A DNA stretch of 41,102 bases from Bacteroidota bacterium (GTDB lineage Bacteria; Bacteroidota; Bacteroidia; J057), in the NCBI GenBank assembly GCA_003696835.1, contig RFHT01000510.1:1-41102 (forward strand). The letters are read 5' to 3'. The position numbers were made by a program, and so were the translations under genes. Every line of letters starts with the position of its first letter. Positions within the stretch are counted from its first letter, which is position 1. The notes beneath the pieces are model-generated. The model was not told where the DNA came from, searched no databases, and saw only the letters and a list, made by a program, of their open reading frames with translations. Shown here piece after piece: positions 1 to 41,102 of the stretch.

Positions 1-725
1 CAATTGGATTAACGCTACAGAGTTGTGATAAGGATGATGATGACACTATTACAGTAAACAAAAACGATGATGTTTTTGAGTTAGCGGTAAGAAAAATCAA
101 TTCAGGTGTTTCGATTAATGATTTTACTACCGCAAGAGATGCGTTTGTTGCCAGATTAATGGCACAAGATGGAACTTCTAATGATAGGGAAGTTCAACCA
201 TTTTTTGACTTCTCAAATAGTCTTCCGTTAGATAGTATTTATATTGGTATGACACAATATGAGGACGTTAACACCTATACTACTTTAGGTACTGAAGCTC
301 AAAATTGGGCAGAAGCAGCACCATTTTTAAGTTCCTTTACCCCATTGGCTTTTGAAGCTCTACAACCGTTGGAGGCATACAAGCCTGTTAACTTGGCAGA
401 ATTGGCACCTTTAGGAAGCGATAATGTATTGGAAATTGCGGTGAGAGATTTATCGGCATATCAAAATTTCAATCAAGCCGATTACGAAACCAAAAGAGAT
501 GCCTTTTTAACAGCTTTAGCTCAACAAAACGGTTTCGTTCGAGAAGTACAATGGCAGTCTGTAACGAATTCAAATGTTGTAGTTGGAATGACTGTTTATC
601 AAAATCAAACAGCAGCTGTAACCATTTTGTCTGACACAAATTTTACAGGAAGCTCAGCAGTAACTGATTTCTTAGGAACATATCCGCCAAATACAGTAGC
701 AACAATAAATAACGTACTAAAATAA
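1..725 (+). CDS. Lipoprotein with two ABM-like barrel repeats, 5' end cut by window
   Basis: The reading frame is open from base 3 to the stop at 723-725, so the gene starts left of the window. The visible N-terminus shows the end of a lipoprotein signal (lipobox LQSC) followed by an acidic DKDDDD linker, so the protein is probably tethered to a membrane. Two repeats of about 100 residues follow. Each has a strand like FELAVRK or LEIAVRD, then a helix with an R-D-A-F pattern. This resembles the duplicated dimeric alpha-beta barrel (antibiotic-biosynthesis-monooxygenase-like) fold, but the fold assignment is inferred from pattern alone. No catalytic residues can be named. It is a diverged paralogue of the next gene, 7 bp downstream, so the two are probably co-transcribed. 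Base composition is much more AT-rich than the rest of the window, which suggests acquisition by transfer. Confidence 0.65.
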   Translation, partial: IGLTLQSCDKDDDDTITVNKNDDVFELAVRKINSGVSINDFTTARDAFVARLMAQDGTSNDREVQPFFDFSNSLPLDSIYIGMTQYEDVNTYTTLGTEAQNWAEAAPFLSSFTPLAFEALQPLEAYKPVNLAELAPLGSDNVLEIAVRDLSAYQNFNQADYETKRDAFLTALAQQNGFVREVQWQSVTNSNVVVGMTVYQNQTAAVTILSDTNFTGSSAVTDFLGTYPPNTVATINNVLK

Positions 726-732
726 AGAAGAA

Positions 733-1479
733 ATGAAACAATTAATTATAGCCTTTGCTTGTGTGGCTTTAATCACAAGCTGTGGAACAAACAAAAAAGT
801 AAATCAAACACAAAATAATAAAACAATGACACCAGTTTATGAAATCGCCATTAATCAGGCAAAAGACGGAAACGTTCAAAACTTTTTAGACACAAGAGGA
901 AAATTTGTAGAAGTTCTGGGAAAAGAAGAAAACACTTTAAACGAAGGTAAATGGAAACCCTTTTTTACCGTTGACCCAAATTTGGTTTTAGATGAAATCC
1001 TTATCGGAATGACGCACTGGAACTCTATGCAAGGTTTTGGCGAAACGGCAATGAAGTTAATGCCACAGGATGTTACTAAAAACTACTTTGCGAGCTTTAA
1101 TCCTTTGGCTTATGGCTTATTAGAAACTGTTGATGGCAAACCATTTGATATGGAAACTATCAAAAAGGAAGGAAATGTGGTAGAATTTGCCATTCGCAAA
1201 GGCAAAACTGCTGATGCTTTTGGCGAAAAAAGAGAAACGTTCTTTAAATCTCTTGAAAATTATGACGGATACAAATTTGCACGTGAATTCAAATTCTACG
1301 AATTAGATGCACAGGGTATGCCCAAGTTAGCAGAGAATACACAAGCAGTAATTATCGTTTGGGAAAATTCTGAAAAGTTTCAGGCGGCAGCTACTCCAAT
1401 TTTTGGCTCAAAAGAGTATGCTGATTTTTCAAGTCTAATTGATGTCAAGTCATACTTTGCAACGTTTGCCACAAAGTAA
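733..1479 (+). CDS. Lipoprotein with two ABM-like barrel repeats, paralogue of upstream gene
   Basis: A 248-residue protein. Its N-terminus is a typical lipoprotein signal: basic start, hydrophobic stretch, lipobox ITSC with Cys17, then a polar Asn/Gln/Lys-rich linker. The mature part has two repeats, at about 35-145 (opening VYEIAINQ) and 147-248 (opening VEFAIRKG). Both carry the strand plus R-x-x-F helix pattern of the upstream protein, and phrases such as IGMT and FxPLAY/FxPLAF are shared. The ATG follows the preceding stop by only 7 bases, with an AAGAAG-rich leader as a possible ribosome site. A strong terminator follows at 1502-1534, so the pair forms a short operon. Codon use is AT-rich, unlike the genes from 2095 on. 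The function is unknown; binding of a small hydrophobic ligand or a monooxygenase-like role are only guesses from the fold. Confidence 0.75.
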   Translation: MKQLIIAFACVALITSCGTNKKVNQTQNNKTMTPVYEIAINQAKDGNVQNFLDTRGKFVEVLGKEENTLNEGKWKPFFTVDPNLVLDEILIGMTHWNSMQGFGETAMKLMPQDVTKNYFASFNPLAYGLLETVDGKPFDMETIKKEGNVVEFAIRKGKTADAFGEKRETFFKSLENYDGYKFAREFKFYELDAQGMPKLAENTQAVIIVWENSEKFQAAATPIFGSKEYADFSSLIDVKSYFATFATK

Positions 1480-1501
1480 TTCGTCAATAAGTTAAAATTA
1501 T

Positions 1502-1534
1502 AAACCGAAGTCCTTTGTTGGTCTTCGGTTTTTT
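1502..1534 (+). terminator. Rho-independent terminator of the lipoprotein pair
   Basis: A perfect 9-bp inverted repeat (AAACCGAAG at 1502-1510, CTTCGGTTT at 1523-1531) with a 12-base loop runs straight into a T tract. It lies 23 bases after the second lipoprotein stop codon, so it should end that transcript. Confidence 0.8.
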
Positions 1535-1537
1535 GTA

Positions 1538-1613
1538 TTGTGCACAACTATTGCCTAAACGCAATATTGCGCTTTACATACTCCAACATACTGTAACACG
1601 CAATTAATTGCGT
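1538..1613. repeat. Cluster of three perfect palindromes beside recombinase remnant
   Basis: Three perfect palindromes lie within 76 bases: TTGTGCACAA (1538-1547), CGCAATATTGCG (1560-1571) and ACGCAATTAATTGCGT (1598-1613). The last two share the CGCAAT / ATTGCG arm. They sit between the lipoprotein terminator and the 3' end of a tyrosine recombinase fragment. Tyrosine recombinases act on short inverted arms of this kind, so this may be a remnant attachment or cassette boundary; that role is an inference. Confidence 0.5.
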
Positions 1614-1621
1614 ATATATCG

Positions 1622-1918
1622 CTAATCGATGTCTATCTCCATCTCATCCAGCGGGCTGCGCAACTTCCCCTCTGCTTCCTTACGCACATGCAAATAGCGC
1701 GCTGTGGGCTTGATGGAGCTATGGCCCAGCAGATGTTGAATATACCGCAAATCCGTCCCTCGTTCCAGCTTATGAGTTGCGAATGAATGCCTCAATGTGT
1801 GTACAGTCGCAAATGGATTTACCCCTGCTGCCTTCACCGCCCGCCGCATGATCTGCTGTACACTCCCCGGACTGTAGCACGCGCCATGCTCTCCCTTCAG
1901 ACAAACAGCATAATATTG
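1622..1918 (-). pseudogene. C-terminal remnant of a tyrosine recombinase (XerC/D-like integrase)
   Basis: The open frame gives 98 codons and holds only the C-terminal catalytic half of a phage-integrase-type recombinase. Visible motifs are the HTLRHSFATH box (active-site His and Arg), the LLGHSSIKPT box (second His) and the TARYLHV box with the nucleophilic Tyr. The tail contains LRSPLD, like the KSPLD tails of many Bacteroidota integrases. Family members are about 290-400 residues long and also carry an N-terminal core-binding domain and the first active-site Arg, all missing here. Family similarity begins upstream of the first ATG (1849), around KGEHGACYSPGSVQQI, and an in-frame stop (1919-1921) lies in an AT-rich inverted repeat just beyond. 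The gene is therefore truncated and probably inactive. A much shorter product starting at 1849 cannot be excluded. Confidence 0.8.
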
Positions 1919-1943
1919 CTATATATATAAATATGGCAATATT
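1912..1943. repeat. AT-rich inverted repeat at the recombinase breakpoint
   Basis: AATATTGC (1912-1919) and GCAATATT (1936-1943) form perfect 8-bp arms around a 16-base AT-only or nearly AT-only spacer. The arms repeat the core of the CGCAATATTGCG palindrome at 1560-1571. The repeat lies exactly where homology of the recombinase remnant stops, so the two copies bracket the fragment. Confidence 0.5.
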
Positions 1944-2094
1944 TAAGATAACTGTCAAGATTTTTGACACCTATTTTCATTTGGAAAAATTTACTATTCC
2001 CTTTATGGGAATTTAGCCCCTGTCCTACATTCACCTTTTTCGGCAAGTCCCCGGCCTGACGGCACCCATTCCCTTACCAATGCGGGGGGTAAGC

Positions 2095-3807
2095 CTACCT
2101 CTGCCCTGCCTGCTGGCGCTGGTATTTCAGCTGCCCGTCCACAATGGTGTACTCCACCTGGGTGTTCAGCAGTTGGTCTTCGGGTACGCGCATGAGGTCC
2201 TGCGAGAGCACCGTAAAATCCGCCTTTTTGCCCACCTCAATGGAGCCCTTGAGGTGCTCTTCGAAGGCGCCGTAGGCGGCATCCAGGGTGTAGGAGCGCA
2301 GTGCCTGCTCGCGGGTCATTTTCTGGGCGGGTTCGTAGCCCCCTTCGGGCGTTCCCTGCAGGGTTTTGCGGGTAACCGAGGCATAAAAAGAGGCAATGGG
2401 GCTGACCGGTTCCACCGGCGTATCGGTGCCGTTGATGACTTTGGCGCCCGACTGCAGCAGCTTTTGCCACACGTAGGCCCCGTCCACAATGCGCTGCTCG
2501 CCCAGCCGGTCGATGGCCCAGGGCCTGTCCGAGGCCATGTGAATGCCCTGCATAGAGGCAATGACGCCCAGTTGGGCAAAGCGGGGGATGTCGTCGGGGT
2601 GGAGGTGCTGGGCATGCTCAATGCGAAAGCGGTGGTCTTCGGCCGCCTGTGGGTTGTCTTTGAAAGCAGCTTCAAAGCGGTTGAGCACCTCGCGGTTGGC
2701 GCGGTCGCCTATGGCGTGCACGCATACCTGAAAGCCGTGCTGCAGGCCTTCGCGTGCCACCTGCTCAATGTCATCCATGTTCATCACGGCATGGCCAGTG
2801 TGGCCGGGGCGGTCGGTGTAGGGTTCCAGCAGCCAGGCCCCGCGCGAGCCCAGGGCGCCGTCGGCGTACAGCTTGATGGCCCGTATGGTCAGGCGGCCGT
2901 TGGGGTCAATTTCCGGGCCTTTGGCGTACCAGCTTTCGAGCAGCTCGTGGGAGCGGCCGCTGAGCATCACCCACAGGTTGATGTGCAGCTTGCCCTCCTC
3001 CAGAAAGCGGTGGTAGCGGGCAATGTCTTCATTGCTGGAGCCGGCATCCTGAAAACTGGTGATGCCGTTGCGCAAACACTCCGCTATGGCCAGTTCCAGG
3101 GCGCGGTCTTCGCGCTCCGGCGTGGTTTCGGGAATGTGGCGGCTGATGAGCCCCTGGGCCAGTTCGTTGAAGATGCCCGTGGGCTGCCCTTGTGCGTCTT
3201 TGAGAATTTCGCCTTCCTCTCCAAAAGTAGTGTTGGCCGTTACCCCCGCAATTTCCATGGCTTTGGCATTGGCAAAGCCCGCATGCCCGCTGGCGTGCTT
3301 GAGCCATACGGGGTTGTTGGGCGATACCTTGCTCAGGGCCTGGTGGGTGGGGAAGCCCCCCACCTGTGGGTCGGGCTGGGGCTGCCATTTGCTCTGGTGC
3401 CAGCCACGGCCCAGTATCCACTCGCCCGGCGCCGCCTTTTGGGCAGCTTCGGCCACCATCTGTACCAGCTCCTCGTAGTTTTTTACTCCGCTCAGGTCCA
3501 GGTTGAGTTTGGCATGGCCCAGGCCCATGATGTGGCCGTGGCTTTCAATCAGGCCCGGCGTTACAGTCTTTCCCGCCAGGTCGAGTACCTCAGTCTGCTC
3601 ACCCACATAGTTGTTGGCAGCGGCCGACTCCCCCACAAATACGATTTTGCCATCCTTTACCGCCACGGCTTCGGCCGTTGGCTGGGCATCGTTGACGGTG
3701 TAGATGGTGCCGTTTAGCAGCACCAGGTCAGCAGCTTCGGAGGGCGTGCCCTCCGGCTGGCAGGCCATCAGCAGGCCCGCAATCAGAAAGAAAAAACACT
3801 TTTTCAT
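2095..3807 (-). CDS. YtcJ-like metal-dependent amidohydrolase, exported lipoprotein
   Basis: The product is 570 residues long when started at the ATG at 3805-3807. An in-frame extension to 3858 is rejected because this ATG opens a clear lipoprotein signal with lipobox LMAC (Cys16). The mature enzyme has the amidohydrolase TIM barrel flanked by the small beta-sandwich (LVLLNGTIYTV near 28-38, ADFTVL near the C-terminus). Metal and catalytic residues typical of the YtcJ/amidohydrolase-3 family are present: H90 and H92 (ESHGHIMG), K312 (IKLYADG), H364 (VHAIGDR), H398 (IEHAQH) and D462 (NGTDTP). It should hydrolyse an amide or related bond outside the cytoplasm, but the substrate cannot be read from sequence. 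It lies 73 bp downstream of the M14 peptidase on the same strand and may be its partner in peptide or amide scavenging. Confidence 0.88.
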   Translation of the reverse strand: MKKCFFFLIAGLLMACQPEGTPSEAADLVLLNGTIYTVNDAQPTAEAVAVKDGKIVFVGESAAANNYVGEQTEVLDLAGKTVTPGLIESHGHIMGLGHAKLNLDLSGVKNYEELVQMVAEAAQKAAPGEWILGRGWHQSKWQPQPDPQVGGFPTHQALSKVSPNNPVWLKHASGHAGFANAKAMEIAGVTANTTFGEEGEILKDAQGQPTGIFNELAQGLISRHIPETTPEREDRALELAIAECLRNGITSFQDAGSSNEDIARYHRFLEEGKLHINLWVMLSGRSHELLESWYAKGPEIDPNGRLTIRAIKLYADGALGSRGAWLLEPYTDRPGHTGHAVMNMDDIEQVAREGLQHGFQVCVHAIGDRANREVLNRFEAAFKDNPQAAEDHRFRIEHAQHLHPDDIPRFAQLGVIASMQGIHMASDRPWAIDRLGEQRIVDGAYVWQKLLQSGAKVINGTDTPVEPVSPIASFYASVTRKTLQGTPEGGYEPAQKMTREQALRSYTLDAAYGAFEEHLKGSIEVGKKADFTVLSQDLMRVPEDQLLNTQVEYTIVDGQLKYQRQQAGQR

Positions 3808-3880
3808 GGGGTATGTGTTGGGAGTTGAGTAAAAAAATAGCTTTTCATCAGGGCGCAAACAGCTATGTTTTGTGCCTTGT

Positions 3881-6433
3881 TTAATCTACCAAAAATATCG
3901 CATTGCTCAGCAACAACCTGCCCCGGTACCAAAATGCCCGGATAATGGGCGAGTCGCTCACATAAACCACAGTGCCACTGCCCAGGTATTCCTGCCCGAT
4001 GGCCAGGGTATTTTGCAGCTTTTGCCGGAGCTTTGCACCGGCAAAACCCGCTACATAGCCGCTTTCCTGGAAGGTGCCCACATTCCAGCCCCGCTCCGAA
4101 AGGTAGGGGTAGGCCGTGTTGTTGCGTTTGATCAGGTGCAGGGAAGTTCCCAGGCCGAAGGCCAGGGGGTGCGTTTCGTCCAGTTGCACCCGGAAGATAG
4201 CCCCTTCCACCGACTCGGTGAGAAAAGCGCGGTTGCGGTCGCTGTACTTTTTGAGGGCCTCATCGGGATCTGCCTCTTGCTCTTCCTTTTTGTCTTTGCG
4301 CATCTTCTCCATGTCTTTGGCCAGCTGGGTTTGGGGTTTGTCGTCCTTGCTGGCATTTGCAAACAAGCTCAGAGCGCGCTCAAAGGCAATGACTTTGCCT
4401 CCCTGCCGCACGTATTCCAGAATTTGATCGGAGAAGCGGCCGTAATTGCCCGAAACCAGGATGAGTACATCAAATTCCTCCAAATCCACCCGTCCCAGGT
4501 AGGCGGTATTGAGCATGGTGGCGGGATATTGCAGTTGTTGTTCCATAAAAAACCACAGCTCCCCCAGGCTGGTGGGGCTCACGCCATCGCCCCCCAGTAT
4601 GGCCACTTTGGGGGCGTGTATATAGCGCACGCTGCGCGAGCCAAAGTCCTTGCCGCTGTCCACCATACCGGTATATACAGGCGTGAGCACTTGCTGGTGT
4701 TCATTGGCAATTTTGAGTAGTTTTTCATCAAATTGCGGGCCTTTGTTATCGGTGCGCAAAAACAGCAGGGTTCCCCTGTCATAGTCCTTCCCGTCTATGC
4801 GGAAGGGCTGCTCGGCAAAGCGCGCCCTCAGTTGCTGCCCAAAGGCGGCAGCCAGAAAACGCGCATCCTGGAAGTCCTTCCAGGCCAGCAGGTAGCCCAC
4901 AGGCTTTTGCTCAGGCAGGGAGTTGCGAACCGTTTTGGGCGCCGGCTTCTCACCAGGCAGCAGGCGTTCAGTGGTGGCAAAGGCCTGCAATCCATACACA
5001 TAGGGCAGCGCCCAGGCCGTGAGGTCGTAGGTGGCAGAGTCTTCCACAGCAGTTTTGGGCTCCATCAGCACCTGCACAAAGCGCGAGAGCGGCTGGTAGG
5101 CCGAAATCACCAGGTCGCCGGCCTCCAGACGAAAGGGCGTGCTTTGGTTGAGTTGATAGTCAAAGCCTTTAAGGCTACGGCCCGGACGCTGGGCGCTGCC
5201 ATACTGTATGCCATTGAGCTCCAGCAGCTCTGTAAAGGCCTGCAGGGTAGCGGGGTCGTTCTGGGGTTCGCCCTTGATCACGTAGGACTTGTAAGGGCCT
5301 GCAGGATTGTTCATGCCCTGCTGGAAATATTGCTCAAACTCCTCAAGCAGGCGGCTGCGCTGCTGGTAGGCCACCTCTATGGTGGACATGCTGGTGGTGT
5401 AGTGGTGGGCAATGCGGTCGGCCAGGCTGAGGGTGTCGCCCGTGTCGGTGATGACGGCCAGGCCGCCGCGGCCGCCACCGCCCTGCTCGTAGGTAAAGCC
5501 GATGGCCCCGTTGAAGGTGGGCCAGGTGTCGCCATAGCTGGGGTAGAGCAGGTCAAATACCTCCTTGCTGAAAAACAACCAGGATTCCTGATCGAAATAG
5601 CGGGCGTGGTTGCGGCCGATGAGTTGCTGAAACTCCCGCTGCCAGGGCGTAATCACCTCGTGGTAGGGCCTGGCTGCCGGAGCAAAAAAGTAAGGGGAGT
5701 TCATGCCCATTTCGTGAAAATCCACGTGTACCTGGGGCATCCACTGGCGGTAGAGGGCCATGCGCTGCCGGCTTTCTATCTGGGTTTGCCAGGCCCAGTC
5801 GCGGTTGAGGTCAAAGAGGTAGTGGTTGTAGCGCCCGCCTGGCCAGGGTTGGTTGTGTTCATAGGCCAGTGGGTCGGCATTGGGAGTAGCATTGCCGTAC
5901 TGGTTGTAAAAATGGGCGTAGCGGTCGCGGCCGTCGGGGTTGATGCAGGGGTCCAGCACCACCACCATATTTTCCAGCCACTCCGCTGCTCCCTCCCACT
6001 GACCCGTAACCAGGCTGTGGAGCACGGCCATGGCCGCCTCGGTGGACACCGACTCGTCGCCGTGCACATTGTAGCTGAGCCACACGATGGGCAGCTTGCT
6101 TCCCACCACAGGCCCCAATTCACTTCTGCCGCTTAGCCGCAGGTTGTTCTGGCGAATTTCTTCAATTCGCTGCATGTTCTTTTCAGCCGTCACCACGGCC
6201 ACCATCAGGGGACGCCGCTCATTGGTTTGGCCGTAGGGAATGAGCTTTACACGGGGAGAACGTTCTGCCACGTACTGGTAGTAGTCCACTACCTTGTGGT
6301 GGTAGGTAAATTTGCTTCCCAGCTCATACCCCAGAAAGTCCGAAGGAGAACTAATTTGCTGGGCAGGCAGGGAAATGGGGACAAATGCCCATAACATGTA
6401 TCCAGCAATCAGAGAGAGAAGGATTTTGTTCAT
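3881..6433 (-). CDS. Secreted M14-family zinc carboxypeptidase
   Basis: An 850-residue protein. The N-terminal signal peptide ends near LPAQQ (residues 1-26). The peptidase domain covers roughly residues 35-400. The zinc ligands H124 and E127 stand in NVHGDES, and the third is H240 in VDFHEMG. The substrate-binding residues are R169 (INPDGRD) and N210-R211 (DLNRDW), and the catalytic Glu is E316 (FTYEQGG). The remaining 450 residues include an alpha/beta region with a glutamine-amidotransferase-like look (VAILGGDGVSP, VLILVSGNYG), as in large Bacteroidota M14 proteins. The expected role is removal of C-terminal residues from peptides in the periplasm or outside the cell. The gene starts 23 bp after fabG and is followed 73 bp later by the amidohydrolase, all on the minus strand, which suggests one transcript. 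Confidence 0.9.
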   Translation of the reverse strand: MNKILLSLIAGYMLWAFVPISLPAQQISSPSDFLGYELGSKFTYHHKVVDYYQYVAERSPRVKLIPYGQTNERRPLMVAVVTAEKNMQRIEEIRQNNLRLSGRSELGPVVGSKLPIVWLSYNVHGDESVSTEAAMAVLHSLVTGQWEGAAEWLENMVVVLDPCINPDGRDRYAHFYNQYGNATPNADPLAYEHNQPWPGGRYNHYLFDLNRDWAWQTQIESRQRMALYRQWMPQVHVDFHEMGMNSPYFFAPAARPYHEVITPWQREFQQLIGRNHARYFDQESWLFFSKEVFDLLYPSYGDTWPTFNGAIGFTYEQGGGGRGGLAVITDTGDTLSLADRIAHHYTTSMSTIEVAYQQRSRLLEEFEQYFQQGMNNPAGPYKSYVIKGEPQNDPATLQAFTELLELNGIQYGSAQRPGRSLKGFDYQLNQSTPFRLEAGDLVISAYQPLSRFVQVLMEPKTAVEDSATYDLTAWALPYVYGLQAFATTERLLPGEKPAPKTVRNSLPEQKPVGYLLAWKDFQDARFLAAAFGQQLRARFAEQPFRIDGKDYDRGTLLFLRTDNKGPQFDEKLLKIANEHQQVLTPVYTGMVDSGKDFGSRSVRYIHAPKVAILGGDGVSPTSLGELWFFMEQQLQYPATMLNTAYLGRVDLEEFDVLILVSGNYGRFSDQILEYVRQGGKVIAFERALSLFANASKDDKPQTQLAKDMEKMRKDKKEEQEADPDEALKKYSDRNRAFLTESVEGAIFRVQLDETHPLAFGLGTSLHLIKRNNTAYPYLSERGWNVGTFQESGYVAGFAGAKLRQKLQNTLAIGQEYLGSGTVVYVSDSPIIRAFWYRGRLLLSNAIFLVD

Positions 6434-6456
6434 GTTTCTTTATGAATAAGGAATGA

Positions 6457-7203
6457 TCAGGAAATGACGCCTCCGTTTACGCTCAGGGTATGGCCGTTGG
6501 TAAAGCCAGCGTAGGGCGAGGCGAGGTACAAATAGGCGTGGGCCAACTCCTCGGTGGTACCGGCCCGCCTCACGGGTATGCTGTCTTCAATGCCTTTGAG
6601 CATTTCGGGGGGAATGGTGGCCGTCATGTCGGTTTTCACAAAGCCGGGAGCCACGGCGTTTACCGTAATGCCGTATTTGCCCACCTCCCGGGCCAGGGCC
6701 TTGGTAAAACCAATGATGGCGGCCTTGCTGGCGCTGTAGTTGGTTTGTCCGTAGGCGCCCAGTATGCCATTGACCGAGGAAGCCGACACAATGCGCCCGT
6801 AGCCCGCCTCGCGCATGTGCGGAATCACGGCTTTGGTACAGGTGTAAATGCCGTTCAGGTTGACGTTGATCACCTGGTGCCACTCCTCATCGGTCATTTT
6901 CAAAAAGGTGCGGTCGCGCACAATGCCGGCATTGTTGATCAGAATATCGATGCGCCCAAACTGACGCATGACTTCCTCCACGGCCTGCTCCACCGAGGCC
7001 TTGTCGGTTACATCTACTTTTTGAAACATGGCCTTGCCGCCGGCTGCCCGTAGCGCTTCAGCTGTGGCCTCGCCCGCATCCAGCACATCCCACAAGGCTA
7101 CCTGGGCGCCCTCTTCACAAAATAATTTGCATATTCCCTTGCCTATGCCACGTGCTCCGCCGGTGACGATGGCAACTTGTCCTGCTAGTAGGTTGGTATC
7201 CAT
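6457..7203 (-). CDS. fabG: Short-chain dehydrogenase, 3-oxoacyl-ACP reductase (FabG) type
   Basis: The ATG at 7201-7203 gives 248 residues, the usual SDR length; a frame open to 7374 would add 57 residues with no family similarity. The NAD(P)-binding motif TGGARGIG (14-21), the NNAG motif (90-93) and the catalytic set S143, Y156 (NYSASK) and K160 are all intact. The PGFVKTDMT loop (187-195) is FabG-like. The reaction is NADPH-dependent reduction of a 3-oxoacyl thioester to the 3-hydroxy form in the cytoplasm. Acetoacetyl-CoA reductases have the same motifs, so the acyl carrier (ACP or CoA) is not settled. No other fatty-acid gene is adjacent. It is the first gene of a minus-strand run and is divergent from nagB, with a 216-bp shared upstream region. 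Confidence 0.88.
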   Translation of the reverse strand: MDTNLLAGQVAIVTGGARGIGKGICKLFCEEGAQVALWDVLDAGEATAEALRAAGGKAMFQKVDVTDKASVEQAVEEVMRQFGRIDILINNAGIVRDRTFLKMTDEEWHQVINVNLNGIYTCTKAVIPHMREAGYGRIVSASSVNGILGAYGQTNYSASKAAIIGFTKALAREVGKYGITVNAVAPGFVKTDMTATIPPEMLKGIEDSIPVRRAGTTEELAHAYLYLASPYAGFTNGHTLSVNGGVIS

Positions 7204-7378
7204 AAATGAACTACTGTTTATTGAAGGTGTGAAATGAGGCAAAAGTAACGCTTTTTCCAGGCATTTTGCAATTTTGGAAAACACACCCAAAGAGCATGCG
7301 AATTGAAAAAGTGTTTTTCTGAACGTTCCTTGCCACCGGCTCCCACTGATTTTTTCAACCAAGACGATCAACATTAAT

Positions 7379-7408
7379 CAGGGATTAGCAATTATCCCTG
7401 TATCTTGC
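7379..7408 (+). promoter_or_regulatory. Operator-like inverted repeat with candidate -7 element upstream of nagB
   Basis: A perfect 7-bp inverted repeat (CAGGGAT at 7379-7385, ATCCCTG at 7394-7400, 8-base spacer) is immediately followed by TATCTTGC (7401-7408), which resembles the Bacteroidota -7 element. The arrangement looks like a repressor or activator site overlapping a promoter in the divergent fabG/nagB region. It is inferred from spacing only. Confidence 0.4.
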
Positions 7409-7419
7409 ATCCTGCATCC

Positions 7420-8190
7420 ATGAAAAATTCAACCCCCATGAACCTACACATCTTTCCGGACAAACAGGCCTTGGGCCGGGCTTCGGGCCAGCGGGCCGCC
7501 GAACTGATCCGGGCTGCCATTCGGCAGGCCGGCAGGGCCCACCTGCTGCTGGCCACAGGCGCCAGCCAGTTTGAAACACTTGCAGCACTTACTGCTGCGA
7601 AGGACATAGACTGGAGCCAGGTGGTCATGTTTCACCTGGATGAGTACCTGGGCTTACCGGCTACCCATCCGGCCAGTTTCCGCGCCTATTTGCAGCAGCG
7701 CTTTGTGCAGCGCGTGGGCCCGCTCAGGGCTGTTCACTTCATCCAGGGCGATGCACCGGATGCGCAGGCGGAGTGTGAACGCATCAGCAACCTCATACGC
7801 GCTCACCCCATAGACGTGGCCCTGGTGGGTATAGGCGAAAACGGCCATCTGGCATTCAACGACCCACCGGCCGATATGGAAACCGAAGCGCCCTATATAC
7901 GGGTCAACCTGGACGAAGCCTGCCGCAGGCAGCAACTGGGCGAGGGCTGGTTTGCCAGCCTGGAAGAAGTGCCCCGGCAGGCCATCTCCATGAGTGTACA
8001 GCAAATTTTGAAAAGCAAACACATCCTCTGCTCCGTTCCCGATGCCCGAAAGGCCCAGGCGGTAAAAATGGCCCTGGAAGGCCCCATTGGGGAATGGTGT
8101 GCGGCATCAGCCCTGCAAGCACATCCGCAGTGCGAGTTTTTTCTGGATAAGGACTCGGCCGCTTTGCTCAGTGAATCGCTCAAAGCATAG
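7420..8190 (+). CDS. nagB: Glucosamine-6-phosphate deaminase/isomerase family protein (NagB-like)
   Basis: A 256-residue cytoplasmic enzyme of the NagB/RpiA/SugarP-isomerase fold. Visible motifs are the phosphate loop LATGASQ (44-50), FHLDEYLG with D74, and GIGENGHLAFNDP (137-149) with H143. The family reaction converts glucosamine-6-phosphate to fructose-6-phosphate and ammonia, linking amino sugars (from chitin or peptidoglycan) to glycolysis. Compared with E. coli NagB, the active-site Asp141 is Asn here and Glu148 is Asp, a variant common in distant homologues, so substrate or rate may differ. The start is uncertain: ATGs at 7405, 7420 and 7438 are in frame. 7420 is chosen because 7405 lies on top of the likely -7 element; 7438 also matches the family start. 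The gene ends 3 bp from the convergent dioxygenase gene. Confidence 0.82.
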   Translation: MKNSTPMNLHIFPDKQALGRASGQRAAELIRAAIRQAGRAHLLLATGASQFETLAALTAAKDIDWSQVVMFHLDEYLGLPATHPASFRAYLQQRFVQRVGPLRAVHFIQGDAPDAQAECERISNLIRAHPIDVALVGIGENGHLAFNDPPADMETEAPYIRVNLDEACRRQQLGEGWFASLEEVPRQAISMSVQQILKSKHILCSVPDARKAQAVKMALEGPIGEWCAASALQAHPQCEFFLDKDSAALLSESLKA

Positions 8191-8193
8191 CGT

Positions 8194-8829
8194 CTAGCGG
8201 TAGGCGGGAATATGTTTTCCCAGAATAATATCCCTGCTGCCCACCCACAGCCCATCCTGCTGCTGCAAGTCCAGCAGGCCCGTGCTGCCGCCGCGGGGAG
8301 CATCAGGCGCAATTTCTGCCGGACTCAGCAGGGGGTCGCCTTTGAAATGATAGCTTTCCAGCCAGTAATATTTGCCGTCTGGCTCCAACACAGTAAGGTG
8401 AATGTGTGCAGGCGTGGTTCGCTGGGGATAGCTGCCGGGTTTGAGCGTATAAAAGGCATAACGACCATCGGGGCCGGTCTTTAGCCATGCGCGTATGTAG
8501 CCGTGGCGACTTTCCCAGTTTGTTTGCTTGTATTTGTTTTCATAAATGCCTGCCTCATTGGTTTGATATACATACAAAATCACACCGGCTGCGGGGGTTT
8601 TTCCATCTTGCTGATACACCCTGCCGCTTACTTTAATTTTTTGTCCCGCTTCCTCAAAGCCGGGAAGGGTGTCAATGGAGTGTAGGGGGGTATTTCCAAA
8701 TTCAAAAATGGCCTCGCAGCCCTCACAGGGGCCGCCTACCAGCCTGGGAGCGGGCACAGACGAAGTTTGTGAATTGCCGCACGCACATAGCAGGGCAGAA
8801 AGACAGCAGAGAAGGAATAATTTTTTCAT
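8194..8829 (-). CDS. Intradiol ring-cleavage dioxygenase-like lipoprotein
   Basis: A 211-residue protein with a lipoprotein signal (lipobox LCAC, Cys17). The mature part matches the C-terminal beta-sandwich of protocatechuate 3,4-dioxygenase and catechol 1,2-dioxygenase. All four non-heme iron ligands appear to be present: Y96 (AGIYENK), Y134 (PGSYPQR), H142 and H144 (PAHIH). The TGPDGRYAFYTLKPG stretch (118-132) is the family hallmark. Characterised relatives cut aromatic diols between the hydroxyls with O2; small exported versions are common in Bacteroidota and their substrates are largely unknown. The surface or periplasmic location argues against a place in a cytoplasmic beta-ketoadipate pathway, and no other aromatic-catabolism gene is nearby. 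It stands 79 bp after the large secreted glycosidase gene on the same strand. Confidence 0.82.
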   Translation of the reverse strand: MKKLFLLCCLSALLCACGNSQTSSVPAPRLVGGPCEGCEAIFEFGNTPLHSIDTLPGFEEAGQKIKVSGRVYQQDGKTPAAGVILYVYQTNEAGIYENKYKQTNWESRHGYIRAWLKTGPDGRYAFYTLKPGSYPQRTTPAHIHLTVLEPDGKYYWLESYHFKGDPLLSPAEIAPDAPRGGSTGLLDLQQQDGLWVGSRDIILGKHIPAYR

Positions 8830-8908
8830 GATGGGGAGTAATGAGGTGAAACATAACTACCTGCATAATCACGGTGTGCCCAATGGTTTCAGTAATTTCC
8901 CCAAAACC

Positions 8909-11900
8909 CTAATAAACCACCAGTTGCTGTCGGAGCCCGAAGGCGGGTTCCGCGTAGTTGGCGTCCTGCAGGGAAAGGAAATAATAGCCGCGCGGCAGCT
9001 TGGCAGTAGGCAGGGAAAGTCGGTGCTGGCCTGCCTCCAGCCGCAAATCGCGGCTGTACAGCTGCTGGCCGGTGAGGCTGTACAAGGCCAGCCTGGCCGA
9101 TACCAGTCCGGGGGTTTCTACCTGCACCAGCAGGGCTTCGCCCTGCTGCAGGGGATTGGGATGCACCCGCCAACTGATACTTCCCTGCCCGTTCATATTT
9201 ACCTCTACCGTGGGGGAGTAGGAAAAAGCGCCATCCAGGTCCACCTGCTTCAGGCGGTAGTAGCTCGTGCCTGTAATGGGGCGTTCGTCAAAGGTGAGGT
9301 AATGCCGCACTTGCTGGCTGTTACCCGCAGCGGGCAGTTGTTTGAGTACTTCGAACAAACGGCCGTCGGCCGAGCGCTCCACCGTGAAATGGTGGGTGTT
9401 TCGCTCCCAGGCAGTGCTCCACTTCAGCTCCACCCTGCCACCCGCAGGCCGGGCGGTAAATTCGAGCCACTCCAGCGGGAAAGTGCTGACATTGACTTCC
9501 TCAAAAAAAGCTGGCGCTCCGCTCAGCAGCAAGCCACTCCCAGCCACCAGCTGCGAATCGGGATTGACGCCATGATCCCAGCTTTTGCGGTACAGGCTGC
9601 CCGCCCCGTAACCCAATGCCGGCGGGAAGGAGTAGGTAGCCGAAGCAAACTCCGACTCGTCAAACTGGGTGACGGCCCACAGCACGTACTTGTACAGCCC
9701 CTGGCTGTTTCGAAAAGCTGCGCCCTTCACCGTTGGGGGTAAATTCAGGGCCTGGGTGCGCAGGGGGTCGTAGTGAAAGCCGCGCAGCTCCGTAGCAATG
9801 GTGCGAAAAGCAATACCGGAGCTGTTGATTTGCTGGGTGTAGGGAGGAATTCCTTCCAGCTTTTGGTAAAAGCCCATGAGGTTGAAAGGCGAAGTGGCCT
9901 CGTACTCCCAGGTTTCGTCGCCCAGGTTGAAGATGTACATTTGCAGAATGTCCTGCATCTGAGCCTCTACAAAAGCCTTGATGATGAAATTGCGCTGTAC
10001 CTCATCTCCCCCAATGTAGTTTTCGCCTGCCGAGCCCGGGTCCTCGTAGGGATAGGGCACACGAGGGATGTTGATTTCAGTAAGGGCAAATAATTTTTGG
10101 GGGTAGGTATTGCCATCAAAACCCCGGCTGCTGAGCACCGCTTCAAAGCCGGCTTTCATATCGGCTATGGAGCTGGCCGCCGCGTCGGAGTGACGGTTGT
10201 ACACAAACTGGCTGCCATTGTGAGAGCGCACCGCCTCGGAAAACTGCGGATACAGGTGAAAGGTCACCACATCAAAGTAGGCCCCGCCCGTATGGGGGTA
10301 CAGCGTAGCATCCACCGAACCCGGCGCACCTATCCCTTCAGGATTGTACCAGCCCGGATTGTCGGTATTGCGCAAAATGGCATCCAGAAAGCTGGGATAG
10401 GCAATGCCGCCCAGGGTGACGTAGTCGTCCGGGGCCAGCGACTTGACGATTTCGTAGGTAATGCGCAGCATGCGAATGTAGTGCTGCACGGGCGCTTCCA
10501 TATTGGCCAGCTCGCAGGGGTCGGGGTCGTTGTCCCACCAGTTGGCGTCGGCAAAGGCGGGGTCTTCCGAGGCCGGCGGAAACCAGCCGCTGCCGCCTCC
10601 GTCAAAGTCGGGTTCATTGAGCACCTGCCAAAATTTCACATAGTCGCGGTAGAGATACACCACTTTCCACACATAGTGAGCAAAGTAGTTGTTTTCGTTT
10701 ACCGGTGTGCCTCCCTCTCCGTTGTCCCAAATTGGCTGGTACATATTGGCAAACAGCCAGGACCGGGTGCCGTCGGAGCAGTAGGCATTGGGGTCGCGGT
10801 GAGGGCCGTTGTCGGCAGGAAAGCCAATGAAGAGGGTATGGTCGTCCATGCCCAGGCTCTGGTAGTGCTGAAAGGTGCTGATGCGCACTTTGTAGCCAAA
10901 TTGTTCCACCAAATGCTCCGGCAAAGAAGGGCGAAAGGTGCCCACCCCTATGCCCAACTGGCCGGTAGCAGGGTTGCCCGCAGCAATATCTGCCAACTGA
11001 AAGTCATTCCAGCCGGGATAAAAGCCCACATTGCTGCCGTAGAGAAAGTCGCCGGTGTAGGGGGCTATGCTAGCAGGGTCCAGGGCCGTATAGGGGGGCG
11101 GGCCCGGCACCTGGGGAGGAGCAGGTGCTCCCGGGCTGAGCTGATACTCACAGGCCCCTATGTCGTAAGTGGCATTGACCATGCGCGCCTGGCTGGCGTG
11201 GTCGATGCTGATGTTGTAACTGCTGATGTCACTCCCCTGGTCGATGAGGGGCGAATTGGCGGCCAGCTGAAAGTCGGAACTGCCTGGGTCGGCAAACTGC
11301 ACATTGGCGATGTTCATGTCCAGGTAATTGCCCGCAACAGTGGCCGTAGCCCCGTTTTCCAGGGTGATGAATTCGATGTTGGAAGGGTTAATGACGATGT
11401 TGTTCAGTACAAAATTGCCGGTAATGGGGCTGCTGATGCGTATGCCGTCCAGGCCGGGATTGATGATGGTATTGTGCAGCAATACGTACTCCCCATAATT
11501 GGGCGGGGTGCGTTCCAGGCACCAGATGCCCACTTTTCCGGTGTTTTCAATGATGTTGTTGTAGAGGGTATTGGTGCTCCATCCCGTAACCACAATGCCG
11601 TCGCCCAGGCCATTTTTGAGAAAATTATTGTAGCATTTGCCACTGGTCCCATCGCCCAGAAAAATGCCCTTCTGCTGGCCGGGGTCGCCGGCCAGGCCAT
11701 AATCGGTGATGGTGTTGTTATAAATCTCGGCATCCCAGTTGGCTGCGTCCACATCTATGGCGTCCCAGCCGGTGCGTTCTATGCGGTTGTTGTAAATGCG
11801 CAGGCCCTCCAGGCCGTAGGGGTAACGGGTAATCCCTCCGCAGTCTATGGATGAACTGGAATAACTCAGCTGGCGGTTGATGTAAATGGCCTCCGTGCCC

Positions 11901-12478
11901 ACATCGTGAAGGTAGTTGTGGTGAATTTTGAGGTCGTAGAGGGTAAAATTGTCGCGGTGAAAGCTACAACTGAAGCCCATTTCCTTGGCCCATATCCCGG
12001 CAAACTCATTGTTGAATATCTCCAGGTGGTCCAGCTCAATCTGGTTGTAAATTCCGTCCAGTTCAATGCCGCTGCCGCCATTGAGGGGCCCTTCTCCAAT
12101 AATTTGTATGCCGTACTGCAGGCCGGGCTCGCCAGAGCCGGTGAAGCGCAGGTTGTCGCTGTCGGAGATTTTGAGCACATAGCTGTAGAGGTTGGGCTGC
12201 TGCAGCACCAGCTGTCCCCCGCAGTTTTTGAAGGTGATGGGGTTGCCCGGGGCACCGTGCACATTGAGAATCCACAGCTCCGACTTTACCCCTGCCTGCA
12301 AACACACCACATCACCCGGCACAAACTGGTAGGCGGGGTCATTGCCGTTGATATATACCACCGATGGCGGGATGACGTGGTCGCAGCCACATTGGCCCCA
12401 TGCAGCCGTGGGCCACATCATATTCAGGCAAACATATACAAACAGTGTGAGCAAGCATCTGACAGCTAAGGCGGGCAT
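8909..12478 (-). CDS. T9SS-exported fusion: parallel beta-helix plus clan-A-like glycoside hydrolase
   Basis: A 1189-residue secreted protein with a signal peptide at residues 1-28. Residues about 35-445 are a right-handed parallel beta-helix, with repeated turns such as YNNTI, YNNII and LHNTIINPGLDGI, as in pectate-lyase-like and NosD proteins. A Pro-rich linker (450-463) leads to a barrel-like domain at about 475-900. In it, FWQVLNEPDF (acid/base E622 after N621) and FALTEINIP (nucleophile E801) match clan GH-A glycosidases. Residues about 1003-1085 form a beta-sandwich with VERSADGRLFEVL and YYRLKQVDLDG. Residues about 1105-1189 are a type A T9SS sorting domain (VHPNPL, LPRGYYFLSL). The protein probably binds or cleaves a polysaccharide outside the cell. 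The GH family and substrate are not identifiable by eye, and no SusC/SusD pair is present. Confidence 0.88.
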   Translation of the reverse strand: MPALAVRCLLTLFVYVCLNMMWPTAAWGQCGCDHVIPPSVVYINGNDPAYQFVPGDVVCLQAGVKSELWILNVHGAPGNPITFKNCGGQLVLQQPNLYSYVLKISDSDNLRFTGSGEPGLQYGIQIIGEGPLNGGSGIELDGIYNQIELDHLEIFNNEFAGIWAKEMGFSCSFHRDNFTLYDLKIHHNYLHDVGTEAIYINRQLSYSSSSIDCGGITRYPYGLEGLRIYNNRIERTGWDAIDVDAANWDAEIYNNTITDYGLAGDPGQQKGIFLGDGTSGKCYNNFLKNGLGDGIVVTGWSTNTLYNNIIENTGKVGIWCLERTPPNYGEYVLLHNTIINPGLDGIRISSPITGNFVLNNIVINPSNIEFITLENGATATVAGNYLDMNIANVQFADPGSSDFQLAANSPLIDQGSDISSYNISIDHASQARMVNATYDIGACEYQLSPGAPAPPQVPGPPPYTALDPASIAPYTGDFLYGSNVGFYPGWNDFQLADIAAGNPATGQLGIGVGTFRPSLPEHLVEQFGYKVRISTFQHYQSLGMDDHTLFIGFPADNGPHRDPNAYCSDGTRSWLFANMYQPIWDNGEGGTPVNENNYFAHYVWKVVYLYRDYVKFWQVLNEPDFDGGGSGWFPPASEDPAFADANWWDNDPDPCELANMEAPVQHYIRMLRITYEIVKSLAPDDYVTLGGIAYPSFLDAILRNTDNPGWYNPEGIGAPGSVDATLYPHTGGAYFDVVTFHLYPQFSEAVRSHNGSQFVYNRHSDAAASSIADMKAGFEAVLSSRGFDGNTYPQKLFALTEINIPRVPYPYEDPGSAGENYIGGDEVQRNFIIKAFVEAQMQDILQMYIFNLGDETWEYEATSPFNLMGFYQKLEGIPPYTQQINSSGIAFRTIATELRGFHYDPLRTQALNLPPTVKGAAFRNSQGLYKYVLWAVTQFDESEFASATYSFPPALGYGAGSLYRKSWDHGVNPDSQLVAGSGLLLSGAPAFFEEVNVSTFPLEWLEFTARPAGGRVELKWSTAWERNTHHFTVERSADGRLFEVLKQLPAAGNSQQVRHYLTFDERPITGTSYYRLKQVDLDGAFSYSPTVEVNMNGQGSISWRVHPNPLQQGEALLVQVETPGLVSARLALYSLTGQQLYSRDLRLEAGQHRLSLPTAKLPRGYYFLSLQDANYAEPAFGLRQQLVVY

Positions 12479-12625
12479 AGGGTCGGGCAGTTAGTTGACT
12501 TTTTGTGTATCCGTTTATTTTTCAGAGGCTACACTTTAAATACTGGATTATTTCACAAATATACAAAAATCGTGCTTTTTTGGAAAAGCACTGCGCTGAT
12601 ATTCCCACAATTACCCCCATGGGGC

Positions 12626-12655
12626 TTTGTCAGAACCAAAACTTTGCGATCTTTG
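12626..12655 (+). promoter_or_regulatory. Candidate Bacteroidota promoter for the lipoprotein-cyclase pair
   Basis: TTTG (12626-12629), an 18-base spacer, then GATCTTTG (12648-12655) match the Bacteroidota -33 TTTG and -7 TAnnTTTG pattern with one deviation. The start codon at 12664 follows at once, giving a very short leader. An 8-bp hairpin (12572-12591, loop TTGG) lies further upstream in the same divergent region and could be part of the control of either gene. Confidence 0.45.
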
Positions 12656-12663
12656 TAAAAAAA

Positions 12664-13641
12664 ATGAAACACCCCTTCCTGATATTCCGGCCATACCAAC
12701 TGCTGTTGTTGCTTGCTGCCTGGCTGCTGGGGGGAAGTTGTCAGCCCATCTCCCAACACGAACCGGCAGGCGTGGGCTTTGCTCCCTCCTTTGGCCAGGT
12801 GGTATTGCCCTATGATTTGACCTCTCCCCACAAAAAAATGAAACTCCCCGGCAAGCTGCGCGAAGTGTCGGGCCTGAGTTTTTTGCAGGAGGGCAGGCTG
12901 GTAATGGTTCAGGATGAAAAGGGCAGCATTTTTCAGCTCGACTACCAAAGTGGAGAAGTGGTGAGTGAACACCGCTTTGCCGGCAGGGGAGACTATGAGG
13001 GCATAGAAATGGTCCATGACACCGCCTATGTGCTGCGCAGCGACGGGGCCATTTTTGAGGTGTATCCCTTCCCCGCTGATTCGCCCGTGGTGCAGGTGTA
13101 TAAAACCCCATTGAGTAAACAAAACGATACCGAAGGCCTGGGCTACCTGCCGGGCAGCCGGCAGTTGCTGATTGCCTGCAAGGCCGATGCGGAAATTAGC
13201 CAGAAAGGCAAAAAAGACATACGGGCAGTATATGGCTTTGGCCTTCCTTCCCATCAATTTACCGATACAGCCCTGCTTTACCTCAACCTCCGCCATCTGC
13301 AGTTGGCCGTATCCGACAATGCCTACCTGCGCCTCTCCAAGGAACTGGGCAAAATGCTCAGCCCGGGCGGCAACCTCAACTTTCAGCCCTCTGCCATTGC
13401 CGTACACCCCCTCAGCGGCGAGCTCTACCTGCTTGCCTCGGTGGGAAAATTACTGATCGTACTCAGTCCCCAGCTCCAGATTACCGGCATGTATCCCCTG
13501 GATGAACAGGTGTTTAAGCAACCGGAAGGAATATGCTTTCACCCCAATGGCGACCTCTTTATTTCCAATGAAGGCAAAGGCGGAAAAGGCAATGTGCTTT
13601 GGTTTCCGTATCAGGCTTCGGTTTTGGAGGGAGCAAAATAA
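12664..13641 (+). CDS. SdiA-regulated (YjiK-like) domain lipoprotein
   Basis: 325 residues from the ATG at 12664. An open frame to 12505 is not used because the ATG opens a clear signal segment (LLLLLAAWLLGGSC, Cys26; the lipobox is slightly atypical with Gly at -3). The mature part is a propeller-like beta protein with LREVSGLSF, VQDEKGSIFQLD, GDYEGIEMV and YVLRSDGAIFEV, which are hallmarks of the SdiA-regulated/YjiK family. DTEGLGYLPGSRQLLIACK and PEGICFHPNGDLFISNEG are further blade repeats. The family's biochemical role is not established; related propellers bind metals or act as esterases. The cyclase gene begins 35 bp downstream on the same strand, so a link to nucleotide signalling is possible, but only from position. 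Confidence 0.85.
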   Translation: MKHPFLIFRPYQLLLLLAAWLLGGSCQPISQHEPAGVGFAPSFGQVVLPYDLTSPHKKMKLPGKLREVSGLSFLQEGRLVMVQDEKGSIFQLDYQSGEVVSEHRFAGRGDYEGIEMVHDTAYVLRSDGAIFEVYPFPADSPVVQVYKTPLSKQNDTEGLGYLPGSRQLLIACKADAEISQKGKKDIRAVYGFGLPSHQFTDTALLYLNLRHLQLAVSDNAYLRLSKELGKMLSPGGNLNFQPSAIAVHPLSGELYLLASVGKLLIVLSPQLQITGMYPLDEQVFKQPEGICFHPNGDLFISNEGKGGKGNVLWFPYQASVLEGAK

Positions 13642-13676
13642 GTGTTTCCTTTGCCTGTCTTATCCACGTTGCCACT

Positions 13677-14717
13677 ATGGACCACCGAAAATGGATAGAA
13701 ATACTGGAACGCAGTGCCTACGGGATACTTCTGGGAGGCCTCATTGCCCTCATTACCCTCAACCAATCCATTTTGCCCATCAGCGTGCTCACAGGGCTTT
13801 CCATCGGGTTTTGGTCCGGGGTGCTGGAAAAATGGGCTTTTTCGGGCTGGCTGCGCAGGCGCCGCTTTGTGGAAGTTATCCTGCTCAGAAGCCTGGCCTA
13901 CCTCATCGTTATTGTGCTTACACTGATGGTATTGACCTCCTCACAGTTGGCCATGGACTATCAGCTGCCCTGGTTGTATGCCTTCCAAACCGAAGGAGTA
14001 GAGGGGATTTCGGAGCTCTTCTGGAGGCGCTCCTTTATCACCCCGGTGCTGGTGTGCTTTGTGCTGCTGCTGGCCATGCAGTTTGTCATGCAGGTATCCC
14101 GTTTACTGGGGCGCAATGTGCTGCTCAATTACCTCATTGGCCGGTATTACCACCCCAAGGAAGAAGAGCGCATCTTCCTCTTTATGGACATCAAATCCTC
14201 CACCAGCCTGGCCGAAAAGTTGGGCCACTTTCAGTGGCACCGCCTGCTCAACGATTTTTTCTTCGATATTTCTGAGCCCATCTCCCGCACCAAAGGCGAA
14301 ATCTATCAGTACGTGGGGGATGAAGTGGTAATCAGCTGGCCCAAAAAGCGGGGAATTGAGCGACTAAACTGCATACAGTGCTTTTTTTACTGCATGAAGA
14401 AAATAGAGGCACGCAAGCACCGCTACCTCAAAAGATACGGCACAGAGCCCATTTTCAAAGCCGGCTTGCACATCGGCAAGGTGGTGGCGGGCGAAATAGG
14501 CGACTTCAAGCGCAGCATCGTCTTTCACGGCGATACCATCAACACCGCCTCGCGCATCCAATCCGAAACCAACCGCCTGGGACTGCGCCTGCTGCTCTCG
14601 GCCCGCCTGCTGGAGCAACTCGACCTGCGGGGTATGTACACCACCGACTACATAGGAGAAATTAAACTCAGGGGGAAGGAGGAAAAAGTGGTGCTTTACA
14701 GCCTGGACCCCGTGTAG
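13677..14717 (+). CDS. Membrane-bound class III adenylate/guanylate cyclase
   Basis: 346 residues from the ATG at 13677; in-frame codons further upstream overlap the previous gene and are not needed. Hydrophobic segments near 14-30, 33-50, 66-87 and 119-140 anchor it in the inner membrane. The cytosolic cyclase domain spans about 164-343. The two metal-binding aspartates are D171 (FMDIKSS) and D215 (VGDEVV). AGLHIGKVVAGEIG (262-275) and GDTINTASRI with N289 and R293 supply the core and transition-state residues. All catalytic positions seen are intact, so it should make a cyclic nucleotide; cAMP or cGMP cannot be decided safely by eye. There is no recognisable extracellular sensor domain beyond the short loop at 90-118. 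It is probably co-transcribed with the upstream lipoprotein, and ends 16 bp from the convergent giant kinase gene. Confidence 0.9.
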   Translation: MDHRKWIEILERSAYGILLGGLIALITLNQSILPISVLTGLSIGFWSGVLEKWAFSGWLRRRRFVEVILLRSLAYLIVIVLTLMVLTSSQLAMDYQLPWLYAFQTEGVEGISELFWRRSFITPVLVCFVLLLAMQFVMQVSRLLGRNVLLNYLIGRYYHPKEEERIFLFMDIKSSTSLAEKLGHFQWHRLLNDFFFDISEPISRTKGEIYQYVGDEVVISWPKKRGIERLNCIQCFFYCMKKIEARKHRYLKRYGTEPIFKAGLHIGKVVAGEIGDFKRSIVFHGDTINTASRIQSETNRLGLRLLLSARLLEQLDLRGMYTTDYIGEIKLRGKEEKVVLYSLDPV

Positions 14718-14733
14718 CAGGCCCTCCGGCATG

Positions 14734-17700
14734 CTATGCTGTTTCTACTTCCAGCGGTATGCGTATGATAAAGGTAGTGCCCACCCCTTCTTCGCTCTCC
14801 ACCTCTATGCTGCCCTGGTGTTTTTCTATGATGCCATAACTGATAGAAAGCCCCAGCCCCGTGCCCTGCCCTACTTCTTTGGTGGTAAAAAAGGGCTCAA
14901 AAATGCGCTGACGCACCTGCTCCGGCATGCCGGTTCCATTGTCCCGTATGCGTATTTCGGCCTGCCCCTTACTCTGTGTGGTTGTAATGCATATTTCGCC
15001 GCCCTGCCCCCCCCGGGCCTCAATGGCCTGAATGGCGTTGCTCAGCAAGTTCATAAAAACCTGGTTGAGCTTGCCCGGCAGGCAAAGGATTTTGGGCAGT
15101 TGGCCGTAGTTTTTTACCACTTTGATGCCCTTTTTTAGCTTGCTGTTGAGCAGCATGAGGGTAGCGTCCAGCCCTTCGTGCAGGTCGGCGTACTTGAAGT
15201 CCTCCTCGTCCAGGCGGGAAAAATTGCGCAGGCCTACCACAATGTCGCGGGTGCGGGTGGCCCCTTCCCGTATGCCTTTGAGCAGCATTTCTATTTCTTC
15301 AAACAAATATTCCGTATCAATTTCTTCACTGTAGGCCTTCACCGCCTGTATGGCGGCCTGGAGGTCGTCACTATGCTCCAGCTCATGCATTTTTTTGAGC
15401 AGGGACTTGATGTCCTGGATGTCCCGCGCCAGGGGTCCTATATTGCCAGAGATAAAATTGATGGGGTTATTGATTTCGTGGGCAATACCGGCCGTAAGCT
15501 GGCCCAGGGAAGCCATTTTTTCCGACTCCACCAACTGCGTCTGGGTGGACTGCAGCTTGATGAGGGCATTGGCCAGTTCCTGGTTTTTTTCGTTTAGTTG
15601 GCGGGTACGTGCTTTGACCTTTTCATCCAGTTGTTCATACAGGCGGGCGTTGTCCAGGGAAATGGCCATCTGGGCCGAAAGTACATGCAGTATTTCCAGG
15701 CGTTCGGGGGTAAAAGCCCCCTCGGTGAGGTGGTTTTCCAGGTAAAGCAGGGCCATCATCTCGCCTTTGTGCACAATGGGAAAAGAGAGCACTGCCGCCG
15801 GGGAGTAAGTTTGCAAGTAGGTATCCTTGGCATACTGGGGTTCGGCTGCAGGCAGGTCTATCACCAGCTCATGCCCGGTGCGCGCCACATAGTTGATGAT
15901 GGTATGGGCAATGTGAGAGTATTCGCTGGCAGGAATGGGCTGCTGAACGTGCACTTGCTGCTGCGACTCGGCTATAGCCAGAATGAAGAGTTCACCCTCT
16001 CGATGCTCCATAAACACCCCCCGGGTAGCCCCAGCATTTTCTATCACAATTTGCATGAGCTTCTCCAGCAAATTGCTCAGCACCACCTCTCCCGATAGCG
16101 CCCGGGACGCCCGCGTAATGCTTTCGAGGTCGAGTCCAAAAATGGCATCCCTGCCGGAGGACCCGCCTGAGGAGGTATGGGGGGCAGTTTCCTGGCTGCC
16201 CATGCTGCTGACAAAGCGAGGGTAGCGCTCGGCCAGCTGAGCCACCTTTCCCATTGCTCCCCATCGCTGATAAGCCTGCGAAGCCTGCCGCAGAAAGGTC
16301 TCAGCCAAAAACCGCTTGCCACAAATGCGGTAGAATTTCCCCGCCAGCTCCCAGGCCAGGGCCTCTTCATTCAGGTACTCGTAGTCCCGGGCCAGGTCAA
16401 TGGCTTTTTCGTAATACCCCCTTGCATGCAGGTCTTCGCCCTTCACCCTCAGCAATTCGGCTTCCACCAGGTACCACTTGTGCAGGTAGTTCATGGGCGC
16501 ATATACGGCCATGCTTTTGAGCCGCTCCTGGTTGCGGTACACCCGCTTCAGCAGGCGCTTTTTCTCCGCCCTGTCGGCATGCGGCACATACACCAGCCGT
16601 ATGAGGGAATCGTAGAGGTAGTAGGCAGGCAGGCTGGTTACGGTGCCAATATCGTCGTATTCCGCATCAATTTTTTCGGCATACTGCATGGCCTGCTCAT
16701 ACTCTTCAAAGAGATAAGCCAGGTACAATTTGTTGAAATAAAACGCCAGCAGGCCGGCACTGTCACGGCTGCGCTGAAAATGCGCCTGCGTTGCAGCCTC
16801 TTTTCCCACCGAACCCCACAGGGTATGGGGGTCGGGGCCGGGCACAACGTGGTTTTGTACCACCGCACGCATCATCATGAGGTAGTTCAGCGTGGTTTCC
16901 TGCTTGAGTTGACGCACCTCCCCTATGTATTGGTCGATGTCCTGTATGAGCTGCTGCAGCTCATCGCCACACATCAGGCGAGCATACAGATACTGGTTGA
17001 CACAAAAGCTGGCCGAAGCCAGGTCGCCCGACTTCAGGCCGGCCTGGTAGCCTTCCAGCAGGGGTTGGTAGGTTTCGCGCACATGCTGCTTGAGGTGCCA
17101 GAGAGTGGTGAAAAACACGAAATAGCTGCGGGCGATCATTTCCCTGGCGTTATTCCGCTCCAACATTTTCAACCCCAGCTGCCCGTAGCTATACCCTTGC
17201 TCTACCTTGCCAGTATGTACCAGCACAATGCCATAGTTAATAAAAATACCAGGCGAAAAAGGCGAATTGCCGTACTGCAGTACCAGCTCTACCTGCTTGA
17301 GGGTCATCAGGGGCGCCAGCCGCGGGCGGGTAATGTGGATAATGGGCGTCACTACGTAAATGATGCGCATGATGGCCAACAGGTGGGGGTCTTCGGCCAG
17401 AGGCAGTTGCAGCAGAGCCTCAAAGGACTTTTTGCGCAGTTTGCGGCCCACTTTGCTAAAGTGCCGCCTGATGCGGTAGTTGCTGGGTTTGAGAGGTACT
17501 TCAATGCCCAGTTGTTTGAGCACATACAGGCCGGTGCTGGCGGCCTCACTCAGCCTGTTTTGGGCAATGAGCGACTGTATTTTGAGTTCGTACGGGGTGG
17601 CTTTGTCCACCACCCGTACCGTATGCCTCAGCAGCTTATCTATCCAGTTCTCCATGCGGGCGTAGTCACCGGTCATGTAGGCAGCCTTGGCTGCCTCGGT

Positions 17701-20043
17701 GTACAGGGTTACATTGAGCTGGTAATGGGCCTGCCACGGAAAGGCCTCCAGGGCCTGCATACCGGCTTCCAGGTACATGATAGCAGCATTGTATGCCGCC
17801 GCCACGTTGGACTTTTTGCCCGCTATCAGATTTAGCCTGCCCACATTTACCTGCTCTTCGGGCAGCGCTATGGCTTGCCGTCCCCGGTTCCATTGGTGTA
17901 CAATGTCGAAAATGTGTTTCTCCCACCTGTCAGGTGGGATCAGCTCCAGCAAATGCCGGCCAATTTTGAGATGGAGACGGGTGGCTTCCTCTTGCTCAAT
18001 GGCATCATATACCGCCTTGCGAATGCGGTCGTGGGCAAATTTGTAATGCCCCTTCAGGTCCATTACCAGCCCCAGTGCCAGGGCAGGCTCCAGTTGCTCG
18101 CGCGTATAGTCTGGAGGATGCTCCACAATGGCACAAAGTACACTCAGCTTAAACTGGTTGCCTATGCAGGCAGCATGCATCAGCACCTCCCGGCTTTCCT
18201 GGGGCAGCTTTTGTATGCGGGCCGCCATCAGGTCCACCACATTCTCCGAGATCCCCAGCTGCTGAATACCTGCCAGTTCCCACTCCCATTTGCCGTCCCG
18301 GAATACCAGCAGCCCGTTTTCATATATAGACTGAAGGATTTGCCGCAGAAAAAAGGGATTCCCCTGGGTTTTGTCGTACAACACAGCCGCCAGTGGCTTG
18401 CTGGCCGCTGCGCCTATGCCCAGGCTGTCGCTGATCCACTCATTGGCTTCATCCAGGCTGAGGTTGCCCAGCTTCAGCACTTCCACCCTGCTGGGCATGC
18501 TGCGCACAAGGGAAAGAAATGCGCGCACCCGCTCGTCCGCTTCCTGTTCGCGCCAGGCGGCTATCACCCACAGGTATGGGTTTGAGGGGCCTTCTGCAAT
18601 GAGCTTAAACAATTCCAGGGAGGCAGGATCGGTCCACTGAAAATCGTCGAGAAAGATCACCAACGGATGCCCTTTGTCCGAAATCACCCTCAAAAAGTTC
18701 GTGAGCACCCACAAAAAGCGGTTGAGCGCTTCTTCAGTTCCCATGTCCGTCCCCTGGGGTTGCTCGCCTATGATGAGGTTCAGACGGGGAATAATATGAG
18801 AGAGAATAGAACCGCTTTGCCCCAGCGAATGCAGGATTTTTTGTTTCCATTGCTCCAGGTGGGTATTGTCCTGCATCAGGAGTTGGTTGGTGAAATCGCC
18901 GAAAGCCTGAATCCAGCCTGAGTAGGGCACGTGCTGATTGAATTGCTCAAAGCGGCCTTCCAAGAAGTAGGTATTTTCTTCCCTGAGTGAGACTTTTAGC
19001 CGATGAATGATGGTGGTTTTTCCCTGGCCGGTGTAGCCAGGTATGAGGGTGATTTTGAAACCGCCCTTTATCACCTGCTCATAGGTGCGCCTAAGCTGCT
19101 GCCTGGCCCTTTTACGACCGTAAAGCCTGTCTTTAATGCGCAGCTTGCCTTCTTCCTGGTCCAGTTCCCCAATGTGCATGGCCCTGCTCTGCCGCCATTG
19201 CCGCTGGCAAGTCTCCAGGTCTTTGAGCAGGCCTGCAGCCGACTGGTAGCGTTCGTCGGCATTTTTGGCCAGCAGCTTCATAATGATGCGGGAAAGGGTT
19301 TCGGGTATCTCCAGCTCCGGGTGCAGCAGGTGGGGCTCCACGGGATTAACGGCCACATGGGCATGGACCATTTCCACCGCATCGGGATAGTTAAAAGGCA
19401 ACTCCCCACACAGCATTTCATACAGGCTTACCCCCAGGGCATACAAGTCGGAACGATGATCCACTGCGCGCTTGATACGGCCGGTTTGTTCGGGAGAAAG
19501 GTAGGCCAGCGTGCCTTCTATGGCGGTAAGGGGCGCCCCGGCCGCCTTGCTGAGTTGTTCAGCCGGGCAGGCCAGTTCAAAATCTATCAGGGTCATTTCC
19601 CGGCTTTGGCCATCGTAAATAAAATTATTGCCATTGATGTCGCGGTGCACAATGCCCTGCTGATGAAGCTGCTGCAGGATTTCAGCCATTTGTATAGCCA
19701 CTTCCAATAGCAGACCGATGTTGCCGGTATGCTGCTCCATGTAATCCCGCAGTCGCTCACCGGGTATGTACTCCATCACCAGGGCCAGCTTGCCTGCTTC
19801 ACGGGTGCGCCTCAGCACTTTGCGTATGCCGCGCAGGTTCAACTGCTGCGTAATGGCATATTCATTTTCGAAGTGTGCCACCTGCCGTGGCGTGGGCATG
19901 TCGGCCTTCAACACCTTGACCAGGCGGGGCGCTTCTATGCCTTCATCTCTCAAATAGATGAGGGTGCTGCCACTTTCGTATATGATATCCCGGCTATTCA
20001 GAATAAAGGGGGTTTGATGGGCACTTTCACAGACAAGGTACAA
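14734..20043 (-). CDS. Giant hybrid: Ser/Thr kinase, AAA-like ATPase, GAF and sensor histidine kinase
   Basis: A 1769-residue cytoplasmic signalling protein of the trifunctional Ser/Thr kinase / ATP-binding / histidine kinase class. The kinase domain is at about 18-285: Lys43 (VKVLK), HRDINGNN (catalytic D135) and IDFELA (D154, with Glu in place of the DFG Gly). An ATPase domain at about 305-650 has Walker A GYTGQGKT (336-343) and a Walker B-like LVIFLDDFQW. A long alpha-helical, TPR-like region covers about 700-1310, GAF about 1340-1480, and a coiled segment links to HisKA with phospho-acceptor H1522 (GIAHEINNP). HATPase motifs follow: N box NLLSNAIQ, DNGTGM and GTGLGLSI. No receiver or output domain is present, so a separate response regulator is expected. 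The frame has no ATG before codon 49, which lies inside the kinase N-lobe; a TTG at 20041-20043 is the best start. Confidence 0.9.
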   Translation of the reverse strand: MYLVCESAHQTPFILNSRDIIYESGSTLIYLRDEGIEAPRLVKVLKADMPTPRQVAHFENEYAITQQLNLRGIRKVLRRTREAGKLALVMEYIPGERLRDYMEQHTGNIGLLLEVAIQMAEILQQLHQQGIVHRDINGNNFIYDGQSREMTLIDFELACPAEQLSKAAGAPLTAIEGTLAYLSPEQTGRIKRAVDHRSDLYALGVSLYEMLCGELPFNYPDAVEMVHAHVAVNPVEPHLLHPELEIPETLSRIIMKLLAKNADERYQSAAGLLKDLETCQRQWRQSRAMHIGELDQEEGKLRIKDRLYGRKRARQQLRRTYEQVIKGGFKITLIPGYTGQGKTTIIHRLKVSLREENTYFLEGRFEQFNQHVPYSGWIQAFGDFTNQLLMQDNTHLEQWKQKILHSLGQSGSILSHIIPRLNLIIGEQPQGTDMGTEEALNRFLWVLTNFLRVISDKGHPLVIFLDDFQWTDPASLELFKLIAEGPSNPYLWVIAAWREQEADERVRAFLSLVRSMPSRVEVLKLGNLSLDEANEWISDSLGIGAAASKPLAAVLYDKTQGNPFFLRQILQSIYENGLLVFRDGKWEWELAGIQQLGISENVVDLMAARIQKLPQESREVLMHAACIGNQFKLSVLCAIVEHPPDYTREQLEPALALGLVMDLKGHYKFAHDRIRKAVYDAIEQEEATRLHLKIGRHLLELIPPDRWEKHIFDIVHQWNRGRQAIALPEEQVNVGRLNLIAGKKSNVAAAYNAAIMYLEAGMQALEAFPWQAHYQLNVTLYTEAAKAAYMTGDYARMENWIDKLLRHTVRVVDKATPYELKIQSLIAQNRLSEAASTGLYVLKQLGIEVPLKPSNYRIRRHFSKVGRKLRKKSFEALLQLPLAEDPHLLAIMRIIYVVTPIIHITRPRLAPLMTLKQVELVLQYGNSPFSPGIFINYGIVLVHTGKVEQGYSYGQLGLKMLERNNAREMIARSYFVFFTTLWHLKQHVRETYQPLLEGYQAGLKSGDLASASFCVNQYLYARLMCGDELQQLIQDIDQYIGEVRQLKQETTLNYLMMMRAVVQNHVVPGPDPHTLWGSVGKEAATQAHFQRSRDSAGLLAFYFNKLYLAYLFEEYEQAMQYAEKIDAEYDDIGTVTSLPAYYLYDSLIRLVYVPHADRAEKKRLLKRVYRNQERLKSMAVYAPMNYLHKWYLVEAELLRVKGEDLHARGYYEKAIDLARDYEYLNEEALAWELAGKFYRICGKRFLAETFLRQASQAYQRWGAMGKVAQLAERYPRFVSSMGSQETAPHTSSGGSSGRDAIFGLDLESITRASRALSGEVVLSNLLEKLMQIVIENAGATRGVFMEHREGELFILAIAESQQQVHVQQPIPASEYSHIAHTIINYVARTGHELVIDLPAAEPQYAKDTYLQTYSPAAVLSFPIVHKGEMMALLYLENHLTEGAFTPERLEILHVLSAQMAISLDNARLYEQLDEKVKARTRQLNEKNQELANALIKLQSTQTQLVESEKMASLGQLTAGIAHEINNPINFISGNIGPLARDIQDIKSLLKKMHELEHSDDLQAAIQAVKAYSEEIDTEYLFEEIEMLLKGIREGATRTRDIVVGLRNFSRLDEEDFKYADLHEGLDATLMLLNSKLKKGIKVVKNYGQLPKILCLPGKLNQVFMNLLSNAIQAIEARGGQGGEICITTTQSKGQAEIRIRDNGTGMPEQVRQRIFEPFFTTKEVGQGTGLGLSISYGIIEKHQGSIEVESEEGVGTTFIIRIPLEVETA

Positions 20044-20174
20044 AAGCTTAGTTTACGAATCCAAATTAGCGGGGGTTGGGGAAAAAATTTCTACCTTGTA
20101 CATCAGGGACTCTTCATTGCTCATGATTCCCCTGCCCATGCTTTCTGCTCATTTCTATTCAACTCAACCCCAAG

Positions 20175-21536
20175 ATGAAAAAGCGAACTTTTCTCAAAAC
20201 CTCCTCCACCCTGCTGGCCGGCAGCCTGTTTGCTCCCTGGACAGCCTGTAAGCAAAGCTCAGCCCCCCAAGAGGAAGCCCCCGTGCGAACAAACTGGGCC
20301 GGGAACCTCACTTACAGCACCAATCAACTACACCAGCCCACTTCGGTGGAAGCTCTGCAGGAGTTGGTACTCAAAAGCGAAAAAGTGCGCGCCCTGGGCT
20401 CGCGCCATTGCTTCAACCGCATAGCTGACAGCCGCTATAGCCAGATTTCGCTGGATGCTCTGCCCGCACTCATGGAAGCGGACCCGGCCGCAGGCACAGT
20501 GAGCACAGGCGCCGCCCTGCGCTACGGCCAGCTGTGTCCCTACCTGCATAAGCAGGGCCTGGCCATTCACAACCTCGCCTCCCTGCCGCATATTTCGGTA
20601 GCCGGGGCCTGTGCCACCGGCACCCACGGCTCCGGGGTACACAATGGCAACCTTTCCACGGCCGTAACAGGCATGGAGCTCGTCAGGGCCGATGGTGAGT
20701 TGGTGCAGCTCTCAGCCGCAACGCATCCCACGATCTTCCCCGGGGCAGTGGTGCACCTGGGCGCCCTGGGCATTGTCACCCGCCTTCAACTGAAGGTGCA
20801 GCCTGCCTTTCAGATGCGCCAGATGGTGTATCAGTTCCTGCCGGAGTCTCAGCTCGAAGCCCATTTCGACCAGATCATGTCGGCAGGCTATAGTGTGAGC
20901 CTGTTTACCGATTGGCAAAGCGATACCGTAAACCAGGTATGGATCAAAGAGCGCCTGGAAGAAACAAGGCCGGAAGCGCCGGCTTCTGAGTTTTTCGGTG
21001 CCAAACTGGCCACGCGCAACCTGCACCCCATCGTGGAGCTTTCGGCCGAAAACTGTACCGAACAAATGGGCGTACCAGGCCCCTGGTATGAGCGCCTGCC
21101 GCATTTTCGCATGAATTTTACCCCCAGCAGTGGTAAGGAACTGCAAACGGAGTTTTTTGTGCCCCAGGAGCGGGCCGTAGAAGCCCTGGCAGCCATGCGC
21201 GCCCTGCACCGGGAAGTTGCCGACTTGTTGTTGATTTCGGAAATACGCACCGTGGCAGCTGACCAGCTGTGGTTGAGCCCCGCTTACGGGCGCCCATCGG
21301 TAGCCATTCACTTTACCTGGAAACAGGACCGGCAGGCCCTGGACCGCATTCTGCCCAAAATTGAAAGTGCGCTGGCGCCTTTCGATATGCGCCCCCACTG
21401 GGGTAAAATATTTGGGGTACCGGCCGAAGTACTTGCGAGCCGCTATGAAAAAATGGCCGATTTTCGGGCCCTGATGAAGGAATACGACCCAAATGGCAAG
21501 TTTAAAAATGAATTTTTGGAAAGCGTGATGGCCTAG
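20175..21536 (+). CDS. FAD-linked alditol / sugar-lactone oxidase-like flavoprotein
   Basis: A 453-residue flavoprotein of the VAO/PCMH family, closest in look to alditol (xylitol) oxidase and arabinonolactone oxidase. The FAD-binding part carries VRALGSRHCFN, with H78 in the place where these enzymes bind FAD covalently, and the loop VAGACATGTHGSG (142-154). The C-terminal end FKNEFL resembles the family's closing motif. The expected reaction is oxidation of a polyol or sugar lactone with O2, releasing H2O2. The N-terminus is MKKRTFLKTSS plus a hydrophobic segment and TAC (Cys25), so it is exported, perhaps via Tat given the folded flavin, and possibly lipid-anchored. It stops 2 bp before the convergent GH3/serine-hydrolase gene and is divergent from the kinase gene. 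The substrate is not determined. Confidence 0.86.
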   Translation: MKKRTFLKTSSTLLAGSLFAPWTACKQSSAPQEEAPVRTNWAGNLTYSTNQLHQPTSVEALQELVLKSEKVRALGSRHCFNRIADSRYSQISLDALPALMEADPAAGTVSTGAALRYGQLCPYLHKQGLAIHNLASLPHISVAGACATGTHGSGVHNGNLSTAVTGMELVRADGELVQLSAATHPTIFPGAVVHLGALGIVTRLQLKVQPAFQMRQMVYQFLPESQLEAHFDQIMSAGYSVSLFTDWQSDTVNQVWIKERLEETRPEAPASEFFGAKLATRNLHPIVELSAENCTEQMGVPGPWYERLPHFRMNFTPSSGKELQTEFFVPQERAVEALAAMRALHREVADLLLISEIRTVAADQLWLSPAYGRPSVAIHFTWKQDRQALDRILPKIESALAPFDMRPHWGKIFGVPAEVLASRYEKMADFRALMKEYDPNGKFKNEFLESVMA

Positions 21537-21538
21537 CC

Positions 21539-24500
21539 TCAGCGCGCCGTGATGCGGCCTTCCAGCGAAGCGTATTGCCGGCTTTGGGCAATGGCATCAT
21601 ATACCACTTCGTGTATGCGTTCACGTATGCGCATGTCGATGAGCCGTCGGTTGTTGGCAGTGGGGTGAATGCGGTTTGAAAGAAACACAAACACCAGGTC
21701 TTCGTCGGGGTCGGCCCATACGCAGGTGCCGGTAAAACCAGTATGGCCGTAGGAGTTGGGAGAGGCCGTGGAAGCAATGGGGTAGCGCCCCCTGAGCGGC
21801 GGCTTGTCAAAGCCTAAGCCTCGGTGGCCGAGGTGCCGCTGCGTAAACAACCTGATGGTTTCTTCTTCCAGCAGTTGCTCACCGCCATAGTTGCCGCCAT
21901 TGAGCAGCATCTGAAATATAATGGCCAGGTCGTTGGCGTTGGAAAAGAGGCCTGCACTGCCTGCTACGCCACCCATAAGGGCGGCTGTGGGGTCGTGTAC
22001 ATAGCCCTTGAGCAGTTGCTTGCGCCACTTGTGGTCATACTCCGTAGGGATCAGCCTGCTACTGATCACCGACCTGCGGGGGTTGTAGCGCAGGGTCTGA
22101 AGGCCCAGCGGGCGGTAAAATTGCGTATCCAGGTAACGCTCCATGCTGTACTGGTTGATGGAGTCTATGGCCTGGTGCAGCAAGATCATGTTGATGTCGC
22201 TGTATTTGTAATTGCGGTTCTCATTGAGCCGCAGGTAGCGGGTATCTCTCCACAACGCATCGAGCTGGTGCCTGTCCATGTAAAAATCGCCGGCGACTTG
22301 TACCTTGTAGTCTCCGTTGGGAGTACGGTCAAAATACACGCCGAAAGGCGAAGTCTGCTGCCCCTTGTAGTACATATAGGGGTAAATATTCAGACTGGCG
22401 TCCAGACCGGAGTGGTGGGTGAGCAGCTCGCGTATGCTCACCTGAAAAATATTGGATTCGTTTGAAAGGGTAAGGGTGGTAGGGTGATACACAATCACCA
22501 GGGAGTCCTGGTAGCGCACGGCCTTTCGCTCCATATTCATTCTGGGTACCTCCCCACTTTCGATCAAGTCGAGCTCCCCGCTTTCCAGCTCTCCATATAT
22601 GGCTGCATACTCCTCATAAAGGAGGGTATCGGCGGTGTAGCGCACCTCGTGCATGTCGAGGGAGTCCACCAATATGCGTTTGTCTTTAAAGTACTCGCCC
22701 AGCAAATTGTCCAGCCCCAGCTTGCCGGTTTCGTACATTTTCATGCTGGCCAGGGTGGTGGCGGCCACCTTGGTAATGGAGGCCAGGTCGTAGAGGTCGG
22801 TTTCGCGCACGCGCTGGCGCCGGGAATAGGTATGATGGCCAAAGGCTTTGTGATAAATCACTTTGCCGTCTTTGGCTACCAGCACCTGGCAGCCGGGCAT
22901 GGCAAATTCCGAGATGCCTTCTTTTACGATAGAATCGATTTGCTGCAGGTCAACCGAAGAAATGTTAACGGCTTCGGGTATGGTGTAAGCCAGGCGAGTG
23001 GGCTGTGTTTGGATACCGGTACCAGCGGCAAACTGCCTGCCTACCTTTAGCGGCAGGCGCCCCTGGGCGCCTACGCCCCCAAAGAGCAGCTGAGCGGCAA
23101 CTTCCTGGGTAAGCGGGCGGTTGTTGTAGGCCTGCACCAACACGGGAAAGTCAGCAAAATAAGCCAGCACTTCTGGCGCCCCAAAGTTGACCACCACTAC
23201 CTGATGGCGTTCTTTGAGCTGGCGGAGGTCTTCTATCACTTTGCCGCTCATGAGGGTATCCAGGGGTATGTTATTCAGGGCCATCACCAGGGTGTTGAAC
23301 AGGGGTAGCTCACCCTTGTTGCGAAAAGTGAGGCCTTCCTTTCGGCTGATAGCCACTTCCTGGCCGTGAATGGATGTATAATAGCCCAAATATGTATTAA
23401 ATTCGGGCAGTTTCCCCCCCACATTGAGCACATACATGCGGCGCCCGGCCAAGTGCTGAAAGGGAAGTTGCCGCTGCGGGTCTTTTACCAGGGTAATGGC
23501 TGCCTCGGTGAGCCTGCGGCTCAGCAGGGTCGGAGCCGCCGCAGGCGGCGTTTCAGCCAACTGCTCCCTGCGGGCCGCTGCATGAAAATCCACAGCCCCC
23601 GACCAGGCCTTCGCCATCAATATTTTACGCACTTTCTGGTTAATGTCGGCCTCGGACAAATAATTTCCCTTCACCAGCTTGATGAGGGTGCGGCAGGCTT
23701 TGTCCACATCCTTTCTCAAAATCACCATATCCACCCCCGCACGCATCAGCTTGGTAAGGTAAAGGGTCAGGTCCATGCTGTCGGCCAACTCAGCTACCAG
23801 CAGCCCCTTAAACCCGATGTGGTTGTGCAAATAATCTTTGATGGAAAAGTTTTGGGCTATACTCACTACCGTATCCTCTACGATGAGGTTGGGGTTGAGC
23901 ATGAGCACAGAAATGCCCGAGCGCGCCATGGCCTTGTAGGGAGCCCACAGGCTGTCGCGGGATTGCTCGGAGGTTTTGGAAAAAGGATGGGTGTATTCAA
24001 AACGCGCACAAGCCAGCACCGTTTCTTCTTGCATCCTGCTGGTAACCTTCAGCACCTTACCTACTGTGGCGCTGCGGTGCTGGCGGTAAGGCAATATATA
24101 GAGTTGGTTGCCCAACTGTGCCGACTGATGAGCCACCTCTTTGCCCAACTTGCCTATCAGGGTGTCTTCCCTCACTGCCGCCAGCGACCAGTCGTCGGGA
24201 AACTCTACAAATTGATCGTTCTGAGCGTCACTGTACATGCCTACCAGCAATGGCAGGGCTGCATAAGACTGATACAGAAGGGTGCGTTTGTATTGTTGTT
24301 CGTAGCTGTAATTGTTAAAAATAATGCTGCCGGCATGGTATTCCCTCAGCCAGTGAGTAATGGGCAGCTGGCCTCCGGTCGTATCCGGATCCGCCACCAC
24401 TGCCAGCAGCTGACCTACTTTTTCCTCCAGGCTCATCTGCCTGAGCACAGAGTCGGCCCATTCAGACCTGGCCTGTAAAAAAGGGACATCTGCATCTTCT

Positions 24501-24595
24501 ATTTCCCTTCCTCTGTTTTCGGAATAAATGGTAGCCAGCATCACCATGGAGATACTGAATCCGAAAAAAAACAACATGGAATACCTATTCTGCAT
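21539..24595 (-). CDS. GH3-like domain fused to a class C beta-lactamase-type serine hydrolase
   Basis: 1018 residues from the ATG at 24593-24595; a GTG at 24616 is an alternative. A hydrophobic N-terminal segment (about 7-23) anchors or exports it. Residues about 45-335 follow the GH3 N-terminal layout (MSLEEKVGQLL, GFKGLLV) and about 365-520 its C-terminal domain. The usual catalytic loop with the His/Asp pair is shortened and replaced, and the nucleophile Asp region reads VAELADSM, so glycosidase activity is doubtful. From about 545 on, a CubicO/EstB-like hydrolase has the SITK box (S606, K609), YSDIN (Y798) and HTG (951-953), all intact. Such GH3/serine-hydrolase fusions in Bacteroidota are thought to act on cell-wall fragments. 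Insertions around 655-710 and 735-785 enlarge the hydrolase domain. Confidence 0.87.
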   Translation of the reverse strand: MQNRYSMLFFFGFSISMVMLATIYSENRGREIEDADVPFLQARSEWADSVLRQMSLEEKVGQLLAVVADPDTTGGQLPITHWLREYHAGSIIFNNYSYEQQYKRTLLYQSYAALPLLVGMYSDAQNDQFVEFPDDWSLAAVREDTLIGKLGKEVAHQSAQLGNQLYILPYRQHRSATVGKVLKVTSRMQEETVLACARFEYTHPFSKTSEQSRDSLWAPYKAMARSGISVLMLNPNLIVEDTVVSIAQNFSIKDYLHNHIGFKGLLVAELADSMDLTLYLTKLMRAGVDMVILRKDVDKACRTLIKLVKGNYLSEADINQKVRKILMAKAWSGAVDFHAAARREQLAETPPAAAPTLLSRRLTEAAITLVKDPQRQLPFQHLAGRRMYVLNVGGKLPEFNTYLGYYTSIHGQEVAISRKEGLTFRNKGELPLFNTLVMALNNIPLDTLMSGKVIEDLRQLKERHQVVVVNFGAPEVLAYFADFPVLVQAYNNRPLTQEVAAQLLFGGVGAQGRLPLKVGRQFAAGTGIQTQPTRLAYTIPEAVNISSVDLQQIDSIVKEGISEFAMPGCQVLVAKDGKVIYHKAFGHHTYSRRQRVRETDLYDLASITKVAATTLASMKMYETGKLGLDNLLGEYFKDKRILVDSLDMHEVRYTADTLLYEEYAAIYGELESGELDLIESGEVPRMNMERKAVRYQDSLVIVYHPTTLTLSNESNIFQVSIRELLTHHSGLDASLNIYPYMYYKGQQTSPFGVYFDRTPNGDYKVQVAGDFYMDRHQLDALWRDTRYLRLNENRNYKYSDINMILLHQAIDSINQYSMERYLDTQFYRPLGLQTLRYNPRRSVISSRLIPTEYDHKWRKQLLKGYVHDPTAALMGGVAGSAGLFSNANDLAIIFQMLLNGGNYGGEQLLEEETIRLFTQRHLGHRGLGFDKPPLRGRYPIASTASPNSYGHTGFTGTCVWADPDEDLVFVFLSNRIHPTANNRRLIDMRIRERIHEVVYDAIAQSRQYASLEGRITAR

Positions 24596-25679
24596 AAAGC
24601 TATTGTTAACAGTCACGGCAATAGAATCCCCATAATCCTATTTCAGGACGAATACTGGAAACAAGAGTATGCGTGTACGTCTGGGTTAAATGGGTGCTTA
24701 AAAATAGGCTATATTTCTCCGGAGAAACAGTCCCCCGAAGGATACAAATAATTGTGGGCGAAAAACTGTATTTAGAGCATGTAAGAAAATATTGCAAAAA
24801 ACATGCCTCGCATTGAAATCTTGCAACTTAATTTCTTAAAAACGACCAGCCCCTCTCTGCATGCTTTAGGACTTTTTTTGACAGCTGCTCACTTTATCTT
24901 TTTCCGGGCTGGTTTGTTCTGCATGATGCAATTAATCATCTGGCAGTTTCAACTTTCGATAAAATTACGTTTTTTATCGAGCTGTATTTTTAACTTCTTC
25001 CCCAACTGTTTATCTACCTGCATGTAAGGGATAAAAGGCCACATAAATTGGGTTGAAGTTATTTTGGGTACAGACTGCCCTGTTCAGTATTGATATTTTT
25101 TAATGGTGAGGGGCTACCCAAAAGCATAAAATACCCTCATGGGGGCTGTAAAAGCCTCAAAAATAACAGATTAGAATCAAGAATTCAGGAGTAGGGTCTC
25201 CATTTACTTACGAAACCGAAAGAAATTTGGTTGGCTTTGCTGTTAAAGAAATGGCATGTAAGGGAAAAGAGCTTGAAGGCACATCCAAGCCTACCTACCT
25301 ACACAAAAGCTGTGCGGACATATCAACGCCTGACACGGCTAAGATATGCACCTATGTATGGGATGAGAGTAGCTGCATTGCTCCATTATTCTTACTGTTT
25401 TTATTCTCTACTCACCACCGGTTTGTACGATTTGGAACCTTAGACTAATTGCAGGCAAAGTGAGAGTAGGCTGCTGAAAATAAACCCCTCATCCATACAC
25501 ATAAAGGTGAAGATTCAGAGGTGTAATGAGAAAGAAGCAAAGGGTTATTTTTCAAAAACCTCCGTAATACCGACACTCCAAATAAAGCAGGCCTGAAACA
25601 ACTGAGTACACCCTCACGGCAGTTGACTCACTATGTTAGGCCCTTCATTACCTCATTTCAGAAAATTATGCAATTTAAC
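24596..25679. other. AT-richer stretch of about 1.1 kb with no convincing gene
   Basis: Only short frames of about 60-75 codons occur here and none has family similarity, a plausible ribosome site or a supporting neighbour. The stretch is visibly more AT-rich than the flanking genes. The first part must hold the promoter of the GH3/serine-hydrolase gene. A hairpin at 24956-24980 is the only clear structure found. Confidence 0.55.
24956..24980. repeat. Perfect 9-bp hairpin in gene-free stretch
   Basis: TCGATAAAA (24956-24964) and TTTTATCGA (24972-24980) form a perfect stem with a 7-base loop. It is not next to a gene end and there is no clear T tract, so it may be part of an untranslated RNA, a protein-binding site, or chance in AT-rich DNA. 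Confidence 0.35.
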
Positions 25680-25708
25680 AAAAAAATGGCCCGTAATTGC
25701 GGGCCATT
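25680..25708 (-). terminator. Rho-independent terminator after odhB
   Basis: Read on the minus strand, a perfect 9-bp stem (AATGGCCCG / CGGGCCATT, 6-base loop, 25685-25708) is followed by a T run (A run at 25680-25686 on the plus strand). It lies about 45 bases after the odhB stop. Confidence 0.85.
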
Positions 25709-25751
25709 CTTTGTTTTCTTTTCCACTCAGCTAAAGCACCAGGTAGAAAAA

Positions 25752-27023
25752 TCATACTTCCAGCAGCATTCTGGCGGGGTCTTCCAGCCGCTCTTTTACC
25801 CTGTACAAAAAGGAAACGGCTTCTTTTCCATCAATGATGCGGTGGTCGTAAGAGAGGGCCACGTACATCACCGGCCGGATCTCCACACTACCGTTTACAG
25901 CCACGGGCCTGTCCACGATGTTGTGCATGCCCAGTATGGCCGACTGAGGCGGGTTGATGATGGGGGTGGAAAGCATGGAGCCAAAAATGCCGCCGTTTGT
26001 GATGGTAAAGGTGCCGCCGGTCATGTCTTCAATGGTAATTTCGTTTTGGCGGGCCTTGAGGGCATAGTGCAGCACGGCCTGCTCAATCTGATGCAGGCTC
26101 ATCAGGTGTGCATCGCGAATAACGGGCACCACCAGCCCCCGGTCGGAGCTCACAGCTATGCCGATGTCGGCATAGTTGTGGTACACGATTTCCCGCCCAT
26201 CTATTTGGGCATTCACAGCGGGAAACTCCATGAGGGCCATGGTACAGGCCTTGGTGAAAAAGGACATAAAGCCCAGGCCTATGCCGTGGGTTTCCTTAAA
26301 TTTTTCCTTGTAGCGTGCACGCAGGGCTTTGATGGCCGACATGTCCACCTCATTGAAGGTAGTGAGCATGGCCGTTTCGTTTTTGACGGCCACCAGGCGC
26401 TCGGCAATTTTGCGACGCAGGCTGCTCATTTTTTCCCTGCGTTCTTCGCGTTGCTGGCCGTTGGCCATTACCGGCAAGGAGGGCAGGGGCTTTTCTTTGG
26501 GAGCCGGAGGTGCTTCAGGAGCCGCCGCTTTTTCTTTGGGGGCATCCTGCTGCCGGATGACGTCGGCCTTGGTGATGCGGCCGTCCCGGCCGCTGCCCTG
26601 TATATCGGAGGGCTTGAGGCCCTTCTCTTTCATGAGCTTCTCAGCCGAAGCCGAGGGCAGGCCCTGGGCATAATGTGCGCCCTGGCTTTCGGCATGGGCT
26701 GTTTCGGGCACTTTGGCTTCGGTTTTTTCCACTTTTTCTTCTGCTGCCTCTTCCTTGACCTGCTCTTTGGCAGGGGTTTCGCCCGCGGCAGAGGTATCTA
26801 TTTTGGCAATAACCTGCCCTACCTGAACGGTATCTCCTTCCTGAGCCAGAATTTCTATTTGGCCAGCCTGCTCGGCATTGATGGTGAGGGTGGCCTTGTC
26901 TGAGCTGATTTCGGCCAGCTCCTGGTCCATCTCTACGATGTCGCCATTTTCTACCAGCCAGCTTTCTATTTCAACTTCGGTAATGGATTCTCCGGGACTA
27001 GGTACTTTTACTTCTATGATCAT
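25752..27023 (-). CDS. odhB: Dihydrolipoyllysine succinyltransferase, E2 of 2-oxoglutarate dehydrogenase
   Basis: A 423-residue E2 core enzyme of the TCA-cycle 2-oxoglutarate dehydrogenase complex (also called sucB). It has one lipoyl domain at about 1-76 with the modified lysine K43 (SSDKAT). An acidic, Ala/Glu/Lys-rich linker (about 80-115) is followed by a peripheral subunit-binding domain at about 119-158 ([27 protein letters not shown]). A second Pro/Ala linker leads to the catalytic acyltransferase domain from about 190, with the active-site H394 and D398 in YDHRIIDG. It transfers the succinyl group from lipoamide to CoA in the cytoplasm. The succinyl rather than acetyl call rests on its overall likeness to SucB. 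The E1 gene (odhA) is not adjacent, as in many Bacteroidota. A strong terminator follows. Confidence 0.93.
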
Positions 27024-27096
27024 GATTAATACGAGTTGGTTAGTGGGATGCTACAGCATACAAAACTAATACAATTTATTTGATTTTACCTGCTTC

Positions 27097-27561
27097 TCAG
27101 GCAGCCAGTGGCCTGTAATCCAACCTTTGTGCCAATATGAGCATACCTGTGCAGGCCGCAGCCCCCAGGCTGTCGATGCCCACGTCCAGCAAGCTGCCCA
27201 CCCTGCCGGGCACAAACAGTTGGTGAAATTCATCGCTAGCGGCATAGATCACACAAAACCCCCATACGGCCCACCACAGGCGTGGAGGTTGCCACTTCCA
27301 TTTAAATAGGCGAAAACTCCAGAAGGCCAGTACAAAGTAAATGGAAAAATGGGCCAGTTTGCGCACGTACAGCAAAGCACCAGAGGCTTTGAGGCTTTCC
27401 AGGTCGATATGCAGCAGACTCAGCAGCCAGAGCACCCACTCGCTGGTGCGGCGGGAGTGGTCTTTGTCCTGATGCGAGAGCACAAAAATGAGCACCATCC
27501 AAAGCAGCAAGGGCAGCCAGTACCAGAGGAAGTGTTGGAAGCGATTGGTTTTCAAAAACAC
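27097..27561 (-). CDS. VanZ-like family integral membrane protein
   Basis: A 154-residue membrane protein with four hydrophobic segments (about 10-28, 65-83, 93-108 and 125-143). The family signatures are clear: VLSHQDK after the first segment, RKLAHFSIYFVLAF, and the long motif running from DEFHQLFVPGR to DVGIDSLGA. VanZ-like proteins include the teicoplanin-resistance factor VanZ, but most chromosomal copies have unknown roles. The start is a GTG at 27559-27561 that directly abuts the TGA of the upstream DUF2937 gene, so translation of the two is probably coupled. odhB starts 73 bp downstream on the same strand. Confidence 0.88.
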   Translation of the reverse strand: MFLKTNRFQHFLWYWLPLLLWMVLIFVLSHQDKDHSRRTSEWVLWLLSLLHIDLESLKASGALLYVRKLAHFSIYFVLAFWSFRLFKWKWQPPRLWWAVWGFCVIYAASDEFHQLFVPGRVGSLLDVGIDSLGAAACTGMLILAQRLDYRPLAA

Positions 27562-28104
27562 TCAGACGTTAATTTTTTCACTTGTTTTTTTCCTTCCAAA
27601 AATTAATCCAATTATGCCGCGCACCAATGCCATGAGGCTGAGGGCCAGCAACACGCCTATGAGGGCATACACAGCCCCTTCGTACGTAATGGGTACATTG
27701 GGCTCAAAGCGGATGGCCTTGTGAATGCTGCGGTCAAAGTGGGCTGCCAGCACAAAGGGCCGCGCCCAGAGGCTGCTGTTCTCCAGGGCTACCAGGGCTT
27801 TGTGATATTTTTGGTAGCGCTCAACGGTGTTTTTGGTATCCTGCACAAAATCCCATGCCCTCACTTCCCGGGGCGTCTCTTCCACCGTGCGGGCAATGTA
27901 TTCCTCTACGGTCAGGCCTTCCTGAATGGCGCGTTCCTGTACATCTTCAAAGGTGCGGCGGGCTTCCATTTCTGCGCCCGAAAGCACATCTATGTACTGG
28001 GCAATGTAGGTAGGTCCCTGGGCCAGCAACACGGCAAAGACCACACACACGATGCGGTCCACCAATGCCCCTACCGGATTGAATATGCGCACAAGCTTGT
28101 TCAT
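27562..28104 (-). CDS. DUF2937-like inner-membrane protein
   Basis: 180 residues from the ATG at 28102-28104; the open frame to 28149 adds nothing recognisable. There is one hydrophobic segment near 15-33 (IVCVVFAVLLAQGP) and another at about 143-165. Between them lies a charged alpha-helical region likely to sit outside the membrane. The pattern LxxRIVCVVFAVLLAQxPxYIxQYI followed by helices resembles DUF2937, a family of unknown function; the match is by eye and moderate. The stop codon is immediately followed by the GTG start of the VanZ-like gene. Together they may form a small envelope operon upstream of odhB. Confidence 0.72.
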   Translation of the reverse strand: MNKLVRIFNPVGALVDRIVCVVFAVLLAQGPTYIAQYIDVLSGAEMEARRTFEDVQERAIQEGLTVEEYIARTVEETPREVRAWDFVQDTKNTVERYQKYHKALVALENSSLWARPFVLAAHFDRSIHKAIRFEPNVPITYEGAVYALIGVLLALSLMALVRGIIGLIFGRKKTSEKINV

Positions 28105-28119
28105 GCTCTCATTTTTTTT

Positions 28120-28150
28120 CAAATAAATACAAATTCCTGCCTTCTGCAAA
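28120..28150 (-). promoter_or_regulatory. Candidate promoter for DUF2937-VanZ(-odhB)
   Basis: On the minus strand, TTTG (28147-28150) is followed after about 20 bases by TTATTTG (within 28120-28127), close to the Bacteroidota -33/-7 pattern. It lies 16-46 bases before the DUF2937 start codon. The -7 element is one base short of consensus, so this is tentative. Confidence 0.3.
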
Positions 28151-28229
28151 TGGATCGAAGGACGTAGTTGATTTTCTGTTTTTCAAAATTATATTCTATC
28201 TTCATGCCTTCAACCTGCATCCTGAGACT

Positions 28230-29519
28230 ATGAAACTCTATACGAAAATTCTCCTGGGGATGATACTGGGTATCATCGTGGGCTTTGCATTTAATCAGTT
28301 TGGCGCGGCCGAATACGCTGCCTACATTGAGCCCATTGGCACCATCTTTATTCGGTTGGTAAAAATGCTGGTAGTGCCCCTGGTGTTGATATCGCTCATT
28401 CTGGGCTCGGCCAGCCTGGGCGACATACGCAAGGTGGGTAAGATGGGACTGAAAGCCTTTGCCTTCTTTATGTTTACCACGGCCGTGGCAGCCACCATCG
28501 GCATCGCGGTAGCCAATATCGGCCAGCCAGGTGTTGGAATGCCCGAAGAAAAAAAGACGGAGCTCATTGCCCAGTACGAAGAGCAAAGCCTGCAACAGGC
28601 AGCCGAGGCCGAAGAACTGGCCGAAAAAAGCGAGCTGGAAAAAATCTTCGACCTGATGGTGCGCATTGTGCCCACCAACCCCTTTCAGTCGCTGGCCGAG
28701 GGCGACATGCTGGGCGTCATCTTTTTCGCCCTCTTTCTGGGAATTTGTATCACCCTCATCCCGCCGGAGAAGGCGGCTCCCCTCATCAAGGCCTTTGATG
28801 GCCTGAACGATGCCGTAATCAAAATGGTAACCCTGGCCATGGAAACGGCCCCCTACGGGGTATTTGCCCTCATGGTAGGGGTGGTGGCCACGCTGGGGCT
28901 GGATATTCTGGTGCTGTTGTTTAAATACGCCATAATCGTCTTGCTGGGACTGATCCTACACGTAGTCATTACGCATTTTTCTTTCATCTACTTTTATGTA
29001 AGGCGCAGCCCCCTGCTGTTTTTGCGGGCCATCAAGGAAGCCATATTGCTGGGCTTCAGCACCAGCTCAAGCAGTGCCACCCTGCCCATCAGTATGGACG
29101 TGGCCCAGCGCAACCTGGGCGTATCGCGGGAAGTATCCAGCTTTGTGCTGCCCCTGGGCGCCACCATCAATATGGATGGCACGGCCCTTTACCAGGCGGT
29201 AGCCGCTATTTTCATTGCGCAGGTATTTGGCATCGACCTCACCTTTGTACAGCAGCTCACCATCATTCTCACAGCTACGCTCGCATCTGTGGGCGCTGCG
29301 GGGGTGCCGGGCGCAGGCATGATTACTCTGGCTCTGGTGCTGGGCACCATAGGGGTGCCCGAAACGGGCCTGGCCCTCATTTTTGGGCTCGACCGCCTCA
29401 TTGACATGTGCCGCACCACCATCAACATTATAGGCGACCTCACCCTTACCTCGGTCATGGCCAAATCGGAAGGAGAAACGGTGGATATTCAGCTGGACCG
29501 GGACATCATTCCTGGTTGA
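28230..29519 (+). CDS. Dicarboxylate / acidic amino acid:cation symporter (DAACS, GltP family)
   Basis: A 429-residue inner-membrane transporter. The family's reentrant loop HP1 is seen as STSSSSATLP (277-286), the TM7 motif as NMDGT (314-318), HP2 as GAAGVPGAG (355-363), and the TM8 substrate site as DMCRTTIN with D392, R395 and N399. The Arg at the position of GltPh Arg397 predicts an acidic substrate such as glutamate, aspartate, succinate or fumarate, taken up with Na+ or H+. A charged, helical insertion (about 104-140, rich in Glu, Gln and Ala) between the third and fourth segments is typical of some Bacteroidota members. It is divergent from the DUF2937 operon and overlaps the following convergent gene by 14 bases at its 3' end. 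Confidence 0.93.
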   Translation: MKLYTKILLGMILGIIVGFAFNQFGAAEYAAYIEPIGTIFIRLVKMLVVPLVLISLILGSASLGDIRKVGKMGLKAFAFFMFTTAVAATIGIAVANIGQPGVGMPEEKKTELIAQYEEQSLQQAAEAEELAEKSELEKIFDLMVRIVPTNPFQSLAEGDMLGVIFFALFLGICITLIPPEKAAPLIKAFDGLNDAVIKMVTLAMETAPYGVFALMVGVVATLGLDILVLLFKYAIIVLLGLILHVVITHFSFIYFYVRRSPLLFLRAIKEAILLGFSTSSSSATLPISMDVAQRNLGVSREVSSFVLPLGATINMDGTALYQAVAAIFIAQVFGIDLTFVQQLTIILTATLASVGAAGVPGAGMITLALVLGTIGVPETGLALIFGLDRLIDMCRTTINIIGDLTLTSVMAKSEGETVDIQLDRDIIPG

Positions 29520-30819
29520 GGCTGCTCAGTGCCTGGGCATGAAAATGCGATTCGGACTGGAAGGTGAAGAAAGCTGCGCCTTCGGCGCAGGTAGGCAGAT
29601 ACATATCTATGGAGCAGTTGCCCTTGTTCAGGCCCAGCACAAAATGCCGCAATGCCTCTCCCCGGGCATTCACCCAGCTGATGCGGGCTCGTTGCCGTTT
29701 GGGCGATTTTAGCTTCAGGCTGAGCATATCGCCCTTTTTTTGTACCTGTAAGGAGGTGTCATATTGCAGGCCCTGAATATGCCGTACTTCACTGATGCCC
29801 ACTGTGCCGTCGGTGCTGTACTGCTTGAGGCGGTAGTAATTGTTGTAGGTAAAGGGGTCGTGATCCGTCAGGCTGTACACAGTAGCCCTACGGCTGTTGC
29901 CGACTGCGCGCAGTCGGCCTATGGACGTCCAGCTCTTCAAGTCGGCTGAACGCTCCACCTCGTAGTAGGCATTGTTGAGCTCAAAGGTACTTTCCCAGGT
30001 CAGCAGCACGGAGCCATTCCGCGGAGCTGCCCGAAAGTACAACAACTCTACCGGGGAAGGTGGATACATGGGGCCCAGGGTCCACAGGGCTGCCAGGTCC
30101 AGCACATTGGTTTCCAGGTAATGTGCTGCTGCATTGAGGCGGGCAGGCATGCTTTCCCAGCTCAGCCCGCCATCCCTGCTCACATACAGCCCCAGGGCAT
30201 GTTCCCGCAGCTCTCCCAGCGCTGCGGGCTGGTAGGCAAAGCGCAGCTTGCCCAGCAGGGAAGGGGTGGTAAGGGCTTGAATGCGAATGACGGGCCCTAT
30301 GCCACCACCGGGTATGCCTCTGCCCCTTTCCACTCTTTTGTCCATTTGTACGATGCGCAGGGCCGCACTCCTTTCCATTGGCAAAATGGCAACATCTCCT
30401 CCTAAGGCAGCATTCCATTGGCCTGCTATGGCCCTTAGACTCCCCGATTTTCTTCCGGGACCGTCGTTCAGTACAGTCTGTATGTTCTGGGGGTTTCCGA
30501 TGTAGGCTGGTGCTGCTATGCTGCGATAATTTCCCTTCTGATGGGCTGCTTCTATAGAAAATAGCACTCCCCCCTCCAACTGTATAGCTCCGCTTCTTAG
30601 TAGCATTGCGAGCACTTCGGGATCATTTTCCCACCTGGTTTCACCTTGCTGCCCCACCATTACTGCGCTTACAGCAACTATGCCTAGCAGGCACCCCAGC
30701 AACAACTTTTGTCGTATGCCAATGCGCAGCGAGTTGCGGGCTTTCACCCTTATTTCCAGCCTGTTTCCAGTTCGGGCTTGCATAAGAGAGCGGTTAATAT
30801 GAGGTATAAAATTAGACAT
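29506..30819 (-). CDS. Membrane-anchored protein with Bacteroidota beta-sandwich module, unknown role
   Basis: 437 residues from the ATG at 30817-30819; an ATG at 30783 is a good alternative and a TTG at 30828 is unlikely. A long basic N-terminus precedes one hydrophobic segment (about 38-56), so it is probably anchored in the inner membrane or exported with an unusual signal. Residues about 57-255 show no recognised domain. About 258-345 form the same beta-sandwich module seen in the large secreted glycosidase (VERSADLKSWTSIG, NNYYRLKQYSTDG). Proteins with this module usually end in a T9SS sorting domain; here the last 60 residues lack a clear PNP...G-Y/F pattern, so the sorting signal is lost or diverged. 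The 3' end overlaps the symporter gene tail-to-tail. Function is unknown. Confidence 0.72.
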   Translation of the reverse strand: MSNFIPHINRSLMQARTGNRLEIRVKARNSLRIGIRQKLLLGCLLGIVAVSAVMVGQQGETRWENDPEVLAMLLRSGAIQLEGGVLFSIEAAHQKGNYRSIAAPAYIGNPQNIQTVLNDGPGRKSGSLRAIAGQWNAALGGDVAILPMERSAALRIVQMDKRVERGRGIPGGGIGPVIRIQALTTPSLLGKLRFAYQPAALGELREHALGLYVSRDGGLSWESMPARLNAAAHYLETNVLDLAALWTLGPMYPPSPVELLYFRAAPRNGSVLLTWESTFELNNAYYEVERSADLKSWTSIGRLRAVGNSRRATVYSLTDHDPFTYNNYYRLKQYSTDGTVGISEVRHIQGLQYDTSLQVQKKGDMLSLKLKSPKRQRARISWVNARGEALRHFVLGLNKGNCSIDMYLPTCAEGAAFFTFQSESHFHAQALSSLNQE

Positions 30820-31018
30820 TAATATCAAAATAGTAATATTTTTTATATAAAATATATTACATAAGAACTATTTGCCAAAACTACAAGTATGCACCTTTCA
30901 GACAGATACGGACCGCTTTCAGCATTTTTTTTTCAGGAAGGAGTAACCATTTTGATTTTCGTTGCATTAATGATGTTGAAAGACTTTGCACCATCATGAA
31001 TACACCTGATACCTGCAG

Positions 31019-31034
31019 GAGGCTTATAAGCCTC
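31019..31034. repeat. Perfect 16-bp palindrome followed by T tract
   Basis: GAGGCTTATAAGCCTC is its own reverse complement and is followed by TTTT on the plus strand. It could fold as a 6-bp stem with a TATA loop and act as a plus-strand terminator, or serve as a symmetric protein-binding site. No plus-strand gene ends here. Confidence 0.4.
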
Positions 31035-31118
31035 TTTTCCGGAGTCATGCTCACCTGAACCCGGCCCTTGCTCGAGGATAGCCGTCCTTTCAGGGAAAGT
31101 ACCGGAATAATTTGAGGA

Positions 31119-31138
31119 CCCGGCCATTATTGGCCGGG
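31119..31138 (-). terminator. GC-rich hairpin after the phosphoesterase-barrel gene
   Basis: CCCGGCC (31119-31125) and GGCCGGG (31132-31138) form a perfect 7-bp stem with a 6-base loop, 26 bases past the end of the large minus-strand gene. A T tract follows only on the plus-strand side, so its role as terminator is likely but not certain. Confidence 0.5.
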
Positions 31139-31163
31139 GCTTTTGCTTATATGAAGGTGGGTA

Positions 31164-34100
31164 TTAAAAGAAAAAGCCCATTTTCACTTCCAGAATGTTC
31201 AGTTCTTTGGAGAGGGAGTAGGTAGCCGAAATCACTGCTGCGGAATAGGGGGAAATGACGATGCCGCCGCCATAGCCTCTGTGCCAGCGGGTGGACTGCT
31301 CCCCTGCCAGCCACACCCTGCCATAGTCGAAAAATGCGATGAGACCTGTTTGCAGGGGCAGGTAGTAGTTGTTGAGTTTAAAGAGGCGAATGCGCAGGTC
31401 GGTGTTGTGAAAAAAGGCGGCATCGCCGGCGAAGCGTTCGCCGCGATAAGCCCTGAGGTTGCTGCGGCGCCCCAGTGTTTGTGCCTGAAAAAATTCATAT
31501 TCGCCCCAATTTCTTGCATAGCCTACGCGACTGCCCAGGGTGATAAGGGTAGGCGCATACAAGCTGAAAAAGACAGCCAGGTCGGTTTGCAGGCTGGTAT
31601 ATTGCATGTTGCGCTGCCGCAGGTTGGTGTACCAGCCCGTCTGGAAATTGAACCGCAGCCCGCGCATGGGGAAAACGGGATTGTCCACGGCATCTATGTG
31701 GTAGTTAAACTGCAGGCCAGCGTAGTGTTTGGGCTCAAAAGCCTCTGCTCCCAGGCTGTTGTCCTGCACCACAAAGCGGCCTTCATTTTCTTCGGCCGAT
31801 ACCCTCGTAAACGCATAGACCGGCCCCAAACGCAGCAGGTGCTGTTGTTCGTTAAAGGATTTTTTGAGGGCGGGAAAAACTGTAATTCCGCTCATGCGCA
31901 CGCGGTTGAAGTCAAAGTTGTCATCGTTCATTTCGGTATAGCGGGTTTCATTTCCCAGCCCAAAATAATTGACCACATAAGTAGGCGCATGAGCCCTGGC
32001 ATCCAGATAGAAATCCAGCTTGCCCAAAGCACCCGTGAAATCCCCCTGGTATTTGACATCCAGGGCCCGGGTAGAGAAGGCCAGGCTGGCCAAAAAGCTG
32101 TGCTTGCTTTTGTAGGGTTCTTTGCGCCAGCCATGTTGGGTAGCAATAAATCCTCCCGCCAGGCTGAAGCCATCGTCCACATTAAAGCCGGGCAGCACCA
32201 GAGGCAGCAGATGGTTGAGTTTGAAAGCCTTGCGGTCATGGGCATTCACTGCTTCCGATAGCTGGGTTTTGTCCTTGGCTTCACGCCCCAATTGCAGCTC
32301 ATTTTGCCCTTTTACATCATACACCAGGGTGCGTTTGCCTCCTCCTACCCGCGATTCGTCTATGATGCGGTCCTTTCCTCCCCCACCAATGATGCGCAGC
32401 AGGCTGCCTGTGGCAGCCGTGCCACTCACATAAAATTCATCTTCGCCATTCAGGCCGTAGAGGCGCACTTCCCTGGTTTCGGGGTAGTGAAACACCCGCT
32501 CATAGATAAGCCTTCCCTTTTCCCCTGACTTTTTCAGCCGGTACACCCGCACGCGGGTTTGGTTGCCACCAAAGCGCTCTACTTCAAATCGCTCGTTCTG
32601 GTCGCTGCCCATGACCTCCACTTCCTTCGCCAGGAAATGATAGTAGCGGCTGGCCAGTTCGGGCAGACGGTCGCGGCGGGCCTTGAGTTTGGCAATGATT
32701 TCGGGGCCGTGCAGTTCATAAATGGCTTTGGGCCACAAACCGATGGCCGCCTCAATGAGGGAATCGGTAAAAGCGGCGCGCAGGGTATCGGCTGTGGCCA
32801 TCCAGGCATTGCGGTCTTTGGCCGTGAGAAAACTGCGGTCAAAATAGCGCGCATTGTAGTTCAGTCCCTGTATGTCGCGGGTGTCGTAATCGAAGTCGTG
32901 TAAATAGCGCAGGCCCCATTTGCGGGTGAGCAGCCAGGGAATGAAGCCGTTGACCACCGAAAACACCTGGTCGCGGTCGCGTGGAATGGGCACGTAGCGC
33001 TTGCCGTCCTCCTGCTTAAACTCCGCCCAGCGCCACTGGTCATCGTGGCGGTCCCAGTCGCCCAGCCACATATCCAGCAGGCGGGCCCGCAGCACGGCCT
33101 GCTGATCCACCTCTGTTTTGTTGGAGGCGTGCAGGGCGCGTAGCACCCGTGGGGTGGATTCTATGTCTTTGGGCCTGCCAAAGCTGGCCACATCCCGGCG
33201 GTCTTTGGCGGGCCGCTCTTCAAATAGGAACAGTTGATCGCCCAGGTCTTCGCTGAAGTCGCCCAGCATGGCTTGTTTGGGCACGTAGTAGTAGGTGGGA
33301 TTGGTGTGAAATACGCGTGCAGCATCAGCCAGGGGCGGCACTACCATGGCGCTGTAAGGGTGCGACATGGCAATCTGGTCCTGAATGATTTCGCGTATCA
33401 CGCTGTTTTCGGGCGCAATGGGAAAAAAACCGGCTACGGCCTTGCTCACATCTTTGGCTACGGAGCGCAGCACATACTGCTTTCCTTCGGGGTTTTGCAG
33501 GCGCAAGGATTGCGTTTGGAACCCCCCGCCTTTTTTTACGGGGGTGAGCCCCCCCAGGTGGGTACTGAGGTCGAGTACGGGAAACTTCAGTTCGGTGGAC
33601 CACACATCACGGTACAATTTGCCAAAAAACTTCTGCTTGCCTTTTCCCGCTTCGTAAATATCGCCTGCCCGGTCCACTACGCTGTCGATGGTCAAAGGCA
33701 CGGGGTCTTCAAGGGGAGCCAGGGAGAGGTCGGGGCTTTTGATTTGCCTGCGGTAAATGAGTTCTCCCTCCGAGCCGTCGCCCAGGGGGCGATACACTTC
33801 CAGCCAGGTGGCGCCGTCGGCGTAGAAGAGCAGCCGTGCAAAGCCTTTGGCACTGGTGGCAAACTCGGCTTTGGGAGTGCGGCGCACATAGTTACTCTTG
33901 CTGCCGGAGCCGCTGATAATGAAATGGCGGTCGCTGAGGATGCTTTCATCCTCAAAATACTGCAGGGTGTGCTCGTGGCCGGAAACGAAGACGATGTTAC
34001 CCCGTTTGAAGGTGGCATCCAGCAGGGTGTTGACCAGTTTTTTGTTTTTGGGGTGGGGAATTTCCTGAGCCGAAATTCCCAGGTAGCGCAGGGCAGGTAC

Positions 34101-34916
34101 CAGCGATCCCAGCAGGGGCGTGGGAATGTACAGGTGCTCATCCAGATGGGTAAGCGGAAAGAGGTGTTCTTTGATGGAAAAATAGCCGCCGTGCTCTCCC
34201 ACACTGCGCAGGGGGTGATGCAGGGCAATGATGATGCGCTGATCGTCGTATTCATCTATGAGCTCCTGGATTTTTTCCTCAAACTCGTGGCGGCTTTTTA
34301 TTTCGCAGCCTTCGTTGATGCCGGGCTCTCCTTTCCACTTGTGCAAATACCACTCAGAGTCCAGCATAATCAGCACCACGTCATCGGCCAGCTTTACCAC
34401 CGTGGGGTCGCCACAGGCGTTGGGGGGCTGGAGTACGCCCTTGCGACCGAGGTAGGCTTCTATATAGGCCTGCTGCCGCAGGATGGCCGCGCGCCCGCCC
34501 GCACTGTATTTGTTCCAGTCGTGGTTGCCGGGAATGAAGAAGACCTTGCCCTCGTAGTCTTTTACGGCGTCAAGCTGGGTGTTGAGGTGCTGCTCAGCAA
34601 TGGCCCGGTCTTTATGGTCTTCGGGCAGCATGCCGGCTGGGTAAATGTTGTCGCCCAAAAAAATGACGGTGCCGTTTTTGCCGGTTTCCCGCAGCTGCTG
34701 CCTCAGCAGCTTCAGGCCTGGCTCCAGGGGCAGGGAGTCTGGCTTGCCTGCATCGCCTATGAGGTAGAGGGTATGTACGGGCTGCTGGGGCAGGGGCAGC
34801 TGCCGCGTTTGCCATGTGCGCTCCTTGGGGTGGTAGTAAGGCTTGGTGGAATAGCAGGCAGCCAGGCAAAGAGCTGCTGTAAGCAGGGCCAACAGGCCGG
34901 GGAATCTGGAACGCAT
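31164..34916 (-). CDS. Lipoprotein fusion: metallophosphoesterase, kinase-like domain, Omp85-type barrel
   Basis: A 1250-residue envelope protein with a lipoprotein signal (lipobox LAAC, Cys21). Residues about 47-375 are a calcineurin-like phosphoesterase with all metal motifs: LIGDAGKPD, FLGDNIYP, IPGNHDW, ALHHP and VSGHEH. Residues about 470-700 carry YVLRSVAKD (K488), LLDMWLGDWDRHDDQW (D622) and PIPRDRDQVF (D647/D649), an order of motifs like the Lys, catalytic-Asp and metal-Asp of FAM20/HipA/CotH-type kinases; this reading is an inference. After a linker with GGGGKDRIIDES, residues about 890-1250 form a barrel. It has an Omp85-like LRAYRGERFAGD motif (1154-1165), the strand GLIAFFDYGRVW and the terminal aromatic FFF. 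The protein should sit in the outer membrane with its enzymatic parts on one face. Its function is unknown; the phosphoesterase and barrel calls are firm. Confidence 0.88.
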   Translation of the reverse strand: MRSRFPGLLALLTAALCLAACYSTKPYYHPKERTWQTRQLPLPQQPVHTLYLIGDAGKPDSLPLEPGLKLLRQQLRETGKNGTVIFLGDNIYPAGMLPEDHKDRAIAEQHLNTQLDAVKDYEGKVFFIPGNHDWNKYSAGGRAAILRQQAYIEAYLGRKGVLQPPNACGDPTVVKLADDVVLIMLDSEWYLHKWKGEPGINEGCEIKSRHEFEEKIQELIDEYDDQRIIIALHHPLRSVGEHGGYFSIKEHLFPLTHLDEHLYIPTPLLGSLVPALRYLGISAQEIPHPKNKKLVNTLLDATFKRGNIVFVSGHEHTLQYFEDESILSDRHFIISGSGSKSNYVRRTPKAEFATSAKGFARLLFYADGATWLEVYRPLGDGSEGELIYRRQIKSPDLSLAPLEDPVPLTIDSVVDRAGDIYEAGKGKQKFFGKLYRDVWSTELKFPVLDLSTHLGGLTPVKKGGGFQTQSLRLQNPEGKQYVLRSVAKDVSKAVAGFFPIAPENSVIREIIQDQIAMSHPYSAMVVPPLADAARVFHTNPTYYYVPKQAMLGDFSEDLGDQLFLFEERPAKDRRDVASFGRPKDIESTPRVLRALHASNKTEVDQQAVLRARLLDMWLGDWDRHDDQWRWAEFKQEDGKRYVPIPRDRDQVFSVVNGFIPWLLTRKWGLRYLHDFDYDTRDIQGLNYNARYFDRSFLTAKDRNAWMATADTLRAAFTDSLIEAAIGLWPKAIYELHGPEIIAKLKARRDRLPELASRYYHFLAKEVEVMGSDQNERFEVERFGGNQTRVRVYRLKKSGEKGRLIYERVFHYPETREVRLYGLNGEDEFYVSGTAATGSLLRIIGGGGKDRIIDESRVGGGKRTLVYDVKGQNELQLGREAKDKTQLSEAVNAHDRKAFKLNHLLPLVLPGFNVDDGFSLAGGFIATQHGWRKEPYKSKHSFLASLAFSTRALDVKYQGDFTGALGKLDFYLDARAHAPTYVVNYFGLGNETRYTEMNDDNFDFNRVRMSGITVFPALKKSFNEQQHLLRLGPVYAFTRVSAEENEGRFVVQDNSLGAEAFEPKHYAGLQFNYHIDAVDNPVFPMRGLRFNFQTGWYTNLRQRNMQYTSLQTDLAVFFSLYAPTLITLGSRVGYARNWGEYEFFQAQTLGRRSNLRAYRGERFAGDAAFFHNTDLRIRLFKLNNYYLPLQTGLIAFFDYGRVWLAGEQSTRWHRGYGGGIVISPYSAAVISATYSLSKELNILEVKMGFFF

Positions 34917-35072
34917 GAGCTGTAAGTTTTTGCTGGTAATGATCTCTAAAAAGATAAATTAACGAATTTCACCCACACTTTCCCATTGAAGCCGCGATTT
35001 TTGCTCAGGCTGCGTTGAAATAAGCAACGGGATCTATTAAAATACCCTCAACTGCCACCTCAACAAGTTCCC

Positions 35073-36062
35073 ATGCATTCCCCCAACTACCTCTTCATAC
35101 TTATGCTCAGTGTGATGGTCGCTGGCTGCAAGCTGGAAGTAGCTCATGACCCCAAAGCTGCGATTGAGCTCACCTCCACTCCTCTTTCCCCGGAAATTTT
35201 TGGGGAGGGCATCATTTCAACCAGCCTGTACGAAAGAGATATTGCTATCCATCCCTCAGGGAATGAACTCATTTATACCCTGGCTGACTACAAGCAAAAC
35301 AGAAGGTGCCTGGTGGTACTTCAAAAAACTGAGCAAGGATGGAGCGAACCTCGTATTTTACCTTTCTCTGGCCAGTACCAGGATATTGAGCCCTTTTTTG
35401 CTCATGAAGGTGAGCGCTTATTTTTTGCTTCAAACAGGCCCATCTTCCAGGATTCCAGCAGGAATGACTACAATATATGGTATAGCGACAGGAAGGCAGG
35501 AAGCTGGGGGGAGCCCCAGGCTCTCAGCGAAGCTGTAAATCAGAAAGGTGATGAGTTTTTCCCTTCTGTAAGCGAATCAGGCAATTTGTATTTTACTGCT
35601 GCGAGGCAAGCAGGACCGGGAAGAGAGGACATTTATTATGCAAAAGCGGGGAAAGATGGTTTTGAACAGGCCGTCCCATTGGATAGCAACATCAATACGG
35701 CCCTGTTCGAGTTCAATGCATACATTAGTCCCAAAGAGGACCTCATTGTATTCAGCTCATTTGGCCGGGCAGATGACATGGGCGGAGGGGATTTGTATTA
35801 CAGCATAAAAGATAGCATGGGCAACTGGATGCCATCGAGCAATATGGGCGCTGGAATCAATTCTGAAAAACTGGATTACAGCCCATTTATTGATTGGGAA
35901 AGGGGAAATTTTTATTTCACCAGTGAACGTGTGGAACAACTTCCGGCAAGCTGGAAAGAGGTAGCAGAACTCCGGGCCTATGCCAACCAATACGGGAATG
36001 GATTTGGCAACATATTTAGAGTAAGCCTGGAAAAGTTGGAGCTGACGCCCCGGCAGGAGTAG
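35073..36062 (+). CDS. TolB/PD40-like beta-propeller lipoprotein
   Basis: A 329-residue lipoprotein (lipobox VAGC, Cys19). The mature part has repeated PD40/WD40-like blades: DIAIHPSGNELIYT, DIEPFFAHEGERLFFASNRP, EFFPSVSESGNLYFTA, FNAYISPKEDLIVFSS and DYSPFIDWERGNFYFTSER. Such propellers occur in TolB and in many Bacteroidota envelope proteins, where they bind partner proteins or peptidoglycan; no OmpA-like domain follows here. The gene is divergent from the phosphoesterase-barrel gene with 156 bp between them, and convergent with the small outer-membrane protein gene. Its base composition is somewhat less GC-rich than both neighbours. The molecular partner is unknown. Confidence 0.84.
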   Translation: MHSPNYLFILMLSVMVAGCKLEVAHDPKAAIELTSTPLSPEIFGEGIISTSLYERDIAIHPSGNELIYTLADYKQNRRCLVVLQKTEQGWSEPRILPFSGQYQDIEPFFAHEGERLFFASNRPIFQDSSRNDYNIWYSDRKAGSWGEPQALSEAVNQKGDEFFPSVSESGNLYFTAARQAGPGREDIYYAKAGKDGFEQAVPLDSNINTALFEFNAYISPKEDLIVFSSFGRADDMGGGDLYYSIKDSMGNWMPSSNMGAGINSEKLDYSPFIDWERGNFYFTSERVEQLPASWKEVAELRAYANQYGNGFGNIFRVSLEKLELTPRQE

Positions 36063-36136
36063 GATCTAGCCTGATCCCTTTGGTTGGGGTCAACCTCTGC
36101 CCGGCCTGCTTTGGGCTGAGCTGTAAATTGCTGCTG

Positions 36137-36871
36137 CTAATACATCACCCCTATCTGCAGCCCCAGTCTGCGGTGTGTGAGCTGGTCGGAGATGGAGGTG
36201 CCTGCCCAGTCGAAGTAATGGGTGCGGTTTTGCTGCAGGCGAATGCCCATACCAAAGAGCCAGGAAACTTTGGCGGTGTGTACAGCCAGGCCCAGGCCGG
36301 CGCCATACATCCATCCGCCGTCGGCCTGGGCATTGGGTCCCCATGCCTGCTCATCTTTGATCTGGCCACTCAGGGGCAGTCCGTAACCTGCCTGCACAAC
36401 ATAGAAAGGGGTCAACTGTTGGTTGAGCAGTTCGCCGCGCAACTCGGCGTAAAGCGGGATGAGGTGGCTTTCCTGGTAGAAGTTAACGCCTATGCCCGCA
36501 CCGGCTGCCAGCAGCCGGTGAAAGCGGTAGCCATTGACCATCTCCAGGCGAAAGCTTTGCTCGCTATTCACCCCGTTGTAGGCCGAAGCACCTATGAGCA
36601 GGCCCGTTTCGGCCAGGCCGTAGTAGCCTTTGGATGTCCAGTTGGGGGAATATCGCTCCTGGGTGAGGCGCAGCACCTCCTGCTGTGAGAAAACCCACAG
36701 GTTGCGGTTGGATTCGATCTGCACCTTGCCCGGGGGTTGGGGCTGGGTGAGTTTTCCGCGTATCACGCTGCCATTGCGCAGATACACTACGTCCTCCCAG
36801 CGCTGGGCAAACAAGGTGTTAAGTGTAACAATTGTACAAAGTAGAAAACAAAACAAGCGTGCGGCCGGCAT
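36137..36871 (-). CDS. Small outer-membrane beta-barrel-like protein, unknown function
   Basis: A 244-residue protein with a signal peptide ending near LFAQ (residue 23). A short N-terminal part (about 27-70: VVYLRNGSVIRGKL, WVFSQQEVLRLT) resembles the small beta domain often found before Bacteroidota outer-membrane barrels. The rest alternates hydrophobic and polar residues with Gly/Tyr/Trp-rich strands (YGAGLGLAVHT, LFGMGIRLQQN) and ends in LGLQIGVMY, with a terminal aromatic as in barrel proteins. No enzyme motif is visible. The gene starts just after the terminator of the ribosomal operon and is read in the same direction, so it needs its own promoter. The family is not recognised. Confidence 0.72.
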   Translation of the reverse strand: MPAARLFCFLLCTIVTLNTLFAQRWEDVVYLRNGSVIRGKLTQPQPPGKVQIESNRNLWVFSQQEVLRLTQERYSPNWTSKGYYGLAETGLLIGASAYNGVNSEQSFRLEMVNGYRFHRLLAAGAGIGVNFYQESHLIPLYAELRGELLNQQLTPFYVVQAGYGLPLSGQIKDEQAWGPNAQADGGWMYGAGLGLAVHTAKVSWLFGMGIRLQQNRTHYFDWAGTSISDQLTHRRLGLQIGVMY

Positions 36872-36920
36872 AGCTTTTTTTTAGGTGACGCAGCTGGTGG
36901 CCCGGGCGCTGCACCGGGAC

Positions 36921-36946
36921 AAAAAAAACCCGCCTTGCGGCGGGTT
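36921..36946 (-). terminator. Terminator of the rplM-rpsI-rpsB operon
   Basis: On the minus strand an 8-bp stem (AACCCGCC / GGCGGGTT, 4-base loop, 36927-36946) runs into a T run (A run at 36921-36928). It lies 27 bases after the rpsB stop codon. Confidence 0.88.
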
Positions 36947-36972
36947 GTATCTATAGGTACAGCAAAAAGCTG

Positions 36973-37752
36973 TCAGGCTTCTTCTTTTACGGCCGTATTT
37001 TTTGAGGCCTCTTCTTTGCGCTGGCGTTCGGCTTCTTTGCGGGTGCGTTCTTCTTCGCGGCGCTTTTTGCGCTCTTCCAGGCCATCGGCGATGGCATCGC
37101 AGATAGTTTCCACAATAAGCTGAATGGATTTTACCGCATCGTCATTAGCCGGGATGGGAAAATCCACCAGGTTGGGGTCGCTGTTGGTATCCACCATGGC
37201 GATGGTGGGGATGTTGAGCTTGCGAGCTTCTGCAACGGCGATGTGTTCTTTGTGGATGTCCACAATAAAGAGGGCAGAGGGCAGGCGGTTGAGGTCGGCA
37301 ATACCACCGAGCACCTTTTCCAGCTTGGCCTTTTCGCGGGTGAGCATGAGGCGTTCCTTTTTGTTGATGCGCTCAAAGGTGCCATCGGTCTCCATCTTTT
37401 CAATATTGTTCATGTGCTTGATGCTCTTGCGCACCGTGGCGAAGTTGGTGAGCATGCCACCCAGCCAGCGTTCGGTAACATAGGGCATGTTGACGCGCCT
37501 GGCGTTCATCTCTACAATTTCCTTGGCCTGCTTTTTGGTAGCCACAAACAATATTTTGCGTCCCTGAACGGCCAGCTGCCGGGCTATTTTGGCAGCTTCG
37601 TCCAGCATGTGCATGGTTTTGTTCAGGTCAATGATATGAATGCCATTGCGCTCCATGAAAATGTAGGGAGCCATGTGGGGATTCCACTTTTTGCGCAGAT
37701 GGCCGAAGTGTACGCCTGCATCCAGCAACTTTTGATAGGTAATTTGCTCCAT
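36973..37752 (-). CDS. rpsB: 30S ribosomal protein S2
   Basis: 259 residues, full length for Bacteroidota S2. Diagnostic stretches are [17 protein letters not shown] (10-26), [37 protein letters not shown] and [13 protein letters not shown]. The C-terminal tail (about 228-259) is a highly charged Glu/Arg/Lys extension. S2 joins the small subunit late and binds near S1 at the mRNA exit side. It is the last gene of the operon, 18 bp after rpsI. In most Bacteroidota, tsf follows rpsB directly; here a terminator does. Confidence 0.97.
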
Positions 37753-37770
37753 ATTAACAGTATTGCTCGC

Positions 37771-38160
37771 TTATCTTTTGGAGAATTGGGTACTTTTTCT
37801 TGCTTTTTTCTTGCCGTATTTTTTCCGTTCTACTTTACGTGCATCACGGGTGAGCAGCCCGGCTTTTTTCAAGGGGCCTCTGTACTCTTCATTCGTTTCG
37901 ATGAGGGCGCGGGCCAGTCCCAGCCGTATAGCTTCTGCCTGCCCGGTAATGCCTCCGCCAATGACGTTCACACTTATATCGAAATCGCTGGGGTTGATCT
38001 CCAGCACGGAGAAAGGCTCCAGCATTTTGATGCGATGAATTTCCAGCGGGAAAAAGTCGGTCAGTTCTCTTTTATTGATATGAAAACTGCCAGGGCTTTG
38101 CTTGAAAAACACCCGGGCCACCGCTCTTTTCCGCCTTCCTACTGATACGATCTGATCCAT
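37771..38160 (-). CDS. rpsI: 30S ribosomal protein S9
   Basis: 129 residues. Family marks are SVGRRKRAVARVFF near the N-terminus, VNVIGGGITGQAEAIRLGLARAL in the middle, GLLTRDARKVERKKYG, and the invariant C-terminal SKR that reaches the P-site tRNA in the 30S subunit. It is 25 bp after rplM and 18 bp before rpsB. Confidence 0.97.
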   Translation of the reverse strand: MDQIVSVGRRKRAVARVFFKQSPGSFHINKRELTDFFPLEIHRIKMLEPFSVLEINPSDFDISVNVIGGGITGQAEAIRLGLARALIETNEEYRGPLKKAGLLTRDARKVERKKYGKKKARKSTQFSKR

Positions 38161-38185
38161 GATCTCTTATATATTCACAAGATGT

Positions 38186-38632
38186 TTATGACAATTCAAA
38201 TACTTCGGGTTCCTGGGCTTCGTGGGGGTGCTCCGCGCCTGCATATACGCGCAGGTTACCAAAGAGGTGGCGCCCCAGCTTGTTTTTGGGCAGCATGCCT
38301 TTCACGGCCTTTTCCACCATGCGGGTGGGAAACTTCGTCATCAGCTCGCTGGCGGTACGCACGCGCTGGCCTCCGGGATAGCCCGTGTGGCGTATGTATG
38401 TTTTTTGGGCCCACTTGTTACCCGTGAGCCGCACCTTGTCTGCATTGATTACGATGACGTTGTCACCACAGTCAACGTGCGGGGTATAATAGGGCTTATG
38501 CTTGCCGCGCAGCAGCATGGCTATCTGTGAGGCAGCCCTGCCGAGCACCTTGCCTTCTAAATCAACAACCAACCATTTTTTTTCAACGGTTTGAGGGTTG
38601 GCAGACTGCGTTTTATAACTTCTGGTATCCAT
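38186..38632 (-). CDS. rplM: 50S ribosomal protein L13
   Basis: 148 residues from the ATG at 38630-38632; the open frame to 38674 begins with TTG and adds residues not seen in L13. Diagnostic stretches are [59 protein letters not shown] and [14 protein letters not shown]13 is an early-binding 50S protein. This is the first gene of the rplM-rpsI-rpsB operon. Confidence 0.97.
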
Positions 38633-38973
38633 GAATTTATACAAAAAATATTGCTTCCTGAAATGGTCGTGCAATTACGGATTTTTTGTAACAATATGCA
38701 AACCACACACGAAAAATAGTGTACACGTCCTTCCCCTGAAACAAAGAGCGCACCACATTGGGGCGGCAAAGCTGCCCGATGTACACTTTTCCGTATGGTA
38801 AGCGGGTGTTTTTGCCTCTTTTTACCCAACATGCGGGTGAAGCACTGCGTTTGTGATGTTAGAGCTTTGGGGTAATTGCTTCAAAAAAAACGCTTTGCTT
38901 ATGATGCTTCTTCCCGCTAAATTAAGGAATTTGCTGTGGAAAGCATCCCGTTTGCAGATCACTACCTATATAT
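38633..38973. other. Divergent upstream region of rplM and the adhesin-like gene
   Basis: No coding frame is supported. It must hold the promoter and any leader of the ribosomal operon (minus) and of the secreted-protein gene (plus). A minus-strand CAAAAAATA complement (TATTTTTTG, 38642-38650) with a TTG 21 bases upstream (38672-38674) is a poor promoter candidate because it leaves almost no leader. The inverted repeat at 38718-38787 is listed separately. Confidence 0.5.
38718..38787. repeat. Nested inverted repeats upstream of rplM
   Basis: AGTGTACA (38718-38725) and TGTACACT (38780-38787) are perfect arms 54 bases apart. Inside them, GGGCGGC and GCTGCCC (38761-38777) form a 7-bp stem with a 3-base loop and one G-U pair on the plus strand. 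This could be a structured leader RNA or a protein-binding region. Confidence 0.35.
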
Positions 38974-41102
38974 ATGAACAAAAACGCACGAATTTTGACC
39001 TTGGAAGCTGGCCTCTACAGGCAGCTTGGCCTATGGGTGCTCATGATGCTGGTATGTTGGGGAGCCCGGGCCTCCCACAACCTGGCAGGCCAGATCACGG
39101 CGGTATATCTGGGCAACAACCGCTTCGAAATTACGCTCACTACCTATACCGACCCGGCCCCGGCCGGGGTGGACCGCTGCTCGGCCAATATCGAAATATG
39201 GAGTGTGGGCCCCAACCCCATTCGCATCGACATCATAGAAGACATTCCCCGGTCCAATGGCACCATAGACACCAGCCCCCCACCGGAGTGCCCGCTTACC
39301 AACCCCCTCACGGGTGTGCCCATATACGGCACGGTTAAGAAGAACATTTACGTTACGGAATATACCTTTACCGGCCCGGGAAAATACCAGCTGCGCTATT
39401 ACGATGTGGCACGCCGCGACGATGTGATCAACATGACCGAGCCGGGTAAGCTGGCCTTTTATGTGGAAACGGAAATTGATTTCCCCAACCCCATACTGGG
39501 CACCAACAACACCCCTGTGCTGCTGAACGACCCCCTGGATGAGGCTTGCGCCGGCAAGCTGTGGACCCATAACCCCGGCGGCTTCGACCCCGACGGCGAC
39601 TCTTTGGTGTACCACCTGCGCCCTTCCTTTCAGTATGTACCCACTGATGGCATAGACCCCCAGCCCACTACCGGCTATGTGTTTCCCGACGATTCCTCTG
39701 CCTTTGACAATGGCCCGCTTACCATGGACCCCCACACTGGCCTCATGCGCTGGAATGTGCCCATGAATTTTGGCACCTACAACATCGCCTATACCGTAGA
39801 GGAGTACCGCAACGGACGGAGGCTGGGCTATGTGGTGCGCGACATGGCCATTTTCGTCAAAAACTGCGACAACGATCCCCCCGTTATCGAAAGTACAAAC
39901 GATACCTGCGTGGTGGCAGGCCAGGACGTGGAGGTGCCTTTCCTGGCCTATGATCCCAACTTCAACGACAGCATCTACCTGGAGCTCAACAATGCCGGCA
40001 TCGGCAACAACGGCCCCTTTTCGGTGCCCAACTCGGCCTTTATTGAAGGGGTGGTGGTGGACGTAGTTAATGGCAACAGGCCTTACGTCAACCTGCCGCA
40101 AAGCTCCGAAAACAACATGACCACCATTGATACCATCAAAGGGGTGGTTTCCTGGTCCACTATATGCGACAACATTCGCACCCAGCCCTACCAGATCGAC
40201 TTTTTTGCCCACGATGACAATTCTTATATCACCACACCAGGGCTGGTGCGGCTCACAGCCAACAAGGTGGTAACCATCACGGTGGTGCCGCCGCCGCCGC
40301 TGGAACTCACCGCTACCAAAAATTTCCGGCAGATCGGTCTCAACTGGCTGCCTACCGAATGCGACAATGCCCTGGGGTACCAGGTGTACCGCAAATTAGG
40401 TAATACTCCCTTTATGCAGGATACCGTATGCTGCGACATGAGCCCTGAAGACATGGGCTACACTCCCCTGGCTTTTGTGGAGGGATGGGCCAGTACTTCC
40501 TACCTGGACTCGCTGAGCGATGTCAGCATTTTCGATCAGGAAGTGTGCTATGTGGTTACGGCCATTTATCCCGATGCCTTTAACCCCAGCATAGATGCCC
40601 GCATCGAAAGCTGTGCCACCAGCCAGGTGTGTGTGGAGGTGTTTAACGACAAACTCTATCTCATGAACGTGAGTGTGCTCAGCACCAACCCGGCAAATGG
40701 GGAAATGTACGTGCGCTGGAGCCAACCCGACTCCATTGATGCATTTTTCCCCCGCCCGCTTACCTATAAAATATTTCGTGCCGATGAGCCCGATACACCT
40801 CAAACAGAAATTCGCAGTCTGAACTACGCCGACGGCATAACGGAAATCACCGACACGCCCCTGGACACAGAAAGCAAGGGCTACAACTACCTCGTAGAGG
40901 TGTATGATGCCCTGGGGCTGCTGGTGAATACCAGTGAAGGCACCAACCTGGGTAGTAGTATATTCCTGGAAACCCAGGGAGGCAACAACGCCGTGAGCCT
41001 CTCCTGGAAGGAAAGGGTGCCCTGGCTAAACGAGCGCTACGTGATCTATCGCTCCATTGACGGGGGGCCTTTCGACTCTATTGCCAACGTAACGGGCACG
41101 GG
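38974..41102 (+). CDS. Large secreted adhesin-like protein with FN3-type repeats, 3' end cut by window
   Basis: The frame opens with an ATG at 38974 and stays open for 709 codons to the window edge. A signal sequence (hydrophobic LGLWVLMMLVCWGARA, about 18-33) is followed by SHNLAGQITAVYLGNNRFEI. That opening is typical of large Bacteroidota surface proteins whose C-terminus carries the gliding-motility-associated (CHU-type) T9SS domain; the C-terminus itself is outside the window. Residues about 195-310 (FDPDGDSLVYHL, TGLMRWNVP) resemble cadherin-like or Ig-like repeats. From about 430 on there are FN3-like repeats (LTATKNFRQIGLNWLP, GEMYVRWSQPDS, VSLSWKERVPW). Many Asp and Asn residues suggest calcium binding. 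It probably acts in surface adhesion or motility. The gene is divergent from the ribosomal operon. Confidence 0.85.
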   Translation, partial: MNKNARILTLEAGLYRQLGLWVLMMLVCWGARASHNLAGQITAVYLGNNRFEITLTTYTDPAPAGVDRCSANIEIWSVGPNPIRIDIIEDIPRSNGTIDTSPPPECPLTNPLTGVPIYGTVKKNIYVTEYTFTGPGKYQLRYYDVARRDDVINMTEPGKLAFYVETEIDFPNPILGTNNTPVLLNDPLDEACAGKLWTHNPGGFDPDGDSLVYHLRPSFQYVPTDGIDPQPTTGYVFPDDSSAFDNGPLTMDPHTGLMRWNVPMNFGTYNIAYTVEEYRNGRRLGYVVRDMAIFVKNCDNDPPVIESTNDTCVVAGQDVEVPFLAYDPNFNDSIYLELNNAGIGNNGPFSVPNSAFIEGVVVDVVNGNRPYVNLPQSSENNMTTIDTIKGVVSWSTICDNIRTQPYQIDFFAHDDNSYITTPGLVRLTANKVVTITVVPPPPLELTATKNFRQIGLNWLPTECDNALGYQVYRKLGNTPFMQDTVCCDMSPEDMGYTPLAFVEGWASTSYLDSLSDVSIFDQEVCYVVTAIYPDAFNPSIDARIESCATSQVCVEVFNDKLYLMNVSVLSTNPANGEMYVRWSQPDSIDAFFPRPLTYKIFRADEPDTPQTEIRSLNYADGITEITDTPLDTESKGYNYLVEVYDALGLLVNTSEGTNLGSSIFLETQGGNNAVSLSWKERVPWLNERYVIYRSIDGGPFDSIANVTGT

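Follow-up and report, generated by a model that had tools for sequence, protein, structure and literature searches.

The question raised by this locus is what a single protein carrying a phosphoesterase, a kinase-like domain and an Omp85 barrel might do in the cell envelope, and what could power it there. The minus-strand ORF at positions 31164-34916 of the window (the whole 41,102-nt stretch of Bacteroidota DNA that was analysed) is one open frame encoding a 1250-aa protein (P0001). This protein is conserved end to end in distant relatives, at ~30-51% identity, so that the ORF is not a chance one. The preliminary description had listed a lipobox, five metal motifs, a series of motifs in kinase-like order, an Omp85 motif and an aromatic C-terminus, and all of these lie where it had put them; its reading of one polypeptide with phosphoesterase, kinase-like domain and barrel also holds, the three being encoded in the single ORF with Pfam and predicted folds in agreement. 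Pfam recognizes Metallophos at residues 69-250 and Omp85 at 996-1228, while residues 402-890 have no match in Pfam or NCBIfam, and the same region in 32 relatives gives only scattered, chance-level Pfam matches. A 563-aa ORF on the opposite strand (33234-34925, plus) is taken to be an antisense artefact of the conserved coding gene. The features are:

31164-34916, minus strand: whole gene, encoding the exported phosphoesterase/kinase-like/Omp85 protein, 1250 aa, P0001 (full-length homologues)
34854-34916, minus strand: lipoprotein signal peptide, residues 1-21, with lipobox LAAC at 18-21 (motif; homologue N-termini)
33732-34769, minus strand: metallophosphoesterase domain of purple-acid-phosphatase type, residues ~50-395 (PF00149, E=2.7e-7; motif positions; weak TRAP/PAP matches)
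32613-33713, minus strand: kinase-like domain, residues ~402-768 (AlphaFold, pLDDT 87.9; Foldseek matches to CtkA, CotH and PI4KII-alpha; stand-alone 423-aa forms)
33450-33476, minus strand: YVLRSVAKD, residues 481-489, with candidate beta-3 lysine K488 (K488 in 78/78 distinct homologues)
33027-33083, minus strand: RLLDMWLGDWDRHDDQWRW, residues 612-630, catalytic-loop-like motif (D620 and R623 in 78/78, D622 in 72/78)
32961-32990, minus strand: PIPRDRDQVF, residues 643-652, metal motif at the DFG position (D647 and D649 in 77/78; CotH iPyDyDntF in register)
32247-32612, minus strand: beta-rich linker domain, residues ~769-890, between kinase-like domain and barrel (predicted secondary structure; missing in 423-aa proteins)
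31167-32246, minus strand: Omp85 barrel of 16 strands, residues ~891-1250, with L6-type LRAYR (PF01103; strand count in model; Foldseek BamA/TamA)

The N-terminal enzyme is the most easily placed. We read the set GDxG / GDNxY / GNHD / H / GHxH as that of purple acid phosphatases (TRAP), a variant within the calcineurin superfamily, and the window protein has each element: GDAG (54-57), GDNIY (with GDN at 88-90), GNHD (130-133), HHP (233-235), and GHEH (313-316). A phmmer search with the window protein returned weak matches, mostly to TRAP and purple acid phosphatases. The metal-ligand residues are kept in most full-length members; on inspection of their N-termini, two Saprospiraceae homologues (L031 and L035) have a phosphoesterase that looks degenerate.

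For the unmatched middle region, a structure of residues 402-890 was predicted with AlphaFold from 33 aligned sequences (the window protein and fetched loci), giving a model with pLDDT 87.9 and pTM 0.89. The predicted fold is the bilobal one of the protein kinase-like (PKL) superfamily: the best Foldseek matches in the PDB were CtkA (1.8e-5), CotH (4.9e-5), and PI4KII-alpha (1.1e-4), at probability 1.00, and what follows them in the list is almost entirely further kinase-fold proteins. TM-scores of the model against known kinases are modest (~0.5 by target length for CtkA), and the 50 best Foldseek matches listed include no FAM20 structure. No similarity to known kinases is significant on sequence alone. 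Even so, when the family profile was run against PDB sequences without the use of structure, CtkA came second (E=0.45), with the catalytic loops in register, and profile-profile scores against CotH (29-30) and HipA (23) exceeded the maxima obtained with 40 column-shuffled control profiles (22.3 and 20.1, respectively). The profile alignment pairs GDWDRH with CotH gnwD, and PIPRDRDQVF with CotH iPyDyDntF. Modelling and profiles together support a kinase fold for the middle region.

CtkA of Helicobacter pylori (PDB 3akj/3akk/3akl) is thus both the best fold match and the best kinase match of the sequence profile, and its LGNFDRHNGNW aligns with LGDWDRHDDQW in the window protein; it differs in having neither phosphatase nor barrel, and the two share just ~10-12% identity, with no significant sequence E-value. 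CotH kinases (PF08757; PDB 5jd9) share the fold class and have the DxD metal motif in register, but their accessory domains are unlike, and the window protein has no PF08757 match. Since neither PF08757 nor PF07804 (HipA_C) matched any of the 33 aligned family members, we assign the domain to neither the CotH nor the HipA family, although it may work like their members. The window genome also encodes separate, true CotH genes.

Conservation was counted over 78 distinct homologues. K488, E566, D615, D620, and R623 are invariant; D647 and D649 are each present in 77, and D622 in 72. Position 627 is Q in 73 and N in the other five, so that this member of the PKL residue set (K488, D622, Q/N627, D647) is, like the lysine, filled in every homologue. 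All six losses of D622 belong to one Hymenobacter-type paralogue, in which GDWSRR replaces GDWDRH, and at the loci examined each such copy adjoins an intact one. One further homologue (L110) has no DRD motif. The putative catalytic set of K488, E566, D622, Q627, and D647/D649 is intact in the window protein. The earlier suggestion of a domain loosely resembling FAM20, HipA, or CotH kinases has fared well: the middle region is predicted to fold as a kinase, its closest solved folds (CtkA and CotH) are of the HipA/CotH-like kind, and the residues proposed as catalytic (K488, D622, D647, D649) have undergone no widespread loss.

At the other end of the protein, the Omp85 assignment rests on PF01103, on LRAYRGERFAGD at residues 1154-1165, and on the C-terminus, which ends GFFF. 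A 1200-residue model (pLDDT 78) has 16 long barrel strands at the C-terminus, and the best Foldseek matches of the barrel model are BamA/TamA. The window protein has LRAYR as its L6 motif, which is of the (V/L)RGY/F type found in the Omp85 superfamily; the family consensus reads LRGYR. No POTRA domain is evident between the kinase-like domain and the barrel in the 1200-residue model; an Omp85 subfamily without any N-terminal extension has also been described (PMC4104836).

Of the homologue N-termini that could be read, nearly all have either a membrane segment or a signal peptide (many homologues have a lipobox, and most others a Sec-type signal), indicating that the kinase-like domain is exported. 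As to which side of the outer membrane it reaches, PlpD offers a comparison: it too joins an Omp85 barrel to an N-terminal enzyme, which stays periplasmic, though in PlpD this is a patatin lipase accompanied by POTRA, in place of a phosphoesterase and a kinase-like domain (PMC11116518). By the general Omp85 plan and by analogy with PlpD, the phosphoesterase and kinase-like domains would face the periplasm.

The family is widespread and modular. A profile search with the middle region found matches in 53 of 148 Bacteroidota genomes, and homologues occur in Gemmatimonadota (one genome) as well as across many families of Bacteroidota. Besides the full architecture (phosphoesterase, kinase-like domain, and barrel, ~1250 aa), there are proteins of ~870 aa with the kinase-like domain and barrel but no phosphoesterase; proteins of ~500-570 aa with just the kinase-like domain and the beta-rich extension (e.g., L103, and the Hymenobacter pairs L036-L040 and L104); and a minimal 423-aa form without that extension (L100-L102). 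The solo kinase-like proteins carry a signal peptide or an N-terminal membrane segment. In the Gemmatimonadota locus (L034), phosphoesterase and kinase-barrel are separate, adjacent genes. The window genome itself carries two further copies, one of them full and 51% identical, the other partial.

The best pointer to function comes from loci other than the window, in the recurrent neighbours of the family: PPK1 polyphosphate kinase, a propeller lipoprotein of the SdiA-regulated (phytase-like) type, and an HD domain/PycTM protein. Linkage was surveyed in 80 genomes with a family gene, from 26 families. PPK1 lies within 12 kb of the family gene in 27 of these genomes, representing 11 of the families, and within 3 kb in 14 genomes, where ~1.1 and ~0.45, respectively, would be expected by chance (this expectation presumes random gene order, and genomes of the same family are not independent). 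In the other 53 genomes no PPK1 was seen nearby, in some owing to short contigs; in the f24 family the linkage is loose, with PPK1 5-11 kb away. Linkage is thus above chance across the family but not a property of the window's own gene, which has no PPK1 on its 41-kb contig. At its tightest (L107, L217, and L218), PPK1, the SdiA propeller, and the kinase-barrel gene follow one another in that order on a single strand, with gaps of ~0-60 bp. In another locus (L214) the kinase-barrel gene is separated from PPK1 by a Ppx/GppA gene, and four PPK1/kinase-barrel clusters include a histidine phosphatase (L108, L213, L215, and L216). In a PPK1 tree the linked copies are clustered, yet spread over several clades, implying more than one gain or loss of the linkage.

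Taken with the architecture, the PPK1 linkage suggests that phosphate is transferred in a compartment where ATP is not thought to be present. We somewhat favor a reading in which the protein is a periplasm-facing outer-membrane enzyme, its kinase-like and phosphoesterase domains serving phosphate or polyphosphate metabolism, with the activity predicted and the orientation taken from the Omp85 plan and PlpD. The Omp85 barrel, plus the N-terminal lipid in the window copy, would anchor the protein in the outer membrane, with the CtkA/CotH-type kinase domain and the purple-acid-phosphatase-type phosphoesterase on the periplasmic side. The kinase domain might transfer a phosphoryl (or nucleotidyl) group to an envelope substrate, and the phosphoesterase might take the group off again, or trim the donor. 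The whole protein would work in phosphate or polyphosphate metabolism, a role proposed from the repeated presence of PPK1 beside genes of the family. Less certain than the periplasmic orientation is the phosphotransfer itself, to a substrate in the envelope and with the phosphoesterase working for or against it. The periplasm is not known to contain a pool of ATP, and this, together with the PPK1 link, makes polyphosphate an attractive candidate donor. The specific version, a kinase powered by polyphosphate (or otherwise without ATP), in which PPK1-made polymer reaching the envelope is the donor for envelope substrates and the phosphoesterase shortens this polymer or removes the mark, is nevertheless improbable as it stands.

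Other readings depend on which domain is taken to be the working one. The kinase-like domain could be a pseudokinase, its fold and charged pocket binding or sensing nucleotide or polyphosphate and so regulating the phosphoesterase or the barrel without phosphotransfer. The GDWSRR paralogue and the DRD-less homologue suggest this, as does the apparent want of periplasmic ATP. However, wider loss would then be expected, and most homologues retain all candidate catalytic residues and both metal positions. The pairing of degenerate with intact copies in the Hymenobacter-type loci is, moreover, what is seen in FAM20A and FAM20C. These extracytoplasmic kinases of the eukaryotic secretory pathway have a GNxDRH-type loop and form active/pseudokinase paralogue pairs, and the present family resembles them in location, loop, and pairing. 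We consider a pseudokinase unlikely, though it is the alternative to which we would give most weight.

A phosphate-scavenging phosphatase, with the kinase-like domain as a substrate-binding accessory and the PPK1 linkage reflecting general phosphate supply, seems to us improbable. It would account for the intact phosphoesterase motifs in most full-length members and for the SdiA-regulated/phytase-like propellers among the neighbours, and Bacteroidota PPK1 genes can indeed respond to phosphate starvation, as does Fjoh_3851 (PMC8115612). On the other hand, many proteins keep the kinase-like domain without any phosphoesterase, and the F. johnsoniae phosphate-starvation table in the same paper has no such Omp85 fusion among its entries. 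That the middle region is not of kinase type at all, its motif order being coincidental, is strongly disfavored: the silence of the Pfam and NCBIfam models is what one would expect from it, but the fold search, the controlled profile comparison, and the motif invariance all favor a kinase fold.

The combination had been put forward as an undescribed system, which is partly so. An Omp85 "Metallo" subfamily, with PF00149 and an Omp85 barrel, was described by Heinz and Lithgow in 2014 (PMC4104836), and the window protein, having both in one chain, very probably represents a family belonging to it. That paper reads PF00149 as a metalloprotease and nowhere mentions a kinase; it reports the subfamily as conserved at the genus level only, whereas the kinase-barrel family crosses many Bacteroidota families and extends to a Gemmatimonadota genome. 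Since the phosphatase-Omp85 fusion was already known, only the kinase-like domain and its gene context are new: this is a new family within the kinase-like superfamily, inside a known Omp85 architecture. In the open-licence literature covered by the search, neither the kinase-like domain nor the polyphosphate linkage was found described, and papers on the Bacteroidota BAM and TamL do not mention this protein. A Riemerella virulence metallophosphoesterase, which a review counts among T9SS effectors, is probably not the same protein. If the favored reading is right, the Bacteroidota have a large and so far unannotated family of kinase-like enzymes outside the cytoplasm, fused to a phosphatase and to the outer membrane, raising the testable question of what drives phosphorylation on the far side of the cytoplasmic membrane. 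Its recurrent linkage to PPK1 would point to a particular donor, and would give a first way into the function of the "Metallo" Omp85 proteins.

An anti-phage defence role was considered because the HD-PycTM neighbours match Pycsar effectors and because the solo kinases have a weak match, near their catalytic loop, to PADLOC PDC-M03A (E ~2e-4); it was rejected, the neighbourhood being of phosphate type and P0001 itself having no PADLOC match. A kinase-domain search of phage records gave no match, and plasmid matches were few, the best name given being "hypothetical protein." A Parabacteroides distasonis strain also has a family protein, likewise labelled "hypothetical protein."

The window's own genome (G000) encodes two more copies of the kinase-like family besides the window gene:

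G000:C300:8475-12128 (locus L105), further family copy
G000:C705, further family copy

In the C300 copy the catalytic-loop motif is GDWDRRSDNW, which amounts to H624R and Q627N in the numbering of the window protein, with D622 retained. Several true CotH-family (PF08757) proteins are also encoded in this genome (six matches).

In Hymenobacter-type genomes (L036-L040 and L104), stand-alone kinase-like lipoproteins, without a barrel, are encoded side by side, one copy with an intact GDWDRH and the other with a degenerate GDWSRR; for example:

L036:4148-5743 and L036:5809-7512, pair of stand-alone kinase-like lipoproteins

Such intact/degenerate pairs recall those of FAM20C and FAM20A. An APP1-type phosphatidate phosphatase (PF09949) is found near them, as are a peptidase-like and a topoisomerase-like gene.

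Two stand-alone kinase-like proteins (L100:5882-7150 and L103:5931-7424) have weak matches to PADLOC PDC-M03A (E ~2e-4) around the catalytic loop, suggesting that this defence candidate family may be kinase-like too.

Proteins combining an HD domain with a Pycsar-effector-like PycTM membrane domain lie repeatedly beside the polyphosphate kinase (PPK1) and kinase-barrel genes, in no obvious defence setting; among others:

L014:3440-4699, HD-PycTM fusion
L111:1606-2793, HD-PycTM fusion
L217:11991-13226, HD-PycTM fusion

In two families that are far apart, the neighbour of the kinase-barrel gene encodes a cyclase-domain protein with TPR repeats:

L215:12873-14798, cyclase-domain/TPR protein (PF00211)
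L212:17613-19499, cyclase-domain/TPR protein, relative of the L215 protein

Also in the window:

29506-30828, minus strand, 440-aa protein, no Pfam match
33234-34925, plus strand, 563-aa frame antisense to the main gene

Judged only by eye, the C-terminal part of the former resembles the fibronectin-type sorting regions that secreted proteins of Bacteroidota carry; the latter is probably a by-product of codon usage.
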